A stretch of DNA of 64,000 bases from NCBI RefSeq assembly GCF_902506265.1, contig NZ_LR733556.1, forward strand, positions 983,106-1,047,105, given 5' to 3'. The stretch's first letter is position 1; every line of letters starts with the position of its first letter. The stretch is from Flavobacterium sp. 9AF. Lineage in GTDB: Bacteria; Bacteroidota; Bacteroidia; Flavobacteriales; Flavobacteriaceae. Positions 1 through 64,000 of the stretch are shown one piece after another. The notes under the pieces were generated by a model. It saw only the letters and a list, made by a program, of their open reading frames with translations, was not told the DNA's origin and did not search any database. Both the position numbers and the translations under genes were made by a program.

Positions 1-1518
1 TTTGGAAACCATAATGAAGCGTTGAAAAGTTTTTTAATTGCTAAAAAACACTTTGAAAAGAAAAAAGATTATTACAATTTAGCTAAAATTCAAGTTAATT
101 TAGGAAATATTCAAGCCTCTCAAAATAAATATAGAGAAGCTATCCCTTACTTTAAAAAAGCTTTAGAATTTTCAAAATTATCTTCAAAACCATATTCAAT
201 CTTGCATGAATATACAAACATTGGAAAATGTTATGATTTTTTAAAAGAATATGATAAAGCTATTGAATATCTAGAAAAAGCACTTATAATTTGTGAGAAA
301 GAAGGTAACGAAAAAGAAAATAAAATCTATGTTTTAAAAAGTTTAGGTAATGTATATAGTAATTTAAAAAACATTGATAAAGCTCTATTCTATTATAATC
401 AAGCTTTAGAAATTAATAAATCACATAAATCTAAAAGCGACGATATACGAATAACAAAATATATTGGAAATGCGTATATGTCTATCGATAATTATTCTAA
501 AGCAATCCCATATTATGAAAAAGCTTTAAAAAAAGTTAATGATCAAAAAGACATTGTCAGCTTATATGAACTTTCATATAACTTATCCAAAGCGTATGAG
601 TTTACTGGTAATTACAAAAAAGCTCAATTTCATATGGAAAATTTTGCTAAAGCTAAAGATTCGGCAAACGAAATGAGCAATTTAGCAGCCATAAAAAAGA
701 TTGAATCCAACTTTGAAATCGAAAGAAACGATAGTAAATTAAAATTACTAGAAAAAGAAAAAAAAGCCATTAATGCATCTTTAAAAAGAAAAAACATTAT
801 TATCCTCTCCATTTTAAGTTTCATTTTATTAAGCATTATCTTTTTTTATTTATTATATAAACAAGAGAGAAAAATTTTTAAATCAAAATTACATTTAAAT
901 GATGCAGAGTCAAATCTTAAAGGACAATTTATAGAACGTAAAAGAATTGCCCAAGAGTTACATGATAATATTGGTAGCTCTCTTGCAGCAGTTAGATTTT
1001 CTGTAATGGATGCAATGAAAGATACCTCAGAAGAAAAAAACAAATTGCTAACTTATATTGATAGTATTTGTAATGAGGTTCGTTTTATTAGCCATAATAT
1101 TATGCCTCCAGATATTACAGAGCAAAGTTTGCAAAGCCTTTTGGAACAATTAGTAGAAAATTACAAACTAAATAGTAGCCTTCATTTTGAAATTTATTTC
1201 ACAGATGAACAAAAATTAGAAAAATTAAGTAATCAACAAAAATTAATGCTCTACAGAGTTGTTCAGGAATCTATTAATAATGCTATTAAACATTCTAAAT
1301 GCAAAAATATTAATATTTTAATCAGTTGCTTTGACAATTATGTAAATATTATTATAGAAGATGATGGTATTGGTTTTGATACAAAAAACACGCAATATGG
1401 ATTAGGCATTAAAAGTATTAAAGAACGATGCAAAGAATTTAACATTGATTTGGATTTAGATTCTGAACCAAACAAAGGCACCACCATTACATTCAATATT
1501 TTTTATTATAATGAATAA
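1..1518 (+). CDS. TPR-containing sensor histidine kinase, 5' end outside window
   Basis: The reading frame is open from base 1 with no convincing start, so the gene begins upstream; the first in-frame start-like codon is a TTG at 22, which falls inside a TPR repeat and is not a credible start. The protein shows a series of TPR repeats (motifs such as YREAIPYFKKALE and YDKAIEYLEKAL), one transmembrane helix encoded around 795-860, then a HisKA_3-type dimerisation helix with the phospho-acceptor His in ELHDNIGSS (codon at 961-963) and a HATPase_c domain (EDDGIGFD, GLGIKSIKER, GTTITF). It is a NarL/DesK-class kinase. It overlaps the next gene, a LuxR-type response regulator, by 8 bases, so the pair should be translated together as a two-component system. 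The signal sensed is unknown; in this architecture the TPR part lies on the periplasmic side. Confidence 0.93.
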   Translation, partial: FGNHNEALKSFLIAKKHFEKKKDYYNLAKIQVNLGNIQASQNKYREAIPYFKKALEFSKLSSKPYSILHEYTNIGKCYDFLKEYDKAIEYLEKALIICEKEGNEKENKIYVLKSLGNVYSNLKNIDKALFYYNQALEINKSHKSKSDDIRITKYIGNAYMSIDNYSKAIPYYEKALKKVNDQKDIVSLYELSYNLSKAYEFTGNYKKAQFHMENFAKAKDSANEMSNLAAIKKIESNFEIERNDSKLKLLEKEKKAINASLKRKNIIILSILSFILLSIIFFYLLYKQERKIFKSKLHLNDAESNLKGQFIERKRIAQELHDNIGSSLAAVRFSVMDAMKDTSEEKNKLLTYIDSICNEVRFISHNIMPPDITEQSLQSLLEQLVENYKLNSSLHFEIYFTDEQKLEKLSNQQKLMLYRVVQESINNAIKHSKCKNINILISCFDNYVNIIIEDDGIGFDTKNTQYGLGIKSIKERCKEFNIDLDLDSEPNKGTTITFNIFYYNE

Positions 1519-2158
1519 AGTAAAAATAGTTTTAGTAGATGACCATACAATCTTTTTAAATGGCTTGGAAGCCATTTTAAAAAGATATGAGTTTAGCAAA
1601 GATATTATTTTATTTGACCAATCAATTGAAGCATTAAACCACATTGAAAATAACGAGGTAGATATTGTAATTACTGATATAAGTATGCCACAAATTAATG
1701 GAATTGATTTATTAGCAAAAGTTAAGAAGAGTAAACCATCCGTTAAAGTAATTGTCTTGAGTATGCATACTGAAAATGCTATAGTAAAGAATGTCTTAAA
1801 AAATGCGCCCGATGCTTATCTCTTAAAAAACAGTGAAGAGAAAGATTTTTTTTCTGCTTTAGATGCCGTTCAAAAAGGAGAAAAGTATTACTGTAATAGT
1901 ATAAAAAACATTTTATTAGATTCTGCAACTGGAAATAAAAAAACAAGTAATAGCTCGATAATTCCAATTTTAAGCAAAAGGGAAAAACAAGTTTTAGAAT
2001 TAATCGCTAAAGAATTTACAACCCAAGAAATAGCAGACAAATTATTCTTAAGTGTTAATACAATTGAAACCTATAGGCAGAATTTATTATTAAAATTAGG
2101 CGCAAAGAATTCACCTGGAATAATAGCTAAAGCCTACCAATATGGAATTCTAAATTAA
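1511..2158 (+). CDS. LuxR/NarL-family response regulator
   Basis: A 215-residue response regulator. The receiver domain has the acidic pair VDDH at residues 9-12, the phosphorylation site Asp56 in VITDISMPQ, and a conserved Lys near residue 106 (LLKNSEEKD). The C-terminal LuxR-type helix-turn-helix reads LSKREKQVLELIAKEF followed by TTQEIADKLFLSVNTIETYR. It starts 8 bases before the end of the kinase gene, which makes it the cognate partner. It should be phosphorylated by the kinase and bind promoters as a dimer; the targets cannot be read here. The family assignment is certain, the biological role is not. Confidence 0.95.
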   Translation: MNKVKIVLVDDHTIFLNGLEAILKRYEFSKDIILFDQSIEALNHIENNEVDIVITDISMPQINGIDLLAKVKKSKPSVKVIVLSMHTENAIVKNVLKNAPDAYLLKNSEEKDFFSALDAVQKGEKYYCNSIKNILLDSATGNKKTSNSSIIPILSKREKQVLELIAKEFTTQEIADKLFLSVNTIETYRQNLLLKLGAKNSPGIIAKAYQYGILN

Positions 2159-2279
2159 TTTCTGACTAAAAAAGACGGCATCCCTGAAAACCACTATTTT
2201 TATTTTTGGTCAGTAACCATGAATTTTTTTTTCTAAAGTATGCGTTGCTTTGTATTGTTAAACAAATAATATAATAACA

Positions 2280-2816
2280 ATGAAAAAAGCAATGCTAATT
2301 GTAAGCCTATTAATCTTTAGTACACAGGCTATTCAAGCACAAAAAAAATCTGCAAAAAAATCTGCAAAAAAATCGCAAGCCTATGAAATTGGATTAGGCT
2401 CACAAGTCAATTTATCAAATGGGTCTAGTTTTGGAATTTATTCTACAGGAGCACATCAATTTTCAGATGAAATTCTCGCTGGTATAAAATTAGGTTCTCA
2501 ATTTGAAACAGGAACAAGTAATTTTGAAGTGGGTGCTTTCGGAAGGTATCTATTTAACAACTTTTTTGGTGGTGCTGGACTTACTTACTCACACAGCTCT
2601 TATGAAGTAGAAACGGGAAACTATAACGGATTTGAGGTAGAGTATTCCACCGAGAAAATAACTGCTAGTGGCGTCTATTTAACCTTAGAACCTGGATATC
2701 GTTACTTTTTCAATGATAATTTCGGGATTGATTCGGGATTGAATATCAATTTTTCATTCTCAAATGGTGGTGGCACTTGGGTAGGGCTTCGATTGGGAGG
2801 ATTATATAGATTTTAA
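2280..2816 (+). CDS. Small outer-membrane beta-barrel protein
   Basis: A 178-residue exported protein. It has a clear signal peptide (MKKAMLIVSLLIFS, cleavage near AIQAQ) followed by a short basic repeat in which KKSA occurs twice and KKS once more. The rest alternates hydrophobic and polar residues with many Gly and aromatic residues and ends in Tyr-Arg-Phe, as expected for a small outer-membrane barrel of the OmpX/OprF-like beta-barrel group. It is probably transcribed alone, because 121 bases separate it from the response regulator gene; that gap contains a possible -7 box (TATTTTTG at 2201-2208). The function is unknown, and regulation by the upstream two-component pair is only a guess from position. 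Confidence 0.75.
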   Translation: MKKAMLIVSLLIFSTQAIQAQKKSAKKSAKKSQAYEIGLGSQVNLSNGSSFGIYSTGAHQFSDEILAGIKLGSQFETGTSNFEVGAFGRYLFNNFFGGAGLTYSHSSYEVETGNYNGFEVEYSTEKITASGVYLTLEPGYRYFFNDNFGIDSGLNINFSFSNGGGTWVGLRLGGLYRF

Positions 2817-2869
2817 TCTATTACTTCTCTCTATAAAGTTCTAAAACGAATTCTTAAAATCTGATACAA

Positions 2870-3640
2870 ATGAATAGCGCAAATCCTGATAAAAGTACTA
2901 TCTTATTTTTGCCTGATATAGGATGCTCTTCTGAAATGTGGATGAACGTGGCAAATCATTATAAAGAACAATACAATTGTGTCTTGATAGATTTTGCAGG
3001 ATTTGCCAATACTCCAGCCATCAACGATTACTATACAAAACAATATGTAGAAGAAATTGAAAGTTATGTAAAGCAACAAAACTGGAGCAACCTTATTCTT
3101 TTCGGACATAATTTTGGTGGTTTTATTGCTTGTCAGTTAGCTGCCAATAAAAAAATAAATATTAGAAAAATAATCACTACCGATTTCTTTCCGAACCAAC
3201 GTCTAGTTCACGAGCAAAAATATAAGCCAAATAAAATTCCAGAGATAATTCAGCAATTAAAAGAAATTTATTGTTATGCACCACTAAAAGATTTTATTGC
3301 CTTTCAAAGGAAAATAATTCATACGATTTATACGAATGATAAAATGCTAGCTGAAAAAATATTGTCTTGGCAATTGGCTTCAGACCGAAAAACAATTATA
3401 AATGTATTAATCAATCAATTAACAACAGATTTATATCCATATTTAAAAAACAATGAGATTCCATGGCTCAATTTTAATGTAGGAAGAACATTCGAGAAAA
3501 AAGCAGAAATACACACGTTAGAACGATATATAAATTCTAAAAATATCTCACAAATAACTACTCATCATTCTAAAACCTTTTTTTTTATTGATAATGAAAA
3601 TTGGTTCATCAAAAAAACAAAAAAATTTATAAACAATTAA
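2870..3640 (+). CDS. Alpha/beta-hydrolase-fold protein lacking the nucleophile
   Basis: A 256-residue protein with the order of a small alpha/beta hydrolase: an early strand and oxyanion region (ILFLPDIGCSSEMW), a second strand with DFAGFANTP, the nucleophile elbow at ILFGHNFGGF, and a C-terminal strand-helix end. The elbow normally reads G-H-S-x-G-G; here it reads G-H-N-F-G-G, so the catalytic Ser is Asn. The C-terminal position where GHF with the catalytic His is expected reads HHSKTFFFID, which also looks altered. The frame is intact, so this is probably a non-enzymatic or altered member rather than a pseudogene. No signal peptide is visible. It lies just upstream of the two duplicated lipoproteins. 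Partner and substrate are unknown. Confidence 0.7.
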   Translation: MNSANPDKSTILFLPDIGCSSEMWMNVANHYKEQYNCVLIDFAGFANTPAINDYYTKQYVEEIESYVKQQNWSNLILFGHNFGGFIACQLAANKKINIRKIITTDFFPNQRLVHEQKYKPNKIPEIIQQLKEIYCYAPLKDFIAFQRKIIHTIYTNDKMLAEKILSWQLASDRKTIINVLINQLTTDLYPYLKNNEIPWLNFNVGRTFEKKAEIHTLERYINSKNISQITTHHSKTFFFIDNENWFIKKTKKFINN

Positions 3641-3651
3641 ATAAACAAAAC

Positions 3652-4425
3652 ATGAAAAATTTAATCTTATTTACAGCATTCCTTTTAACACTTATTTCGT
3701 GTGAATCAGACGATTCATCATTAAAAAAAGATTTACTAATACAAGAAACAATTAAAAACCTGGATCTAAATACAATAGAAAATTGGAAATACGAATACAA
3801 CTCAAATAATTTAATAAGTGGACATCAATATTTCAAAAATTCTCAATTGATGTATAATTACATATACAGATATAATTCAAACAATCAATTAATAGAACTT
3901 GAGAGAGACATGACAGAGCCTAATGAAGTTTCTAAAACCAAATATTATTATAATTCAGATGGTTATGTTATTAAAGAAGAAGATTATAGAAATAATGGAG
4001 AGTTATCAGCAATTTATGATTGGGATTATTCTAATTTAAATTTAGTCAAACTGACACAAAAAAACACACAAAATCAATTAATTCTCACAACATATTATAC
4101 TATTTTAAACAATAATATTCAGAATATAAAATATGATTATGCAGATCCAAGCATAAATGATTCTCAATATGATTTTCAATCTTTTGATTCCAAAACTTTT
4201 AGAAAATCTAAAATGCCTCTATTAAATCACTTATCTAATGAAAAGTTGAACACAAACAATCCTTTAATTGCTATTAGAAAAAATGCTTTAAATGGAGACA
4301 TCTATGAAAATTACAAATATGATTACCAATTTGATGAAAAAAACAATTATAAAACTGTTAATGTTTACAATCAATTAAATGACCAGTTGAAATATGTTTG
4401 TGAATATGAATGGAAAAATAATTAA
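3652..4425 (+). CDS. Probable surface lipoprotein, first of a tandem pair
   Basis: A 257-residue lipoprotein. The ATG at 3652 is chosen because it gives a clean lipoprotein signal (MKNLILFTAFLLTLISC); the frame runs further upstream to a TTG at 3601, but that would overlap the hydrolase gene and bury the signal. After the acylated Cys comes ESDDSS, which resembles the acidic lipoprotein export signal described in Flavobacterium and relatives for lipoproteins displayed on the cell surface. The body is rich in Asn, Tyr and Lys with short repeated phrases (YNSNNLIS, YNSNNQLIELE, YYYNSDGYV), like the YD-type beta-hairpin repeats of Rhs-related proteins. The function is not known. A paralogue follows immediately. 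Confidence 0.8.
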   Translation: MKNLILFTAFLLTLISCESDDSSLKKDLLIQETIKNLDLNTIENWKYEYNSNNLISGHQYFKNSQLMYNYIYRYNSNNQLIELERDMTEPNEVSKTKYYYNSDGYVIKEEDYRNNGELSAIYDWDYSNLNLVKLTQKNTQNQLILTTYYTILNNNIQNIKYDYADPSINDSQYDFQSFDSKTFRKSKMPLLNHLSNEKLNTNNPLIAIRKNALNGDIYENYKYDYQFDEKNNYKTVNVYNQLNDQLKYVCEYEWKNN

Positions 4426-4519
4426 ACTTTTAATAACATTTATGAATTCTTAAATAATAATATATTGTCTGTTAATCCTATCTACAGTTTTCATAATTAA
4501 AATTAATAAATTAAAGAAC

Positions 4520-5290
4520 ATGAAAAAAACAATCTTATTTACAGCATTCCTTTTAACACTTATTTCTTGTGAATCAGACGATTCATCATTAAAAAAAGAT
4601 TTACTAATTAGTGAGACCACAAAAAATTTAGAAGAAAATATAACTAAAACTTGGAAATATGAATATAATTCAAACAATTTAATCAGTAATTATCAATATT
4701 TCCTGAATTCTGAACTTGTTTCCACCTTTAATTACGCTTATAATTCAAATAATCAATTAATTGAACTTGAAAAAGAAACTAATAATCCAAATGAAATTTC
4801 GAAAACTAAATATTATTATAATTCAGAAGGTTATGTTATTAAAGAAGAAGATTATAGAAATAATGGAGAACTATACGCTATCTATATGTGGGATTATTCA
4901 AATCCAAGTCTTGTCAAATTAACTGGAAAAACTGTACTAGATGAGTTAATTGTAACTACTTATTATACTATTTTAAACAATAATGTACAACAGATAAAAT
5001 ATGATTATGCTAACCCTAATACAATTGATTTTCAATATGATTTCCAACAATTTGATTCAAGAAATTTTAAACGTTCTACAATGCCATTGATAAATCTAAT
5101 CAACCCTAAATTAAATGCAAATAATCCATCGATTGCTATTAGAAAAAATGCCAATAATGGAGAAATTTATGATCATTACCTTTATGATTATGAATTTAAT
5201 GAAGATGGTAATTATAAAAAAATAAATATATACAACCAATTAAACAATCAATTAAAATATGTTTGCGAATATGAGTGGGTAAATAAATAA
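4520..5290 (+). CDS. Probable surface lipoprotein, second of a tandem pair
   Basis: A 256-residue paralogue of the preceding gene, with the same signal and anchor (ending LISC, then ESDDSS) and the same Tyr/Asn-rich repeats (YEYNSNNLIS, YNSNNQLIELE, YYYNSEGYVIKEED). The two genes are nearly identical at DNA level across the signal-peptide region and in a central block, but clearly diverged elsewhere. The pair therefore arose by tandem duplication, and some segments are either constrained or exchanged by gene conversion. A strong hairpin follows at 5338-5378. The function is unknown; the likely location is the outer face of the outer membrane (inference from the signal). Confidence 0.8.
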   Translation: MKKTILFTAFLLTLISCESDDSSLKKDLLISETTKNLEENITKTWKYEYNSNNLISNYQYFLNSELVSTFNYAYNSNNQLIELEKETNNPNEISKTKYYYNSEGYVIKEEDYRNNGELYAIYMWDYSNPSLVKLTGKTVLDELIVTTYYTILNNNVQQIKYDYANPNTIDFQYDFQQFDSRNFKRSTMPLINLINPKLNANNPSIAIRKNANNGEIYDHYLYDYEFNEDGNYKKINIYNQLNNQLKYVCEYEWVNK

Positions 5291-5337
5291 AAATTCTCAC
5301 AACAATTTTTTCATTCTTATAATTTGAATTTTAGTTC

Positions 5338-5378
5338 GATAAGTCGCAATATTCACTGTTGCGACTTATTATTTTTAA
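5338..5378 (+). terminator. Rho-independent terminator after the lipoprotein pair
   Basis: Arms ATAAGTCGCAA (5339-5349) and TTGCGACTTAT (5359-5369) pair perfectly over 11 bases with a 9-base loop, followed by TATTTTT. It closes the twin-lipoprotein unit. Confidence 0.85.
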
Positions 5379-5473
5379 CAACTTTATAAATTTCTCATGA
5401 AAAATGAACATCCTAATAAAATAATATTTAAAAAAAACTATATATCTTCGAAGAATTAATAAAAATTTCCAAA

Positions 5474-7324
5474 ATGAAACCTTTTTTCACCTTTATTCTT
5501 CTCATTTTTAGTTCGATTTCTTTTTGTCAAGAAGATCTTTCTGCATTATATAATAAAATGGAAGTGTATATTCCTATGCGTGATGGCGTAAAATTATTTA
5601 CCGCAATTTACACTCCAAAAGACATTTCTAAAAGCAATAAATATCCTTTCCTAATGCAACGTACCTGCTACAGTGTGGCACCTTATGGAGAAGGAAATTT
5701 TAAAAAATCTTTAGGCCCAAACACCTTTCTTTTAAAAGATAAATACATATTTGTTTATCAAGATGTAAGAGGAAGATATATGAGTGAAGGGACTTTTACC
5801 AATATGACTCCGCAAGTGGAACACACTTCAAAAACAAATGTTGACGAAAGCACCGATACCTACGACACTATAGATTGGCTAATTAAAAACATTAATAATA
5901 ATAACGGAAAAGTGGGACAATATGGCACCTCTTACCCTGGTTTTTACACTGCTGTAGGAACATTAGCTAATCATCCTGCTTTAGTAGCTTCTTCTCCTCA
6001 AGCACCTATTTCGGATTTCTTTTTTGATGATTTTCATCACAACGGTGCATTTTTAACAGGTTATTTCAGAACTTTTCCTGTTTTTGGTGTACAAAAAACA
6101 AAAGCAGAAGATAAAGCTTGGTATATGGATCAATATATTAAGCCCACTTCAAAAGACGGTTCTGTTTTCTACAATGAATTAGGAACTGTTAAAGAAGCAA
6201 CCGATAAATATTATGCAGACAATTTTTTCATGCAGGAAATTGTTTCGCATCCGAATTATGATTCTTTTTGGCAAAAAAGAAATTTATTACCGCATTTAAA
6301 AGGAATCAATCACGCCGTAATGGTTGTAGGTGGTTGGTTTGATGCAGAAGATTTAGCAGGGCCTTTAAACATTTACAAAACCATAGAAAAAACAAGTCCG
6401 AATGCTAAAAACACACTTGTTATGGGACCTTTTTCTCATGGTGCTTGGGCTCGTGAAAACGGAAAACACTACCTTAATGACATCTATTTTGGTGATAGTA
6501 TTGCTACCTTTTATCAAAAAAATATTGAATATAAATTCTTCAACCATTATTTAAAAGGCAATAATAAAACAGCTGTTAATTTACCTGAAGCTTACATGTA
6601 TAATACGGGTAAAAAGCAATGGCAAGAATTTACAACTTGGCCTCCTAAACAAGCTAGCAAAATTAATTTTTATTTGCATTCTAATGGTAAATTACAAAAT
6701 AAAAAGGAAGAAAAAACTCATTTTAGCGAATACTTTAGTGACCCCAACAAACCCGTTCCAAGTAGTAATAATTACGCAGATTATAATGGTTTTACCCCAA
6801 GAAATTATATGAGTGAAGACCAACGATTTGCAACAAGTCGCCCTGATGTGGTAACCTTTACAACCGAATATTTAGAAGAAGATATTACTTTAGCTGGTGA
6901 AATCATGGCAAAACTTAAAATTGCAACAGATGCAACAGATGCCGATTTTATCGTAAAATTAATTGATATTTATCCTTTAGACGAACCTGAAAACAAAGAC
7001 AAACCAGACGTGCTTTATGCAAACTACCATCAAATGGTGCGTAGCGAGATTATGCCCGCTCGATTTAGAAATAGCTTTGAAAAACCAGAAGCATTGCAAC
7101 CTAATACAAACACGGAAATTAATTTTAGATTACAAGATGTATTACACACCTTTAAAAAAGGGCATAAAATACAAATTCAAATCCAAAGCACTTGGTATCC
7201 TTTAATGATGGTAAACCCACAAAAATTCTTAGAAAATCCATACTTAGCTACAAAAGACGATTATTCTAAAGCCTTCATAAAGGTATATAGCGATAGTCAT
7301 ATTGAAGTAGATGTTTTAAAATAA
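5474..7324 (+). CDS. Exported CocE/NonD-family (peptidase S15-like) hydrolase
   Basis: A 616-residue secreted hydrolase. The N-terminus is a signal peptide (MKPFFTFILLIFSSISFC, cleavage near CQ). The body is the X-Pro dipeptidyl-peptidase/CocE fold: MRDGVKLFTAIYTP at the start of the domain, VYQDVRGRYMSEG, the nucleophile elbow GQYGTSYPGF with its Ser, the acid region GGWFDAEDLAGP and the catalytic His in GPFSHGAW. The last ~170 residues form the jelly-roll C-terminal domain (TTEYLEEDITLAGEI, HKIQIQIQSTWYP). Relatives include cocaine esterase, glutaryl-7-ACA acylase and alpha-amino-acid ester hydrolases, so it should cleave an ester or amide; the substrate cannot be told. It is a single gene between two strong terminators. 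Confidence 0.92.
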   Translation: MKPFFTFILLIFSSISFCQEDLSALYNKMEVYIPMRDGVKLFTAIYTPKDISKSNKYPFLMQRTCYSVAPYGEGNFKKSLGPNTFLLKDKYIFVYQDVRGRYMSEGTFTNMTPQVEHTSKTNVDESTDTYDTIDWLIKNINNNNGKVGQYGTSYPGFYTAVGTLANHPALVASSPQAPISDFFFDDFHHNGAFLTGYFRTFPVFGVQKTKAEDKAWYMDQYIKPTSKDGSVFYNELGTVKEATDKYYADNFFMQEIVSHPNYDSFWQKRNLLPHLKGINHAVMVVGGWFDAEDLAGPLNIYKTIEKTSPNAKNTLVMGPFSHGAWARENGKHYLNDIYFGDSIATFYQKNIEYKFFNHYLKGNNKTAVNLPEAYMYNTGKKQWQEFTTWPPKQASKINFYLHSNGKLQNKKEEKTHFSEYFSDPNKPVPSSNNYADYNGFTPRNYMSEDQRFATSRPDVVTFTTEYLEEDITLAGEIMAKLKIATDATDADFIVKLIDIYPLDEPENKDKPDVLYANYHQMVRSEIMPARFRNSFEKPEALQPNTNTEINFRLQDVLHTFKKGHKIQIQIQSTWYPLMMVNPQKFLENPYLATKDDYSKAFIKVYSDSHIEVDVLK

Positions 7325-7331
7325 TTTAAAT

Positions 7332-7361
7332 AAAAAAAGGCTGTCTAAAGACAGCTTTTTT
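7332..7361 (+). terminator. Rho-independent terminator
   Basis: GCTGTC (7340-7345) and GACAGC (7350-7355) pair around a TAAA loop, flanked by an A-run and a T-run, just after the CocE-like gene. Confidence 0.88.
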
Positions 7362-7443
7362 CATTCATATAAATAACAACTTATAACATGTCTAAAAATT
7401 CAAAACTTTTAGATTTAAAACTTTTTAGCTTCAACAAAAAAAT

Positions 7444-7451
7444 TACTTTTG
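7444..7451 (+). promoter_or_regulatory. Putative Bacteroidota -7 box (TACTTTTG)
   Basis: This matches the TAnnTTTG consensus 47 bases before the ABC-F start codon. No good -33 TTG is seen at the usual distance, so the call is moderate. Confidence 0.45.
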
Positions 7452-7498
7452 CAAAACAAATGGCAAATTGCCTTCTTGAAAATTGACACCTTACATTT

Positions 7499-9364
7499 AT
7501 GAATTACCTTTCAGTCGAAAATATATCTAAAGCCTACGGTGAACGTGTTTTGTTTGATAACGTTTCCTTTGGGATTAATAAAGATCAAAAAATTGCTTTT
7601 ATTGCTAAAAATGGTTCTGGAAAAACTACCATCATGAATATGATTAACGGTTTAGACGAACCCGATTCGGGTCAGGTAATACTTCGAAAAGGAATCAATG
7701 TAGCGTTTTTATCTCAAAATAATAATTTACAAGACGAGTTAACCATAGAGGAAAGCATTTTCGCATCGGATAATGATACTTTAAAAATCATTGAAGCGTA
7801 CGAAAAAGCATTGGAAAACCCAGAAGACGAAGAATTATATCAAAGGGCTTTTGACGATATGGATCGCTACAATGCTTGGGATTTTGAAACCCAATACAAA
7901 CAAATTTTATCCAAATTAAAACTAGACGATTTAAAACTGAAAGTTAAAAATCTTTCGGGTGGTCAAAAAAAACGTTTATCATTAGCCATTATTCTTATTA
8001 ATCGACCGGATTTATTAATTTTAGATGAACCAACCAACCATTTGGATTTAGAAATGATTGAATGGTTAGAAGATTATTTTGCGAAAGAAAATATTACTTT
8101 GTTTATGGTCACGCACGATCGCTTTTTCTTAGAGCGTGTGTGTAATGAAATCATTGAATTAGAGAATAATAAAATATATCAATACAAAGGAAACTATTCT
8201 TATTACCTAGAAAAGAAAGAAGAACGTATTGCCTCTGAAAATGCAACTATTGACAAAGCACAAAACTTATTCGTAAAAGAATTAGCTTGGATGCGTCGCC
8301 AACCCAAAGCAAGAACAACTAAATCCAAATCGCGTCAGGATGATTTTTATAAAATCAAAGCTGTTGCAGAAAGTCGCAGAAAAGAAAATGTAGTAGAACT
8401 GGAAATTAATATGGAGCGAATGGGGAGCAAAATCATTGAAATGGTAAAAGTGACTAAAAAATTTCCTGAAAAAACCATACTCGATGATTTTTCATATTCT
8501 TTCCAACGTGGAGAACGCATTGGAATTATTGGAAAAAACGGAACTGGAAAATCTACCTTTCTAAATATTCTAACGCAAACTGCACCTCCAGATTCAGGTA
8601 AAGTTATTATTGGAGACACCATCAAGTTAGGTTATTATACTCAAAGTGGTATTAATCCTAAACCAGGGCAAAAAGTGATCGACATTATTAAAGAATATGG
8701 AGAATACATTCCGTTAACCAAAGGAAAAATCATTTCGGCATCTCAACTGTTAGAACGTTTCCTTTTTGATGCCAAAAAACAATACGATTTTGTGGAAAAA
8801 TTGAGTGGTGGTGAATTAAAAAGGTTATACTTGTGTACGGTTTTGATTCAAAATCCAAATTTTTTAATTCTCGATGAGCCTACCAATGACTTAGATATTG
8901 TAACTTTAAATGTACTAGAAAGTTTTCTTTTAGATTATCCTGGTTGCCTTTTAGTAGTAAGTCATGATCGTTATTTTATGGATAAAATTGTAGATCACCT
9001 ATTTGTTTTTAGAGGCGAAGGAAAAGTAGAAGATTTTCCGGGTAATTATTCCGATTTTAGAGCGTATGAAGATTCGGCTGAACCCAAAGAACTGAATGCA
9101 GTAAGTACCGAAAAAGTCAATTGGAAAGAAAAAAACGCAAGTACTTCAGGTTTGTCTTTTAACGAACAAAAAGAACTCAATAAAATTGAACGTGAAATTA
9201 AAGATTTGGAATACGAAAAATCCAAAATTGAACAAGAATTTGCTGATGGAAAAGTTGCAGATGATAAAATTGAAACCAAGGCAAACGAACTACAAAAAAT
9301 AATTCAATCCTTAGAACAAAAAGAAGAAAGATGGTTTGAATTAACCGCAAAATCAGAAGGATAA
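7499..9364 (+). CDS. ABC-F family ATPase (Uup/EttA-like)
   Basis: A 621-residue soluble protein with two ABC ATPase domains and no membrane segments. Domain 1 has a Walker A of AKNGSGKTT near residue 40, the signature LSGGQKKRLSL and Walker B LLILDEPTNHLD. Domain 2 has GKNGTGKST near 345, LSGGELKRLYLC and FLILDEPTNDLD. The linker between the domains is long, charged and basic (RRQPKARTTKSKSRQ), as in ABC-F proteins that act on the ribosome. The C-terminus is a coiled coil of about 75 residues (KELNKIEREIKDLEYEK), typical of the Uup branch. The family works on ribosomes or structured nucleic acids rather than in transport. It is probably monocistronic. Confidence 0.93.
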   Translation: MNYLSVENISKAYGERVLFDNVSFGINKDQKIAFIAKNGSGKTTIMNMINGLDEPDSGQVILRKGINVAFLSQNNNLQDELTIEESIFASDNDTLKIIEAYEKALENPEDEELYQRAFDDMDRYNAWDFETQYKQILSKLKLDDLKLKVKNLSGGQKKRLSLAIILINRPDLLILDEPTNHLDLEMIEWLEDYFAKENITLFMVTHDRFFLERVCNEIIELENNKIYQYKGNYSYYLEKKEERIASENATIDKAQNLFVKELAWMRRQPKARTTKSKSRQDDFYKIKAVAESRRKENVVELEINMERMGSKIIEMVKVTKKFPEKTILDDFSYSFQRGERIGIIGKNGTGKSTFLNILTQTAPPDSGKVIIGDTIKLGYYTQSGINPKPGQKVIDIIKEYGEYIPLTKGKIISASQLLERFLFDAKKQYDFVEKLSGGELKRLYLCTVLIQNPNFLILDEPTNDLDIVTLNVLESFLLDYPGCLLVVSHDRYFMDKIVDHLFVFRGEGKVEDFPGNYSDFRAYEDSAEPKELNAVSTEKVNWKEKNASTSGLSFNEQKELNKIEREIKDLEYEKSKIEQEFADGKVADDKIETKANELQKIIQSLEQKEERWFELTAKSEG

Positions 9365-9430
9365 ATTACAATTTGACAATCCAACTATTTTAAAAAAAAC
9401 AAAAATAGTTGGATATCAAACCTTTCAATT

Positions 9431-9805
9431 TTAAATTTTTCCCGAAATTAAATTCTTATATTTATTTAACAATGCCTTTGTCATTCCTAAATTTGATTTT
9501 GTAGAATCAACAGCTAAATAAATAAAATATTGATTGTCATCAGAAACATCTATTATATGAATTTGACCACTTAGAGTAATCAGTATATTATCGATAGATT
9601 GATTCAATTTCAGTGCTTCAATAGCTTTAATTTTAGCTTTAACAACTTCAAGATTGTAAGCAGATGCTAATTCAGGATCAAAATCTGGCATTATAGAGTC
9701 AGAATAATAAGAAATTCCACTTTTAACTTCTGTTATAGCTACAGCAATGTAACCCGCAACATTTTTCTTCAACTCTTCACCAAATTGGCTTAAAAAATCT
9801 GACAT
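9431..9805 (-). CDS. Roadblock/LC7-like small protein
   Basis: A 124-residue soluble protein. Its predicted order is helix (FLSQFGEELKKNV), two strands (GYIAVAITEVKSG, then ISYYSDS), a long helix (PELASAYNLEVVKAKIKAI), two strands (NILITLSGQIHIIDV, YFIYLAVDS) and a last helix (MTKALLNKYKNLI). That is the roadblock/LC7 (MglB-like) topology, a fold usually found as a dimer that regulates small GTPases or other signalling partners. The assignment comes from the pattern and not from a sequence match, so it is moderate. No GTPase gene lies nearby. It is divergent from an HTH regulator across a 123-base region with a symmetric pair of sites, which suggests it is the regulated partner. Confidence 0.6.
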   Translation of the reverse strand: MSDFLSQFGEELKKNVAGYIAVAITEVKSGISYYSDSIMPDFDPELASAYNLEVVKAKIKAIEALKLNQSIDNILITLSGQIHIIDVSDDNQYFIYLAVDSTKSNLGMTKALLNKYKNLISGKI

Positions 9806-9840
9806 AATTTTTGTTTTATTAAATTAACTAATTAATTCCT

Positions 9841-9913
9841 AAATTTGCATAACAAGGAATATTTATTCATTTTTTTGTACAAATGTAAATTATTTTGAAT
9901 GCTATGCAAATTT
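9841..9913. promoter_or_regulatory. Pair of 11-bp inverted half-sites in a divergent promoter region
   Basis: AAATTTGCATA at 9841-9851 and its exact reverse complement TATGCAAATTT at 9903-9913 flank the promoter region shared by the roadblock-like gene (minus) and the HTH regulator gene (plus). The right half-site contains the -33 TTG of the minus-strand promoter. Inference: operator sites for the adjacent HTH protein. Confidence 0.6.
9880..9909 (-). promoter_or_regulatory. Promoter of the roadblock-like gene (TTG-N19-TACATTTG)
   Basis: Read on the minus strand, TTG (9909-9907), 19 bases, then TACATTTG (9887-9880) matches the full Flavobacterium promoter consensus. The start codon is 74 bases downstream at 9805. 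Confidence 0.65.
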
Positions 9914-9928
9914 TAACAAACATTTTTA

Positions 9929-10279
9929 ATGGATAATTTTAACGAATTAGGAATAAGATTTTACAAATACCTAAAAACCAAAGGTTTAGGTATAAATGAT
10001 ACAGCAAAATTATTAGGGTTATCGGGTAGTCAAATTAGCAATGTAAAGAATGGAAAAGTTTTTGGTACAGATAAAATGTTCAAAATATTGAATGAATTTA
10101 AAGATTTAGATGCAAATTGGTTATTCCGAGGTGTTTCAAAAGAGATTCCCCACGTAGACATTAATCATTTAGATTATGTGATTGAGTTACAAAAAGAAAG
10201 AATAATTGATTTAAAGAAAGAAAATGCCGAATTAAAAAAAGAAATAAAAGCTTTACAATCAAAACAAGCTAATTTATAA
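9929..10279 (+). CDS. XRE-like helix-turn-helix regulator with coiled-coil tail
   Basis: A 116-residue putative DNA-binding protein. Residues 1-70 form a small helical domain in which LGINDTAKLLGLSGSQISN reads as a helix-turn-helix of the lambda-repressor/XRE class (the recognition helix would begin at SGSQISNVKNG). DLDANWLFRGV is a common ending of this domain. Residues 80-113 form a charged coiled coil (ELQKERIIDLKKENAELKK) that probably dimerises or multimerises it. No sensor domain is visible. It is divergent from the roadblock-like gene, and the shared region carries an exact 11-bp inverted pair, so auto-regulation and control of that neighbour are likely (inference). Phage origin is possible but no phage genes are nearby. 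Confidence 0.75.
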   Translation: MDNFNELGIRFYKYLKTKGLGINDTAKLLGLSGSQISNVKNGKVFGTDKMFKILNEFKDLDANWLFRGVSKEIPHVDINHLDYVIELQKERIIDLKKENAELKKEIKALQSKQANL

Positions 10280-10372
10280 ATCCTTTTTTAATTATTCATA
10301 TCCTTTTATATTCAAGTATTTTTGATGTAATTTGTATTTTGTCACATTTTTTAGAAGTCTTTACATAATAAT

Positions 10373-11200
10373 ATGTTGTTCCCAATCATAGCCTACATAA
10401 AATTTCTTTTCCAAGCCAAAAGCGAACATGGAATTCATTCTCCATTTGTATTTGATTTGGTTACCAAATGCTTTTATGACAATTTCCATTATCCAGAATA
10501 TATAATCTTAAAAAGCTATCGAAAAGCACTTTTAGAAAATAAAAACACTATAGAAGTAACCGATTTTGGAGCAGGCTCGCGAGTTTTCAAATCCAACACA
10601 AGGTCTATCTCAGCGATTGCTAAAAATGCAGGAATTAGCCCTAAAAATGCACAATTATTATTTCGTATTACACAGTATTTTCAACCCGAAACTATTTTAG
10701 AAATTGGCACTTCATTAGGATTAGCTACTTCTACCCTGTCATTAGGTGCTGAAAACTCAAAAATTACAACGTTAGAAGGTTGTCCAAATACTTTGTCTGT
10801 TGCAAAAGATTACTTGACAAATTCAACTGTAAAAGCCAAAAACATTGAATTCATAAATACCGAATTCTCGAAATACCTTTCTTCCAACAACCAGCAACCA
10901 GCAACCAACAACCTTATCTACTTCGATGGCAATCATTCTAAAAAAGCAACCTTAACTTATTTCGAAACATTACTCTCAACCGTTACCAATGACAGTGTTT
11001 GGATTTTTGACGACATTCATTGGTCCAAAGACATGGAAGACGCTTGGAAAACAATACAAAATCATCCCAAAGTAACGGTAACCATAGACACCTTTCAATG
11101 GGGAATGGTTTTCTTTAGAAAAGAACAAAACAAAGAGCATTTTATAATCAATCCTAAACGTAGCCTTAGCTCCTACCTATTTAAAAAAATTAGAATCTAA
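10373..11200 (+). CDS. Class I SAM-dependent methyltransferase
   Basis: A 275-residue protein with the Rossmann motif I at ILEIGTSLGLATSTL (about residue 110), motif II acidic residue in TTLEGCPNT, and a later strand LIYFDGNHSKKAT and DSVWIFDDIHW, which resembles O-methyltransferases of the type-3 (catechol/caffeoyl-CoA) group. The N-terminal ~95 residues are a helical extension (EHGIHSPFVFDLVTKCFYD) seen in a flavobacterial subfamily. The substrate is unknown. The linker SSNNQQPATNN is encoded by a period-7 DNA repeat (10884-10913), which looks like an inserted low-complexity tract that kept the frame. It is probably transcribed alone or read into from the regulator gene upstream. Confidence 0.85.
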   Translation: MLFPIIAYIKFLFQAKSEHGIHSPFVFDLVTKCFYDNFHYPEYIILKSYRKALLENKNTIEVTDFGAGSRVFKSNTRSISAIAKNAGISPKNAQLLFRITQYFQPETILEIGTSLGLATSTLSLGAENSKITTLEGCPNTLSVAKDYLTNSTVKAKNIEFINTEFSKYLSSNNQQPATNNLIYFDGNHSKKATLTYFETLLSTVTNDSVWIFDDIHWSKDMEDAWKTIQNHPKVTVTIDTFQWGMVFFRKEQNKEHFIINPKRSLSSYLFKKIRI

Positions 11201-11284
11201 TTGTAACAAATTACTCGCTTTTTCTACTTATGTGTAATTAAGAATTCAACTTTTTGAATTGTAAATTCTAAATTCTAATTTAAG

Positions 11285-11974
11285 ATGGCACAACCAATCA
11301 TTGAAATAAAAGGCATTACTAGAGATTTTCCTTTAGGAGACGAAACCATTCATGTGTTAAAAGGAATTGATTTAACTATTAACAAAGGGGAATATGTGGC
11401 ACTAATGGGACCATCAGGTTCCGGAAAATCTACCTTAATGAATCTTTTAGGTTGCTTAGATACACCTACTTCCGGAAGTTATGTACTAAATGGAAAATTA
11501 GTGAGTCAAATGCACGATGATGAATTGGCAGAAATTCGTAACAAAGAAATTGGCTTCGTTTTCCAAACATTTAATTTAATGCCTAGGACTACTGCTTTGG
11601 ATAATGTAGCCTTACCCATGGTGTATGCTGGTTTTTCAAAATCGGAAAGAAACGAAAGAGCTACTGAAGTTCTAACGCAAGTAGGCCTTGCGGATCGTAT
11701 GGATCACAAACCCAATCAGTTATCCGGTGGTCAAAGACAACGTGTGGCCGTAGGTCGTGCTTTGGTAAACAAACCTGCCATTATTTTAGCCGATGAACCA
11801 ACTGGAAACTTAGACAGTAAAACTTCGGTAGAAATCATGAATCTTTTCAATGAAATTCATGCCAAAGGAAATACGGTAATTTTAGTAACTCACGAAGAAG
11901 ATATTGCTGCATATGCACATCGTATCATTCGTTTACGAGACGGACTTATTGAAAGTGACAATCTTAACAAATAA
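11285..11974 (+). CDS. ABC transporter ATP-binding protein, LolD/MacB type
   Basis: A 229-residue ATPase with Walker [10 protein letters not shown] near residue 43, Q-loop [10 protein letters not shown], signature [15 protein letters not shown], Walker [13 protein letters not shown] and the H-loop LVTHEED. Length and motifs place it in the MacB/LolD/FtsE group, which power mechanotransmission permeases in lipoprotein release, peptide export or cell division. No permease gene is adjacent, so its partner must be encoded elsewhere. The start ATG at 11285 gives the usual N-terminus ([12 protein letters not shown]). A short membrane-protein gene follows after 7 bases and may be co-transcribed. Confidence 0.92.
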
Positions 11975-11981
11975 TACCAAT

Positions 11982-12149
11982 ATGAAATCCAAAACTTTTT
12001 TTATAGCAGGAATTTTAACCGTTAACATTTCACAAATTCTTACCCATTATTTTCAATTTAACGATTTTTCCAAAGGTATTTTAACTGGAACAGGATTAGG
12101 TCTTTTTTTGTTAGCACTTTTACAAAAAAACAACACTGTGAAAAGTTAA
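11982..12149 (+). CDS. Small two-helix membrane protein, 55 residues
   Basis: The ATG at 11982, 7 bases after the ABC ATPase stop, opens a 55-residue frame. A longer version of this frame starts inside the ATPase gene and is not credible. The protein has two hydrophobic segments (KTFFIAGILTVNISQIL and ILTGTGLGLFLLALL) with a short polar hairpin between, and a basic tail. It has the look of the many small inner-membrane proteins of this family. No function can be assigned; co-transcription with the ATPase is likely from the spacing. Confidence 0.7.
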   Translation: MKSKTFFIAGILTVNISQILTHYFQFNDFSKGILTGTGLGLFLLALLQKNNTVKS

Positions 12150-12191
12150 TTTTAGAAGCGAATCGCTTGGTTTTTATCAGCCGTCCTTTTT

Positions 12192-12244
12192 CCTGCCATT
12201 CCAAGTAGTCCCGAAAAAATCGGGAGCTACTTTTTACTGTCAGG
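12192..12244. repeat. Extended imperfect palindrome, possible dispersed intergenic repeat
   Basis: Nested arms: CCTGCCA (12192-12198) with TGTCAGG (12238-12244), AGTAG (12204-12208) with CTACT (12227-12231), and TCCCGA (12209-12214) with TCGGGA (12220-12225), around an A5 loop. A further short inverted repeat (AAGCGA/TCGCTT, near 12156-12168) lies just upstream. No T-run follows directly, so a simple terminator is less likely than a folded repeat element. Confidence 0.6.
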
Positions 12245-12284
12245 GCTAGTTATTTTTCCATTTCTTCATTTGTTAGGAACTCCT

Positions 12285-12292
12285 TATCTTTG
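12285..12292 (+). promoter_or_regulatory. Putative -7 box (TATCTTTG) of the ATP-grasp gene
   Basis: TATCTTTG matches TAnnTTTG and lies 18 bases before ATG 12311. It overlaps the alternative TTG start at 12290, which argues for the ATG. Confidence 0.55.
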
Positions 12293-12310
12293 AAAAACAA
12301 AAATAAATCC

Positions 12311-13171
12311 ATGACAAAAATTGCACTGCTCACTTGCGATAAATTACCTGACTTAAAACCATCCGACCAACAACTTATTCCTGAATTAAAAAAACATGGC
12401 ATTACAGCTCAAGCCGCCATTTGGGATAACCCAAAAGAAGATTGGACGCAGTATGATTATCTCATTTTTAGAAATACTTGGGATTATTATGAAAAAGAAG
12501 AAGCATTCAATCATTGGCTTTCTAAAATAGAACATCTAGGCATTCCTACACTCAATTCATTGAATGTAATTCAACAAAACAAACACAAGTTCTACTTGCA
12601 AGAATTAGAACAAAAAGGAATTACTATTTTACCCACCTATTTTCAGAAAAAAACAACTCATCTCGATTTAAAAAATACCATCCCATCACATTGGAAAAAA
12701 GTGGTTGTCAAACCTGCTTTTTCTGCGGGTTCTTATTTAACCAAAGTGTTCGAATCTAGTGAAATAAAAAAAATCGAAGAAGAATATCAAATAATTGCTC
12801 AAGAAAAAGAATTATTATTACAGGAATTTCAACCTGAAATTACTTCTTTAGGGGAAACCTCCTTTATTTTCTTTAACAAAACATTTTCACATGCTGTAAA
12901 CAAAAAACCTGCTGCTAACGATTTTAGAATACAAGTACAATTTGGAGGGCAATACACTTTAGTACAACCTTCAGAATCTTTGATTCAGCAAGCACAAGAA
13001 ATTGTCAATCAATTTCCAGAACCATTACTATATGCGCGGGTAGATGGAATTGTAAAAAACAACACCATTCACTTAATGGAAGTAGAATGCATTGAACCCG
13101 ATTTGTATTTTGATTATGCTCCAGACGCATTGCAAAAATTCACCCAAGCAATAGTGCAATTAATTCAGTAA
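12311..13171 (+). CDS. ATP-grasp domain protein
   Basis: A 286-residue soluble protein. The ATG at 12311 is preferred over the TTG at 12290 because the TTG overlaps a -7 promoter box. The N-terminal ~95 residues are a pre-ATP-grasp Rossmann-like domain (KIALLTCDKLPDL, QYDYLIFRNTWDYY). The ATP-grasp part follows: KKVVVKPAFSAGSYLTKVF is the ATP-binding Lys and glycine-containing loop, ELLLQEFQPEI the linker strand, and ARVDGIVKNNTIHLMEVECI with its acidic residues the metal site. It resembles the glutathione-synthetase/RimK group and proteins related to DcsG, so it should ligate an amino or hydroxyl compound to a carboxylate with ATP. The substrates are unknown. Confidence 0.85.
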   Translation: MTKIALLTCDKLPDLKPSDQQLIPELKKHGITAQAAIWDNPKEDWTQYDYLIFRNTWDYYEKEEAFNHWLSKIEHLGIPTLNSLNVIQQNKHKFYLQELEQKGITILPTYFQKKTTHLDLKNTIPSHWKKVVVKPAFSAGSYLTKVFESSEIKKIEEEYQIIAQEKELLLQEFQPEITSLGETSFIFFNKTFSHAVNKKPAANDFRIQVQFGGQYTLVQPSESLIQQAQEIVNQFPEPLLYARVDGIVKNNTIHLMEVECIEPDLYFDYAPDALQKFTQAIVQLIQ

Positions 13172-13184
13172 ATTTGAAAATAAA

Positions 13185-13337
13185 ATGGACATGTTCTTTT
13201 TGGTTGGCATTTTAGCATTTTTATATATTGTACTACGATTGGTTCAGAAAAAGAAATCTAAAAATTTAAATCATAGAAAACCGTTTCATATTGCTTATAA
13301 CAAAAACAAAGACAATACAAAAAAATTAGAATCCTAA
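13185..13337 (+). CDS. Small single-span membrane protein, 50 residues
   Basis: A 50-codon frame from ATG 13185 to TAA 13337, beginning 13 bases after the ATP-grasp stop. It encodes one N-terminal transmembrane helix (FFLVGILAFLYIVLRLV) followed by a basic cytoplasmic tail (QKKKSKNLNHRKPFH). The hydrophobic-then-basic order and the spacing in the gap between two genes support a real small protein. An 84-codon-scale antisense frame overlaps here but has no support. The function is unknown. Confidence 0.6.
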   Translation: MDMFFLVGILAFLYIVLRLVQKKKSKNLNHRKPFHIAYNKNKDNTKKLES

Positions 13338-13377
13338 TTTCAATTTTAAAAATAAGGTTTCTAAATTCTAAATTCTT

Positions 13378-13947
13378 ATGAAAGTATATACTAAAACAGG
13401 AGACAAAGGAACAACAGCTCTTTTCGGTGGCACACGGGTTCCTAAACACCATATTCGCATTGAAAGTTATGGCACAGTTGATGAATTAAATTCACACATT
13501 GGATTAATTCGTGATCAAGAGATGCAGTCGCACTACAAAACCGTTTTAATTGAAATTCAAGACCGTCTTTTTACATTGGGAGCTATTTTAGCAACACCTC
13601 CTGAAAAAGAAACCTTAAAAAATGGTCAACCTCGTTTGCAACAATTAGGTATTATAGAAAGTGATATCGAATATTTAGAAAAAGAAATAGACACTATGGA
13701 AGAAAATCTTCCTCCTATGACACACTTTGTATTACCAGGTGGACACATAACCGTGTCATATTGTCATATCGCAAGATGTGTTTGCCGTAGAGCGGAGCGT
13801 TTAGTGACGCATTTGAATGACATAGAGCCTACAGATACCTATGTTATGAAATACCTAAACCGACTTTCTGACTATCTTTTTGTACTGGCACGAAAGTTGT
13901 CCTACGATGTAAAGGCTGAGGAAGTAAAATGGATACCTAGGAAGTAG
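13378..13947 (+). CDS. Cob(I)yrinic acid a,c-diamide adenosyltransferase, PduO type
   Basis: A 189-residue enzyme that transfers the 5'-deoxyadenosyl group of ATP to cob(I)alamin, making adenosylcobalamin. The PduO-family ATP-binding N-terminus is present (VYTKTGDKGTTALFGG), followed by SYGTVDELNSHIGL, and the C-terminal helix CHIARCVCRRAERLV with its conserved Arg and Glu. The family's typical PGG motif reads LPGGHITVSYC. The upstream DNA carries the TTCTAAATTCTAAATTCT-like low-complexity tract also seen before the ABC ATPase at 11285. It stands alone here, consistent with salvage of an imported corrinoid. Confidence 0.93.
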   Translation: MKVYTKTGDKGTTALFGGTRVPKHHIRIESYGTVDELNSHIGLIRDQEMQSHYKTVLIEIQDRLFTLGAILATPPEKETLKNGQPRLQQLGIIESDIEYLEKEIDTMEENLPPMTHFVLPGGHITVSYCHIARCVCRRAERLVTHLNDIEPTDTYVMKYLNRLSDYLFVLARKLSYDVKAEEVKWIPRK

Positions 13948-14093
13948 TTTTTTAGTATTCAGTCTTTGGTAAACCGTATCACTTCTATACAATTAGTAGT
14001 TTAAAAAACGAATTAAAAATAGTAAAAAAAGACTCACGATTTACTTAAAAAAAAGACGTTCTTACAAATAATAAAAAATAAATCAAAAAAAAC

Positions 14094-14123
14094 TTGATTT
14101 TTTAAGTTAAAAAATTATTTTTG
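14094..14123 (+). promoter_or_regulatory. Promoter of the DUF2795 gene (TTG-N19-TATTTTTG)
   Basis: TTG (14094-14096), a 19-base spacer and TATTTTTG (14116-14123) match the complete Flavobacterium consensus, 23 bases before the start codon at 14147. Confidence 0.7.
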
Positions 14124-14146
14124 CATAAATTTAAATCGATAGAAAA

Positions 14147-14368
14147 ATGTATTGGACATTAGAACTAGCATCCTATTTAAGCGATGCTCCTTGGCCTGCT
14201 ACCAAAGACGAACTTATCGACTACGCAATCAGAACGGGTGCTCCTCTTGAAGTAGTTGAGAATCTCCAATCGATTGAAGATGAAGGAGAAATCTATGAAT
14301 CAATGGAAGAAATTTGGCCTGATTATCCAACTGACGAGGATTATCTTTGGAACGAGGATGAGTATTAA
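14147..14368 (+). CDS. DUF2795-family small acidic protein
   Basis: A 73-residue very acidic soluble protein (ending TDEDYLWNEDEY). It begins MYWTLELASYLSDAPWPATK and continues ELIDYAIRTGAPLEVVENL, the pattern of the short DUF2795 family, which is widespread in Bacteroidota. It sits directly before secA but is separated from it by a terminator-like hairpin, and it has its own well-formed promoter. The function is unknown. Its high expression signals and position beside secA suggest a housekeeping role. Confidence 0.85.
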   Translation: MYWTLELASYLSDAPWPATKDELIDYAIRTGAPLEVVENLQSIEDEGEIYESMEEIWPDYPTDEDYLWNEDEY

Positions 14369-14388
14369 AAAATAAAATAACAACATTT

Positions 14389-14416
14389 AAAAAGTCTCAC
14401 ATAGAGGCTTTTTTTT
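14389..14416 (+). terminator. Terminator between the DUF2795 gene and secA
   Basis: AGTCTC (14393-14398) pairs with GAGGCT (14404-14409), including one G-T pair, followed by a run of eight T. Confidence 0.75.
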
Positions 14417-14453
14417 GTACATTTACACACCTAATTTTTGAATAAAAATTATT

Positions 14454-17400
14454 ATGAGTTTAATTAATTCTATATTAAAAGCTTTTGTTGGAGATAAATC
14501 TCAGAAAGACGTAAAAGCCATACAGCCACTTGTAAACAAAGTTAAAACCTTTGAAACAGCACTTGCCTCTTTATCCCACGATCAATTAAGAGCAAAAACT
14601 GAAGAATTCAAAGAAAAAATAAAATCAGCTAGAGCTGAAAAAGATAGTAAAATTGAAGCTTTAAAAGTAGAAGCCGAAAATACTACTGACATAGACAAAA
14701 GAGAAGATATTTACACTGAAATTGATGCTTTAGAAAAAGAAGCCTACGAAATTTCAGAAAACATATTAAATGAATTATTACCAGAAGCATTCGCTGTATT
14801 AAAAGAAACTGCTAAACGTTTCAAAGACAACTCAACGATTACTGTAACAGCTACCGCAAGAGATAGAGAATTATCTGCTTCAAAACCTTATATCACTATC
14901 GAAGGAGATAATGTTACTTGGGCAAATTCTTGGGATGCCGCTGGAAAAGCCATCACTTGGGATATGATTCATTATGATGTACAGCTCATTGGTGGAGTGG
15001 TTTTACATCAAGGTAAAATTGCCGAGATGCAAACAGGTGAAGGAAAAACATTGGTTGCTACACTGCCATTATACTTAAATGCCTTAACAGGTAATGGAGT
15101 TCATCTTGTAACTGTAAATGATTATTTAGCAAGACGTGATAGCACTTGGAAAGCACCACTTTTTGAATTTCATGGTCTAACAGTAGATTGTATCGACAAT
15201 CATCAACCCAATACAGCAGCGAGAAGAAAAGCCTACAATGCAGATATTACGTATGGTACCAATAACGAATTTGGATTCGATTATTTAAGAGACAATATGG
15301 CGCATTCACCTGAAGACTTGGTACAAAGAAAACACAATTTTGCTATTGTGGATGAGGTGGATTCTGTATTAATTGACGATGCACGTACACCTTTAATTAT
15401 TTCAGGACCTGTACCACAAGGAGATCGTCATGAATTTAACGAATTAAAACCAAAAGTTGACAACTTAGTTTCGCTTCAAAGAAAATTAGCTACGGACTGT
15501 CTTACAGAGGCTAAAAAGTTAATCAAAGAAGGCAATACTAAAGATGGCGGTTTCTATCTATTGCGTTCCTATAGAGCCATTCCTAAAAATAAAGCATTAA
15601 TTAAATTCTTATCAGAAGAAGGAGTTAAGCAATTATTACAAAAAACAGAAAATCATTACATGGCAGACAATAATCGTGAGATGCCAAAAGTGGATGAAGC
15701 ACTATATTTTGTAATAGAAGAGAAAAACAATCAGGTAGAATTAACAGATAACGGTATTAAATTTCTTTCTCAAGATACCGACGAACATTTCTTCGTTTTA
15801 CCAGATATAGGAACTGAAATTGCAAAAATTGAAAAAATGAATCTCTCTACTGAAGAAGAAGCAGAAAAAAGAGACGATTTATATAAAGATTTTTCAATTA
15901 AATCGGAACGTATTCATACACTTACACAATTATTAAAAGCCTATACTTTATTTGAAAAAGATACAGAATATGTAATCATTGACAACAAAGTCATGATTGT
16001 TGATGAGCAAACGGGTCGTATTATGGATGGCCGTCGTTATTCGGATGGATTACACCAAGCAATTGAAGCTAAGGAAAATGTAAAAATTGAAGCGGCTACA
16101 CAAACTTTTGCAACCATTACATTACAGAACTATTTCCGTATGTATAGTAAACTTGCTGGTATGACGGGGACAGCTGTAACTGAAGCTGGAGAATTTTGGG
16201 AAATTTACAAATTAGATGTAGTAGAAATTCCAACCAACAGACCTATTGCCAGAAAAGATAAAGAAGATTTAATTTATCGTACGGTTCGTGAAAAATTCAA
16301 TGCTGTTATTAACGACGTTGTTGAGCTTTCACAAGCAGGTCGTCCTGTATTAATTGGTACAACTTCAGTCGAAATCTCTGAGTTATTAAGCCGTATGTTA
16401 AAAATAAGAAACATACAACACAATGTCTTAAATGCGAAAATGCATAAAAGAGAAGCAGAAATTGTTGCTGAAGCAGGTAAACCTGGTGTTGTAACTATTG
16501 CTACTAACATGGCGGGTCGTGGTACCGATATTAAATTATCAGACGAAGTAAAAAAAGCAGGTGGTTTAGCCATCATTGGTACTGAACGTCACGATTCAAG
16601 ACGCGTAGACCGTCAGTTAAGAGGTCGTGCTGGTCGTCAAGGAGACGTAGGTAGTTCCCAATTCTATGTATCTTTAGAAGATAACTTAATGCGTTTGTTT
16701 GGCTCCGAAAGAGTAGCCAAAGTGATGGATAGAATGGGATTAAAAGAAGGGGAAGTAATTCAACATTCTATGATGACCAAATCTATCGAAAGAGCGCAGA
16801 AAAAAGTAGAAGAAAATAACTTTGGTGTTCGTAAACGTTTATTAGAATATGATGATGTTATGAATGCACAACGTGAAGTAGTTTATAAACGTCGTCGCCA
16901 TGCATTAGAAGGAGAACGTTTAAAAGTGGATATTGCTAATATGATGTATGATACTTGTGAAGTGATTGTACAAAATAATAAAGCAGCTGGTGATTTTAAA
17001 AACTATGAATTTGAATTAATTCGCTACTTCTCAATCAGTTCTCCTGTATCTACTGAGGAATTTTCTAAACTTCAAGAAAGAGAAATTATTAGCAAAACTT
17101 ATAAAGCCGTTTTAGATCATTATACTGAAAAATCAGAAAGAAATGCAAAAGAAGCTTTTCCAGTAATTAAAAATGTATATGAAAACAATAATGGCCAATA
17201 TGAGCGTATTGTAGTTCCTTTTACAGACGGAATTAAATCATTAAACATTGTAACCAATTTAGAAAAAGCTTATAGTTCTGAAGCAAAATCATTGGTAACT
17301 GATTTTGAAAAAAATGTTTCTCTAGCTATTATTGACGAGGCTTGGAAAAAACATTTACGCAAAATGGACGAACTAAAACAATCGGTACAATTAGCTGTTC

Positions 17401-17807
17401 ACGAACAAAAAGATCCTTTACTTATTTATAAATTTGAAGCATTCAATTTATTTAAACGAATGATGGATGAAGTAAATAAAGATGTCATTTCTTTCTTATT
17501 TAAAGCCGATTTACCTTCTCAAAATGCAAACACGATTAGTGAAGCCAAGGAAGTTAGAACAAAAGAAAACTACACAGAGAGTAAAGAAGAAATTTTAAAT
17601 AGCGATGAATTAGCTGCTAGAAATAGAGAAGCGGGTCAACAAACACAAAATCGCCCACAAGTTACAGAAACTATTGTGAGAGAAACTCCAAAAATTAATC
17701 GCAATGATACCGTTACTATTAAACATGTAATGAGTGGAAAAACAGAAACTATGAAATTTAAAAAAGCAGAAAACTTAATCGCTTCTGGTGAATGGGTTTT
17801 AGCATAA
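14454..17807 (+). CDS. secA: Preprotein translocase ATPase SecA
   Basis: A 1117-residue SecA, the ATPase motor that pushes unfolded preproteins through SecYEG. Visible parts: Walker [12 protein letters not shown] near residue 195, the DEAD-like box [17 protein letters not shown], a preprotein cross-linking region, the second nucleotide domain with [13 protein letters not shown] and [12 protein letters not shown], and the helical scaffold and wing region. It is longer than the E. coli protein (about 900), as usual in Bacteroidota because of insertions. The C-terminus ([13 protein letters not shown] to ASGEWVLA) lacks the Cys-rich zinc motif that binds SecB in proteobacteria. It is an essential gene, transcribed alone here with a hairpin after it. 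Confidence 0.98.
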
Positions 17808-17830
17808 TAATTCTTTAAAACTAAATCAAT

Positions 17831-17870
17831 AAATCCTCATTTCTATTAAGATAGATTTGAGGATTTATAT
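17831..17870 (+). terminator. Terminator after secA
   Basis: AAATCCTCA (17831-17839) pairs with TGAGGATTT (17858-17866), an 18-base loop apart, followed by an AT-rich run. Confidence 0.75.
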
Positions 17871-17885
17871 TTTAACAACTACCTT

Positions 17886-18389
17886 ATGAATAATAAAATT
17901 TGTCCTGCTTGCAAAAAAGAATCTCCAGAATCTTATGACAACTGTAGTTACTGTAAATTTCCATTTAACGGAACAGAAAAAGAACAAGCAACTCACATTG
18001 GTAAATTTATTGCAGATAAGGGAATTTTAGATAAATCTAAACACAATATCGAAAACAGTAAACGTATATTGTTTTATATCGTAGCATTTAATACAATAGG
18101 ATTAATCATTGCTATTATGAATAATAAATATGATTTTCTAGGTGTTTTTTTAACTGTTTTTATTAGTCTAATTTTTCTATTATGTGGCATTTTTCTACAG
18201 AAGAATCCAAAGATTTTAACTATAATTCCTTTAACAATAATCTTGTTATTTTACACATTGAATTTTATTTTTGATAGAGAACACTTTTTTAATGGAATCA
18301 TTTTCAAAATAATAATTGTTGGTGCATTAATTTACAACTTATATGTTTTAAATGAAGCTGAAAAATTTAAGAAAGCCAACAACCTATAA
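17886..18389 (+). CDS. Zinc-ribbon membrane protein
   Basis: A 167-residue protein starting with a zinc ribbon (two CxxC pairs: CPAC near residue 6 and CSYC near residue 20), then a charged linker to about residue 58, then four predicted transmembrane helices (LFYIVAFNTIGLIIAI, FLTVFISLIFLLCGIFL, ILTIIPLTIILLFYTLNF, IIFKIIIVGALIYNLYVL). The cytoplasmic zinc ribbon plus membrane bundle is a common layout in uncharacterised bacterial proteins. A terminator precedes and follows it, so it is probably a single-gene unit. No function can be assigned. Confidence 0.75.
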   Translation: MNNKICPACKKESPESYDNCSYCKFPFNGTEKEQATHIGKFIADKGILDKSKHNIENSKRILFYIVAFNTIGLIIAIMNNKYDFLGVFLTVFISLIFLLCGIFLQKNPKILTIIPLTIILLFYTLNFIFDREHFFNGIIFKIIIVGALIYNLYVLNEAEKFKKANNL

Positions 18390-18411
18390 TTAAAACTACG
18401 TTAAAAAACAT

Positions 18412-18443
18412 CCTCAATTCTAGTAAGCATTGAGGTTTTTTTT
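18412..18443 (+). terminator. Rho-independent terminator
   Basis: CCTCAAT (18412-18418) pairs with ATTGAGG (18429-18435), followed by eight T. The T-run runs straight into the -7 box of the next gene. Confidence 0.85.
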
Positions 18444-18450
18444 ATCTTTG
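18443..18450 (+). promoter_or_regulatory. Putative -7 box (TATCTTTG)
   Basis: A match to TAnnTTTG, 15 bases before the start at 18466 and immediately downstream of a terminator. Confidence 0.55.
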
Positions 18451-18465
18451 AAAAAATACTAAAAC

Positions 18466-19044
18466 ATGAGAGCTAAAATATTTTTTCTAACCGCATTATT
18501 CTTCACTTATTTCTCAGCTTTTTCACAAGATATTGGAAGCTTAAAAACGGAAGTTACTAAAATTTATAAAGCAACTGCTTCAATGGATTATGATGGTATT
18601 TTTGAAACAACCTATCCTAAAGTTTTTGATATTATTCCTAAAGAAACAATGAAGGAAATGTTCCAACAAATGATGAGTAATGACGATTACAATATAAAAC
18701 TAATTCCTGTAGAACCTAATTTTTCATTTGGCGAAATTAAAAAAATTGGTACACAAACTTTTTGTTTAATAGATCATGACAATGTGATGCAAATGAAATT
18801 TAAAAAACCAATTATAGATAAGGATGCCGAAACCATGATTGGCATATTTAAAAAATCTATGGATGCGAAAGAAGTGACCTTTGATAAAGACAAAAATGAA
18901 TTTACTATCAAGCTTCGCTCAACACTTATTGGTGTATATGACGATTCGACTAGCAACAAATGGAAATTCTTAAATAAAGACAAAGAAAATCAGTTATTTA
19001 ATATGATTTTTGATGAAAATGTAAAAACAGCATTAGGATTATAA
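18466..19044 (+). CDS. Secreted protein of unknown function
   Basis: A 192-residue protein with a signal peptide (MRAKIFFLTALFFTYFSAF, cleavage near SQ). The mature part is mixed alpha/beta and soluble-looking, with phrases such as YKATASMDYDGIFETTYP and GEIKKIGTQTFCLIDHD; the start (repeated helix then TYPKVFDIIP) resembles NTF2/SnoaL-like folds, but this is only an impression. It has its own promoter box and is followed after 2 bases by the next gene, so the two are probably an operon. No function can be given; it should be periplasmic or secreted. Confidence 0.75.
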   Translation: MRAKIFFLTALFFTYFSAFSQDIGSLKTEVTKIYKATASMDYDGIFETTYPKVFDIIPKETMKEMFQQMMSNDDYNIKLIPVEPNFSFGEIKKIGTQTFCLIDHDNVMQMKFKKPIIDKDAETMIGIFKKSMDAKEVTFDKDKNEFTIKLRSTLIGVYDDSTSNKWKFLNKDKENQLFNMIFDENVKTALGL

Positions 19045-19046
19045 AA

Positions 19047-19445
19047 ATGACAAACGAAATTATTTTTTCCCATTTCTTTTCTCAAGTAAAAGAAAGCATC
19101 ACAAATGGTACTTTTGCCAAATTAACTTTAGCAAAAACGATAGGTAAACCTGAATTACAGAATATATATGTAAAATTGACAGAAGAAAACAACCAATTAA
19201 AATATACCCTTACCAAAAAAGTCTATGACGGTGAAAAAAAAGAAATCACCACAATTCATCCTTTAGATTCTTTAGAAAGTGAGTTAACCCCTTATCTTCC
19301 CTACCCTTTTTTATCAGCTTTACTTTTCACAACAGAGGCAGACATTACATTAAAAATCAATAAGAAAAAAGTGGCTAGTATTATTGAGCAACCGCCAACG
19401 TTTAAAAATGCAGATTCGGTTTTAATAGCCTTTTTGAATAAATAA
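19047..19445 (+). CDS. Conserved-looking cytoplasmic protein of unknown function
   Basis: A 132-residue protein starting 2 bases after the preceding stop, hence co-translated. No signal peptide or membrane helix is seen. It has strand-rich segments (FAKLTLAKTIG, NIYVKLTEENNQLKYTLTKK, ADITLKINKKKVASII) and a central helix around the hydrophobic phrase YLPYPFLSALLFTT. I do not recognise the family. A bidirectional hairpin follows. Confidence 0.65.
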   Translation: MTNEIIFSHFFSQVKESITNGTFAKLTLAKTIGKPELQNIYVKLTEENNQLKYTLTKKVYDGEKKEITTIHPLDSLESELTPYLPYPFLSALLFTTEADITLKINKKKVASIIEQPPTFKNADSVLIAFLNK

Positions 19446-19472
19446 AAAAATCCAACTTGAAGTTGGATTTTT
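19446..19472. terminator. Bidirectional terminator between convergent genes
   Basis: AAAAATCCAACTT and AAGTTGGATTTTT are perfect complements with an almost closed loop, giving an A/T-flanked hairpin usable from both strands. Confidence 0.85.
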
Positions 19473-19500
19473 GTTTATCTAAATATATTCTTCTTACAAA

Positions 19501-20343
19501 CTAAAATACTCTTACTAAATTAAATCCGAAGAAAATATCTCCTTTTGACCAATTCCCATAGGCATTACCTAAATATCCTGTTTCATTCATAGCTTGTGAA
19601 TTAGTGAAATGCAACTGAAATATATGCCCTCCTGTTTCAATATCAACCCCTACAGATAAAGGATTATGTGATAATGAACTTGCTGCTCTGTTTAAATGCG
19701 CTGCGTAGTCCATCGTTAATGCCACACGATTCGATATTTTATATCTTCCTCCAGCACCAATAGCATACTGACTATTATCTTGATAATCATTAACTACAAA
19801 GTTCTCATGAAAAAATGTAGGAGCTAATTCTAATGATAATCGATCAGAAAATTTTCTAGAAATTAAAAGTTGCGTTGTATAATTTAACCTATTTTCAAAA
19901 GTCAATTTTGGCAACAAATCTTTATCTAGTTCAGAATTCACTACAATACTATTAAATCCAACAATAGTAACTGGAAAACCATTTTCTTGTTGTGGCATTA
20001 ATCGGTATTTAACGGCTCCTTCATAGGCTTTTTGAAAACCACTTCTAGAAGCATGAACCGTTAACCATTCATTTATTCCATATAAAAACTTGATTTGAGT
20101 ATTCGCATCGTCTAATCCAAAAAAAGTATCAATTCCATTCTTAATAGAACCAAAACGGTGTGAAACAATAAAATAAAAATCACCTTTTGCAGCTAATTTG
20201 GTAGATTCTAAATTAACTATTTTTAATGACTTAAAAGCAGAAGATACCTCCGTAGGATCTGATGGCGTATCAATTTCAGAAAGTAAATCATCTTGAGCCT
20301 GCATACAAAATGGTAGTAGCATAGCGAATAAAAATTTTTTCAT
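19501..20343 (-). CDS. DUF5777-type beta-barrel outer membrane protein
   Basis: A 280-residue protein with a signal peptide (MKKFLFAMLLPFCMQAQ). The mature part is rich in alternating strands: FYFIVSHRFGSIKNGIDTF, then FFGLDDANTQIKFLYGI and further amphipathic strands ending in FGFNLVRVF with a terminal Phe. This matches the DUF5777 family of predicted outer-membrane barrels in Bacteroidota. It is followed upstream on the same strand by the OB-fold gene after 18 bases, and the pair faces the haem lipoprotein and YceI genes. The transported or bound compound is unknown. Confidence 0.85.
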   Translation of the reverse strand: MKKFLFAMLLPFCMQAQDDLLSEIDTPSDPTEVSSAFKSLKIVNLESTKLAAKGDFYFIVSHRFGSIKNGIDTFFGLDDANTQIKFLYGINEWLTVHASRSGFQKAYEGAVKYRLMPQQENGFPVTIVGFNSIVVNSELDKDLLPKLTFENRLNYTTQLLISRKFSDRLSLELAPTFFHENFVVNDYQDNSQYAIGAGGRYKISNRVALTMDYAAHLNRAASSLSHNPLSVGVDIETGGHIFQLHFTNSQAMNETGYLGNAYGNWSKGDIFFGFNLVRVF

Positions 20344-20361
20344 AGTATTTTTTTTAGCAAT

Positions 20362-20754
20362 TTATTTAATTACAGACACTTGGTCCATTTTGAATTCTTC
20401 TAAAAGTTCGTCATAACCAATAAATCTTCCTTTAATAGTTATTTCTTGGTCTTTTTCTATTGGTTGATTTGGTTTTTCAAGAAGTGTAGCCGATAAAACC
20501 TCATCAACAACTAAAAGATTAGCTGTTGCATCATAAGAAGTAACCTTTCCATTCACATCTATAGTTTTATCTAAGTATTTTGTATTGGCAGCATTTTCAT
20601 CTGCTTTAAAATCTTGAGCTAAAGTAGCTACTTTAATAGAATAACTCGCTTCTTCAGAACTAATATCTCTATGACTTTTGTAGATATAATTATAACCTAA
20701 AACACCTACAACTATTAGGATTATAAGAATAAAAATCCATTTATTTTTTTTCAT
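20362..20754 (-). CDS. Membrane-anchored OB-fold (tRNA_anti-like) protein
   Basis: A 130-residue protein. Residues 6-24 are a single transmembrane helix (WIFILIILIVVGVLGYN), followed by a periplasmic domain whose strands (LDKTIDVNGKVTSYDA, NLLVVDEVLSATLL, QEITIKGRFIGYDEL, FKMDQVSVIK) give the OB-fold pattern annotated as tRNA_anti-like in Bacteroidota. This domain does not imply tRNA binding here, because it faces the periplasm. It is co-transcribed with the DUF5777 barrel, and a -7 box lies upstream at 20774-20781. A ligand-binding or partner-binding role in this cluster is an inference. Confidence 0.8.
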   Translation of the reverse strand: MKKNKWIFILIILIVVGVLGYNYIYKSHRDISSEEASYSIKVATLAQDFKADENAANTKYLDKTIDVNGKVTSYDATANLLVVDEVLSATLLEKPNQPIEKDQEITIKGRFIGYDELLEEFKMDQVSVIK

Positions 20755-20773
20755 ATTGCTATTTGTTTTTTAA

Positions 20774-20781
20774 CAAAAATA
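20774..20781 (-). promoter_or_regulatory. Putative -7 box (TATTTTTG, minus strand)
   Basis: The minus-strand TATTTTTG is 19 bases before the OB-fold gene start, in the 88-base divergent region shared with the haem lipoprotein gene. Confidence 0.45.
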
Positions 20782-20842
20782 AAATAAAATTTTTATCTAT
20801 GTCTTAAAAAAACTATTTTTACTATAACAATTACAAAAAGCT

Positions 20843-21205
20843 ATGAAGAAAAAAACAATTTTAACACTTACAATCTTAACAACTTTACTCGCTAGTTGTA
20901 CTAATGATTCAGAAGCAGACTTAGTAGATGTTCCTAACGAAAATACAGTAACTTACACCAATTATGTTAAAAATGTAATTGATAGTAATTGTCTATTTTG
21001 TCATGGAGCTACACCATCAAATGGTGCTCCCATGTCGTTAACAACATATAGTTTAGTGAAAGATGCTGTTCTGAACAGAGGATTATTAGACCGCATTTCA
21101 AGACCTCAAGGCTCCTCAGGTATGATGCCAAATGGAGGTACAAGATTACCACAAACAACTATAGATGCGATCACTAAATGGCAAACAGATGGTTTATTAG
21201 AATAA
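20843..21205 (+). CDS. Lipoprotein with a c-type haem motif
   Basis: A 120-residue lipoprotein. The signal peptide ends in a lipobox (TLLASC), then TNDSEADL. The mature part has one haem attachment motif C-x-x-C-H (SNCLFCHGATP near residue 50-60) and a plausible distal Met in GMMPNGGTRLP, so it looks like a small monohaem cytochrome c. The C-terminal helix IDAITKWQTDGLL is typical of the fold. It is followed after 17 bases by YceI, so the two are an operon. Haem attachment would rely on a System II machinery, consistent with the fused ResB-CcsA gene at 39183-42359. The electron partner is unknown. Confidence 0.87.
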   Translation: MKKKTILTLTILTTLLASCTNDSEADLVDVPNENTVTYTNYVKNVIDSNCLFCHGATPSNGAPMSLTTYSLVKDAVLNRGLLDRISRPQGSSGMMPNGGTRLPQTTIDAITKWQTDGLLE

Positions 21206-21222
21206 CAAAAAAATAAATAAAT

Positions 21223-21759
21223 ATGAAAAAAATTGCAGTATTAATTTTGATTTGTTTTACCGCCTTTGGATTCGCACAAGAAAAAAAGTCGACTAAAACG
21301 GGAGAAATTACTTTTGAAGCATCCGTTCCTTCATTTGAAGAAGTAAAAGCAACAAACAAGGGAGTTTCTTGCGTTTTAAATACCCAAACAGGTGAAATTG
21401 CCTCATTGGCTTTAGTAAAAGGATTTCGTTTTAAAGTAGCTTTAATGGAAGAACATTTCAATGAAAATTATATTGAAAGCGGAAAATATCCTAAAGCTGT
21501 CTTTAAAGGAAAAATTGAAAATTTTGATGTTGCTAAATTAACAGAAAAAGAACAAAAGTTTGTTATAAATGGTACTTTAGAATTACATGGAAAAACGAAA
21601 AACATAACTTCTAACGCCCTAATTAAAAAATCGGGAACTACCATTATTATTGACAATACTTTTGCCGTTCAACCAGAAGATTTTGATATTAAAATTCCTA
21701 GTGTTGTAAGTAAAAAAGTAGCTAAAACAGTAGATGTAACATGTCATTTTAGCCTTTAA
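21223..21759 (+). CDS. YceI-family periplasmic lipid-binding-like protein
   Basis: A 178-residue protein with a signal peptide (MKKIAVLILICFTAFGFAQ). The mature domain is the YceI lipocalin-like barrel: KTGEITFEASVPSFEEV, a middle FRFKVALMEEHFNENY, SGKYPKAVFKGKIENFDV, then NGTLELHGKTKNIT and PEDFDIKIPSVV. YceI relatives bind long isoprenoid or fatty lipids such as quinones. It follows the haem lipoprotein by 17 bases. The pairing of a quinone-type binder with a haem protein suggests a periplasmic redox or lipid-handling role, which is an inference. Confidence 0.9.
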   Translation: MKKIAVLILICFTAFGFAQEKKSTKTGEITFEASVPSFEEVKATNKGVSCVLNTQTGEIASLALVKGFRFKVALMEEHFNENYIESGKYPKAVFKGKIENFDVAKLTEKEQKFVINGTLELHGKTKNITSNALIKKSGTTIIIDNTFAVQPEDFDIKIPSVVSKKVAKTVDVTCHFSL

Positions 21760-21776
21760 TTCATAAATAATAAATT

Positions 21777-21818
21777 AAAAGACAACATAACTATTCGTTA
21801 TTGTTGTCTTTTTTTTGT
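21777..21818. terminator. Terminator between convergent YceI and DUF6048 genes
   Basis: AAAAGACAACA (21777-21787) pairs with TGTTGTCTTTT (from 21802), followed by a long T-run on the plus strand. The hairpin overlaps the last codons of the minus-strand gene. Confidence 0.75.
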
Positions 21819-22507
21819 CCTTTATTTTTCTTATAAATAGGAATAAAATAACTTAAGGTGTAATTAAAACCAGCTCCAAATTTACCATCATACGTTCTAT
21901 TAAATCCTGGAATATATAAATTATCAAAATTCTCAGGTTTCTTATCTGAAATTAAATAATTTAATCGTAAAGAGAACCCTAGATAAATATTATTAAACAT
22001 TTTTGCTTTAACACCTCCTACTACTTCAATCCAACTGGCATTTAATCCACTAAATTTTTCATTAGGATAAACCGTATACACACCATAAAAATTAGCCGGG
22101 TCATATATTTTATACGAATTTAATTGTTGATTAAACGAACTAAATCCATAACGTAAACCAATATGAATCAGGTTTTCCATATCGAGCCAATTCTCATATG
22201 AATTAAAATCAAAACCCGCTTTAAAATACGTTCCACTTGTTGTAAAATTCAATCGATCATCATCTATCGTTTTTTCTTCATTACCTAATTCTCCAGCGAT
22301 GTAAAATTTCTTTGTTAATCTATAAGCACCTTCTACTTCTAATCCTTTATAATTATCATCATAAAAAGATTTAGCCAATCTATGCAAATCTATTCCTACT
22401 CGCAAACCATAACGTTCTGGATATTTTTTAATTGTATCCTGAGCTTTGACAGGCAAGAAAAAAAGAGCAATTAGTAAACTAAAAGAATATTTTAATGTGA
22501 ACTTCAT
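21791..22507 (-). CDS. DUF6048-type outer membrane beta-barrel protein
   Basis: A 238-residue protein. The Met at 22507 is chosen because it gives a proper signal peptide (MKFTLKYSFSLLIALFFLPVKAQ); an upstream Met at 22537 only adds a charged stretch. The mature part has barrel-like alternation (YGLRVGIDLHRLAKSFYD, FYIAGELGNEEK, GTYFKAGFDFNSYENW, YLGFSLRLNYLISD) and a charged tail. It matches the DUF6048 family. The gene overlaps the end of the DUF6452 gene by 29 bases, so the two are translationally linked. In relatives this gene, DUF6452 and rlmD occur in the same order. Confidence 0.85.
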   Translation of the reverse strand: MKFTLKYSFSLLIALFFLPVKAQDTIKKYPERYGLRVGIDLHRLAKSFYDDNYKGLEVEGAYRLTKKFYIAGELGNEEKTIDDDRLNFTTSGTYFKAGFDFNSYENWLDMENLIHIGLRYGFSSFNQQLNSYKIYDPANFYGVYTVYPNEKFSGLNASWIEVVGGVKAKMFNNIYLGFSLRLNYLISDKKPENFDNLYIPGFNRTYDGKFGAGFNYTLSYFIPIYKKNKGQKKDNNNE

Positions 22508-23009
22508 TTTCGTTATCGATTGTTGTTTTTTGAACATTTATTGCTTGTATCCAATTGGCTGGTAACGGACCTATTAGCTGATTTGGATTTGTTATTTCAA
22601 AATTCGTTTTATACCCACAAGCTCTTGAAACAAAGATTTCACTTCTGTCATAACTAAAAGTCAATACATCTATTTTTTCATTGGCTCCACCTTGATTTAA
22701 AGTAAAATTAAATACAGAAGTATTCACAGTTGTTTGTAATGGTAAATAAATTTTATTCGCATTAAACAAATAACGATTTGTATTATCTGTTGGAAGCGAT
22801 GTATTTGCCACTAATTTAGTATTTGTAGTGGTTTCTTCAATAACTAAATCGGTTACACTTTTTAAAGTAGTAGGATCTGTTATATCATAAAACTCCAAGA
22901 CTACTCTTGGCGTTGTAGGCGTTGTTTCTGCACATATATCATCTTTTTCACAATTCCAAAATGAAAATATTGTTACCAAAACAAGAAGTATTAAGCTTAA
23001 TTTTTTCAT
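22479..23009 (-). CDS. DUF6452-type lipoprotein
   Basis: A 176-residue lipoprotein. The signal peptide ends in SFWNC, followed by EKDDICAET, where K-D-D just after the Cys resembles the acidic export signal that sends Bacteroidota lipoproteins to the cell surface. The mature part contains strands such as RVVLEFYDITDP and FNFTLNQGGANEKIDVLTF, and two more Cys residues that could form a disulfide. It matches DUF6452. It lies between rlmD and DUF6048 on the same strand, 19 bases from rlmD, and overlaps DUF6048. A paired role of lipoprotein and barrel is likely from the order (inference). Confidence 0.85.
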   Translation of the reverse strand: MKKLSLILLVLVTIFSFWNCEKDDICAETTPTTPRVVLEFYDITDPTTLKSVTDLVIEETTTNTKLVANTSLPTDNTNRYLFNANKIYLPLQTTVNTSVFNFTLNQGGANEKIDVLTFSYDRSEIFVSRACGYKTNFEITNPNQLIGPLPANWIQAINVQKTTIDNENEVHIKIFF

Positions 23010-23028
23010 TGTATAAATTTAATCTTTT

Positions 23029-24441
23029 CTATCTTTTTTCCAAAAGTACAACATTTTCAACATGATGCGTCTGTGGAAACATATCTACTGGTCTTACTCG
23101 AATTACTTTATACATTTCATCAAGCAATGCTAAATCTCTTGCTTGTGTAGCACTATTACAACTAACATACACTACACGTTTAGGTGCAATCTTAAGAATT
23201 TGTTCTACAACAGCAGCATGCATACCATCTCTTGGTGGATCAGTAATAATTACATCTGGATGCCCATGTGTCTTAATAAATTCGTCATTAAACACATTTT
23301 TCATATCGCCTACAAAAAACTCGCAATTTATAATATTATTGCGTTTTGCGTTTTCTTTAGCATCTGCAATCGCTTCAGGAACAGCTTCTACACCAATCAC
23401 TTTCTTTGCTTTTTTAGATACAAATTGAGCAATTGTTCCTGTACCCGTATATAAGTCATACACTAATTCTTCCCCTGTCAAGCCAGCAAATTCACGTGTA
23501 ATTTTATATAGCTCATACGCTTGTTCCGAATTGGTTTGGTAAAACGATTTGGCATTAATACTAAAGTGTAAACCTTCCATTTCTTCTAAGATATATTCTC
23601 TTCCTTTAAAAAGTTTAATATCCTGATCGTAAATCGTATCATTAGGTTTGCTGTTAATTACATACAACAATGAGGTAATTTCTGGAAAACGCTCTGCTAA
23701 AAAATTTAATATTAATTCTCTTTTCGCTTTATCCTCTTTAAAGAATTGAATTAACACCATAATTTCTCCAGTAGAAGCGGTACGAATCATTAACGTGCGT
23801 AATAAACCTTCTTGTGCTCTAGGATTATAAAATTCTAATCCGTTAGCTACCGCAAATTCTTTAATTTCGTTTCGAATGGCATTAGAAGGATCTTGTTGTA
23901 AATGACATTTTTCAATATCTAAGATTTTATCCCACATTCTTGGAATATGAAATCCTAAAGCATTTTTATGATCAAATTCAACACCATTTCTCACCTCTTC
24001 ATCTGTCATCCAACGCGAATTAGAAAAACCAAATTCCATTTTATTGCGGTAGAAAAATTGCTTTTTAGAACCTAATATAGGTTCGAATTCTGGCATTTCT
24101 ATTTTACCAATGCGCTTGAGATTGTTATATACTTCCTGATTTTTATAGAACAATTGTTTGTCGTAGTTCATATTTTGCCATTTGCAACCACCACAAGCAC
24201 CAAAATGTTGGCAAACTGCTTCCACCCTATCTTCAGAAAATTGATGAATAACAGTAGCTTTACCTTCATAATAGGCTTTTCTTTTCTTCATGGTTTGCAC
24301 ATCTACCACATCACCTGGAACTACATTAGGTATAAAAATTACCTTACCATCTGGAGCTTTTGCTACCGATACGCCTTTTGCACCTGCATCAAGGACTTTT
24401 ACGTTTTCGAATACGATTCGTTCTGTTCTCTTTTTTCCCAT
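23029..24441 (-). CDS. rlmD: 23S rRNA (uracil-5-)-methyltransferase RlmD family
   Basis: A 470-residue enzyme that methylates U1939-type uridine of 23S rRNA using SAM. An N-terminal TRAM-like domain (VKVLDAGAKGVSVAKAPDG) is followed by the [4Fe-4S] site (CQHFGACGGCKW, plus a later Cys in EKCHLQQ), the SAM motif DLYTGTGTIAQFV, DPPRDGMHAAV, and the nucleophile Cys in VYVSCNSATQARDL. The start at 24441 (MGKKRTER) is chosen over 24468, because the upstream Met would have to be translated through a -7 promoter box. In this paralogous family the exact base can be uncertain. Confidence 0.94.
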   Translation of the reverse strand: MGKKRTERIVFENVKVLDAGAKGVSVAKAPDGKVIFIPNVVPGDVVDVQTMKKRKAYYEGKATVIHQFSEDRVEAVCQHFGACGGCKWQNMNYDKQLFYKNQEVYNNLKRIGKIEMPEFEPILGSKKQFFYRNKMEFGFSNSRWMTDEEVRNGVEFDHKNALGFHIPRMWDKILDIEKCHLQQDPSNAIRNEIKEFAVANGLEFYNPRAQEGLLRTLMIRTASTGEIMVLIQFFKEDKAKRELILNFLAERFPEITSLLYVINSKPNDTIYDQDIKLFKGREYILEEMEGLHFSINAKSFYQTNSEQAYELYKITREFAGLTGEELVYDLYTGTGTIAQFVSKKAKKVIGVEAVPEAIADAKENAKRNNIINCEFFVGDMKNVFNDEFIKTHGHPDVIITDPPRDGMHAAVVEQILKIAPKRVVYVSCNSATQARDLALLDEMYKVIRVRPVDMFPQTHHVENVVLLEKR

Positions 24442-24445
24442 AGCG

Positions 24446-24453
24446 CAAAAATA
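24446..24453 (-). promoter_or_regulatory. Putative -7 box (TATTTTTG) very close to the rlmD start
   Basis: The minus-strand TATTTTTG ends only 4 bases before the ATG at 24441, so the transcript would be leaderless or nearly so if this box is used. Confidence 0.4.
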
Positions 24454-24512
24454 AAGTATTGCGTACATTTATAGATATAGTTTAAGAAAAAAATATCGTT
24501 TTTTTTATGGTA

Positions 24513-24850
24513 CCAATATATCATCCCTAAAGGGATTCTTTTTTTTTCATGCAACCTCTTTTTTCTTACCGATATTTAATCCCTAAAGGGATTTTTTGTC
24601 TTTCATTTAACCTTTATAATCGATATTTGATCTCTAACAGGATTCTTAAATAATGACATCTAATAACTTTAGCAGTAATACATTTTCTACTTTTTTTTGA
24701 TTTTAATAAAACAAAATTACTTAGAATTCAATTCTAAATAATCCCGTTAGGGATTTAATATTGGTAACCCAAAAAAACAGTAATGAAATCAAATCCCTTT
24801 AGGGATGATACCTTGGAAAGCAAAAATTCAATCCTCTTTAGATAGGATAT
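24513..24850. repeat. Cluster of six REP-like palindromic repeats, three in each orientation
   Basis: Core palindromes ATCCCTAAAGGGAT (24523-24536 and 24579-24592), ATCTCTAACAGGAT (24630-24643), ATCCCGTTAGGGAT (24741-24754), ATCCCTTTAGGGAT (24793-24806) and a degenerate ATCCT...AGGAT (24831-24848). The first three have an upstream ACCAATAT/ACCGATAT-type flank and the last three carry its complement downstream (ATATTGGT, GATACC), so two groups face each other. They lie in the 445-base gap between rlmD and the transposase, which holds no other feature. Spacing is 51-56 bases within groups except the last (40). The layout resembles REP/BIME elements mobilised by REP-associated transposases. Confidence 0.8.
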
Positions 24851-24886
24851 TCATAATTATATTATTTTAGTAAAAACAAATAACAA

Positions 24887-25347
24887 ATGGCAAATACTTA
24901 TACACAAATTCACTTACAGTTTTTTTTGCAGTAAAATATAGACAAGCGCTTATCTTACCTTTTTTTAAAAATGAATTGTATCAATATATTACTGGAATTA
25001 TCCAACATTATAATCATAAAGTATTAGCTATAAATGGAGTTGAAGATCACATTCACATTTTTATAGGTATGCGACCAACTCAATCCGTTTCTGATCTTTT
25101 GCAAGACATTAAAGGCAGTTCGTCTAAATGGATTAATGAAAAGCAGTTTTTAAAAGCCAAATTTGAATGGCAAAGCGGTTATGGTGCTTTTTCCTATTCG
25201 AAATCTCATGTAGAAAATGTTATTAATTATATTGCTAAACATGAAGAGCATCATAAAAAAGAATCTTTTCAAGAGGAATACTTAAAATTATTAAAAGAAT
25301 TTGCAATTGATTATAACGAAGCCTATCTTTTTCAAGATCTACAATAA
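24887..25347 (+). pseudogene. IS200/IS605-type (REP-associated) Y1 transposase, frameshifted
   Basis: The ATG at 24887 opens a typical N-terminus (MANTYTQIHLQ) but the frame meets a stop at 24934. The rest (FAVKYRQALILPFF and onward) continues in another frame to 25347. The switch lies in a run of eight T at 24920-24927; nine would join the frames. The downstream part has the HUH motif (DHIHIFIG), the DLLQDIKGSSSKW helix and the catalytic Tyr region in GYGAFSYSKSHVENV of Y1 transposases. A TTG at 24976 could start only a truncated protein. The rest of the protein is complete, so the lesion is recent or is bypassed by slippage. The REP-like cluster upstream is its likely substrate family. Confidence 0.88.
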
Positions 25348-25351
25348 CAAA

Positions 25352-25375
25352 AAGGCTATCCGTTAAGATAGCCTT
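25352..25375. terminator. Bidirectional hairpin between transposase and T9SS gene
   Basis: AAGGCTATC (25352-25360) and GATAGCCTT (25367-25375) form a 9-bp stem. A T-run follows on the minus strand (toward the transposase), so it mainly terminates the large minus-strand gene. Confidence 0.8.
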
Positions 25376-25398
25376 CTGCTTATTTAATAATTTAGATA

Positions 25399-28300
25399 TT
25401 AATAAATGATCTTCTTGGTAAAAACTTTACCATTCTGATCCATTACTTTTATGAATAACGTTTGGTGGTTTGTCATCAAAGTCGCATTGGTATATTCAGT
25501 ACTATTAATATTTTTTGTATGAACTAGTTTTTTTCCTAAAAGGTCATACACCATTACTTCTTTTATTGGCAAACTTGATTTTACATGAATGGTGTTTGAG
25601 GCAGCAAAAATAGTCACAGTATTTTCATTCTCAAAAATGGATGCTGTTAAAGCAGTATTTTGATATACTATTTCAAATCGGTTATTAAATATCCCTGCTT
25701 GTGAAGTAAATTGATAACTTCCCGTTTTTAAATCATGGATTACATTAGCGACTTTATCTTTCAAATAAATAGCTTGTGTAGTGAATAAGCCATCAAAATT
25801 TTCTAAACTAATAGTAAATGTATCTGACACACTCGCTTGAAAACCTAAAGGTACCACATCCTGATCTGTAAAAGGTAAGGTTCTACCTTGAATAACATAA
25901 GCTGTATTATCAATTAAATTATATATTTTAGAGTTTGAATCTTGTAACATAATCCCATCTATACTTGGATCGATAGCATTAGACGCTCCATTCATATAAC
26001 CTAATAATATTTGATTCACAGGATGCGTTGATGTATTCAAATTTAACCAAATTCGATGTCTTTCAATATTATTTGTAGTTGCTGAAGATGCTACAGCTGA
26101 TGATTTAAAAAACTGTGTAGATACAGCAGCATCTCTTCTCATTTCGTTATTGAATTCGACTGCAAAAGCATATAAAGAATTAACATAAAATCCTTGACCT
26201 ATTGGAATGACACCATTAGGAATTGCGCCACCAGCTGCGGAAGCTGCACCACCTAAAAGTGTATAAGAAGCAAAATTATTGACAGGATATACTCCTCCAA
26301 CTGCTGGAGCAGTATGTGTCCAAAAATATAAGGTTCTTACTTTTGCGTTTTTTCTAATAAAATCGTCCGCACTTATAGGAGAAGCATAAGGGTTTCCTAA
26401 CACATTGATTCCACTTCCTATATTTGATGTGTAAATCCCATTATTAGGCACCCCTGTAAAAGTACCATTATAAGCTGCTGGAGTAGTGGTACTCCAAGTA
26501 TTATCTACACGTATAACATAGCCTTTACCTGTTTCAAAATTTGTCATAGGATCAACGGTTTGATAAGCCGTTGGGGTTGTAGTTCCAGTATATAAATATT
26601 CGTAGAATCTATTCGTTAATGTATTTGGTGAAAAAGCCAATAATTGCTGATTTTGCACAGGTGAAGACCAAGCAGTATAATCTAATCGAACCATAGGTGC
26701 AGAATTTCTTTTTACAATAATATTTCCTGTATTTACAGCATGTTTTGTATATTGAATTAAAGCAGCATTATTTTGAATAGTTAATGTTCCTGTACCATTA
26801 ACCGTTAAATTTTCGCCTACACGTAAAGTATGACCGGAATTAAACACTACATTTATACCGTTATTAACTACAATCGAACACGCATCTAAACTAGCAGTTG
26901 AATTATAATTACCTGCAAACACAACAGCTGTTTTAGGTGTGGGTACACCATTAGACCAACTAGATCCATTCCATGTAGTAGTAGTTGCACCACAATACCA
27001 AAAATCAGCAGAAAAAACACCTCTTCCATAAGTAGCAGCATAAACACTAAATTTACTAGGATTAGTCAAATCTTTTTGAATGTCCATGTCAGTTACTTTT
27101 ACATTACTCATACCATTATAAGATTGTCTCCATACTAAGGCTTGATTACTACTTGCTGAAGCATCAAAAGTATTTGCATACCAAACACCTAAATCGGTAC
27201 CAATCATAAGCTCATTAGGAGCTAATGGATTTTGTATAAAACATTTTACTGGTAAATCGGGTAAATTACCTTCAATACTATACCAATTTGTACCTCCATT
27301 AGGTGTGTACCACACATTGGTAACCCCATAATTATGAAAAGTTACAAATATCTGGTTTTCATTAGCTCCAAATTCAATATCTGAAACACTTCCTAAGAAA
27401 TTTGGTCCAGAAATATCTGTCCATGTAGGAGTACCATTCGCATTTGTAACTCGCAAAACCTTACTGTTCATAGTACCAACAAACAATTTTGAACTAGCAG
27501 TTGTATAAGGTGAAACTGTAAGTGCTGATGGAATACCAGTTAGTAAAGCATTTGTTAAAGTAGTTTTAGAAGCGGGTGAACTACCTAAAAAGCTAGATAT
27601 TCTCCTAATTTGAATAGTAGAAGTATTATAATCATAAAATTCGGAATAGATAATATCTAAATTAGAATCTAAAGCCATAACTGGGTAAAACATCCCTGCC
27701 TGAGTCGCTTCCAAATTTTTAGTACTATAAGCTCCACCAATCCCTCTTCTATTCATATTTTGATTATATACATAATTTGTAATATAATATTTATCTGCAT
27801 CTTGTGACGCTAAAGGAATTCCACCATCACCACCTTGTATTTCTATACTGGAATTAATTCCTGCTGAAGCTCCTGTATTTGAAGTACTTCCGGCTGCAAA
27901 GTAATTAGACCCATTATCTTGAGCACCTGCCACAAAAATATCGCCTGTTGTACTTGTTTGACCTTTAGGAGCTACCGCTAGACCTACAAATTGGGTTACA
28001 TTAAAACCAGTATTTCTAGAAGTAATATTTGAAGTTGTACCTGTAGCAAGAGATAATTTAGGGCAATAGTATACTCCTCCATCGTTACCAAATAAAACTT
28101 CGTCTGTGTTATTAGGATTAAAGACAATAGCATGTTGATCAGAATGAACTAAATTAGCTGTACTCCAATTGGTAATTTGTGTCCAAGAAGTACCACTATT
28201 AGTTGATTTAGCCAAATTAATCCCTCCTGCTACAATAATAGCATCATTAGCTGGGTCAGATTCTAAAACCAAATCATAAAAAGCTTGCGCTCCTGTAAAG

Positions 28301-30000
28301 CCATAAGTCGTTAAACGAGTTTCACCTGTTGCAGGTGGTAGCGTTAAGGTTGAAACAGAGCCAAAAGCATTTGTAGTCATTTCGAGTTTTACTTCTATTG
28401 TAGGTGTATTTGGATTGGCTTGAGAAAGTTGAGATAAAATATAAAATTTATTCGGATTGCTTGCAGACGCTTCGAGTTCTACTCTCGCTCCTCCACCATT
28501 ACCTGTAACTGTATGAACTAAATTAAATGAAACTCCCCCATTGGCTGAACCAAAAACTTGTCCTCCACCATCACCAAAAGTCCAACTTTCTGTAGAAGAA
28601 ACCCATACTTTCCCATCAGATCCGATTTCAATATCATTAGGACATACTTGATTACCATTAGCTGTCAAAGGCAAAGTTGATTTAGTCCACGTTTCACCAC
28701 CGTTTATAGATTTGTAAATTCCTAGAGTTGTAGGGGAAAATTGTGTAGTCATCCCTATACCTCCATAAGTTCCGTCACCTAAAGCTACAAATATTTCTGT
28801 ATTTCCACCATTATTTCTTGTTACCACATCATTAACTACCTGAACACCTTGCACTTCTAATCCTGAAAATTCTCCTTGTATAGCAGGACTGATTGTACCT
28901 GTCAAATTAGTTAAATTTGCCATTAATAAATCTCCATCTTCTTTAGTAATCATTACGGATGGAATAGTAGCACCAGAACCATCTGCAGACATCGTAATTA
29001 CGCCTGCACCAGGAGCATTATTCATTATTATAGCCGCAACAGCTCCAGCATTTTCAGCCATTAAAACTTTTGATTCAAAGGAACAACTTCCTCTCCTTAT
29101 TAATGCAATTTTACCACTCATTGAACTCGCTGGTAAAGAAGTACAAGCATCTTCAGTTGGCGCAACACCATCATTTACTAAAACTATAGGTGCCGTAATT
29201 GGTGTTACTGGAGGATTTCCAAAAGCGGGCAATCCAGTTAAATAGTTGCCTATAACCGCACTATTTGAAGGAGAAATAATTTGTAACCTTTCAATTTGAT
29301 GATTTACAGAAGTAACGGTTCCTCCTCCTAAAACTTGAAACCATGACAGGCCAGCATCTAAAGATTTCCAAACCCCATTTCCATTCACATCTCCAAACAC
29401 ATAAGATTCACCAGTTCCTACATACCAAATATTATTATTATTTGGATCAACGGTGATTGTTTGAACATTTAGGTGCTCAGGTAAAGGCAATTTTGTCCAT
29501 GAAGAAGAAGCACTAGTTATATTTGTATTTTTCCAAAGACCACCACTTACACCCCCTGCAATAACGGTAATACCATCAGCTGTGTTTGTATCAGTTGGAT
29601 CAAATATTATAGCACGAGTTCTTCCACCCACATTGTTAGGTCCTCTTTCTACCCAACTATTATCAGTACCATCTCCTGGGATACGTTGTGTAGCTGACTG
29701 TAATTTTTCGTACTCTAAATTTTTTCTAATTTGAGCAATATTTTCTGGGGTAGGTCGTCCCAGATATGGATTCATTTCCAATAGCCATTCTTGTTCAACA
29801 TATTTATTAGGAGGAAGACCAGCAGCTTTTCTATCTTCTTTGGATAAAGTTAATAATCTATTAACAGGATTATTTTTTAAAAAATATTCATGCTTTAATC
29901 TAGCATTCTCTATTTTTGAAAGATTTCTATTATTTTCTTTTTTACAAGAAAAATTTAGCAATAGAAATATTGTTAAAAAAATAAGTATTTTTTTATTCAT
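25399..30000 (-). CDS. Large T9SS cargo protein with BNR/sortilin-like repeats and PA domain
   Basis: A 1533-residue exported protein. The N-terminus is a signal peptide with a possible lipobox (LLLNFSC, then KKENNR). The N-terminal half holds BNR/VPS10-type beta-propeller repeats (GGVSGGLWKNTN, NNIWYVGTGESYVFGD, GIYKSINGGETW, VLFGNDGGVYY) with a PA domain inserted near residues 225-370 (KIALIRRGSCSFESKVLMAENAGA). A middle region forms a G8-like or strand-rich section (VVNNGINVVFNSGHTLRV). The last ~85 residues are the type A T9SS sorting domain (IKEVMVYDLLGKKLV to VFTKKIIY). It should be exported by T9SS and attached or released outside. It could be a secreted peptidase-like or adhesive protein; no catalytic site is seen. 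Confidence 0.92.
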   Translation of the reverse strand: MNKKILIFLTIFLLLNFSCKKENNRNLSKIENARLKHEYFLKNNPVNRLLTLSKEDRKAAGLPPNKYVEQEWLLEMNPYLGRPTPENIAQIRKNLEYEKLQSATQRIPGDGTDNSWVERGPNNVGGRTRAIIFDPTDTNTADGITVIAGGVSGGLWKNTNITSASSSWTKLPLPEHLNVQTITVDPNNNNIWYVGTGESYVFGDVNGNGVWKSLDAGLSWFQVLGGGTVTSVNHQIERLQIISPSNSAVIGNYLTGLPAFGNPPVTPITAPIVLVNDGVAPTEDACTSLPASSMSGKIALIRRGSCSFESKVLMAENAGAVAAIIMNNAPGAGVITMSADGSGATIPSVMITKEDGDLLMANLTNLTGTISPAIQGEFSGLEVQGVQVVNDVVTRNNGGNTEIFVALGDGTYGGIGMTTQFSPTTLGIYKSINGGETWTKSTLPLTANGNQVCPNDIEIGSDGKVWVSSTESWTFGDGGGQVFGSANGGVSFNLVHTVTGNGGGARVELEASASNPNKFYILSQLSQANPNTPTIEVKLEMTTNAFGSVSTLTLPPATGETRLTTYGFTGAQAFYDLVLESDPANDAIIVAGGINLAKSTNSGTSWTQITNWSTANLVHSDQHAIVFNPNNTDEVLFGNDGGVYYCPKLSLATGTTSNITSRNTGFNVTQFVGLAVAPKGQTSTTGDIFVAGAQDNGSNYFAAGSTSNTGASAGINSSIEIQGGDGGIPLASQDADKYYITNYVYNQNMNRRGIGGAYSTKNLEATQAGMFYPVMALDSNLDIIYSEFYDYNTSTIQIRRISSFLGSSPASKTTLTNALLTGIPSALTVSPYTTASSKLFVGTMNSKVLRVTNANGTPTWTDISGPNFLGSVSDIEFGANENQIFVTFHNYGVTNVWYTPNGGTNWYSIEGNLPDLPVKCFIQNPLAPNELMIGTDLGVWYANTFDASASSNQALVWRQSYNGMSNVKVTDMDIQKDLTNPSKFSVYAATYGRGVFSADFWYCGATTTTWNGSSWSNGVPTPKTAVVFAGNYNSTASLDACSIVVNNGINVVFNSGHTLRVGENLTVNGTGTLTIQNNAALIQYTKHAVNTGNIIVKRNSAPMVRLDYTAWSSPVQNQQLLAFSPNTLTNRFYEYLYTGTTTPTAYQTVDPMTNFETGKGYVIRVDNTWSTTTPAAYNGTFTGVPNNGIYTSNIGSGINVLGNPYASPISADDFIRKNAKVRTLYFWTHTAPAVGGVYPVNNFASYTLLGGAASAAGGAIPNGVIPIGQGFYVNSLYAFAVEFNNEMRRDAAVSTQFFKSSAVASSATTNNIERHRIWLNLNTSTHPVNQILLGYMNGASNAIDPSIDGIMLQDSNSKIYNLIDNTAYVIQGRTLPFTDQDVVPLGFQASVSDTFTISLENFDGLFTTQAIYLKDKVANVIHDLKTGSYQFTSQAGIFNNRFEIVYQNTALTASIFENENTVTIFAASNTIHVKSSLPIKEVMVYDLLGKKLVHTKNINSTEYTNATLMTNHQTLFIKVMDQNGKVFTKKIIY

Positions 30001-30104
30001 TTAGATTTGGGTTTAAAGTTTTAACTAAATTAACAAAATTTACAATATAATTACACTATTTATTAAATAAATTTTAAACATTATTCAATTTAAAACACAA
30101 AATT

Positions 30105-30656
30105 ATGACAACTCATTTAGCACTTTTAAGAGGTATTAATGTTTCAGGACACAATATCATTAAAATGGAAACCCTAAAAAGCCTTCTTGAAAATATAGGT
30201 TTTAAAGATGTGACTACTTATATTCAATCTGGTAATGTATTCTTAAAGAGTAGTGAAATAAATGCCTCATCAGTAGGATTTAAAATCAAGCAAGAAATTT
30301 TTAAAACCTTAGGCTTTGATGTTTCAGTCATAATAATTAATAAACAAGATTTAGAGGATTGTTTTACCCATAATTCTTTTCTAAAAGAGATAAATTATGA
30401 TACAAAAAAATTATATGTTGCATTTTTATCGAAAGAAATTTCAAAAGAAGCTATAAATGATTTAAAAATGAGCCAAGTAAAACCTGATGAATGTTTAATT
30501 GATGGCAATAAAATTTTTATAAAATATAACATAGGAGCAGGAAAAACCAAATTTGATCAAAAATATATTGAAAAAAAACTACAAGTAACTGCCACAATTC
30601 GTAACTGGAATACCGTTACTAAATTGTTAGAATTATATAAAGAAATTGAAATTTAG
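30105..30656 (+). CDS. DUF1697-family protein
   Basis: A 183-residue cytoplasmic protein matching DUF1697: LALLRGINVSGHNIIKM at the start, SGNVFLKSSEIN, VSVIIINKQDLEDC, and the C-terminal TIRNWNTVTKLLEL. The family is common in bacteria, often alone, with a structure known but no agreed function. Here it stands alone between the large T9SS gene (divergent) and osmC. No promoter box was found in the 104-base upstream region. Confidence 0.92.
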   Translation: MTTHLALLRGINVSGHNIIKMETLKSLLENIGFKDVTTYIQSGNVFLKSSEINASSVGFKIKQEIFKTLGFDVSVIIINKQDLEDCFTHNSFLKEINYDTKKLYVAFLSKEISKEAINDLKMSQVKPDECLIDGNKIFIKYNIGAGKTKFDQKYIEKKLQVTATIRNWNTVTKLLELYKEIEI

Positions 30657-30764
30657 CCTATACAAAAGTTAATTGTTCTTTAAATATGACTTATAGGAAT
30701 GTTAATCTTAATGAATACCGGTATATTTTAAGTAATTTTAAGGTATAACATAAAAAGAAATAAC

Positions 30765-31175
30765 ATGAAAAGAAATGCAACAGCCATATGGAACGGAGAT
30801 GTAAAAACCGGAAAAGGAACAATTTCAACCCAAAGCAAAACTTTAGACGACACCCAATATTCTTTTAAAACTCGTTTTGAAGACGGTATAGGAACTAATC
30901 CAGAAGAATTAGTTGCTGCTGCCCATGCTGGTTGTTTTACCATGCAATTATCAGCATTTATTGGTGAAAAAGGTTTTACAATTGACGAAATTAAAACCAA
31001 ATGTGATATTACACTAACAGAAGGTACAATTGTTCAATCTCATTTAACTGTAGAAGCTAAAATACAAGGTATTTCTAATGATGAATTTCAAGAATTGGTC
31101 ACAAAAGCGGAAGAAAATTGTCCCATTTCTAAATTATTTGACACTGAAATTACATCATCGGCTACTTTGGTATAA
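30765..31175 (+). CDS. OsmC-family peroxiredoxin-like protein
   Basis: A 136-residue protein of the OsmC branch. It reduces organic hydroperoxides through two conserved cysteines, visible in AAAHAGCFTMQLS (about residue 53) and EENCPISKLF (about residue 119). The start MKRNATAIWNGDVKTGKG and the loop FEDGIGTNPEEL are typical of the osmotically induced group rather than Ohr. It is a single gene with a strong hairpin after it. The upstream region contains a TACCGGTA palindrome near 30717, of unknown meaning. Confidence 0.93.
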   Translation: MKRNATAIWNGDVKTGKGTISTQSKTLDDTQYSFKTRFEDGIGTNPEELVAAAHAGCFTMQLSAFIGEKGFTIDEIKTKCDITLTEGTIVQSHLTVEAKIQGISNDEFQELVTKAEENCPISKLFDTEITSSATLV

Positions 31176-31198
31176 AACCCAATTAACCCAAATCATAG

Positions 31199-31236
31199 AA
31201 CAACCTCTATTTATTTAATAAATGGAGGTTGTTTGC
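31199..31236 (+). terminator. Terminator after osmC
   Basis: AACAACCTCTATTTATT (31199-31215) and AATAAATGGAGGTTGTT (31217-31233) pair over 17 bases with one G-T pair. Confidence 0.75.
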
Positions 31237-31289
31237 TTTACGAAAGTGAAGAAAAAAACATAAAACAAGATTAGATGCTGTAAAATTTT

Positions 31290-31297
31290 TACATTTG
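31290..31297 (+). promoter_or_regulatory. Putative -7 box (TACATTTG) of rocD
   Basis: A TAnnTTTG match 65 bases upstream of the rocD start, giving a leader of about 60 bases. Confidence 0.5.
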
Positions 31298-31362
31298 TAA
31301 AACGGATGATTTCTCTCCACTTTTAAGAAGGAATTGAAGATTAATAATCTAATAAATTTATC

Positions 31363-32607
31363 ATGTCAGTTTTACAAAAAATGAGCTCGGCAGAAGCTAT
31401 TGCATTAGAAGACAAATTTGGTGCACACAATTATCATCCACTACCTGTGGTTTTAAGCAAAGGAAAAGGAGTATTTGTTTGGGATGTAGAAGGAAAGAAA
31501 TATTATGATTTCTTATCAGCCTACTCTGCAGTAAATCAAGGACATTGCCATCCAAAAATTATTGATGCAATGACTATGCAAGCCCAAACATTAACTTTAA
31601 CTTCTAGAGCGTTTTATAATGACAAATTAGGCGTTTACGAAAAATACATTACCGAATATTTTGGCTTTGACAAAGTATTACCAATGAATACTGGTGCAGA
31701 AGCCGTTGAAACTGCCCTGAAAATTTGTAGAAAATGGGCTTATGAAAAGAAAGGAATTTCTGAAAATGAAGCTCAAATTATTGTTTGTGAAAACAATTTC
31801 CATGGAAGAACCACCACAATTATTTCTTTTTCTAATGATGAAAATGCACGTAAAAACTTTGGCCCTTACACTGCTGGTTTTATCAAAATAGCCTATAACG
31901 ATATTGAGGCCTTAGAAAAGGCTATTACTTCTTCAAAAAACATAGCAGGTTTCTTAGTAGAACCTATTCAAGGTGAAGCTGGTGTTTTTGTACCTGATGA
32001 AGGATATTTAAGTAAAGCAAAAGCATTATGTGAAGCAAACAATGTTTTATTCATTGCGGATGAAGTTCAAACTGGAGTTGCTAGAACAGGTAAATTATTA
32101 GCCGTACAACATGAAGATGTACAACCTGATATTTTAATTTTGGGTAAAGCTTTATCAGGTGGAGCTTATCCAGTATCAGCAGTTTTGGCAAATAACCATA
32201 TTATGAACGTGATTAAGCCTGGCCAACACGGCTCTACTTTTGGTGGAAATCCAGTTGCTGCAGCGGTTGCAATAGCAGCACTAGAGGTAGTTAAAGAGGA
32301 AAATTTAGCATCTAATGCCGAAGCTTTAGGACAATTATTCAGATCTGAACTGAACAAATACATTGCCAACAGTTCTATTTGTTCATTGGTAAGAGGAAAA
32401 GGATTATTAAATGCAATCGTTATCAATGATAATGAAGAAAGCGAAACAGCATGGAACATTTGTATGAAACTTGCTGAAAATGGTTTATTGGCAAAACCAA
32501 CGCATGGCAACATCATTCGTTTTGCTCCTCCATTAGTAATGACAGAGTATCAATTATTAGATTGTGTAGGTATAATTATTAATACGCTAAAAGATTTTGA
32601 AAAATAA
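31363..32607 (+). CDS. rocD: Ornithine--oxo-acid aminotransferase
   Basis: A 414-residue PLP enzyme that converts ornithine and 2-oxoglutarate to glutamate semialdehyde and glutamate in arginine/ornithine catabolism and proline synthesis. The class III aminotransferase marks are clear: [18 protein letters not shown] at the N-terminus, [28 protein letters not shown], the metal/cofactor Asp in [15 protein letters not shown] and the PLP Lys in [16 protein letters not shown]. Length and the N-terminal pattern fit ornithine aminotransferase rather than acetylornithine aminotransferase. It is monocistronic, with a good promoter box and a strong bidirectional terminator. Confidence 0.96.
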
Positions 32608-32616
32608 ATTTTAAAT

Positions 32617-32650
32617 AAAAAATGGGTTTGCTTACAAACCCATTTTTTAT
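32617..32650. terminator. Bidirectional terminator between rocD and the SOD gene
   Basis: AAAAAATGGGTTTG (32617-32630) and CAAACCCATTTTTT (32635-32648) are perfect 14-base complements with a 4-base loop. Confidence 0.92.
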
Positions 32651-32656
32651 TTAAAA

Positions 32657-33526
32657 TTATTCGCTCTGAGATTTGGAAATCTCTTGTGGTTTAACCTCTA
32701 CAGGACTTATTGAGGTATTATTTATTTCTTTTTTCACTACTCCATTTTGAGAGGGAATAGTTTTTATATTTTCTAATGCTTTTTTATATTTAGACATTAC
32801 AACTGTCCAATTAATACAATCAAAAATATTTTCAAGATATTTTTTTTTATTATTCTGATAATTCAAATAGTAAGCATGTTCCCATAAATCAATCCCTAAA
32901 ATGGGTAGGCCTTTATCTTTTGCATCTAACATTAAAGGATTTTCCTGATTGGAAGTTGTAACTACCTTTAGTTCTTGATTTTTGGTGACAATTAACCAAA
33001 CCCATCCAGAACCAAAATATTGATTCCCTTCAGTAATGAATTTGTTTTTAAAAATTGAAAAGGAAACAAAATGGGTATTGATTGCGTCCAACAGTTCATC
33101 GGTTGGTTTTTTAGCTCCTTTGGGTTTTATTATTTCAAAAAAAAGGGAATGGTTATAAAATCCGCCAGCATTATTTTTCAATTGTAGTTCCTTGTCAGAA
33201 ACTTTACTTAAAATTTCTTCGATTGTTTTCTTTTCTAATTCTTTTCTAATTGCAACTTCTTTATTTAAAGCATTTGTATATCCTAAATAATGCTTTCCAT
33301 AATGCAATTCCATAGTTTTTCCATCAATAACTGTTTTTAATGCTTCATAACTGAAATCTAATGGAATTAACTGAAATACACCAGTAGCTTTTACATCTGC
33401 GGGATTACCAAAAGAAACAGAAACAGTTTCTTCAGGCTCAGGTAGTGCCACTTCTACCAAATTATTTTTATCTTTACAAGAGACAAATAATACAACTGCA
33501 ATAAAAAAAGAATAAAATTTTATCAT
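32657..33526 (-). CDS. Exported lipoprotein of the Mn-type superoxide dismutase family
   Basis: A 289-residue SOD with a lipoprotein signal (MIKFYSFFIAVVLFVSC, then KDKNN). The catalytic part contains the metal ligands: first His in MELHYGKHYLGYTNAL, second in GGFYNHSLFFE, and the Asp and His in IDLWEHAYYLNY. The Gly pair in NNAGGFYNH and the Asn-Gln in TTSNQENPLM point to Mn rather than Fe. The outer-sphere Tyr of the HxxxHxxxY pattern is kept. It should convert superoxide to peroxide in the periplasm. It is the last gene of a membrane-lipid operon and overlaps the acyl-CoA-binding protein gene by 4 bases. The Lys/Ser-rich C-terminal ~35 residues are an unusual extension. Confidence 0.9.
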   Translation of the reverse strand: MIKFYSFFIAVVLFVSCKDKNNLVEVALPEPEETVSVSFGNPADVKATGVFQLIPLDFSYEALKTVIDGKTMELHYGKHYLGYTNALNKEVAIRKELEKKTIEEILSKVSDKELQLKNNAGGFYNHSLFFEIIKPKGAKKPTDELLDAINTHFVSFSIFKNKFITEGNQYFGSGWVWLIVTKNQELKVVTTSNQENPLMLDAKDKGLPILGIDLWEHAYYLNYQNNKKKYLENIFDCINWTVVMSKYKKALENIKTIPSQNGVVKKEINNTSISPVEVKPQEISKSQSE

Positions 33527-33801
33527 AAATTACGTTCTCTCAAAAGTTGATTAATAATATCAATATATCTTTGTTTGGCTTCTGCTATTGTTAGGTGTTT
33601 TACTTGAATCCAGGCATTCAACTTAAAGGCATTGATTAAATCTTGAGGATTTTGCACATGAATATTTGAGGTTCCACTGGTTGCTTGTTTATACAAACCA
33701 TATAAAACGAGTTGTACATCCTGAGGAACTGATTCCTGAGGAACTAATTGTGCATTATCAAATGCTTCTTGAAATAAAGTATCTAAATCTTTATCTTCCA
33801 T
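33523..33801 (-). CDS. Acyl-CoA-binding protein
   Basis: A 92-residue four-helix protein of the ACBP family, which holds long-chain acyl-CoA thioesters in the cytoplasm. The diagnostic residues are present: LYGLYKQATSG with its Tyr-Lys, and FKLNAWIQVKH with the Trp and Lys of the binding site. ACBP is widespread in eukaryotes and scattered in bacteria, where its role is poorly known. The start ATG directly follows the psd stop without a gap, and its stop overlaps the SOD start by 4 bases. The context, beside psd and cdsA, fits buffering or delivery of acyl-CoA for phospholipid synthesis (inference). Confidence 0.92.
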   Translation of the reverse strand: MEDKDLDTLFQEAFDNAQLVPQESVPQDVQLVLYGLYKQATSGTSNIHVQNPQDLINAFKLNAWIQVKHLTIAEAKQRYIDIINQLLRERNL

Positions 33802-34449
33802 TTATTTTTTACAAATAACTGTTTTTCCTCCTATAGCTTTCTGACCTAACTTCACATTAACATCTGTACCTAAAGGTAAATAAATATCTACTCTTGATCC
33901 AAATTTGATAAATCCAGCATCTTTTCCTTGAACTGCTCGCATTCCTTCTTTAGCATAATTTATGATTCGTTTAGCCAAAGCACCAGCAATTTGTCTATAC
34001 ATTACTTCACCATAAACACGATTATTAATAACAACCGTGGTTCTTTCATTTTCTTCACTTGCTTTTGGATGCCATGCTACTAAAAATTTACCTGGATGAT
34101 ATTTACTATACTTAACTACACCATTTAAAGCATAACGTGTAACATGCACATTTATAGGCGACATAAAAATAGAGACCATCAACCTATTATCCTTAAAATA
34201 TTCTGGCTCATACACTTCTTCTATTACGACCACTTTACCATCTACAGGGGCAAGAATATGGTTATCACTATTCTCAATTTCTCTTGTAGGGTTTCTAAAA
34301 AACTGTAGAATTAAAATCAAAAACACTACTGCAAGAATAATAACACTAATTCTTAGCCATTGAATAGTTATAAAATCTGATGCAAAAATAACAGCTACAA
34401 CAATTGCAAGTGTTATCAAAATAATTTTAGCTCCTTCTTTATGAAACAT
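33802..34449 (-). CDS. psd: Phosphatidylserine decarboxylase, short form
   Basis: A 215-residue enzyme that makes phosphatidylethanolamine from phosphatidylserine. Two N-terminal membrane helices (IILITLAIVVAVIFASDF and WLRISVIILAVVFLILIL) are followed by the catalytic domain with APVDGKVVVIEEV, SPINVHVTRYALNGVV, CKYHP-like YSKYHPGKFLVAWHP, and the pyruvoyl self-cleavage site at Gly-Ser in GFIKFGSRVDIYLP near the C-terminus. It is the short Psd type (archaetidylserine/DUF-like length) common in Bacteroidota. It overlaps the end of cdsA by 11 bases. It belongs to the membrane-lipid operon. Confidence 0.93.
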   Translation of the reverse strand: MFHKEGAKIILITLAIVVAVIFASDFITIQWLRISVIILAVVFLILILQFFRNPTREIENSDNHILAPVDGKVVVIEEVYEPEYFKDNRLMVSIFMSPINVHVTRYALNGVVKYSKYHPGKFLVAWHPKASEENERTTVVINNRVYGEVMYRQIAGALAKRIINYAKEGMRAVQGKDAGFIKFGSRVDIYLPLGTDVNVKLGQKAIGGKTVICKK

Positions 34450-35251
34450 AATATAAAATTAAATAAAACAAATTAATAAATGGTACTACAAATATAATAC
34501 TATCTAAACGATCTAATATTCCACCATGTCCTGGCATAATATTTCCAGAATCTTTTATCTCTGCAACTCTTTTAAATTTAGATTCAATCAAGTCGCCAAG
34601 AGTACTAAAAATACTTACAATTATTGCAATTACAATCCAAATGTAAATATTTTTTGTTTCAATATAATATTTAGATAAAACTACACTACAAATAATTGTA
34701 AAAAAAATTCCTCCAACAAACCCTTCTATAGTCTTCTTTGGAGATACTAGAGGGAACAACTTTCTCTTACCAAAATTTTTACCAACAAGATAAGCAAAAG
34801 TATCATTAGTCCAAATACATATAAATATGGTAATTAGAATTTTCTCATTATATTTATTTCCTTTACCTATACATATATAGTTGGTTAAAATAAAAGGTAT
34901 GATAATATATCCTATTAATAATGTATATCTAGTTAATAATTTAAATTTTGTTTTATTAGCATTAAATAAATAAAAAAGAAGTTTAAAAGCCATAATTATT
35001 GAAAAAAGACTTAGAAATGTCCATATTTCAATAGTAATTCCATTTCTATCCCATAAATAAAAATACATTAAGCACGATATAGGAATCGCAAAATAAAAAT
35101 TAAGATGTGCTAATTTACAAAATTCATAAACTGCTAAAATTAAAAATATACCAAAAAGAATGGCTAAACTCTCTTTAGAATAGGAAATGCAGCTTAACAA
35201 TAGAATAATATAAACAGCACCTGAAATAGCTCTCTTTAATGTTTCATTCAT
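34439..35251 (-). CDS. cdsA: Phosphatidate cytidylyltransferase
   Basis: A 270-residue integral membrane enzyme that makes CDP-diacylglycerol, the precursor of all phospholipids. Several transmembrane helices are seen through the first two thirds. The family signature is in the last third: GDLIESKFKR, the AEIKDSGNIMPGHGG stretch, and ILDRLDSIIF, with the catalytic Asp residues and Lys. An earlier marker is SPKKTIEGFVGG. It starts 1 base after the LUD-domain gene stop and overlaps psd, so the order LUD, cdsA, psd is one tight transcriptional unit. Confidence 0.95.
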   Translation of the reverse strand: MNETLKRAISGAVYIILLLSCISYSKESLAILFGIFLILAVYEFCKLAHLNFYFAIPISCLMYFYLWDRNGITIEIWTFLSLFSIIMAFKLLFYLFNANKTKFKLLTRYTLLIGYIIIPFILTNYICIGKGNKYNEKILITIFICIWTNDTFAYLVGKNFGKRKLFPLVSPKKTIEGFVGGIFFTIICSVVLSKYYIETKNIYIWIVIAIIVSIFSTLGDLIESKFKRVAEIKDSGNIMPGHGGILDRLDSIIFVVPFINLFYLILYYVS

Positions 35252-35252
35252 A

Positions 35253-35858
35253 TTAAAGATCTTCTAATAAAAGCAAATACAAATTTTTATGACTACTTCC
35301 ATAGTGCAAAAAATCTTCTTCTTTTACTTTTTCGAAGTATTTTATTGTAGTAATATTAGTTGGATATTCTTTATCATATTTATTTTTAATATGACGTAGC
35401 CCTTCACTTTTATTAGCTACTAGTTGACTTGTAGTAGCTAAAACGACCATATTAGTAGGTAAATCTGCTGGTCTATAATGTTTTAATTGATTAGATGAAA
35501 AAAGTACCGAACCTTCATCTGCAATTAAATTCTCACAAGTTGAAAAATAAAACTTTGCCTCCTTTGAAGCATTTTTATAAACTAATTTATTTTCGTCTAA
35601 GAAGTGAAACAATTGCGATTCAAAACACATGACTTCATTTTCAAACCAATCATTTTCTTCTAATATATTAATAAAGTTCTCTGATACTTCATTTAAGTTT
35701 TCACAATAGATAAACTTCCCACCATTCTTTTTAAAATGGTGAGTAAACATCTCATCAATTGGTAATTTTACTTCTGGTGCATACGGACTCTTTTCGTCGT
35801 CTTTATTGCTTTTTGATGCATTTCCAGAGTTACCAAAAATTTTTCTAAAAAGACTCAT
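35253..35858 (-). CDS. LUD-domain protein (LutC-like)
   Basis: A 201-residue cytoplasmic protein matching the LUD domain (YgfO/LutC-like). Features include a basic N-terminus (MSLFRKIFGNSGNASKS), then GGKFIYCENLNEVSENF, ANLIADEGSVLF-type phrase at CENLIADEGSVLFSSNQL, and the end YGSSHKNLYLLLLEDL. In LutABC systems such proteins serve lactate oxidation, but here no LutA or LutB is near; the gene lies in a lipid operon and probably has another role. It is the first gene of the operon with its own promoter box, directly after a terminator for ftsH. Confidence 0.85.
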   Translation of the reverse strand: MSLFRKIFGNSGNASKSNKDDEKSPYAPEVKLPIDEMFTHHFKKNGGKFIYCENLNEVSENFINILEENDWFENEVMCFESQLFHFLDENKLVYKNASKEAKFYFSTCENLIADEGSVLFSSNQLKHYRPADLPTNMVVLATTSQLVANKSEGLRHIKNKYDKEYPTNITTIKYFEKVKEEDFLHYGSSHKNLYLLLLEDL

Positions 35859-35893
35859 GTATTTTTAGTAGGTATGTTCATACTTGCGCGAAC

Positions 35894-35901
35894 CAAAGAT
35901 A
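35894..35901 (-). promoter_or_regulatory. Putative -7 box (TATCTTTG) for the LUD-cdsA-psd operon
   Basis: The minus-strand TATCTTTG lies 35 bases before the LUD start and just beyond the ftsH terminator, so it would drive the whole lipid operon. Confidence 0.55.
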
Positions 35902-35942
35902 AAAAAAAACTTAGTTCTTTAATGGTAAAGAACTAAGTTTTT
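35901..35942 (-). terminator. Terminator after ftsH
   Basis: AAAAACTTAGTTCTTT (35905-35920) and AAAGAACTAAGTTTTT (35927-35942) pair over 16 bases; reading the minus strand the hairpin ends in a run of nine T. Confidence 0.92.
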
Positions 35943-35973
35943 TTAAAAATGATATTTTTGAAGTTATAACTTC

Positions 35974-37890
35974 TTATTCTGCAGTAATTTCTATAGTTTT
36001 TTCATGTGGCCTATTACCAAAAATAGTCTCCAAATCATCTTTAAAAATCACTTCTTTTTCAATTAATATGTCAGCTAATTGAATTAATTTATCTTTATTA
36101 TCCTCTAACAATTGTACTGCTCTTTGATATTGTCCTTCAATAAGCAATGAAATTTCATCATCAATTACTTTTGCAGTTTCTTCAGAATATGGCTTTGAAA
36201 AATTATATTCACTTTGTCCTGATGAATCATAGTAAGTAATATTACCTAGTTTATCATTCAAACCATAAATAGTAACCATTGCACGAGCTTGTTTAGTCAC
36301 TTTTTCTAAATCGCTAAGTGCTCCAGTAGAAATTTTATTAAAAATTACCTTTTCAGCAGCTCTTCCACCCATCGTAGCACACATTTCGTCAAGCATTTGT
36401 TCTGGTCTCACAATTAATCTTTCTTCTGGTAAATACCAAGCAGCACCCAAACTCTGTCCTCTTGGAACAATCGTAACTTTCACTAAAGGTGCCGCATGTT
36501 CTAACATCCAACTCACTGTTGCATGACCCGCTTCATGAATAGCAATAGCTCTTTTCTCTTCTGGAGTAACAATCTTATTTTTCTTCTCTAAACCTCCTAC
36601 AATTCGATCTACTGCATCTAAGAAATCTTGTTTATCTACTGCTTTTTTATCTTTTCTTGCAGCAATTAAAGCTGCTTCATTACATACATTAGCAATGTCT
36701 GCTCCAGAAAAACCAGGTGTTTGTTTAGCTAAAAATTCTGTATCTAGCTCTTCCGATTTTTTTATCGGTTTTAAATGAACTTCAAAAATCTCTTTTCGCT
36801 CTCTAATATCTGGTAAGTCTACATAAATCTGTCTATCAAAACGTCCAGCACGCATTAAAGCTTTATCTAATACATCTGCTCTATTAGTAGCCGCTAAAAC
36901 GATAACATTTGTATTTGTACCAAAACCATCCATTTCAGTCAACAACTGATTTAACGTATTTTCTCTTTCATCGTTTGAACCAGACATATTGTTTTTCCCT
37001 CTTGCTCTTCCGACTGCATCAATTTCATCAATAAAAATAATCGCTGGTGATTTCTCTTTCGCTTGTTTAAATAAATCTCTTACACGCGAAGCTCCAACAC
37101 CTACAAACATTTCTACAAAATCAGAACCAGACAAAGAAAAGAATGGTACTTTAGCTTCACCTGCAACCGCTTTAGCTAATAGTGTTTTTCCAGTACCTGG
37201 AGGGCCTACTAGCAAAGCTCCTTTAGGAATTTTACCACCGATTGATGTATATTTTTCTGGATTTTTAAGGAATTCAACTATTTCTTGAATTTCTTCCTTA
37301 GCACCTTCCAAACCTGCTACATTTTCAAAAGTAACTTTAACATCATTTTTTTCATCAAACAATTTCGCTTTAGATTTCCCTATACTAAATATTTGACCAC
37401 CGCCTCCACCGGCACCACCCGACATTCTACGCATCATAAAAATCCATAGTCCAGCAAGTAAAACAAAAGGAAGTAATAACGATAAAATGTCACCCCAAAT
37501 ACCTTCTGGTTCTTTAGCAAAATCATTAATTAATCCTTTTTTCTTTGCCTCTATTAGTTCTTTCTGGAATAATTCTGAATTTCCAATCTCAAAATAGTAA
37601 TGAGGTCCTTTAGGGTTAAGATTTCCTAATAAATTATCTTTTGCTTCTTTATGTTCTTTTTCTCCCAAAGCTTCTTTCTTTAAGAAAACTTGAGCTTTAG
37701 TATTACTAAAAATAACCTTATCAACTTGATTTGCATCTAAAAAATCATAGAATTTGGATAATGTTGTAGGTTTAGGATTACTCAAATTTAACCCATTACC
37801 ACTCAAACTAAGAAGTATAAATATTCCTATTGCAAGTCCATATAATATCCATGGACTAAATTTAAATTTTGGATTTTTATTTTCAGACAT
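35974..37890 (-). CDS. ftsH: ATP-dependent zinc metalloprotease FtsH
   Basis: A 638-residue membrane AAA protease that degrades misfolded membrane proteins and regulatory proteins. Two N-terminal transmembrane helices (around 11-31 and 131-150) flank a periplasmic segment; then a Gly-rich linker ([14 protein letters not shown]), the AAA domain with Walker [10 protein letters not shown], Walker [12 protein letters not shown] and the second region of homology [19 protein letters not shown], then the zinc protease motif HEAGH near residue 453 and the third ligand Asp further down. It starts 8 bases after rsfS, on the same strand, and ends in a strong terminator. Confidence 0.97.
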
Positions 37891-37898
37891 AATTTCTT

Positions 37899-38267
37899 TT
37901 AATATTTACTTTGAATTGAAGTTATTTTGGCATCACCCCAAAGACTTTCTATGTTATAATATTCTCTAATATGCGTTTGAAAAACATGCACCACTACATT
38001 TACAAAGTCCATTAATACCCATTCTCCATTTTCTAGACCTTCCACATGCCATGGTTTTTCTTTAAGCTCTTTAGAAACTACTTTTTGGATAGAATTTGCG
38101 ATTGCAACTACTTGAGTGTTTGAGTTACCATTACATATAATAAAATAATCGCATACTGTATTGTCTATTTCTCTAAGATCTAGGACATCTATATCAGCCC
38201 CTTTAACATCTTCAATTCCCTTAATGATATTTACTACTAAATCGTCGTTACTATTATTTTTTGCCAT
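37899..38267 (-). CDS. rsfS: Ribosomal silencing factor RsfS
   Basis: A 122-residue protein that binds large-subunit protein uL14 and blocks subunit joining when nutrients are low. The DUF143 pattern is complete: VVNIIKGIEDVKGADIDVL, CDYFIICNGNSNTQV, PWHVEGLENGEWVLMDF, VVVHVFQTHIREYYNIESLW. It lies 8 bases upstream of ftsH on the same strand, the usual flavobacterial pairing. It is divergent from birA, with a -7 box at 38288-38295. Confidence 0.95.
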   Translation of the reverse strand: MAKNNSNDDLVVNIIKGIEDVKGADIDVLDLREIDNTVCDYFIICNGNSNTQVVAIANSIQKVVSKELKEKPWHVEGLENGEWVLMDFVNVVVHVFQTHIREYYNIESLWGDAKITSIQSKY

Positions 38268-38287
38268 TTAAATTTTATAAGTTTATG

Positions 38288-38295
38288 CAAAGTTA
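38288..38295 (-). promoter_or_regulatory. Putative -7 box (TAACTTTG) of rsfS-ftsH
   Basis: The minus-strand TAACTTTG lies 20 bases before the rsfS start, in the 94-base gap shared with birA. Confidence 0.5.
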
Positions 38296-38361
38296 TCATT
38301 TTTTGTCTTTATTTTTGAACCTTAACATAAGATTAAAATTAAAAAACTTTACATTTTGTAA

Positions 38362-39087
38362 ATGAATATTATCAAACTCAATGCCATAGATTCTACAAAC
38401 AAGTTTTTAAAAGAATTGTCAGTTTCCAAAAAAATAGAAAATTTCACTACAGTTGTAACTGAAAAACAATTAAAAGGGCAAGGCCAAAGAGGTGCTTCTT
38501 GGCACTCTGAAGACGGAAAAAACCTAACCTTTAGCGTGTTTTATGAGATTCAAAACATCAATTTAAATAATCTATTTACTATTAACATTGCAACCTCAAT
38601 TGCTGTAGTTGAAGCATTACAAATTAATGAAATAACTGACTTAAACATCAAATGGCCAAACGACATTTTGTCAGAAAACAAAAAAATTTGTGGTGTATTA
38701 ATTGAAAACACCATTAAGACTGATGGAACAACAAAATCAATTATTGGAATTGGTTTAAATGTGAATCAAGAAAAATTTGAGGAACTACCTCAAGCTTCCT
38801 CATTAAAAATTTTAAAAAAGAGAGAATTTGACAAAGAAAAATTGTTACTTGACCTAATAAATAAGTTAGAAAACAATTTAAAAGAAATTGGAAATCCTGA
38901 TTATTTATGGGAGAAATATCATAGTTTATTATTTAAAAAGGATATTCCAATGGCATTTGAAAGCTCAGAAAAATTGCGGTTTATGGGTATAATTAAAGGA
39001 GTTTCAAGAAATGGCAAATTAATTCTACTTTTAGAAGAAGATTGCATAAAAGAATTTGACATTAAGGAAATTAAAATGTTATATTAA
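38362..39087 (+). CDS. birA: Biotin--[acetyl-CoA-carboxylase] ligase
   Basis: A 241-residue enzyme that attaches biotin to biotin carboxyl carrier protein through biotinyl-5'-AMP. The catalytic loop reads GQGQRGASWHSE in place of GRGRRG, and the rest of the BPL domain is seen: NLTFSVFYEI, DLNIKWPNDIL, KKICGVLIENT, SIIGIGLNVNQ. The short C-terminal domain (GISR-like GVSRNGKLILLLEED) follows. There is no N-terminal DNA-binding domain, so it is a class I enzyme that does not act as a repressor. Confidence 0.94.
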   Translation: MNIIKLNAIDSTNKFLKELSVSKKIENFTTVVTEKQLKGQGQRGASWHSEDGKNLTFSVFYEIQNINLNNLFTINIATSIAVVEALQINEITDLNIKWPNDILSENKKICGVLIENTIKTDGTTKSIIGIGLNVNQEKFEELPQASSLKILKKREFDKEKLLLDLINKLENNLKEIGNPDYLWEKYHSLLFKKDIPMAFESSEKLRFMGIIKGVSRNGKLILLLEEDCIKEFDIKEIKMLY

Positions 39088-39148
39088 TTATTTTCTTAAA
39101 TCTTAGTAAAGACTTGTTAAACTTAACACTAAAGTGTATGTTTTTAAG

Positions 39149-39156
39149 TACTTTTG
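39149..39156 (+). promoter_or_regulatory. Putative -7 box (TACTTTTG) of the ccsBA gene
   Basis: A TAnnTTTG match 26 bases before the start codon at 39183. Confidence 0.5.
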
Positions 39157-39182
39157 CAAACGTTTAAAATTACTACAACAAA

Positions 39183-42100
39183 ATGGATAAAAAAATATTC
39201 TCTTTCTTATTTTCCACTCGTTTAATGGCTGTATTATTCATCATTTTTGCTGCTGCTATGGCTATTGGAACTTTTATTGAAGATGCATACAACACTGAAA
39301 CTGCAAGAATAATTATATACAACGCTTGGTGGTTTGAAGTAATAATGGTCTTTTTTGTAATCAATTTTATCGGCAATATTAAGCGATATCAATTATATAA
39401 AAGAGAAAAATGGGCAACATTATTATTGCATTTGTCTTTTATATTTATTTTGATAGGTGCTTTCATCACGCGGTATATTAGTTATGAGGGTATGATGTTA
39501 ATTAGAGAAGGTCAAACAGAAAACAGAATATATTCAGATAAAACATTTGTATATGGTTTTGTCGATGGTAAATACAAGGGTGAAATGAAAAGAAGAGCGT
39601 TTGAGAAAAGTAATTATTTTGCACCTGAAAATGTTGCATGGTATTTAAAACCTTTTTTTTCAAATGATTTTTCCATAAAAAGTGATTTTAATAACATTCC
39701 ATACTCAATAGAATATGAGGATTTTATTATGAATGCTACAGAAACGATTGAAGAAGACAAAAACGGAATTTATTATCTAAAATTAGTTGAATCTAGTGAT
39801 GGCTCTCGTCATGAACATTACTTAAAAGAAGGACAAGTTCAAAATATTCATAATATTTTATATGCATTTAATAATCCTACAAAAGGAGCAATCAATATTT
39901 CTCTTTCTAATGATTCTTTAAAGATACAAACTCCATTTGAAGGCAGCTATATGAAAATGGCTGATCAATCTAAAGGAAATGTTTCAAAAGACAGTATTCA
40001 ACCCCTGTATTTAAGATCATTATATAGTTTAGCTGGAAATCAATTTGTTTTTCCCGAAAAACCTATCAAAGGAAAAATGAGTTATCAATCCAATAATAAT
40101 TATAAAGATAAAGAAACTCAAGACGCACTTGTTGTAACTATTAAAAGTCAGGATAAAGAAGAAAAAGTAACTTTGTTAGGATCTAAAGGATCACAAGGTA
40201 TTCCGCAAATGATAAAAATTGGCGAGCTAGACTTCACCCTATTCTTTGGAAGTAAAGTATATGAAACGCCTTTTAATGTAAAACTAGAAGACTTTATTGC
40301 GGACAAATACCCTGGAACTGAAAAAAGTTATTCAGCATTTAAAAGTAAAGTTGAAATTCAGGATACAGAAAACAACAATATTTTTAAAGACAGCATTTAT
40401 ATGAATAACATTTTAGACTATAGAGGCTATCGCTTTTTTCAAGCAAGTTTTGATACAGATGAAAAAGGGTCACATTTATCAGTCAATCATGACCAATGGG
40501 GAACATGGACAACTTATATTGGTTATTTTTTACTCTACTTTGGTTTGATGGCTATATTGTTTGACAAAAACACTCGTTTTGGTGATTTAAAGAAAAAAAT
40601 AAATAAAATACAAGAAAAGAAAAACCTTTTAGCTACTTTGTTTTTGTTTTTCTTTACATGGATAGGTTTTTCGCAAGAGCACACACACAATAATGAAACA
40701 ACAGATTCAAAAAAAGCACTAGAGCTTATCAATAAATACAAAGTTTCTGAAGAACATGCAGAAGAATTTGGAAAAATGGTTATCCAGGATCAAGGAGGAA
40801 GGATGAAACCTGTAAATACTTTTTCATCAGAATTGTTACGTAAAGTTTCCAAAAGCGACACTTATAATGGTATGAATTCTGATCAAGCATTTATTTCCAT
40901 GACACAATTTCCACAATATTGGTATACTGTTCCTATTATTTATTTAAAAAGAGAAAATGACAGTATTAGAAAAATCGCAGGAATTGATTCAAAAGTTAAA
41001 TTTGCTTCTTTGGTTGACTTTTTTGACGAAAAAGGCAACTATAAATTAGCTCCTTATTTAGAGGATGCTTATAAAGCTAGCGTAGCAAATAGTTTTCAGA
41101 AAGATTTCATAGAAGCAGACAAAAAAGTAAACCTTCTTTACGATGCTTTAAGCGGAAAAATATTACGTGTTTTCCCTATTCCTAATGACAAAAACAACAA
41201 ATGGTTGTCTTATCTAGAAATTAATGATTCTACAAATACTGCCTTAGACAGTATAAAAAATGTAGTACCATTTTATTTAGATGCAGTTTCAAAAGCTAGT
41301 CAAAACAACGATTACAAATTAGCCAATTCTTTACTTATTGGATTAAAAAATTACCAATCGAAATATGGTAAAAATGTAATGCTTTCTGATGAAAAAATTA
41401 AAATTGAAGTATTATACAATAAATACGATATTTTTAAAAGATTATTTTATCTATATATGCTTGCCGGTGTTCTGATGTTAGGCTTTGCTATTTATCAATT
41501 ATTTTCCTCTGCAAAATGGGTAAATTACACTGTTAAATTTTTCCAACAATTAATTACTTTCTTATTTATTTTACATACTTTAGGATTAATTGCCCGTTGG
41601 TATGTATCAGGTCATGCTCCATGGAGTAATGCTTATGAGAGTATGATTTATGTAGCTTGGTCAACCATGTTTTTTGGAGTAGCATTTAGTAGAAAATCTA
41701 AGCTTACAATTGCAGCGACTGCATTTGTCACTTCCATGCTTTTAATGGTTGCTCATCTAAGTTGGATGGATCCTGAAATTGGGAATCTACAACCCGTTTT
41801 AAATTCGTATTGGTTAATGATACACGTTGCGGTAATTGTTGCTAGCTATGGTCCGTTTACATTAGGAATGATACTGGGTTTAGTTGCTTTATTTTTAATG
41901 ATTTTCACCAATAAAGATAATGCTAAAAAAACAAAATTAGCGATAGATGAATTAAGTTACATAAATGAAATGGCGTTAACGGTAGGTTTAGTTATGTTAA
42001 CCATTGGTAACTTTTTAGGCGGTCAATGGGCTAATGAAAGTTGGGGACGTTATTGGGGTTGGGACCCAAAAGAAACCTGGGCATTAATTAGTATTTTTGT

Positions 42101-42359
42101 ATACGCTTTTGTTATTCATGCCAGATTAGTTCCTGGACTAAGAGGAAAATGGTTTTATAATTTTGCAAGTGTATTAGCCTTTGCATCTATTGTAATGACC
42201 TATGTGGGCGTTAATTTTCATTTAAGTGGTTTACACTCGTATGCATCAGGTGAGAGACAAAACGTAACTTATTACTTATATATATTGTCTGCAATAATTG
42301 TAATTGGGATTATTGCTTGGATTAATTACAAAAAACACCTTAGTAAAAGTAAAAATTAA
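39183..42359 (+). CDS. Fused ResB-CcsA System II cytochrome c maturation protein
   Basis: A 1058-residue membrane protein that exports haem and attaches it to cytochromes c. The N-terminal half is ResB-like: helices at about 12-31 and 47-66 and 80-100, a large periplasmic part with LSVNHDQWGTWTTYIGYFL near residue 430, and a helix near 440-460. A second periplasmic stretch follows (residues ~490-740, QDQGGRMKPVNTFSSELLRK), then the CcsA half with about eight helices and the haem-handling WWD region GRYWGWDPKETWALIS near residue 955. Conserved His residues sit in the last helices (FVIHARL, FHLSGLHSY). This fused form is usual in Bacteroidota. It is a single gene with a strong terminator. Confidence 0.95.
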   Translation: MDKKIFSFLFSTRLMAVLFIIFAAAMAIGTFIEDAYNTETARIIIYNAWWFEVIMVFFVINFIGNIKRYQLYKREKWATLLLHLSFIFILIGAFITRYISYEGMMLIREGQTENRIYSDKTFVYGFVDGKYKGEMKRRAFEKSNYFAPENVAWYLKPFFSNDFSIKSDFNNIPYSIEYEDFIMNATETIEEDKNGIYYLKLVESSDGSRHEHYLKEGQVQNIHNILYAFNNPTKGAINISLSNDSLKIQTPFEGSYMKMADQSKGNVSKDSIQPLYLRSLYSLAGNQFVFPEKPIKGKMSYQSNNNYKDKETQDALVVTIKSQDKEEKVTLLGSKGSQGIPQMIKIGELDFTLFFGSKVYETPFNVKLEDFIADKYPGTEKSYSAFKSKVEIQDTENNNIFKDSIYMNNILDYRGYRFFQASFDTDEKGSHLSVNHDQWGTWTTYIGYFLLYFGLMAILFDKNTRFGDLKKKINKIQEKKNLLATLFLFFFTWIGFSQEHTHNNETTDSKKALELINKYKVSEEHAEEFGKMVIQDQGGRMKPVNTFSSELLRKVSKSDTYNGMNSDQAFISMTQFPQYWYTVPIIYLKRENDSIRKIAGIDSKVKFASLVDFFDEKGNYKLAPYLEDAYKASVANSFQKDFIEADKKVNLLYDALSGKILRVFPIPNDKNNKWLSYLEINDSTNTALDSIKNVVPFYLDAVSKASQNNDYKLANSLLIGLKNYQSKYGKNVMLSDEKIKIEVLYNKYDIFKRLFYLYMLAGVLMLGFAIYQLFSSAKWVNYTVKFFQQLITFLFILHTLGLIARWYVSGHAPWSNAYESMIYVAWSTMFFGVAFSRKSKLTIAATAFVTSMLLMVAHLSWMDPEIGNLQPVLNSYWLMIHVAVIVASYGPFTLGMILGLVALFLMIFTNKDNAKKTKLAIDELSYINEMALTVGLVMLTIGNFLGGQWANESWGRYWGWDPKETWALISIFVYAFVIHARLVPGLRGKWFYNFASVLAFASIVMTYVGVNFHLSGLHSYASGERQNVTYYLYILSAIIVIGIIAWINYKKHLSKSKN

Positions 42360-42380
42360 ACATTATACACAAATAAAAAC

Positions 42381-42416
42381 AAAAACTCCGAGGTTTTCTC
42401 GGAGTTTTTGTTTTTA
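42381..42416. terminator. Bidirectional terminator
   Basis: AAAAACTCCGAG (42381-42392) and CTCGGAGTTTTT (42398-42409) form a perfect 12-bp stem with T-runs on both strands, between convergent genes. Confidence 0.92.
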
Positions 42417-42437
42417 TGAATAAAGCAATTTAAATAA

Positions 42438-43478
42438 TTACTTGATTATTTCAATTTTTTGGGCTTCTTCAATATTTACGCTATCAAAGAAACCTTGTTC
42501 ACCCATCCATTCATCACTATATATTTTACTCATATATCTTGATCCATGGTCTGGAAAAATTACAACTACATTACTTTCATTTGTAAATTCACCTTCTTCA
42601 GCGAATTGTTTTACAGCTTGCATAGCTGCTCCTGAAGTATAACCAACAAACAAACCTTCTTTTCTTGAAATTTCTCTAGCTGTATGAGCGCTTTCTTCGT
42701 CAGAGACTTTGATAAACTTATCAATCATGTCAAAATCGGTAGCAGTAGGAATTAAATTCTTACCAAGACCCTCTATACGATATGGGTAAATTTCTTCACT
42801 GTCGAATTCTTTTGTTTCGTGGTATTTTTTCAAAACAGAACCATAAGCGTCTACACCTAAAATTCGAATATTTGGATTTTTTTCTTTCAAGAAACGAGCA
42901 GTACCTGAAATTGTACCACCAGTACCACTGCAAGCTACCAAATGAGTAATCTGTCCTTTTGTTTGCTCCCAAATTTCAGGGCCTGTGGTTTTATAATGAG
43001 CATCTATATTCAAATCATTAAAATATTGATTGATATAAATAGATCCTTTTGTTTCCTCATGTAATCTTTTAGCTACACTATAATAAGACCTTTTATCATC
43101 TGCAGAAACATTAGCTGGACAAACATAAACTTTTGCTCCCATTGTACGAAGCATATCTATTTTATCTTTTGAAGATTTAGAACTTACTGCTAAAATACAA
43201 TCATATCCTTTAATGATACTAACCATTGCCAAACTAAATCCTGTATTTCCTGATGTGGTTTCTATAATTGTATCACCTGGTTTTAAAATACCTCTTCTTT
43301 CTGCCTCATTTATAATATAAAGTGCTATTCTATCTTTCGTAGAATGTCCTGGATTAAAGGCTTCTACTTTAGCATAAAAATTACCACTTATATTTTCAGT
43401 TACTCTATTTAATTTAATTAGAGGTGTATTACCGATTAACGCTAAAACATTGTTGTAGGCATTTATTTCTTCTCTCAT
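42438..43478 (-). CDS. PLP-dependent cysteine synthase/cystathionine beta-synthase family enzyme
   Basis: A 346-residue enzyme of fold type II. The Met at 43478 ([19 protein letters not shown]) is chosen, since the family begins there and the upstream Met adds an unlikely stretch. The PLP Lys is in HSTKDRIAL, the Asn loop is [12 protein letters not shown], and the phosphate loop is [11 protein letters not shown]. The tail ([18 protein letters not shown]) is typical of cystathionine beta-synthase-like members, but no C-terminal CBS pair is present. It should make cysteine or cystathionine from serine or O-acetylserine; which one cannot be decided here. It ends in the shared terminator with ccsBA. 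Confidence 0.9.
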
Positions 43479-43555
43479 AAAAACTAAATTATATTTGAGG
43501 TAAATTGTAATTTTAACAACCCCAAAACCCTGCAAATTTAACAAAAAAAAATTAA

Positions 43556-45688
43556 CTACTCCTTAATATTCTCTAAATCTAACAAAAAAGTAAATTCTTT
43601 TGCAGTTTCTTTTAATGCTTCAAAACGACCCGAAGCACCACCATGTCCTGCATCCATATTAGTATCTAAGAATAATAAATTTTTATCCGTTTTTGTAGCT
43701 CTTAATTTAGCAACCCATTTAGCTGGTTCCCAATATTGCACTTGAGAATCATGTAAACCAGTTGAAACATACATATTAGGATACGCCTGCGCCATCACAT
43801 TATCATAAGGTGAATAGGATTTCATATAATCGTAATATGCTTTTTCGTTTGGATTACCCCACTCATCATATTCCCCTGTAGTTAATGGAATAGTATCATC
43901 TAACATTGTAGTTACTACATCAACAAATGGAACTTGAGCAATTACACCATTATACAATTCAGGAGCCATATTTACTATTGCACCCATTAAGAGTCCTCCT
44001 GCGGAACCACCTTCTGCATAAAGATGCTTTGAAGAAGTATATTTTTGTGCTATTACATATTTAGAACAATCAATAAAATCGGTAAATGTGTTTTTCTTTT
44101 TTAATAATTTACCATCTTCATACCATCGTCTTCCTAAATCTTCACCTCCTCTAATATGTGCAATAGCATAAATAAAACCTCTATCTAATAAACTTAAACG
44201 GGTTGTAGAAAAATAAGGATCCATAGATGCACCATACGAACCATATGCATACAGCAAGAAAGGATTGGATCCGTCTTTTTTCATTCCTTTTCGGTATACC
44301 ATTGAAATAGGTACTTTGGTCCCATCCGTTGCTGTAGCCCAAATTCTTTCTTCTACATAATTATTTTTATCAAACTTTCCTCCTAAAACTTCTTGTTCTT
44401 TTAGCACCTTTTTCTCTTTGGTTTTCATATTAAAATCAATTACCGAAGATGGAGTTAGCATGGATTGATAAGCAAATCGTAAAATATCAGTATCAAAATC
44501 AGGATTAGTCGTAGTATATGCTGTATAAGTTTCGCTTTCAAAAGGTAAATAATAAGCACCTTCCCCTTTCCATGGACGAATTTGAATTTTATTTAAACCA
44601 TTTGAACGTTCTTCCACCACAAGATAATCTTTAAATATATCTATCCCTTCTAATAAAACATCTTCTCTATGTGGAATAACTTCAACCCAATTCTCCATTG
44701 AAGTAGTATTCTCAGATGTTTTCATCAATTTAAAATTAGTTGCTTTATCCTTATTAGTAACTACATAAAAATCATTACCAAAATGAGAAATACTATATTC
44801 TAAACCTCTAGTTCTTTTTTGAAACATTTTAAATTTCCCATTAGGATTGTTCGCTTCTAAAAATTGAAATTCAGAAGTTAATGTACTTGTAGAACCGATG
44901 ACAATATATTTTTTGGACTTTTCTTTGTAAACAAAAGAATAAAAAGTATCATCTTTTTCATGATATACTAAAGGATCATTTTTAACTTCAGTTTGTATAA
45001 TATGTTTATAAATTTTATCTGAACGAAGTGTTTTTGGGTCTTTTTTAGTGTAAAAGAAAGTTTTATTATCACTTGACCAAGTAGAACTTCCTGTTGTATT
45101 TTCAATTTTCTCTGGTAAAATTTCACCTGTTTCTAAATTCTTTATTTGTAGTGTATATTGCCTTCTAGATACTAAATCGACTCCAAAACTTACCCATTTA
45201 TTATCCTCACTAACACTAATTCCATTTAAGTTGAAATAAGATTTACCTTTAGCCATTTCATTACAATCAAACATAATTTCTTCTTTGGCATCTAAACTTC
45301 CTTTTTTACGAGAATAAATAGGATAATCTTTTCCCGTTTCATATCGAGTAATATAATAATACCCATTATAAAAATATGGAACTGAACTATCGTCTTCTTT
45401 TATTCTTGCTTTCATTTCTTTGAATAAATCGTCTTGAAATGATTTTGTATGAGCGGTCATCTTCTCATAGTATTCATTCTCTTTATTCAAATAATCGATA
45501 ACTTCTTTATCTTCTCTTTGATTTAACCAAAAATAATTATCTGTACGAACATCACCGTGCTTTTCCAGTGTATGTGGTACGATTTTAGCAACAGGTGGTT
45601 GAATTTCTGCTTTCATTTCTTCCTTTTTATCTTTACATGAAGTAGCAAAAATAATAGAAATGATAACAATAGAAGAAATATTTTTCAT
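43556..45688 (-). CDS. Exported S9 oligopeptidase B-like lipoprotein
   Basis: A 710-residue serine peptidase of the prolyl oligopeptidase group. The N-terminus is a lipoprotein signal (IIFATSC, then KDKKEE), so it is periplasmic rather than cytoplasmic as in E. coli. A seven-bladed beta-propeller region (residues about 40-430, starting [18 protein letters not shown]) covers the active site; the catalytic domain has the nucleophile in [13 protein letters not shown], the Asp in [13 protein letters not shown] and the His in [11 protein letters not shown]. Propeller-gated peptidases of this type cut short peptides after basic residues. It is divergent from the YbaB gene. Confidence 0.93.
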
Positions 45689-45722
45689 TAAGTTATATGT
45701 TTAAAGTTGAAAGCTAATTTAG

Positions 45723-45730
45723 TACTTTTG
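45723..45730 (+). promoter_or_regulatory. Putative -7 box (TACTTTTG) of the YbaB gene
   Basis: A TAnnTTTG match 23 bases before the start codon at 45754, in the 65-base gap shared with the peptidase gene. Confidence 0.5.
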
Positions 45731-45753
45731 TAGTAATAAAAAAATTAAATATT

Positions 45754-46077
45754 ATGTTTGGAGACATTATGGGAATGATGGGTAAAATTAAAGAAACCCA
45801 AGCCAAAGTTGAAGCTACAAAACAGCGCTTAGATACGGTTTTAATTGATGAAAAAAGTAATGACGGACTTCTTGAAGTAACCTTGACTGCTAATAGAAGA
45901 ATAAAATCGATTACCTTAAGTGATGATTTATTACAAGACAAAGAAATGCTAGAAGATTATTTAGTGACCGTTTTGAATAAAGCAATTGAAAAAGCTACAA
46001 ATGTTCACGAAACAGAATTAGCAGCAGTAGCTAAAGAAGGTATGCCAAATATTCCAGGAATGGATTTATTTAAATAA
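45754..46077 (+). CDS. YbaB/EbfC family nucleoid-associated protein
   Basis: A 107-residue dimeric DNA-binding protein of the YbaB/EbfC family. The pattern is [19 protein letters not shown], a long first helix, the strands [18 protein letters not shown], then a helix [18 protein letters not shown] and the tail IPGMDLF. In other bacteria the gene sits beside dnaX and recR, but here it stands alone. It is convergent with tcdA across a 16-bp inverted repeat. Confidence 0.93.
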
Positions 46078-46085
46078 TTTATTTA

Positions 46086-46126
46086 AATTATCTATCTGAA
46101 TTAGTACTCCCAATTCAGATAGATAA
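46086..46126. terminator. Hairpin between convergent YbaB and tcdA genes
   Basis: ATTATCTATCTGAATT (46086-46101) and AATTCAGATAGATAAT (46111-46126) are perfect 16-base complements. No long T-run follows on either strand, so termination is probable but not certain. Confidence 0.65.
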
Positions 46127-46133
46127 TAAAAAA

Positions 46134-46847
46134 TTACTTAATAAGATTTTTCACAACTGTTTCTGCAGCATGTAACCCAAACAATGCAGGCATCCAACTA
46201 TTGGTTCCATAAAAAGACTTTTTAAAATTAGTCCCATCTGTAGTTTTTATACTTGTATAATCAGGACGCTCATCTGAATATACTACTTTAACTCCTTTTG
46301 AAATACCTTCTGCCTTTAATCGTTTTCTTATATTTTTTGCTAAAGGACAGTATTCTGTTTTACTAATATCTCTTACTTTTACATTTTCAGCATTATATTT
46401 TCCTCCAGCTCCCATGTTACTAATTACTTTAACCTTCTTTCTTTTACAAGCCATAATTAGGTTTAATTTTGGAGTAACACTATCGATACAATCTAAAACA
46501 TAATCAAATTCTGGAGATACTAATTCAAAAGCTCTTTCAGGTGATAAAAACTCTTGAATACGAGTCAACTTCAATTCAGGATTTATATCTAATAATCGAT
46601 CACCAACAATTTTTACTTTGGGTTCACCCACCGTAGAATGCAATGCTGGTAACTGACGATTAATATTGGTAATATCAACCGTATCACCATCTACTATGGT
46701 CATACTTCCTACTCCAGCCCGTGCTAAAAATTCTGCTGCAAAACTACCCACTCCTCCTAAACCAACGATTAGCACATTTGCGTTGGTTAGTTTATTCATT
46801 CCTTCTTCTTTAAATAATAAAACTGCTCTTTCTTGCCACTTTGCCAT
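46134..46847 (-). CDS. tcdA: tRNA threonylcarbamoyladenosine dehydratase
   Basis: A 237-residue ThiF/E1-like enzyme that cyclises t6A37 in tRNA to ct6A using ATP. The nucleotide-binding loop is NVLIVGLGGVGSFAAEF, the acidic adenylate site is MTIVDGDTVDITNINRQL with its Asn-Arg-Gln, and the later DYVLDCIDSVTPKLNLI and CKRKKVKVISNMGAGGKY are typical of CsdL/TcdA. The catalytic Cys region of classical E1 enzymes is not needed here. It is followed upstream by a TatD-family gene, 38 bases away. Confidence 0.93.
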   Translation of the reverse strand: MAKWQERAVLLFKEEGMNKLTNANVLIVGLGGVGSFAAEFLARAGVGSMTIVDGDTVDITNINRQLPALHSTVGEPKVKIVGDRLLDINPELKLTRIQEFLSPERAFELVSPEFDYVLDCIDSVTPKLNLIMACKRKKVKVISNMGAGGKYNAENVKVRDISKTEYCPLAKNIRKRLKAEGISKGVKVVYSDERPDYTSIKTTDGTNFKKSFYGTNSWMPALFGLHAAETVVKNLIK

Positions 46848-46885
46848 TTGCTCTTTTTGTTTAAAAAGTTTAACTGTTAAATTGT

Positions 46886-47539
46886 TTAATGTTGTTTATT
46901 AAATATGATTCTAAAATTGTTGCTGACTATCTCTTTTAGTTCATGAATAGCTATATTTCTTATTTCTGAAGCTTTTTTATAAACCTGTTCAATCGATTCT
47001 TCAATAGTATCAGTTTCTAAAAAAAATCGATCTATTGGTACATTCATAAATACATTTTCTAATTCTGGATTACGCAATAAATACTTTCCAAAAGACAAAT
47101 AAAAACCATTATCTAAAAGGGATTGCGCTACCTGATCATTTTTAGAAAAACCGTGTATAATCATTGGATTTTGAATATTCATTTCCTTCTTTACTTCGAT
47201 TACTTCTTGGTAAGCAGCCACACAATGCAAAATTACAGGTTTATTCGTTTTCTGTACCAATGCCAATTGTGCTTTAAAAACCTGTAATTGAATTTCCATA
47301 GGAATTTCTATACGTTTATCTAAACCACATTCTCCTAAAGCGATGCAATTTTCTGAAGCCAATTTCTCTTCAATACAAGCTAAATCTGATGCAACTCGAT
47401 TTTCATCAATATACCAAGGATGAATGCCAATGGAATATTGAGGAATGTGTTTATTAAATTCCCAAGGATACTGATTTACAACTTCTAAAACAGATGCATC
47501 ATTCGAAAAAGAATGTGTATGTAAATTGATGAAATACAT
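46886..47539 (-). CDS. TatD-family metal-dependent hydrolase
   Basis: A 217-residue TIM-barrel metallohydrolase of the TatD family. Metal-site residues are seen in NLHTHSF, YSIGIHPWYI, ALGECGLDKR, PVILHCVAAYQE and FFLETDT. The protein is shorter than most TatD nucleases (about 260), and the second strand HTH reads LHTHSFSN. Relatives are DNases or D-amino-acid deacylases. Its start overlaps the stop of the DUF1684 gene by one base (TAATG), so the two are translationally coupled. Confidence 0.88.
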   Translation of the reverse strand: MYFINLHTHSFSNDASVLEVVNQYPWEFNKHIPQYSIGIHPWYIDENRVASDLACIEEKLASENCIALGECGLDKRIEIPMEIQLQVFKAQLALVQKTNKPVILHCVAAYQEVIEVKKEMNIQNPMIIHGFSKNDQVAQSLLDNGFYLSFGKYLLRNPELENVFMNVPIDRFFLETDTIEESIEQVYKKASEIRNIAIHELKEIVSNNFRIIFNKQH

Positions 47540-48132
47540 TAGTCATGAAATTTTTTTACACCAGCTTCAATCGCAATATCCAAATCATTTTCCAAAGGGA
47601 CAATTGGACATGAATACTTATGATTATAAGCACAATAAGGATTATAAGCTTTGTTAAAGTTAATAATTACTTTATCTGAATTTGGAATTCGCATATCTAT
47701 ATAGCGTCCGCCAATATAAGTTTCTTTACCACAAGTTATATCTGAAAAAGGCAAAAACAAATAATCTTTAAATTCTGTTTTTTTAGATAATTCTATATTT
47801 TGATACACATTTAGCCTGAAAGGCTTTCCTTCTATCTCAAAATGAAGTGTTCCAAATTTAACATACATTGGAGTTCTATCTGTAGAAGTTTTCATTTTAA
47901 AAGGCATCTCTTTTTTAGCCTTCTCAAAAATAGCCTCAATAATTAATTTCTCATTAATCGGATAAAAATCCAAACCCTTAAACTGTGCTCTATCTTCTTC
48001 CGTTAAAGGGCTCTTTTTCACGTCAGAAAATTCTTCATTCAATTCTTTTTGAAATTCATGTATTACTTCTATTTCACTCTTTTGAGCAAAACAAAACCCT
48101 ACACATAATAATAAAACCCAAATCCTTAACAT
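47539..48132 (-). CDS. Exported DUF1684 protein
   Basis: A 197-residue protein with a signal peptide (MLRIWVLLLCVGFCFAQ). The mature part matches DUF1684: a helix HEFQKELNEEFSD, then KGLDFYPINEKLIIEA, YVKFGTLHFEIEGKPFRL, LFLPFSDITCGKETYIGGR and the invariant FNKAYNPYCAYNHKYSCP with four conserved residues near the Cys pair. The function is unknown; it is periplasmic by its signal. It is divergent from the MFS transporter and first in an operon with tatD and tcdA. Confidence 0.88.
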   Translation of the reverse strand: MLRIWVLLLCVGFCFAQKSEIEVIHEFQKELNEEFSDVKKSPLTEEDRAQFKGLDFYPINEKLIIEAIFEKAKKEMPFKMKTSTDRTPMYVKFGTLHFEIEGKPFRLNVYQNIELSKKTEFKDYLFLPFSDITCGKETYIGGRYIDMRIPNSDKVIINFNKAYNPYCAYNHKYSCPIVPLENDLDIAIEAGVKKFHD

Positions 48133-48142
48133 CTTTTTTTTA

Positions 48143-48150
48143 CAAAAATA
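48143..48150 (-). promoter_or_regulatory. Putative -7 box (TATTTTTG) of the DUF1684-tatD-tcdA operon
   Basis: The minus-strand TATTTTTG lies 10 bases before the start codon at 48132, giving a very short leader. Confidence 0.45.
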
Positions 48151-48188
48151 TATATTTTGAGTTATATAATTTTAAAAAACCTATTTCG

Positions 48189-48196
48189 TACCTTTG
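48189..48196 (+). promoter_or_regulatory. Putative -7 box (TACCTTTG) of the MFS gene
   Basis: A TAnnTTTG match 16 bases before the start at 48213, divergent from the box at 48143-48150. Confidence 0.5.
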
Positions 48197-48212
48197 AAAA
48201 TCAATCAAAATC

Positions 48213-49460
48213 ATGATAAAGAAGGCATTTTTAAAATATATCGAAAACTTTAAAGGTTTCTCTAGAGAAATTTGGATTCTAACTCTTATTACTTTTATTA
48301 ATAGAGCAGGAACTATGGTACTCCCCTTCTTATCAAAATATTTAAATGAAGATTTAGGTTTTTCATTAGATAAAGTGGGTTGGATAATGGTTAGTTTTGG
48401 TTGCGGTTCCATGTTAGGCTCTTGGTTAGGAGGAAAATTAGCTGACAAAATCGGATTTTACAAAGTCATGATTTTTAGCTTATTAACCAGCGGTTTTATG
48501 TTCTTTGGTTTACAACATATTACGTCATACGAAGGATTGTTAATAGCCATTTTTTTAATTATGACCATAGCCGATATGTTTCGTCCAGCCATGTTTGTGT
48601 CATTAGGTGCCTATGCTAAACCAGAGAATAGAACACGAGCATTAACTTTAGTGCGATTAGCTGTTAATTTAGGTTTTGCAGCAGGACCTGCTTTAGGAGG
48701 ACTTATTATAATGAATATTGGCTATAAAGGATTGTTTTGGGTAGATGGAATAACTTGTATTATTGCTATTCTTATATTTTGGATAAAAGTAAAAGAAAAA
48801 GAGCACTCTCCTTATTTAGATAAAAAAAATCCAGGAGAGATTTTAACAACTTCAGTCTTTCGCGATACTACTTTTTGGACTTTTTTACTTATGTGTTTAA
48901 TTAATGGTATTATCTTTTTTCAATTATTTACTACTTTACCTATTTATCATAAAAAGCAATTTAATTTAACAGAATTTCAAACAGGCTTATTATTAGCATT
49001 TAATGGCATTCTAATATTTTTCATGGAAATGCCTTTAGTAAGCTATATAGAAAACAGAAAGATGAACAAAGCAAAAGTGGTTACTATTGGAACCTTTATA
49101 ATGGCTTTATGTATGTATTTACTTCTTTTAAAACAATGGGTATTTGTTTTATGGATTATGATGTTTTGTATGACCTTTGGAGAAATGCTTGCTTTTCCGT
49201 TTTCTAATTCCTTCGCAATGAGTCGTGCACCTAAAGGACATGAAGGAAGATATATGGCTATATTTACTATGAGTTATAGCTTAGCACATATTCTCTCTTC
49301 TAAAACAGGTTTTTTTATTATTGAAAAATATGATAGTTTTCAACGGAATTGGTTCTTTATGGGTAGTATAGGTCTATTTGGTACTTTTCTTGGGGGATTG
49401 ACTTTATATTTTCTTAAAAAAGAAAAAGAAAAAAATAAAACTAAAAAAATAGTTAAATAA
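48213..49460 (+). CDS. MFS transporter
   Basis: A 415-residue membrane transporter with 12 predicted helices. Motif A between helices 2 and 3 reads GGKLADKIGFYKV, and its echo in the second half is VSYIENRKMNKAKVVT. The loop between helices 4 and 5 (LGAYAKPENRTRALTLVRLA) contains conserved Arg residues typical of drug or metabolite efflux MFS members of the YxlH/EmrD-like groups. The substrate is unknown. The last codons overlap the first of three palindromic operator-like sites that precede the BlaI gene. Confidence 0.9.
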   Translation: MIKKAFLKYIENFKGFSREIWILTLITFINRAGTMVLPFLSKYLNEDLGFSLDKVGWIMVSFGCGSMLGSWLGGKLADKIGFYKVMIFSLLTSGFMFFGLQHITSYEGLLIAIFLIMTIADMFRPAMFVSLGAYAKPENRTRALTLVRLAVNLGFAAGPALGGLIIMNIGYKGLFWVDGITCIIAILIFWIKVKEKEHSPYLDKKNPGEILTTSVFRDTTFWTFLLMCLINGIIFFQLFTTLPIYHKKQFNLTEFQTGLLLAFNGILIFFMEMPLVSYIENRKMNKAKVVTIGTFIMALCMYLLLLKQWVFVLWIMMFCMTFGEMLAFPFSNSFAMSRAPKGHEGRYMAIFTMSYSLAHILSSKTGFFIIEKYDSFQRNWFFMGSIGLFGTFLGGLTLYFLKKEKEKNKTKKIVK

Positions 49461-49494
49461 CTATAAAAATAGTTGTAAAACTAAAAATATAGTT
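49439..49494 (+). promoter_or_regulatory. Three 16-bp palindromic operator-like sites, evenly spaced
   Basis: AACTAAAAAAATAGTT (49439-49454), AACTATAAAAATAGTT (49459-49474) and AACTAAAAATATAGTT (49479-49494) share the form AACTA-N6-TAGTT and lie exactly 20 bases apart, two helical turns. The first overlaps the end of the MFS gene, and the second overlaps the -33 TTG of the following promoter. Inference: binding sites for the BlaI-type repressor encoded directly downstream. Confidence 0.8.
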
Positions 49495-49503
49495 ATATGT
49501 TTG
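49473..49503 (+). promoter_or_regulatory. Promoter of the blaI-M56 pair (TTG-N20-TATGTTTG)
   Basis: TTG (49473-49475), a 20-base spacer and TATGTTTG (49496-49503), 17 bases before the start at 49521. It is interleaved with the operator-like palindromes. Confidence 0.7.
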
Positions 49504-49520
49504 TGTAACAAAAAAAAGTT

Positions 49521-49880
49521 ATGCAAAAATTAACCAATAAAGAAGAAGAAATCATGCAGATTTTATGGAAGCTTAAAAAAGCTTTTGTAAAAGACATCAT
49601 GGAAGAAATTACAGAAGACAAACCACATTACAACACGCTTTCTACAATAGTACGCAATTTAGAGGAAAAAGGATATGTAGGTTATACTGCTTATGGAAAA
49701 ACGCATCAATATTTCCCTCTTGTAAGTATTGAAAACTACAGAAAAAAATTCATGAACAGCGCTATTGATACTTACTTTAACAGTTCGTACAAAAATTTAG
49801 TTTCCTTTTTTGCTGAAGAAGAAAAAATTTCAGCTGACGAACTTCGAGAAATTTTAGAAATCATAGAAAAGAAAAAGTAA
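49521..49880 (+). CDS. BlaI/MecI/CopY-family repressor
   Basis: A 119-residue winged-helix repressor. The DNA-binding domain is residues 1-70 (LTNKEEEIMQILWKL, YNTLSTIVRNLEEKGYVGY with recognition helix and wing), and the C-terminal helices (SFFAEEEKISADELREIL) form the dimer interface where the family is usually cut by its partner protease. It lies directly before an M56 metallopeptidase gene with one base between, the usual BlaI-BlaR1-like pair. The three palindromes upstream suggest auto-repression. Confidence 0.95.
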   Translation: MQKLTNKEEEIMQILWKLKKAFVKDIMEEITEDKPHYNTLSTIVRNLEEKGYVGYTAYGKTHQYFPLVSIENYRKKFMNSAIDTYFNSSYKNLVSFFAEEEKISADELREILEIIEKKK

Positions 49881-49881
49881 T

Positions 49882-51756
49882 ATGGAAAACTTGATGTTAT
49901 ATATTCTTAAAGTAAATGGATTATTAGTTGTTTTCTATTTAATTTATCATTTTCAATTAAAAAAGGAAACTTTTTTTCAAATTAACCGCAGTTTTTTGCT
50001 TTTAGGTATAATAACTTCATTCGTTTTACCACTCATTTCATTTACTACTATTATTTGGAAAGATCCAGAACCACTTACATCTGGTTATGCTTATCAAACC
50101 CTACCATTAAATTCATTCGAAAATAAAGTAGAAGTAGCACCATTTAATTGGAATCTGTTATTTTTTCTCTGTTATTTTTTAGTTTCTTTTTTCTTTTTGA
50201 GCAAACTATTGATAGAGTTTATTTCTTTCTTCAGAATCATCAAAAAAGGAAATAAAAGTAAGTCAGAAAAAATTATTTTGGTTGAAACCAATGAATGTCA
50301 GAATCCTTTCTCATTTTTCAACTACCTTGTCGTGAATAAAGGACATTTTACAACTGAAGAATTAGAATTAATATTAATTCATGAAAAGATTCACATAGAA
50401 CAAAAACATTCCATTGATGTTTTAATAAGTAAACTATTGTGTTTATTATTTTGGGCCAATCCTATAGTCTGGTTTTATAGAAAAGCTATTTTAGAAAATT
50501 TAGAATTCATTGCAGATCATCAAACTTCTGCAAGATCCAATAAAACGTATGAATACCAAAAAACTTTATTAAAAGCAGTTATTTGTGCAAATCAATTATC
50601 AATTACAAATCAATTTTATCAATCATTAATCAAAAAACGAATCGTTATGTTAAACACCAATCCTTCACACAAAAAACAACTTTGGAAATACTGTTTGGTA
50701 CTTCCTTTATTAATTGGTTTTATTTTCTTTTTCCAAATTCAAACCATTGCGCAAGTGAAAGAAAACCAAAATAATAATCAACAACAACAAGAAAGAGTTG
50801 AACTTCGCATCGATAAAAATTCGACAGATGAAGAAATTAAAAAAGAAACTAAATACCTTGAAGAAAAGTATCATTTAACGGTTAAAGTTTCAAAAATCAA
50901 AAGAAATAAAGAAGAAGAAATAGTAAGTTTAAAAATGGATTACAACGATGGTAAAGGAAATTCAGGATCAACGCAAATATCTGGAGACGAACCTATAAAA
51001 CCTTATGTTTTTTTCATAAATAATAACAATGGAAAAAGAAATATGGGCTTTACTTCCCTTTCAAATGAAAATAAAAGTAATGCAACTTACACTTATGAGA
51101 GTGAAGATAATGATGAAGAAGATGCTTTAGCTTATTCATATGATGAGGGAAACATGCCTGTACCTCCAATGCCTCCTGTACCACCATCTTCTAAAATGCT
51201 AAAATCTATGCCAAGTCCTCCTAGTCCTCCAAATTTTCCACAAGCTCCAGAAGTTCCTTCCGATTTGAGTGATAAGCAGGCAATGAAAAATTTTGAAGAA
51301 AAAATGGCTGCATTCGAAATGAACATGAAAAAAATGCAACCACAAATGGAACAATTTGAAAGAGAAATGGAAAAGTATGAAATGCAAATGGAAGATTTTG
51401 AACCCGATATGAAAGACTTTGAAAAAGAAATGGAAAAATTTGAAAAAGAAATGGAAGCCTATCAAGAAAAAATGATGAAAAAACATCAATATGCTTATGA
51501 ATATAAGGTTGAGAAAATGAATAGTCGAGATGCCTTAAATGAGGAAAACAAAATCCATCAAGAAGAAATGAAGAGAGCACATAAAGAAGCAATGGAAGCG
51601 CACAAGCTGGAAATGAAGGAAAGAAAAGAAGCGTTAAAAATGCGAATGGAAGCAGAAAAAGAAAGAATGAAAATGGAAATGGCAAGAATGAAAGCAGAAA
51701 TGGAAAGAGAAAAAGCGGAACAAAAAAGAAGAAGTGAAGCTTTAAAAAAAATATAA
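49882..51756 (+). CDS. M56 metallopeptidase, BlaR1-like sensor with Met-rich coiled-coil tail
   Basis: A 624-residue membrane protease. The first ~130 residues hold three transmembrane helices; the zinc motif is HEKIH at residues 167-171 (LILIHEKIHIEQKHS), with a third acidic ligand in NLEFIADHQ; a fourth helix follows at about 273-291 (VLPLLIGFIFFFQIQ). The rest, about 330 residues, is outside the membrane: a mixed domain, a Pro-rich stretch (PVPPMPPVPPSS), then a long coiled coil with repeated FE-x-x-M phrases (MEQFEREMEKYEMQMEDFE) exceptionally rich in Met, Glu and Lys. In BlaR1 this place is taken by a beta-lactam sensor, so the signal here is something else. The partner is the BlaI-type repressor upstream. 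Confidence 0.92.
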   Translation: MENLMLYILKVNGLLVVFYLIYHFQLKKETFFQINRSFLLLGIITSFVLPLISFTTIIWKDPEPLTSGYAYQTLPLNSFENKVEVAPFNWNLLFFLCYFLVSFFFLSKLLIEFISFFRIIKKGNKSKSEKIILVETNECQNPFSFFNYLVVNKGHFTTEELELILIHEKIHIEQKHSIDVLISKLLCLLFWANPIVWFYRKAILENLEFIADHQTSARSNKTYEYQKTLLKAVICANQLSITNQFYQSLIKKRIVMLNTNPSHKKQLWKYCLVLPLLIGFIFFFQIQTIAQVKENQNNNQQQQERVELRIDKNSTDEEIKKETKYLEEKYHLTVKVSKIKRNKEEEIVSLKMDYNDGKGNSGSTQISGDEPIKPYVFFINNNNGKRNMGFTSLSNENKSNATYTYESEDNDEEDALAYSYDEGNMPVPPMPPVPPSSKMLKSMPSPPSPPNFPQAPEVPSDLSDKQAMKNFEEKMAAFEMNMKKMQPQMEQFEREMEKYEMQMEDFEPDMKDFEKEMEKFEKEMEAYQEKMMKKHQYAYEYKVEKMNSRDALNEENKIHQEEMKRAHKEAMEAHKLEMKERKEALKMRMEAEKERMKMEMARMKAEMEREKAEQKRRSEALKKI

Positions 51757-51764
51757 TTTAGATA

Positions 51765-51795
51765 AAGCATCCTTCCAAAAAAAGGATGCTTTTTT
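51765..51795 (+). terminator. Terminator after the M56 gene
   Basis: AAGCATCCTT (51765-51774) pairs with AAGGATGCTT (51782-51791), followed by a T-run. Confidence 0.85.
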
Positions 51796-51798
51796 ATG

Positions 51799-51806
51799 TA
51801 TCTTTG
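51799..51806 (+). promoter_or_regulatory. Putative -7 box (TATCTTTG) of a small gene
   Basis: A TAnnTTTG match directly after a terminator and 14 bases before the small ORF start at 51821. Confidence 0.6.
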
Positions 51807-51820
51807 TTAAAAACAAACTC

Positions 51821-51961
51821 ATGTATAAATTTTTAGCCAAATTGAATAAAATTATTCTCCCTAGTTTTACCAAACAGAAACTAGATGTTACAAAAGCAAA
51901 AAAATGGCAAAAAGCAATATTAGCCTATCGCTATTATATTACCATAAAAAGTTTAGACTAA
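51821..51961 (+). CDS. Conserved-looking 46-residue basic protein
   Basis: A 46-codon frame with its own -7 box, directly after a terminator. It begins MYKFLAKLNKIILPSFTKQ and ends KWQKAILAYRYYITIKSLD: a basic amphipathic helix, then a KAKKWQKAILAYRYY segment. This resembles a short protein found in many flavobacterial genomes and sometimes labelled SsrA-binding protein, a label I do not trust because it is far too short for SmpB; this is from memory and should be checked. It may bind membrane or RNA. It is convergent with the next gene, 8 bases away. Confidence 0.75.
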   Translation: MYKFLAKLNKIILPSFTKQKLDVTKAKKWQKAILAYRYYITIKSLD

Positions 51962-51969
51962 AATTAAAA

Positions 51970-53007
51970 CTACCTTTGAAAATCGGAGTTATAAAAAAGG
52001 GTTAAAGATTTATTTTCATTTTGATAAGTTCTTTTTAATACCTCAATTTCATAAGAAAGCATATAAAACGCTTCTCTAATTTTATTAGATTCATAAATAT
52101 TAAATTCATTTTTTTCATCTAATTTAGGGCTAAAAAAAGGATATACTTTTAGATTTCCACAATTATCTAAATGATTATAAACCGAATTATAATTTGCTAA
52201 ATCGCTAAGATAGGCAAGATCATTTGGATGCAAATTTCCCCTCTTAATTTCACGTAGAATTACATCCTTCGAAACTGATTTAAAAAAACATAAGCTAGCA
52301 TTTTTTAAGAAAAAATTTAAAAAATAATTAGAGAAATACGTTTCAGTAATTCTTTTGTAAAATTTATGCTTTGTAGGAATTTTATTTTCTCTTGAAGTAA
52401 TATCATTTTTAGGTAATTTAACTTCTCTAAAAATGGTAGAATCAGAAATTCCAAGTAACTTATCGCTAGGAAAACCTTTTGATTGAATAAGTTCAGAAAA
52501 AACAGTCACATTCGAAGCTAATTTTGAATGATAGTCTTTTAGATCTAATTCTCTGTTTTTTAAATCCTTAATAGCAAAATCATATATTCTATCTAAATAA
52601 TCGAAATCTATTCTACTCAAATATTTTTTTCTTTTTTCAATAATAATATCCTGCAATTTATCATCTTTTATAATTTTTGCTGTTGCTTCTTTTAAAACAG
52701 GAAAATTATCTAAATGATTCATTTTAAGCCCATTTTCAAAAGCTTGTAAAATATATTTTTGAGGATTTCTTTTATTTATTTTGGCTATTTGTGCTGCAAT
52801 TAGTAAATCTTTCAAAAAGATAAAATCAAATTCTTTAAAAGTTTTATCATAATAATAAAAACAACTATCTACATTCTTATCCTTATAGAGAAATATTTCG
52901 GCTTTATTAATTTGGGTATGATAATCAAAATAATCTGCGTTAAATACCTGAGCATTAGAAAATTGCACAAAAACTAATACAAGAAAGTATAAGATGACTG
53001 GCTTCAT
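51970..53007 (-). CDS. Exported protein of unknown function, 345 residues
   Basis: A 345-residue protein with a signal peptide (MKPVILYFLVLVFVQFSNAQ). The mature part is helical and charged, with TPR-like phrases early on (NKAEIFLYKDKNVDSCFYYY, LLIAAQIAKINKRNPQKYIL) and no motif I recognise. The later part (ASLCFFKSVSKDVILREIK) is also helical. It is followed upstream by a GNAT gene 7 bases away, so the two are co-transcribed. Related proteins seem to be limited to flavobacteria, which is an impression. Confidence 0.75.
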   Translation of the reverse strand: MKPVILYFLVLVFVQFSNAQVFNADYFDYHTQINKAEIFLYKDKNVDSCFYYYDKTFKEFDFIFLKDLLIAAQIAKINKRNPQKYILQAFENGLKMNHLDNFPVLKEATAKIIKDDKLQDIIIEKRKKYLSRIDFDYLDRIYDFAIKDLKNRELDLKDYHSKLASNVTVFSELIQSKGFPSDKLLGISDSTIFREVKLPKNDITSRENKIPTKHKFYKRITETYFSNYFLNFFLKNASLCFFKSVSKDVILREIKRGNLHPNDLAYLSDLANYNSVYNHLDNCGNLKVYPFFSPKLDEKNEFNIYESNKIREAFYMLSYEIEVLKRTYQNENKSLTLFYNSDFQR

Positions 53008-53014
53008 TTAAATA

Positions 53015-53509
53015 TTATAAAATTAATTCCATCACATAATCATCCATTACATAATTATTACCGATATCGATAACTTCTTCTTTTACAATTGCGAAACCTA
53101 TTTTTTCGTAGAAAAACTTAGCTTGATTGTATTTATTTACATTCAAGAAAATAGCAATTTGATTATTTTCCAAAGCTTTCTCTTTTACAAAATTTACTAG
53201 TTTCTTTCCTAAACCTGTTCCTTGCATTTCGGGCAAAAGATATATTTTATGAATTTTTGTTTTTTGAGGCAGGCAATCCAATTCGTAAGAAACAAAACCT
53301 AAAGGTTTGTTGCTTTCATTAATTACCATATAAAAAACATGCCCTTTATCTTCCAATTGGGTTTCTAAAGCTCTAACATCATAAAATTGATTTAGCATAT
53401 ATTCTAATTGCTCTTTAGAAAGAATTTCTTTGTAAGCAACGGGCCATATAGTATATGCTAACTCTTTTATGATTGCTAGCTCTGTTTTTTCTATTTTAAC
53501 GATATCCAT
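53015..53509 (-). CDS. GNAT-family N-acetyltransferase
   Basis: A 164-residue acetyltransferase. The acetyl-CoA site is visible in KIHKIYLLPEMQGTGLGKKL, where Q-G-T-G-L-G is the pyrophosphate loop, followed by AIFLNVNKYNQAKFFYEKIGF, the usual strand and helix of GNAT motif B. The substrate is unknown. It lies 7 bases upstream of the 345-residue secreted-protein gene on the same strand. Confidence 0.9.
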   Translation of the reverse strand: MDIVKIEKTELAIIKELAYTIWPVAYKEILSKEQLEYMLNQFYDVRALETQLEDKGHVFYMVINESNKPLGFVSYELDCLPQKTKIHKIYLLPEMQGTGLGKKLVNFVKEKALENNQIAIFLNVNKYNQAKFFYEKIGFAIVKEEVIDIGNNYVMDDYVMELIL

Positions 53510-53544
53510 CTGTATTAAATCAAAATTTATTGGAACTAAAATAA

Positions 53545-53580
53545 TAAAACCATTTAGTTAATAAGATCTAAATGGTTTTA
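53545..53580. terminator. Terminator after the DUF3467 gene
   Basis: TAAAACCATTTAG (53545-53557) and CTAAATGGTTTTA (53568-53580) pair over 13 bases with a 10-base loop; a T-rich run follows on both strands. Confidence 0.8.
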
Positions 53581-53586
53581 TATTTT

Positions 53587-53895
53587 TTAAGCTTGTCCAG
53601 TAGGACCAAAATTTAAAGGAATTTGAGGATGTTCTCCTTCTTCTATTTTACCATGAGCTGCTTCAAAACGTTGAATATTTTCAGCCATAGCTTTTAGTAA
53701 CCTTTTGGCATGCTGTGGTGTTAAAACAATTCGAGACTTCACTTTTGCTTTGGGAACTCCAGGCATAATTGCAATGAAATCTAATACAAATTCACTATTA
53801 GAGTGATTAATAATGGCTAAATTAGAATAAATTCCTTCTGCTGTTTTTTCATCTAACTCAATATTAATTTGACCTTGTTGGTTATTATTTTCCAT
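53587..53895 (-). CDS. DUF3467-family protein
   Basis: A 102-residue soluble protein matching DUF3467: QINIELDEKTAEGIYSNLA, NSEFVLDFIAIMPGVPKA, SRIVLTPQHAKRLLKAM, and a tail IPLNFGPTGQA. In Bacteroidota this gene regularly follows rpoC. The function is unknown. A strong hairpin lies between rpoC and this gene, so it is expressed by partial read-through or from its own promoter, which I could not find. Confidence 0.9.
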   Translation of the reverse strand: MENNNQQGQINIELDEKTAEGIYSNLAIINHSNSEFVLDFIAIMPGVPKAKVKSRIVLTPQHAKRLLKAMAENIQRFEAAHGKIEEGEHPQIPLNFGPTGQA

Positions 53896-53904
53896 AATTT
53901 CTGA

Positions 53905-53940
53905 TTTAAAAAAAACCTAACAGAATTATCTGTTAGGTTT
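53905..53940 (-). terminator. Terminator after rpoC
   Basis: AAACCTAACAGA (53913-53924) and TCTGTTAGGTTT (53929-53940) pair over 12 bases; on the minus strand the stem ends in a run of eight T. Confidence 0.92.
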
Positions 53941-53973
53941 GGTTATACTTAATTGTAACGAACTACTAATTTA

Positions 53974-56900
53974 TTAATAATTAAATTCTTCTTTAGCAGC
54001 CATTAATTCATTGTATTCTTCTTTAGATCCTACGATTGTATTATCGTATTCTCTCATACCTGTACCTGCAGGAATTCTGTGACCTACAATTACATTTTCT
54101 TTCAATCCTTCTAAAGTATCTATTTTACCAGCAACAGCTGCCTCATTTAATACTTTTGTCGTTTCTTGGAAAGAAGCTGCAGAGATAAATGATTTCGTTT
54201 GTAACGAAGCTCTTGTAATACCTTGAAGAACAGGTGTAGCAGTTGCAGTGATAATATCTCTAGCAACAACTAGATTTTTGTCTTCACGTTTTAATAGTGA
54301 ATTTTCATCACGTAATTGACGTGGAGAGATAATTTGACCCGCTTTTAGATTTTGAGAATCTCCAGCGTCTTCAATTACTTTCATTCCGTATAATTTATCA
54401 TTTTCAACGATAAAGTCGCTTGTGTGAGCCAATTGATCTTCTAAGAATAGTGTATCACCTGGATCTTGGATTTGAACTTTACGCATCATTTGACGAATTA
54501 CCACTTCAAAGTGCTTGTCATTAATTTTTACCCCTTGTAAACGGTATACTTCTTGAATTTCATTTACCAAGTACTGTTGTACAGCAGATGGTCCTTTAAT
54601 TCTTAAGATATCTTCTGGTGTAATGGCACCATCAGAAAGAGGCATTCCCGCTTTCACATAGTCATTCTCTTGAACTAAGATTTGGTTAGAAAGTTTTACT
54701 AAATATTTCTTCACTTCACCAAATTTAGATTCGATGGCAATCTCTCTATTTCCTCTCTTAATTTTACCAAAAGTAACTACACCGTCGATTTCAGAAACTA
54801 CAGCTGGGTTAGAAGGATTACGCGCTTCTAAAAGCTCTGTAATTCTAGGTAAACCTCCTGTAATATCACCCGCTTTAGAGGAACGACGAGGAATTTTTAC
54901 TAAAATTTTACCTGCCTTAATTTTCTCTCCATCATCTACCATTAAGTGTGCCCCTACTGGTAGGTTGTACGAACGAATTAACTCACCATCTTTACCATAG
55001 ATATGTAAAGTTGGAATTAATTTTTTATTACGAGATTCAGAAATTACTTTCTCTTGGAAACCTGTTTGTTCGTCAATTTCAACTACAAACGAATCCCCTT
55101 GTTTGATATCTTCATATTCTACTTTACCCGTAAATTCAGAAATAATAACCCCGTTATATGGATCCCATTTACAGATAGTTGTACCTCTTTCGACTGTCTC
55201 TCCGTCTTTTACAAAAATACTAGAACCATAAGGAATATTATGAGTATTTAAAACGATACCAGTAGTTACATCTACTAATTTTAACTCCGTAGAACGTGAA
55301 ATAACAATATCTACTGAATTTCCTTCTGCATCTTCACCTACAACCGTTTTTAAATCCTCAATTTCTAAACGACCTGCAAATTTAGTAATGATACTTGACT
55401 CTTCAGATAAACCTCCAGCAACCCCTCCAACGTGGAACGTACGTAGTGTTAACTGTGTACCAGGCTCACCAATAGACTGTGCAGCAATAACTCCAACAGC
55501 TTCTCCTTTTTGAGTCATTTTACCAGTTGCTAAGTTTCTTCCGTAACATTTAGCACAAATTCCTTTTTCAGCTTCACAAGTTAATGGAGAACGTACTTCA
55601 ATTCTTTCTAAAGGAGAGTTCTCAATTTTCTTAACTAACGCTTCTGTAATTTGTTCACCAGCTGGAACTAATACTTCAGAAGTTAAAGGATTGATTACAT
55701 CATGTAAAGCCACACGACCTAAAATTCTTTCTCCTAAAGACTCAACAATTTCTTCATTTTTCTTTAATGCTGTAACCTCAATTCCTCTTAAAGTACCACA
55801 ATCTACAGAGTTTACAATAACATCTTGAGATACGTCATGCAACCTTCTTGTTAAGTATCCTGCATCGGCAGTTTTAAGAGCGGTATCCGCAAGACCTTTA
55901 CGAGCACCGTGAGTTGATATAAAGTATTCTAAGATCGATAATCCTTCTTTAAAGTTAGAAAGAATCGGATTTTCAATAATTTCACCACCACCAGCAGTTG
56001 ATTTTTTAGGTTTAGCCATCAAACCACGCATACCAGTTAACTGACGAATTTGCTCTTTAGAACCCCTTGCTCCAGAATCAAGCATCATATATACCGAGTT
56101 GAATCCTTGTTGGTCTTCTCTAATGTTTTTCATTGCTAATTCAGTTAACAATGCATTAGTAGAAGTCCAAACATCAATTACCTGATTATAACGCTCATTA
56201 TTTGTAATAAGACCCATGTTATAATTCATTGTAATTGCCTCAACTTGTTCATTTGCATCAGCAATTAAATCTTGTTTCTTTTCTGGAATAATAATATCCC
56301 CTAAACTGAATGATAAACCGCCTTGGAAAGCGAATTTATAACCCATATTTTTCATATCATCTAAGAAAGCAGCAGTTGTAGGTACATCTGTTACTCCTAA
56401 GATTTTACCAATAATATCACGTAAAGATTTTTTAGTTAAGACTTCGTTAATATAACCAGCCTTTTCAGGAACTACTTCATTAAATAAAACTCTACCTGCA
56501 GTAGTTTGGATTATTTTATAAACTAATTCACCATTTTCATTGAAATCTTTTGCTCTTACTTTAATACGCGCATTTAAGTCTAATTTACCTTCGTTAATTG
56601 CGATATTTACCTCTTCAGCTGAATAAAAAGTTAAACCTTCTCCTTTGATTTTTAAATCTGGAGTAGATAAACGCTCTTTAGTCATATAATATAAACCAAG
56701 AACCATGTCCTGAGAAGGTACTGTAATAGGTGCTCCATTCGCAGGGTTCAAGATATTATGAGAAGCTAACATTAATAATTGCGCTTCTAAAATTGCTTCT
56801 GGTCCTAAAGGTAAGTGAACAGCCATCTGGTCACCATCGAAATCGGCATTAAATGCAGTACACGTTAATGGGTGTAACTGGATTGCTTTTCCTTCGATTA

Positions 56901-58272
56901 ATTTTGGTTGGAAAGCTTGAATACCTAAACGGTGAAGCGTAGGAGCACGATTCAATAATACTGGATGTCCTTTGATTACATTCTCTAAGATATCCCATAC
57001 TACTGGCTCTTTTTTATCAATAATTTTCTTAGCTGATTTTACAGTTTTAACAATACCTCTTTCAATTAATTTACGAATCACAAAAGGTTTGTATAATTCT
57101 GCAGCCATATCTTTTGGTAAACCACACTCATACATTTTCAATTCAGGTCCTACAACAATTACAGAACGAGCTGAATAATCCACACGTTTACCTAATAAGT
57201 TTTGACGGAAACGACCTTGTTTACCTTTTAAGGAATCCGATAATGATTTTAAAGGTCTGTTTGATTCTGTCTTAACAGCAGATGCTTTTCTAGTATTATC
57301 AAATAACGAATCTACTGCTTCTTGAAGCATACGTTTTTCGTTACGTAAGATAACTTCTGGAGCTTTAATCTCAACTAATCTTTTCAAACGATTGTTACGG
57401 ATGATTACTCTTCTGTACAAATCATTTAAATCTGAAGTAGCGAAACGACCTCCATCTAGTGGCACCAACGGACGTAATTCTGGTGGAATAACTGGAATTA
57501 CTTTTAAGATCATCCATTCTGGAAGGTTTTCTCTGTTTAAGTTAGCTTCACGGAAAGACTCAACGATGTTTAAACGTTTTAAAGCTTCTGTTTTACGTTG
57601 TTTAGATGTCTCAGTGTTTGCAGCGTGACGCAATTCAAACGACAAAGAATCTAAATCAATTCTTGATAATAAATCCATAATACATTCAGCACCCATTTTA
57701 GCGATGAATTTATTTGGATCGGTATCATCTAAATATTGATTTTCCATTGGAAGGGTATCTAAAATATTCAAATACTCTTCTTCTGTTAAGAAATCTAATT
57801 TATTTAAAGTTTCACCTTCTGGTCCTTTAGCAATACCTGGTTGAATTACTACATATCTTTCGTAGTAAATAATCATATCTAATTTCTTAGAAGGTAATCC
57901 TAAAATGTAACCAATTTTATTGGGTAACGAACGGAAATACCATATGTGAGCGATAGGCACCACTAAATTAATGTGACCTACTCTATCTCTACGAACTTTC
58001 TTTTCTGTTACTTCAACACCACAACGGTCACAAACAATCCCTTTATAACGGATTCTTTTATATTTTCCGCAGGCACATTCATAATCCTTTACTGGTCCGA
58101 AAATTCTTTCACAGAAAAGACCATCTCTTTCAGGTTTGTGCGTACGATAGTTAATAGTTTCAGGTTTTAAAACCTCACCTCTTGACTCTGCCAAAATAGA
58201 TTCTGGTGAAGCCAATCCTATCGTAATTCTGTTAAATCTTTTAACGGTGTTTTTATCTTTTAATCTTGTCAT
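53974..58272 (-). CDS. rpoC: RNA polymerase beta' subunit
   Basis: A 1432-residue beta' subunit of RNA polymerase. The first zinc site is in [11 protein letters not shown] and [11 protein letters not shown]; the active-site loop with three Asp residues reads [12 protein letters not shown]; the bridge-helix region and trigger-loop segments follow ([27 protein letters not shown]); the second zinc site is [14 protein letters not shown]. The protein is close to the E. coli length. It is the last gene of the rplA-rpoC unit, 125 bases after rpoB, and ends in a strong terminator. Confidence 0.99.
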
Positions 58273-58337
58273 GATCTGATTACTATCGATTTTTTGTAAA
58301 AAACTTTTGTTCAGTTATACAGTTCCCAATTAAGGGC

Positions 58338-58387
58338 AACAGTCTCAGTATTCAGTCGCAAAACTGATTACTGCGACTGAGACTGTT
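58338..58387. repeat. Palindromic CAGT-rich element between rpoB and rpoC
   Basis: AACAGTCTCAGT (58338-58349) and ACTGAGACTGTT (58376-58387) are perfect 12-base complements; inside, CAGTCGCA (58353-58360) pairs with TGCGACTG (58372-58379). The two pairings share bases, so alternative folds exist. No T-run follows on the minus strand, so a simple terminator is unlikely. Confidence 0.65.
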
Positions 58388-58397
58388 ACTGCTTTAT

Positions 58398-61300
58398 TTA
58401 TTCTTCTAATCTGATGTCTAAACCAAGACCTTTCAATTCATGCATTAATACATTGAATGATTCAGGTAATCCTGGTTCTGGCATTGTTTCTCCTTTTACG
58501 ATGGACTCGTAAGTTTTAGCTCTACCGATTACATCATCAGATTTAACCGTCAATATTTCTCTTAAAGTACTTGATGCACCATATGCTTCAAGTGCCCAAA
58601 CCTCCATTTCTCCAAAACGCTGACCTCCGAATTGAGCTTTACCTCCTAATGGTTGTTGCGTAATTAAAGAGTATGGACCAATAGAACGAGCGTGCATTTT
58701 ATCATCTACCATGTGTCCTAATTTCAACATGTAAATTACACCCACAGTTGCTGGTTGGTGGAAACGTTCTCCAGTACCACCATCATATAAATAGGTATGA
58801 CCGAATCTTGGAATTCCAGCTTCATCAGTTAAAGCATTGATTTGATCTAAAGAAGCTCCGTCAAAAATAGGTGTAGCGAATTTTTTACCTAAATTCATTC
58901 CAGCCCATCCTAATACGGTTTCATAAATCTGCCCAATGTTCATACGAGAAGGTACCCCAAGTGGATTCAATACAATATCAACTGGTGTTCCATCTTCTAA
59001 GAAAGGCATATCTTCATGACGTACAATTCTAGCCACAATACCTTTGTTACCGTGACGACCCGCCATTTTATCCCCTACTTTTAACTTACGTTTTTTAGCG
59101 ATATAAACTTTAGCTAATTTTAAAATTCCAGCTGGTAACTCATCTCCAACTGTAATCGTAAACTTCTCTCTTCTCAACCAACCTTGTAAGTCATTTAACT
59201 TAATTTTAAAGTTATGAACTAAATCATTTACCATTTTATTAGTAACCTCGTCGGTTGTCCATTGTCCTTTTGTTAAGTGAGCAAAATCTTCAACTGATTG
59301 TAACATTTTTTTAGTGAATTTTTTACCTTTTGGCAATACTTCTTCACCTAAATCATTCATTACACCTTGAGATGTTTTACCATCAATGATTACAAATAAT
59401 TTTTCGATTAATTTATCTTTTAATTCATTGAATTTAACTTCAAATTCTATGTCAAGTTTATCGATATCTTCTTTGTCTTTTGAACGCTTACGCTTATCTT
59501 TAACTGCTTTAGCAAATAATTTTTTATCTAAAACAACACCATGTAATGATGGAGAAGCTTTTAACGAAGCATCCTTTACATCACCCGCTTTATCACCAAA
59601 GATAGCACGTAATAATTTTTCTTCTGGTGTTGGATCTGATTCTCCTTTTGGAGTGATTTTTCCTATAAGAATATCACCAGGTTTTACTTCTGCACCAATA
59701 CGAATCATTCCATTTTCATCTAAATCTTTAGTAGCTTCTTCAGAAACGTTTGGAATGTCATTTGTTAATTCTTCGTTACCTAATTTTGTATCACGAACTT
59801 CTAACGAATAATCATCAATGTGAATAGAAGTAAAAATATCATCACGAACAACTTTTTCAGAAATTACAATCGCATCCTCGAAGTTATAACCTTTCCAAGG
59901 CATGAAGGCTACTTTTAAGTTTCTACCTAAAGCTAACTCTCCATTTTGTGTTGCATATCCTTCACAAAGTACTTGTCCTTTAGCAACTTTATCACCTTTT
60001 CTAACGATTGGTTTTAAGTTGATTGAAGTACTTTGGTTCGTTTTTCTAAATTTAATTAATTGGTATGTTTTTTCATCTTCTTCAAAACTTACCATTCTTT
60101 CTTCTTCCGTTCTATCGTACTTGATTGTAATTTTATTAGCGTCTACATAAGTAACTGTACCTTCGCCTTCAGCATTAATCAGTACGCGAGAATCAGAAGC
60201 CACTTGTCTTTCTAAACCAGTGCCCACAATTGGTGATTCTGGTCTTAACAAAGGAACTGCCTGACGCATCATGTTTGATCCCATCAAGGCACGGTTCGCA
60301 TCATCGTGCTCTAAGAATGGAATTAAAGAAGCTGAAATAGAAGCAATTTGGTTAGGTGCTACGTCAGTATAATGAACCACATTAGGTTCCACAACTGGGA
60401 AATCGCCTTCTTCACGAGCAATAACCTTTTCAGCAGTAATTTTACCTCCATCATTCATTTCAATGTTTGCTTGTGCAATCATTTTTCCTTCTTCCTCTTC
60501 AGCACTTAAATAAATTGGTTCCGATACTAAATCTACAACTCCATCCATTACTTTACGATAAGGAGTTTCAATGAATCCCATTCCATTTACTTTAGCATAA
60601 ACTCCTAATGAAGAGATAAGACCAATGTTTGGTCCTTCTGGAGTTTCAATAGGACATAAACGACCGTAATGCGTATAGTGAACGTCACGAACCTCGAAAC
60701 CAGCACGCTCTCTAGATAAACCTCCAGGTCCTAATGCAGATAAACGACGTTTATGAGTAATCTCTGCTAATGGATTTGTTTGATCCATAAATTGAGACAA
60801 CTGATTGGTTCCGAAGAAAGAGTTTATTACCGATGATAATGTTTTTGCATTAATCAAATCGATAGGTGTAAACACTTCATTATCTCTAACATTCATTCTT
60901 TCTCTAATAGTTCTTGCCATACGAGCAAGACCTACACCAAATTGTTGTGATAATTGTTCACCAACTGTTCTTACACGTCTGTTAGATAAGTGATCGATAT
61001 CATCAATCTCTGCTTTAGAATTAATTAATTCAATCAAATACTTAACAATTGTTATGATATCCTCTTTGGTTAAGACTTGCTTTTCCATTGGAATATCTAA
61101 CTGTAATTTTTTGTTCATTCTATAACGACCAACTTCACCTAAGTTATAACGTTGATCAGAGAAGAATAATTTATCTATAATACCGCGAGCCGTTTCCTCA
61201 TCAGGTGGTTCTGCGTTACGTAATTGTCTATAAATATGCTCAACAGCCTCTTTTTCAGAGTTTGTAGGGTCTTTCTGTAAAGTATTGTGAATAATAGTAT

Positions 61301-62213
61301 AATCAGCTGCATTATTATCTTCCTTATGTAAAAGAATAGCTTTTACATCTGCATCTATAATTTCTTCAACATTATCTTTATCTAAAATAGTATCACGATC
61401 TAAAATGATTTCATTTCTTTCAATAGATACTACTTCTCCAGTATCTTCATCTACGAAATCTTCATGCCAAGTATTTAAAACACGAGCAGCAAGTTTTCTA
61501 CCGATATATTTTTTAATACCCGTTTTAGAAACTTTGATTTCTTCAGCTAAATCGAAAATTTCAAGAATATCTTTATCTCTTTCAAATCCGATAGCTCTAA
61601 ATAAAGTAGTTACAGGTAATTTTTTCTTTCTATCAATATAAGCGTACATTACACTATTGATATCTGTTGCAAATTCTATCCAAGAACCTTTAAAAGGAAT
61701 AATTCTTGCAGAATATAGTTTTGTTCCATTTGCATGGAAAGATTGCCCAAAAAACACTCCAGGTGATCTATGTAATTGAGATACAACTACACGTTCAGCA
61801 CCATTAATTACGAATGTACCACTAGGTGTCATATAAGGGATTGTCCCTAAATAAACATCTTGAACAATTGTTTCAAAATCCTCATGTTCAGGATCAGTAC
61901 AATACAATTTAAGACGTGCTTTCAAAGGTACACTATACGTTAAACCTCTATCAATACACTCTTCTATTGTATAACGTGGTGGATCAATAAAATAATCAAG
62001 AAATTCTAAAACGAATTGGTTTCTTGTATCTGTAATTGGGAAATTTTCCATGAAGGTATTGTAAAGTCCTTCATTGCCTCTTTCGTCTGATTTTGTTTCT
62101 AGTTGAAAAAAATCTTTAAATGATTTTACCTGAATATCTAGAAAATCTGGATAATTAGGAATGTTCTTCGTAGAAGCAAAATTTAATCTTTCAGTCTGAT
62201 TTGTTATCATCAA
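58398..62213 (-). CDS. rpoB: RNA polymerase beta subunit
   Basis: A 1271-residue beta subunit. The rifampicin-binding region is intact with standard residues ([19 protein letters not shown] then [13 protein letters not shown]), so no resistance change is seen. Later parts include the conserved [34 protein letters not shown] and the C-terminal LRREKF and [17 protein letters not shown] segments. The flavobacterial N-terminus [19 protein letters not shown] supports the start; two ATG codons lie together (62213 and 62210) and the second may be used. It follows a strong hairpin after rplL. Confidence 0.99.
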
Positions 62214-62392
62214 TGGACAAAATTTTGATTTAAAAAAAGTAATTTTTTTGTGTAAAACACTATTTTAATTTATACTTCCTTTTAATATAATTAACACATC
62301 TTTAAAGATAGACCAGGAAAGATAGTCTATTTTTTTTCTTCGTATTAATTACAAGATTTCATAAAGAAATTAAAAACATAATTTTCTTATAC

Positions 62393-62437
62393 GAAAAATG
62401 GTTTAGGCCTTTGAGAATAAATCTCAAGGCCTAAACC
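62393..62437 (-). terminator. Terminator or attenuator between rplL and rpoB
   Basis: GGTTTAGGCCTTTGAGA (62400-62416) and TCTCAAGGCCTAAACC (62422-62437) pair along the whole arm with one bulged base; on the minus strand the stem is followed by ATTTTT. It lies at the point where E. coli has the rplL-rpoB attenuator. The rest of the 246-base gap (62214-62399) is AT-rich; a direct repeat AAAGATAG (about 62305 and 62320) is the only other thing noticed. Confidence 0.88.
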
Positions 62438-62459
62438 TGGTTTTATACCTAAGTTTAAC

Positions 62460-62828
62460 TTATTTAAGCTCAACTACAGCACCAGCTTCTTCTAAAGCTT
62501 TCTTAAGACCTTCAGCCTCATCTTTAGAAACTCCTTCTTTAACATTTGCAGGAGCACCGTCTACCATATCTTTAGCTTCTTTAAGACCTAAACCTGTTAA
62601 TTCTTTAACCGCTTTAACAACTGCTAATTTAGAAGCACCTGCATCTTTCAATACAACAGTGAATTCAGTTTGCTCAGCAGCAACAGCAGCATCACCAGGA
62701 CCAGCCACAACAACTGCAGCAGCAGCTGGCTCGATACCATAGTCATCTTTTAATATTGTTGCTAATTCATTAACTTCTTTTACAGTTAAGTTAACTAATT
62801 GTTCTGCGAATTGTTTCAAATCTGCCAT
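62460..62828 (-). CDS. rplL: 50S ribosomal protein L7/L12
   Basis: A 122-residue stalk protein that recruits translation factors. The N-terminal dimer domain ([18 protein letters not shown]), the Ala/Gly-rich hinge ([18 protein letters not shown]) and the C-terminal domain ([38 protein letters not shown]) are all present, at normal length. It follows rplJ by 57 bases and is followed by the rplL-rpoB hairpin. Confidence 0.98.
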
Positions 62829-62885
62829 TTTTCTATCTTTTAAAATGTTTTGTAAAAATTATAATTTATTAATGTGCGTTCTTTA

Positions 62886-63383
62886 TTATTCAGCTGACTC
62901 TTCTTTACCTTCTTGGTTTTGAAGTGCAGCAATAACTCTTTGAGCAGGTGATTGTAATAATCCGATGATTTCACCAATAACTTCAGCTCTAGATTTAATA
63001 GAAGCTAATTTATCTAAGTTTTCATCACCTATATATACATCCTCAGTAATGTAAGCACCTTTTAAGATTGGCTTACTACCTTTCTTACGAAATTCTTTTA
63101 TAATTTTAGCTGGAGCATTTGCAACATCAGCAATCATTATAGAAGTATTTCCTTTTAATACTGATGATAAATCACCAAAATCTGTATCAGAAGCTTCCAT
63201 TGCTTTTTCTAGCAATGTATTTTTAACTACTTCTAATTTGATTCCTGCTTTAAAACAAGCTCTTCTTAAGTTTGAAGTAGAATCTGCATCTAGTCCTGAA
63301 GTATCTGCTAAATAAATAACATTTACTCCCGCTAACTTTGCAGTTAAATCTTCAATAGCGATTGATTTTTCTTCTCTAGTCAT
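62886..63383 (-). CDS. rplJ: 50S ribosomal protein L10
   Basis: A 165-residue protein at the base of the L7/L12 stalk. The family pattern is seen: IEDLTAKLAGVNVIYLADT, LRRACFKAGIKLEVVKNTL, KGNTSIMIADVANAPAKI, FRKKGSKPILKGAYI, and a C-terminal helix that holds L7/L12 dimers (ALQNQEGKEESAE). In other bacteria L10 represses its own operon by binding the leader, which here would be upstream of this gene or of rplA. It starts 23 bases after rplA. Confidence 0.98.
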   Translation of the reverse strand: MTREEKSIAIEDLTAKLAGVNVIYLADTSGLDADSTSNLRRACFKAGIKLEVVKNTLLEKAMEASDTDFGDLSSVLKGNTSIMIADVANAPAKIIKEFRKKGSKPILKGAYITEDVYIGDENLDKLASIKSRAEVIGEIIGLLQSPAQRVIAALQNQEGKEESAE

Positions 63384-63406
63384 ACTAAAAATTTTTAACT
63401 ACCAAA

Positions 63407-64000
63407 TTATACTGCTTTAGGATCTAAAGCAATAGCAGGACTCATTGTACTTGATAAGTGTATAGACTTAATATAAGTACCTTTAGCTGCAGTTGGTTTT
63501 AATTTAATTAATGTTTGAATGATTTCATGTGCATTATCGTATATTTTATCAGCATCAAAAGATACTTTTCCAATACCCGCATGCACGATACCTGTTTTAT
63601 CAACTTTAAAGTCAATTTTACCCGATTTAACTTCTTGAACAGCTTTTGCAACATCCATAGTTACAGTACCTGTTTTAGGATTAGGCATTAAACCTCTTGG
63701 TCCTAAAATACGACCTAAAGGACCTAATTTACCCATTACAGCTGGCATAGTAATAATAACATCTACATCTGTCCAACCATCTTTTATTTTTTGAAGATAA
63801 TCGTCAAGACCTACATAGTCTGCACCAGCTTCTTTAGCTTCAGATTCTTTATCTGGAGTAACTAAAGCTAAAACACGTACATCTTTTCCTGTTCCATGAG
63901 GTAATGTTACTACACCTCTTACCATTTGATTCGCTTTTCTTGGATCTACTCCTAAACGAACAGCTATATCTACAGACTCATCAAATTTTGCAGAAGCAAC
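63407..64000 (-). CDS. rplA: 50S ribosomal protein L1, 5' end outside window
   Basis: 197 residues of L1 are visible; the frame is open to the right edge (the 25 codons before Met at 63925 read as L1, including [18 protein letters not shown]), so about 30 N-terminal residues lie outside. Family marks include [37 protein letters not shown] and [19 protein letters not shown]1 forms the ribosomal stalk that handles E-site tRNA. It is followed by rplJ on the same strand. Confidence 0.97.

Follow-up and report, generated by a model that had tools for sequence, protein, structure and literature searches.

Flavobacterium sp. 9AF carries a compact divergent gene pair, kept in seven relatives and present at two genomic sites, in which the gene for a protein resembling the roadblock fold (RB) stands back to back with the gene for an XRE-type protein (XRE) that is kin to the repressors of Mu-like phages, across a gap whose promoter core is shared with a Mu-like prophage. 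We consider it probable that the pair is a Mu-type immunity switch in which the early genes have been replaced by the roadblock-fold gene, with XRE repressing RB. The features, numbered within the window (the whole 64-kb stretch of DNA that was analysed), are as follows.

9431..9805, minus strand: RB, roadblock-fold protein of 124 aa, assigned by fold similarity; one of three paralogs in the genome
9840..9847, plus strand: TAAATTTG, predicted -7 box of the XRE promoter (TAnnTTTG), overlapping the left copy
9841..9851, plus strand: left copy of AAATTTGCATA, not conserved as a site
9880..9887, minus strand: TACATTTG, predicted -7 box of the RB promoter; TAnRTTTG in 8/8 RB-linked gaps checked and in the F. 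geliluteum prophage
9892..9899, no strand: ATTTTGAA, block in the RB promoter spacer, identical in all 9 aligned sequences, the Mu-like prophage included
9893..9910, no strand: TTTTGAATGCTATGCAAA, candidate operator, an imperfect inverted repeat containing part of the right copy
9903..9913, minus strand: right copy of AAATTTGCATA, partly conserved, as a piece of the RB promoter
9907..9909, minus strand: -33 TTG of the RB promoter, N19 from its -7 box
9929..10279, plus strand: XRE-type repressor-like protein of 116 aa (HTH_19, E 1.3e-11)

The gene pair at two sites and the phage kinship of XRE

A scan with the XRE alignment, taking one genome per species from 84,980 species, found seven loci, with XRE identities of 91% in Flavobacterium sp. 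J27, 84% in F. jejuense, 80% in F. psychrophilum, 76% in F. davisii, 74% in both F. columnare and F. covae, and 54% in F. geliluteum. RB lies divergently next to XRE in six of the seven, including the F. columnare locus (L128), where the contig ends 131 bp before XRE and the first RB codons are still visible; the seventh, in F. geliluteum, is a Mu-like prophage region. Among 398 genomes of the genus, 81 have some XRE match at E<=0.001, and three have one above 70% identity: the window's own genome, G278, in which the pair is present, and G393, whose locus has the layout of the F. columnare locus. Relatives with both genes, besides the window, number seven.

The pair occupies a first site between an ABC-F gene and a methyltransferase gene in the window, J27, F. 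jejuense and F. psychrophilum, and a second site beside a RecG-like gene (a name read from the sequence by eye) in F. covae, F. davisii, F. columnare and G278. The ABC-F to methyltransferase distance in the window is 1012 bp. At eight of 30 methyltransferase loci (the window's own included) the ABC-F gene is 0-194 bp away with neither RB nor XRE between, four others have gaps of 638 to 1041 bp that also contain neither gene, and in the remaining 17 the ABC-F end is not seen next to the methyltransferase gene. Because of the empty-site loci and the second location beside the RecG-like gene, the two genes behave as a single unit with two locations. The two-gene regulatory module of the original prediction is upheld to the extent that the unit is compact, kept in seven relatives and found at two genomic sites; its inverted pair of matched sites is not (see below). 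The genes are divergent, and so do not form the co-directed operon typical of type II toxin-antitoxin systems. Between the convergent ABC-F and RB genes, at about 9380-9413 of the window, there is an inverted repeat (TCCAACTATTTT / AAAATAGTTGGA) that, judged by eye, is probably a shared terminator, and farther away two similar lipoprotein-like genes lie in tandem (3601-4425 and 4520-5290).

The AlphaFold model of XRE (pLDDT 78) has an HTH head of five helices followed by a single long helix at the C-terminus (residues 78-115), and the protein has no effector domain. Zipper-like heptads can be picked out by eye in the helix (L95, L102, L109; I85, I92, N99, I106), and because of them XRE is likely to dimerise through it. 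The original description of an XRE-like regulator with a coiled-coil tail thus agrees with the HTH_19 match and with the heptads seen on the model; its kinship with Mu-type phage repressors had been missed. In a tree of 58 proteins (8 RB-linked, 24 Mu-linked, 19 accompanied by a small ner-like gene, 7 of other kinds), the RB-linked XREs form one clade (SH-aLRT 96), the sister of which is the Mu-linked repressor of F. geliluteum (SH-aLRT 96), a topology compatible with transfer in either direction. This F. geliluteum relative borders the early region of a Mu-like prophage, divergent from a 66-aa ner-like gene, in a region that also encodes relatives of MuA (phrog_310, E 8.5e-53) and MuB (phrog_296, E 9.8e-42) and an ATPase (phrog_6891, E 7.9e-49).

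The F. geliluteum MuA, used as a query, matched nine viral contigs and 32 of the 398 genus genomes, and had no relative in the source genome. A related XRE is divergent to the early genes at 26 of 31 MuA loci, a set that includes near-copies and, as L156, the F. geliluteum prophage itself; of the remaining loci, L149, L151 and L152 are cut, L161 has none within its flank, and L177 has another HTH protein. The window XRE is therefore kin to repressors that are divergent from ner-MuA-MuB, and it is flanked on both sides by host-type genes instead of marking the end of a transposable prophage that encodes MuA and MuB. A single Mu-linked repressor is close to the RB-linked XREs (54-63% identity). 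Phage records gave six weak matches to XRE, and among viral contigs 102 stretches matched a pattern for XRE relatives, none of which encodes one.

RB and the family of its paralogs

RB has no significant Pfam, NCBIfam or PHROG family, no match to Robl_LC7 (PF03259) among families up to E 10, and no match in phage records; its profile had no significant match among PDB sequences and none by hhalign to Robl_LC7-type neighbours (probability 1.1 percent). Its AlphaFold model, although of low confidence (pLDDT 55.7), resembles the roadblock fold: Foldseek returned five PDB matches at E<=1e-3, consisting of four chains of Asgard Roadblock3 (9jue) and one Ragulator chain (5y3a), followed by MglB (6hjm, E 1.9e-3) and MglC (7ct3, E 8.1e-3).

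At least one RB match is found in 100 of the 398 genus genomes, and the source genome has three paralogs, two of them directly behind Robl_LC7 genes that are the genome's only two Robl_LC7 matches; the RB of the window is the only one of the three with no Robl_LC7 gene directly upstream. RB paralogs are also directly behind Robl_LC7 or LC7-like genes at L038, L039, L040, L041, L048 and L120, and the adjacency of the two gene types suggests two-gene roadblock heterodimers in the larger Flavobacterium genomes. Other settings of the paralogs include a zinc-ribbon transposase-like gene (by eye), tandem arrays of four (L106:5335-7862 and L108:1-3105, in genomes of the F. columnare group), and an adjoining gene for a secreted Ppx/GppA-like protein (L112:5962-7041, L118 and L049), in many cases close to MFS, PAS and GNAT genes. 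In a tree of 70 rows, from which identical proteins and those shorter than 110 aa had been removed beforehand, seven RBs are XRE-linked and most paralogs have no XRE. The XRE-linked RBs fall into two clusters, and a single clade narrowly escaped rejection (AU p 0.055, 68 rows, two long-branch rows having been removed); because they occupy two places in the tree, XRE may have acquired its RB partner on two occasions, or the partner may have undergone conversion.

Distant RB relatives (33-42% identity) are carried on plasmids of Hymenobacter, Acinetobacter, Comamonas, Agarilytica and Streptomyces (21 records matched). Of five plasmid regions that were read, four have an annotated roadblock/LC7 gene nearby, and two of these, from Comamonas and Agarilytica, have a Ras-like GTPase gene as well; at the plasmid loci L275, L276, L278 and L279, where RB family members are near roadblock/LC7 genes, a BLUF photoreceptor gene was seen once in addition to the two Ras-like GTPases. 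The statement in the original prediction that no GTPase is near the roadblock gene was borne out, since no small GTPase gene occurs among the neighbouring open reading frames. Ras-like GTPase linkage is likewise lacking in the genome as a whole: PF00071 and PF08477 match only open frames of at least 297 aa, none of Ras size, and the Comamonas plasmid GTPase found nothing significant in the source genome. The RB family, which is widespread, is perhaps an unnamed second subunit of roadblock/LC7 modules, and our working guess for RB itself is a dimeric adaptor that would join Robl_LC7 partners encoded elsewhere in the genome. Judged by titles and the openings of abstracts, the literature listed describes no Flavobacterium roadblock protein; among the matches listed, publications on the roadblock domain with XRE or helix-turn-helix proteins, or on Robl_LC7 in Bacteroidetes, do not describe the RB/XRE pair.

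The inverted 11-bp pair and the promoters of the gap

As originally described, AAATTTGCATA at 9841-9851 is repeated as its exact reverse complement at 9903-9913 with 51 bases between, and these are its only exact copies in the 64-kb window; the right copy does cover the -33 TTG of a complete minus-strand promoter (TTG at 9909-9907, N19, TACATTTG at 9887-9880). The gap between RB and XRE is 123 bp long with 16% G+C, and exact inverted repeats of at least 11 bases arose in 339 of 5000 dinucleotide shuffles of it, or in 233 of 5000 if a loop of at least 20 is demanded; within the window there are 19 such exact repeats of at least 11 bases within 130 bp, eight of them with a loop of at least 20. 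Because of these shuffle and window counts the inverted pair is at best mildly unusual, even before the number of gaps looked at is taken into account, and it is probably due to chance.

The original prediction had named absence of the inverted pair from relatives that keep both genes as the observation that would speak against it, and this is what comparison of related genomes gave: the gene pair is kept, and the exact inverted pair occurs in none of the seven relatives with both genes. Between the two copies, 10 of 11 positions match in J27 and 7 of 11 in F. jejuense, and the left copy is missing from the other five (F. psychrophilum, F. covae, F. davisii, F. columnare and G278). In an alignment of the gaps of the four same-site species, in which 62 of 123 positions are identical overall, 0 of 11 positions of the left copy and 7 of 11 of the right copy are identical. 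Most simply, the right copy belongs to the RB promoter and the left copy is the -7 box of the XRE gene, the best reading of that copy and one which had been overlooked. The looping proposed between the copies, by which the regulator would bind both as paired sites and bend the intervening DNA, has in its favour that both copies are present and exact and that one covers the -33 TTG; with the exact pair in 0/7 relatives, equalled in 233/5000 shuffles, and with a -7 box to explain the left copy, it is very improbable and was discarded. A clean palindromic operator with the right copy as one arm was also considered over nine sequences, where it found only partial support.

In F. psychrophilum, TAnnTTTG is the -7 element recognised by sigma-A and spans -12 to -5, according to the accessible text of PMC9723704. 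On the RB side, 19 to 22 bases separate the TTG from the -7 box in relatives, by a visual count on the alignment. On the XRE side, a plus-strand TAnnTTTG is present at about the corresponding place in seven of eight RB-linked regions, the exception being F. psychrophilum, and no TTG precedes the window's box at the usual N19 spacing. By the -12 to -5 rule, XRE transcription would start near 9852 and run right, and RB transcription near 9875 and run left; with starts so placed, the predicted promoters face each other and the transcripts would overlap by about 24 bases.

The promoter core at 9880-9899 is identical at 18 of 20 positions in the four same-site species, and its elements (TAnRTTTG and ATTTTGAA) are kept in all eight pairs as well as in the prophage of F. 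geliluteum. That prophage and F. psychrophilum have an exact 18-mer in common in their gaps (0/2000 shuffles as good), whereas the longest exact word shared by the prophage and window gaps is 12 bases (46/2000 shuffles as good), and those shared by the prophage with other RB-linked gaps are 8-12 bases (40 to 1276 of 2000 shuffles as good). ATTTTGAA is likely to be half of a candidate XRE operator; the candidate as a whole (TTTTGAATGCTATGCAAA) is tentative because its symmetry is well kept in only some relatives. Compared with the operators that Mu-type repressors have between divergent promoters, the gap thus offers, at the level of sequence, a conserved core with weak symmetry. Genome-wide, TTTTGAATNNNATNCAAA is found at 69 places with at most one mismatch versus eight for the reversed pattern, a count kept out of the evidence because the reversed-pattern control differs in composition. 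The core pattern also occurs in 59 stretches of viral contigs, taken as chance occurrences, in which tblastn on the stretches examined found no XRE or MuA relative; the only Mu-like element in which the core was seen is the prophage of F. geliluteum, no Mu-like phage carrying it having turned up among those viral contigs.

More distant loci bear on where the operator may lie. At 19 of 26 loci with a distant XRE (L079-L104), a small gene on the opposite strand is related to the 66-aa gene of F. geliluteum, and the 18 of these with a short gap have CAAATATA followed by a TAAGATATTTCTTA-like palindrome, with a second similar element about 30 bases on, subject to some variation. These repeats look like tandem operators and are at the same position relative to the -7 box as ATTTTGAA, with different letters, an arrangement that supports the placing proposed for the operator in the window.

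A proposed switch, its rivals and known systems

In the switch that we favour, XRE, as a relative of phage repressors, would dimerise through its zipper-like C-terminal helix, bind the conserved core in the RB promoter spacer (about 9880-9910) and exclude RNA polymerase, so that RB synthesis would be confined to times of scarce or inactive XRE; such repression of RB is likely. XRE would be transcribed from its own promoter at the left copy, aimed at the RB start. In face-to-face phage switches, opposed transcripts run into each other, and it is plausible that the RB and XRE promoters interfere in the same manner, each dampening the other as their transcripts collide. RB would stand in place of the phage genes ner, MuA and MuB, the cassette having been inserted or retained as a unit at two host sites, with ATTTTGAA governing RB repression and AAATTTGC the strength of the XRE promoter. 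Several observations weigh against this switch: pairing in the 18-bp candidate operator is good in only some relatives, F. psychrophilum aside, the gaps have just a short exact word in common with the prophage, a single Mu-linked repressor is closely related, no TTG stands at the expected distance from the XRE -7 box, the XRE-linked RBs are in two places of the tree, and polymerase contacts alone could conserve the promoter letters.

Another reading is that XRE serves as domesticated immunity, still reading the operators of related Mu-like phages and blocking their early genes, with RB as passenger or output. The sister relationship to a Mu-like repressor, the stretch SGSQ[IV]SN[IV]xNGKVFG that is almost the same in the phage and host forms of XRE, the 18-bp exact core common to the F. 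psychrophilum and prophage gaps, and the MuA relatives in 32/398 genus genomes are all consistent with it, but it would leave the retention of RB unexplained, the source genome has no MuA relative, and neither XRE nor MuA relatives accompany the core pattern in the 59 viral contigs; as a full account it is unlikely. Control could instead run from RB to XRE, RB acting for example as an anti-repressor on the coiled coil in a protein-level switch. Roadblock folds are dimer-forming interaction modules, and the two genes have stayed together as a unit at both sites; with most RB paralogs lacking an XRE, and only seven XRE-linked in the 70-row tree, we regard this as rather unlikely. That RB and XRE are ordinary neighbours, independent genes with divergent promoters and an XRE that acts elsewhere, would fit the commonness of XRE genes and the F. 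geliluteum relative without RB; persistence of the pair at two sites, with the empty site seen, makes it quite unlikely.

The favoured switch, if right, is a phage lysogeny switch rewired to a host gene, of which the phage and host forms can be compared side by side. A fuller version, possible if doubtful, is that the phage repressor and early promoter were kept while the early genes were swapped for a roadblock-fold gene, that the cassette then came to be at two sites, and that the operator of the phage may still be recognised by the repressor, in which case the host roadblock gene and a superinfecting Mu-like phage would answer to one control. RB moreover points to a roadblock-fold family missed by the family libraries searched, some of whose members, in other phyla, lie close to genes for LC7 proteins and Ras-like GTPases.

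Among known systems, the MglB and MglC proteins of Myxococcus xanthus (Roadblock/LC7) resemble RB in predicted fold, and distant RB relatives are near LC7 and Ras-like GTPase genes on plasmids; RB differs in that it does not match Robl_LC7 and has no GTPase gene in its neighbourhood, nor was a GTPase of Ras size found in its genome. The XRE regulators of phiCbK and Caulobacter are likewise a family found in phage and host chromosomes, with host targets, but belong to another phylum and phage type, and the abstract mentions no roadblock gene (PMC10688885). The lone pairs at L079-L104 share with the window a phage-like divergent arrangement with conserved gap repeats and no phage genes seen beside it, but their partner is a 64-84 aa ner-like protein, their operator letters differ and their XREs are about 30-38% identical; they are possibly relic or domesticated phage immunity regions. 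From the immunity regions of Mu-like phages of Bacteroidota, the window differs in having RB in place of ner, MuA and MuB, host genes on both sides, and an XRE of 116 aa without the longer C-terminal part of many phage repressors. These regions (the F. geliluteum prophage, the cultured Winogradskyella phage Peternella_1, which has the same gene order as the MuA loci, and the F. columnare phage fF4, described in the available part of PMC7761591 as having a putative repressor ahead of its transposase genes) are alike in placing a repressor with a related XRE head ahead of the early genes, divergently across a short gap in the loci read, and that of the F. geliluteum prophage shares its promoter core with the RB/XRE gaps.

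Follow-up and report, generated by a model that had tools for sequence, protein, structure and literature searches.

A tandem array of palindromes over the promoter of a flavobacterial blaI-M56 operon is a probable BlaI/MecI-type operator

Genes and Promoter Elements at the Locus

The window, that is, the whole 64-kb stretch of DNA analyzed (G+C content 31%), contains an MFS transporter gene followed by a gene for a blaI-type repressor and, after a gap of one base, by a gene for an M56 peptidase (Table 1). The repressor scored 109 bits against PF03965 (cut-off 22.6), and its alignment with MecI (1sd6/1okr) spans residues 4–118 of 119. On these matches it is assigned to the BlaI/MecI/CopY family (PF03965), with a full-length Penicillinase_R domain and a predicted MecI-like winged helix and dimerization domain. 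The 119-residue protein contains no cysteine and thus no CxC metal site, and the NCBIfam CopY model gave 47.7 bits, below its cut-off of 121.95.

The M56 protein scored 59.9 bits against PF05569 (cut-off 31), and its HExxH motif is HEKIH at 50380–50394. No transpeptidase-type domain that could represent a C-terminal penicillin-binding sensor was found in it by Pfam, and the match to NCBIfam blaR1_generic, confined to residues 128–306, reached 36.4 bits against a cut-off of 400. The C-terminal part (51000–51756) is long, rich in Glu, Lys, and Met, and coiled-coil-like, with no sensor domain there. In BlaI/MecI regulated proteolysis, the M56 partner cleaves the repressor at a conserved Asn-Phe site. 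At the corresponding position of the alignment the Phe is kept and the Asn position is occupied by Phe; the SFFAxEEKIS region of the repressor is nearly invariant among orthologues.

Three exact copies of AACTA-N6-TAGTT, with A/T-rich spacers between them, start at 49439, 49459, and 49479, a step of exactly 20 bases. The TTG at 49473–49475 and TATGTTTG are separated by a 20-nt spacer; the latter is read as the −7 box by the flavobacterial sigma-A consensus TAnnTTTG (PMC9723704), and the blaI-type gene begins 18 bp past it. The coordinates confirm the placement given in the earlier note, over the end of the MFS gene, the −33 TTG, and the region just before the −7 box: site 1 lies within the MFS open reading frame (ORF), and the final two bases of the MFS stop codon fall in site 2.

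Table 1. Features of the blaI-M56 locus (positions in the window; the named loci are defined in the text)
Feature	Position	Strand	Remarks
MFS transporter	48213..49460	+	Pfam; 3′ end overlaps sites 1-2; neighbor, not considered a target
Predicted operator site 1, putatively auxiliary, AACTAAAAAAATAGTT	49439..49454	+	Inside 3′ end of MFS ORF
Predicted operator site 2, AACTATAAAAATAGTT	49459..49474	+	Ends in the TT of the −33 TTG
−33 TTG, Bacteroidota sigma-A promoter	49473..49475	+	Kept in 61/77 named loci
Predicted operator site 3, AACTAAAAATATAGTT	49479..49494	+	Occupies the −33/−7 spacer
−7 box, TATGTTTG	49496..49503	+	Consensus TAnnTTTG (PMC9723704)
blaI-type repressor, 119 aa	49521..49880	+	Pfam Penicillinase_R E=2.3e-31; full-length MecI match E=3.6e-12
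M56 peptidase, BlaR1-type antirepressor without penicillin-binding domain	49882..51756	+	Pfam Peptidase_M56 E=2.9e-16

Occurrence of the Motif in the Window and the Genome

The positions and spacing described earlier for the three 16-bp palindromes proved exact, and these are the sole perfect copies in the window, where 0.28 would be expected from dinucleotide shuffles. None of 100 such shuffles of the window contained three or more exact sites, and 300 simulated sequences of 64 kb contained no pair of sites at a 20-base step. Across the genome the single motif shows no enrichment, with 13 palindromic matches versus 21 for the reversed control, and the genome search for AACTA-N6-TAGTT by which the earlier note had hoped to find a regulon therefore did not deliver one. 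Six of the 13 matches are accounted for by the promoters of two blaI-type genes (genes found at E≤1e-20). The other seven lie outside blaI promoters, most of them within ORFs (one, L005, overlaps a gene end and another, L160, lies between two gene ends), and for this reason they are not called targets. A relaxed search of the same genome for two sites at a 20-base step, with up to three mismatches, returned no further array.

Conservation of the Array among Relatives

The exact two-site 20-bp array was found in 66/101 Flavobacterium genomes and in 95/249 Flavobacteriaceae genomes, a sample composed mostly of one genome per genus. In the order sample two genomes outside the family carry it, so that it is nearly absent beyond Flavobacteriaceae. 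The reversed-pattern control gave no match in any genus, family, or order genome searched.

A protein search yielded 80 named loci from Flavobacterium, Polaribacter, Lacinutrix, Ichthyenterobacterium, and Formosa, and 77 of them, those with sufficient upstream DNA and with second copies of duplications left out, were scored. The earlier proposal would have been refuted had the array been missing from relatives that share this gene pair; it is present in 77/77. Sites 2 and 3 stand exactly 20 bp apart in every one of these loci (two mismatches allowed). Site 3 is exact in 77/77 and site 2 in 69/77. Site 1 is exact in 35/77 and has at most one mismatch in 59/77, and it is best read as an auxiliary site that decays in relatives. 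The only distances between exact sites across the named loci are 20 and 40. TAnnTTTG occurs at a fixed place downstream, no more than 14 nt from site 3, in 68/77. In both half-sites (AACTA, TAGTT) of sites 2 and 3 the column information is ∼2 bits, and it falls to 0.05–0.9 downstream of the −7 box. Site spacing and the distance from array to −7 box are constant, whereas that to the ATG takes values between 25 and 119, which indicates that the array belongs to the promoter and not to the coding sequence.

Where insertions separate promoter and ATG, array and promoter stay together, intact. A repeat-like element (GCGTTAGGG...AACGCCC) was observed between the −7 box and the blaI ATG in L017, L020, L058, L064, and L067. 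Several Flavobacterium genomes carry tandem blaI-M56 duplications (L302:2280-6658, L042, L046, L050, L051, L054-L057, L079), in which the array stands upstream of the first blaI only and the second copy has none. The apparent exception L238 is such a second copy, with the array upstream in the same locus.

A chance or low-complexity A/T repeat, or a terminator of the MFS gene, might be suspected in a window of 31% G+C with A/T-rich spacers, and one family match (L132/L164) does resemble an incidental inverted repeat. The conservation data refute this explanation, whose probability is negligible: the reversed control gave zero matches across hundreds of genomes, the G and C letters are conserved within an A/T background, and an MFS gene does not precede every array. 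An MFS homologue was found upstream in 60/80 named loci and not found there in 20/80. The overlap between MFS gene and array is not conserved, the position of the MFS stop in relatives ranging from 21 bases within the array to >1 kb ahead of it. Given this variable stop position and the 20 loci in which no MFS gene was found upstream, the suggestion that the array might also affect the 3′ end of the MFS gene is rejected as unsupported.

Genes behind the Array

All 30 arrays inspected in the genus precede blaI. Among 69 inspected in the family, 58 stand directly before blaI, 6 head an operon containing blaI, and 5 have no adjacent blaI. For one of these five, L132/L164, the match is probably no more than an incidental inverted repeat, located between unrelated genes. 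Since some arrays lack a neighboring blaI, an array by itself is no proof of autoregulation.

In G255 the first gene of the blaI-M56 operon is of the beta-lactamase family (PF00144, by Pfam), and in G108 this place is taken by a PF00144-type gene assigned by its sequence; in G300 a PF00144-type gene is found alone behind the array. The coordinates of the PF00144-type genes right behind a 20-bp array in three other genera are L293:6338-7783, L294:6932-8353, and L295:5261-6601, two of these genes being in a blaI-M56 operon. A second family, of ∼326–342 residues with an HEH(F)HQ-like motif and without a Pfam match, appears repeatedly behind the array (L300:3968-4948, L301:2932-3918, L293:5338-6366, L297:2830-3813). 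Its members head the operon in G183 and G177, form the second gene in G255, and in G190 one stands alone behind its own array. G300, G243, and G190 carry a blaI orthologue elsewhere in the genome, and the genes behind their arrays are thus candidate targets in trans.

Array conservation, its overlap with the promoter, and the presence of blaI behind most arrays together argue that this is very probably an autoregulatory tandem operator array of the BlaI/MecI type for the downstream repressor gene. The claim of the earlier note that a BlaI operator array covers the promoter is thereby supported, by the 77/77 loci, by the position of most sequence-found arrays before blaI, by the full-length MecI homology, and by the M56 partner.

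Paralogous BlaI Circuits and the Register of the Dyad

The same genome holds a second blaI (C54:1570251-1570607, minus strand; L041:2243-2608), whose partner is an M56-TonB_C protein. Its promoter has three exact copies of AACTA-N6-TAGTT at −75, −57, and −25, in steps of 18 and 32. An 18-bp-step array was found in 131/249 family genomes, and the control for this search gave no match in the same 249. At 27 of 30 inspected 18-step loci the array precedes a blaI nearer to the second paralogue (∼58%–69% identity) than to the window gene (∼45%–54%). When gaps of 0–24 were allowed, the 75 pairs listed comprised 29 with step 18, 33 with step 20, and 13 with steps of 26–33; the last, among those listed, mostly span a −7 box. 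The base following AACTA is A in 113/116 half-sites of 18-step arrays and T in 85/132 half-sites of 20-step arrays, counted among the listed pairs, which are a sample in which related genomes are not independent. These counts indicate that both the sixth base and the spacing differ between the 20-bp arrays (class I) and the 18-bp arrays (class II). In class II a third site often follows the −7 box.

The three exact copies before the second paralogue make cross-binding plausible, and it could be supposed that this paralogue, or an unrelated factor, binds the window array and controls blaI-M56. Such control by another regulator is unlikely, as the array travels with the orthologue of the window blaI, the arrays of the second paralogue have an 18-bp step and AACTAA half-sites, and the remaining paralogue groups have other motifs.

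Two further paralogue groups of the same genomes, one with TACTA-N6-TAGTA and one with CTACA-N2-TGTAG, the latter resembling BlaI/MecI/CopY operators, keep the same register, and CTA-N6-TAG is common to all groups. This shared element fixes the register of the dyad and connects the motif found here with the classical operator. With three tandem sites, the dyad could equally be drawn as TAGTT-N4-AACTA, in which case the true recognition elements would be the spacers between sites: both readings are symmetric, and perfect palindromes occur among the spacers, for example TAGTTTGCAAACTA. That register is nonetheless very improbable. Two-site arrays start with AACTA and finish with TAGTT; class II arrays include isolated complete AACTA-N6-TAGTT sites across the −7 box; the inter-site N4 becomes N2 in class II, yet N6 is kept; and the CTACA-N2-TGTAG paralogues have the CTA-N6-TAG register in common.

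By alignment with MecI, the likely start of the recognition helix is Tyr-Asn in the AACTA and TACTA groups and mostly Thr-Thr in the CTACA group, which is a correlation only. In some loci of the CTACA-N2-TGTAG group (L086-L100, upstream of blaI paralogues) the operator was seen to overlap the −7 box, where TACATTTG fits TAnnTTTG.

Tentatively, Flavobacteriaceae may harbor at least two parallel BlaI-M56 circuits that use the same half-site and rely on a spacing grammar to remain distinct (20-bp tandem with AACTAT in class I, 18-bp tandem with AACTAA in class II); the class I circuit would sense the envelope and, in some genera, control hydrolases of the beta-lactamase family. If so, specificity would come partly from dimer-dimer contacts along the DNA and not from the half-site alone.

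A Model for Autorepression

In the autoregulatory reading, each AACTA-N6-TAGTT would be occupied by a repressor dimer. At site 3 the dimer would sit between −33 and −7, that at site 2 would cover the −33 TTG, and that at site 1 would extend the filament upstream. Jointly, the bound dimers would obstruct sigma-A RNA polymerase, so that the blaI-M56 operon would be switched off. Upon an envelope signal the M56 metallopeptidase would inactivate BlaI, leading to derepression. Both the binding by the encoded repressor and the proteolytic derepression are steps that we infer. The 20-bp step corresponds to nearly two helical turns, with an offset of ∼34° per step at 10.5 bp per turn, and allows adjacent dimers to lie on about the same face. 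From this geometry dimers about two turns apart might bind cooperatively and give a steep response, a property that is not readable from sequence. For Streptococcus pneumoniae CopY, the nearest relative tested in this respect, two sites gave no clearly higher affinity than one (PMC7253601).

For a large family, the array defines a precise predicted geometry of operator and promoter, and it offers a sequence route to its regulon. The paralogous circuits amount to a natural experiment on how repressors with near-identical half-sites avoid cross-talk, and the arrays before beta-lactamase-family genes in other genera would connect the circuit, which lacks a recognizable penicillin-binding sensor, with cell-wall or beta-lactam stress.

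Comparison with Known Systems

The open-access literature searched yielded no account of operators for BlaI in Flavobacteriia, those of BlaI-M56 pairs included, and BlaI is absent from the main text of a Flavobacterium psychrophilum transcriptome paper. Among the closest known relatives are the BlaI/MecI systems of Staphylococcus aureus and Bacillus licheniformis (OP1-OP3), which share with the present locus the winged-helix repressor family (full-length match), an operon with an M56 partner that is autoregulated (here by prediction), and several dyad operators per promoter region; B. licheniformis has three (PMC3305447). The bla/mec operator core is TACA-N2-TGTA, whereas AACTA-N6-TAGTT lacks this classical core and has only CTA-N6-TAG in common with the CTACA-N2-TGTAG paralogues. 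Unlike in bla/mec, the three sites form a strict 20-bp tandem over a single promoter, the M56 partner has no recognizable penicillin-binding sensor, and there is no divergent beta-lactamase gene at this locus.

CopY/CopR repressors belong to the same family and act at tandem operators upstream of an operon, as is predicted here: the two cop boxes precede an autoregulated operon and have been proposed to cover the −35 element and the polymerase (PMC7253601). Cop operators are mostly 24–39 bases apart (mode 26) with the core KACANNYGTA, in contrast to the 20-bp step and AACTA-N6-TAGTT found here, and CopY/CopR carry C-terminal CxC metal-binding motifs, whereas the present repressor is free of cysteine. 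A further close relative is the class II BlaI of Flavobacteriaceae, which has the AACTA/TAGTT half-site and an array over a blaI-M56 promoter but differs in its 18-bp step, its AACTAA half-site, and its frequent third site past the −7 box. The array represents a variant of the known BlaI/MecI/CopY kind of operator, and its unexpected part is the difference in spacing between paralogous circuits.
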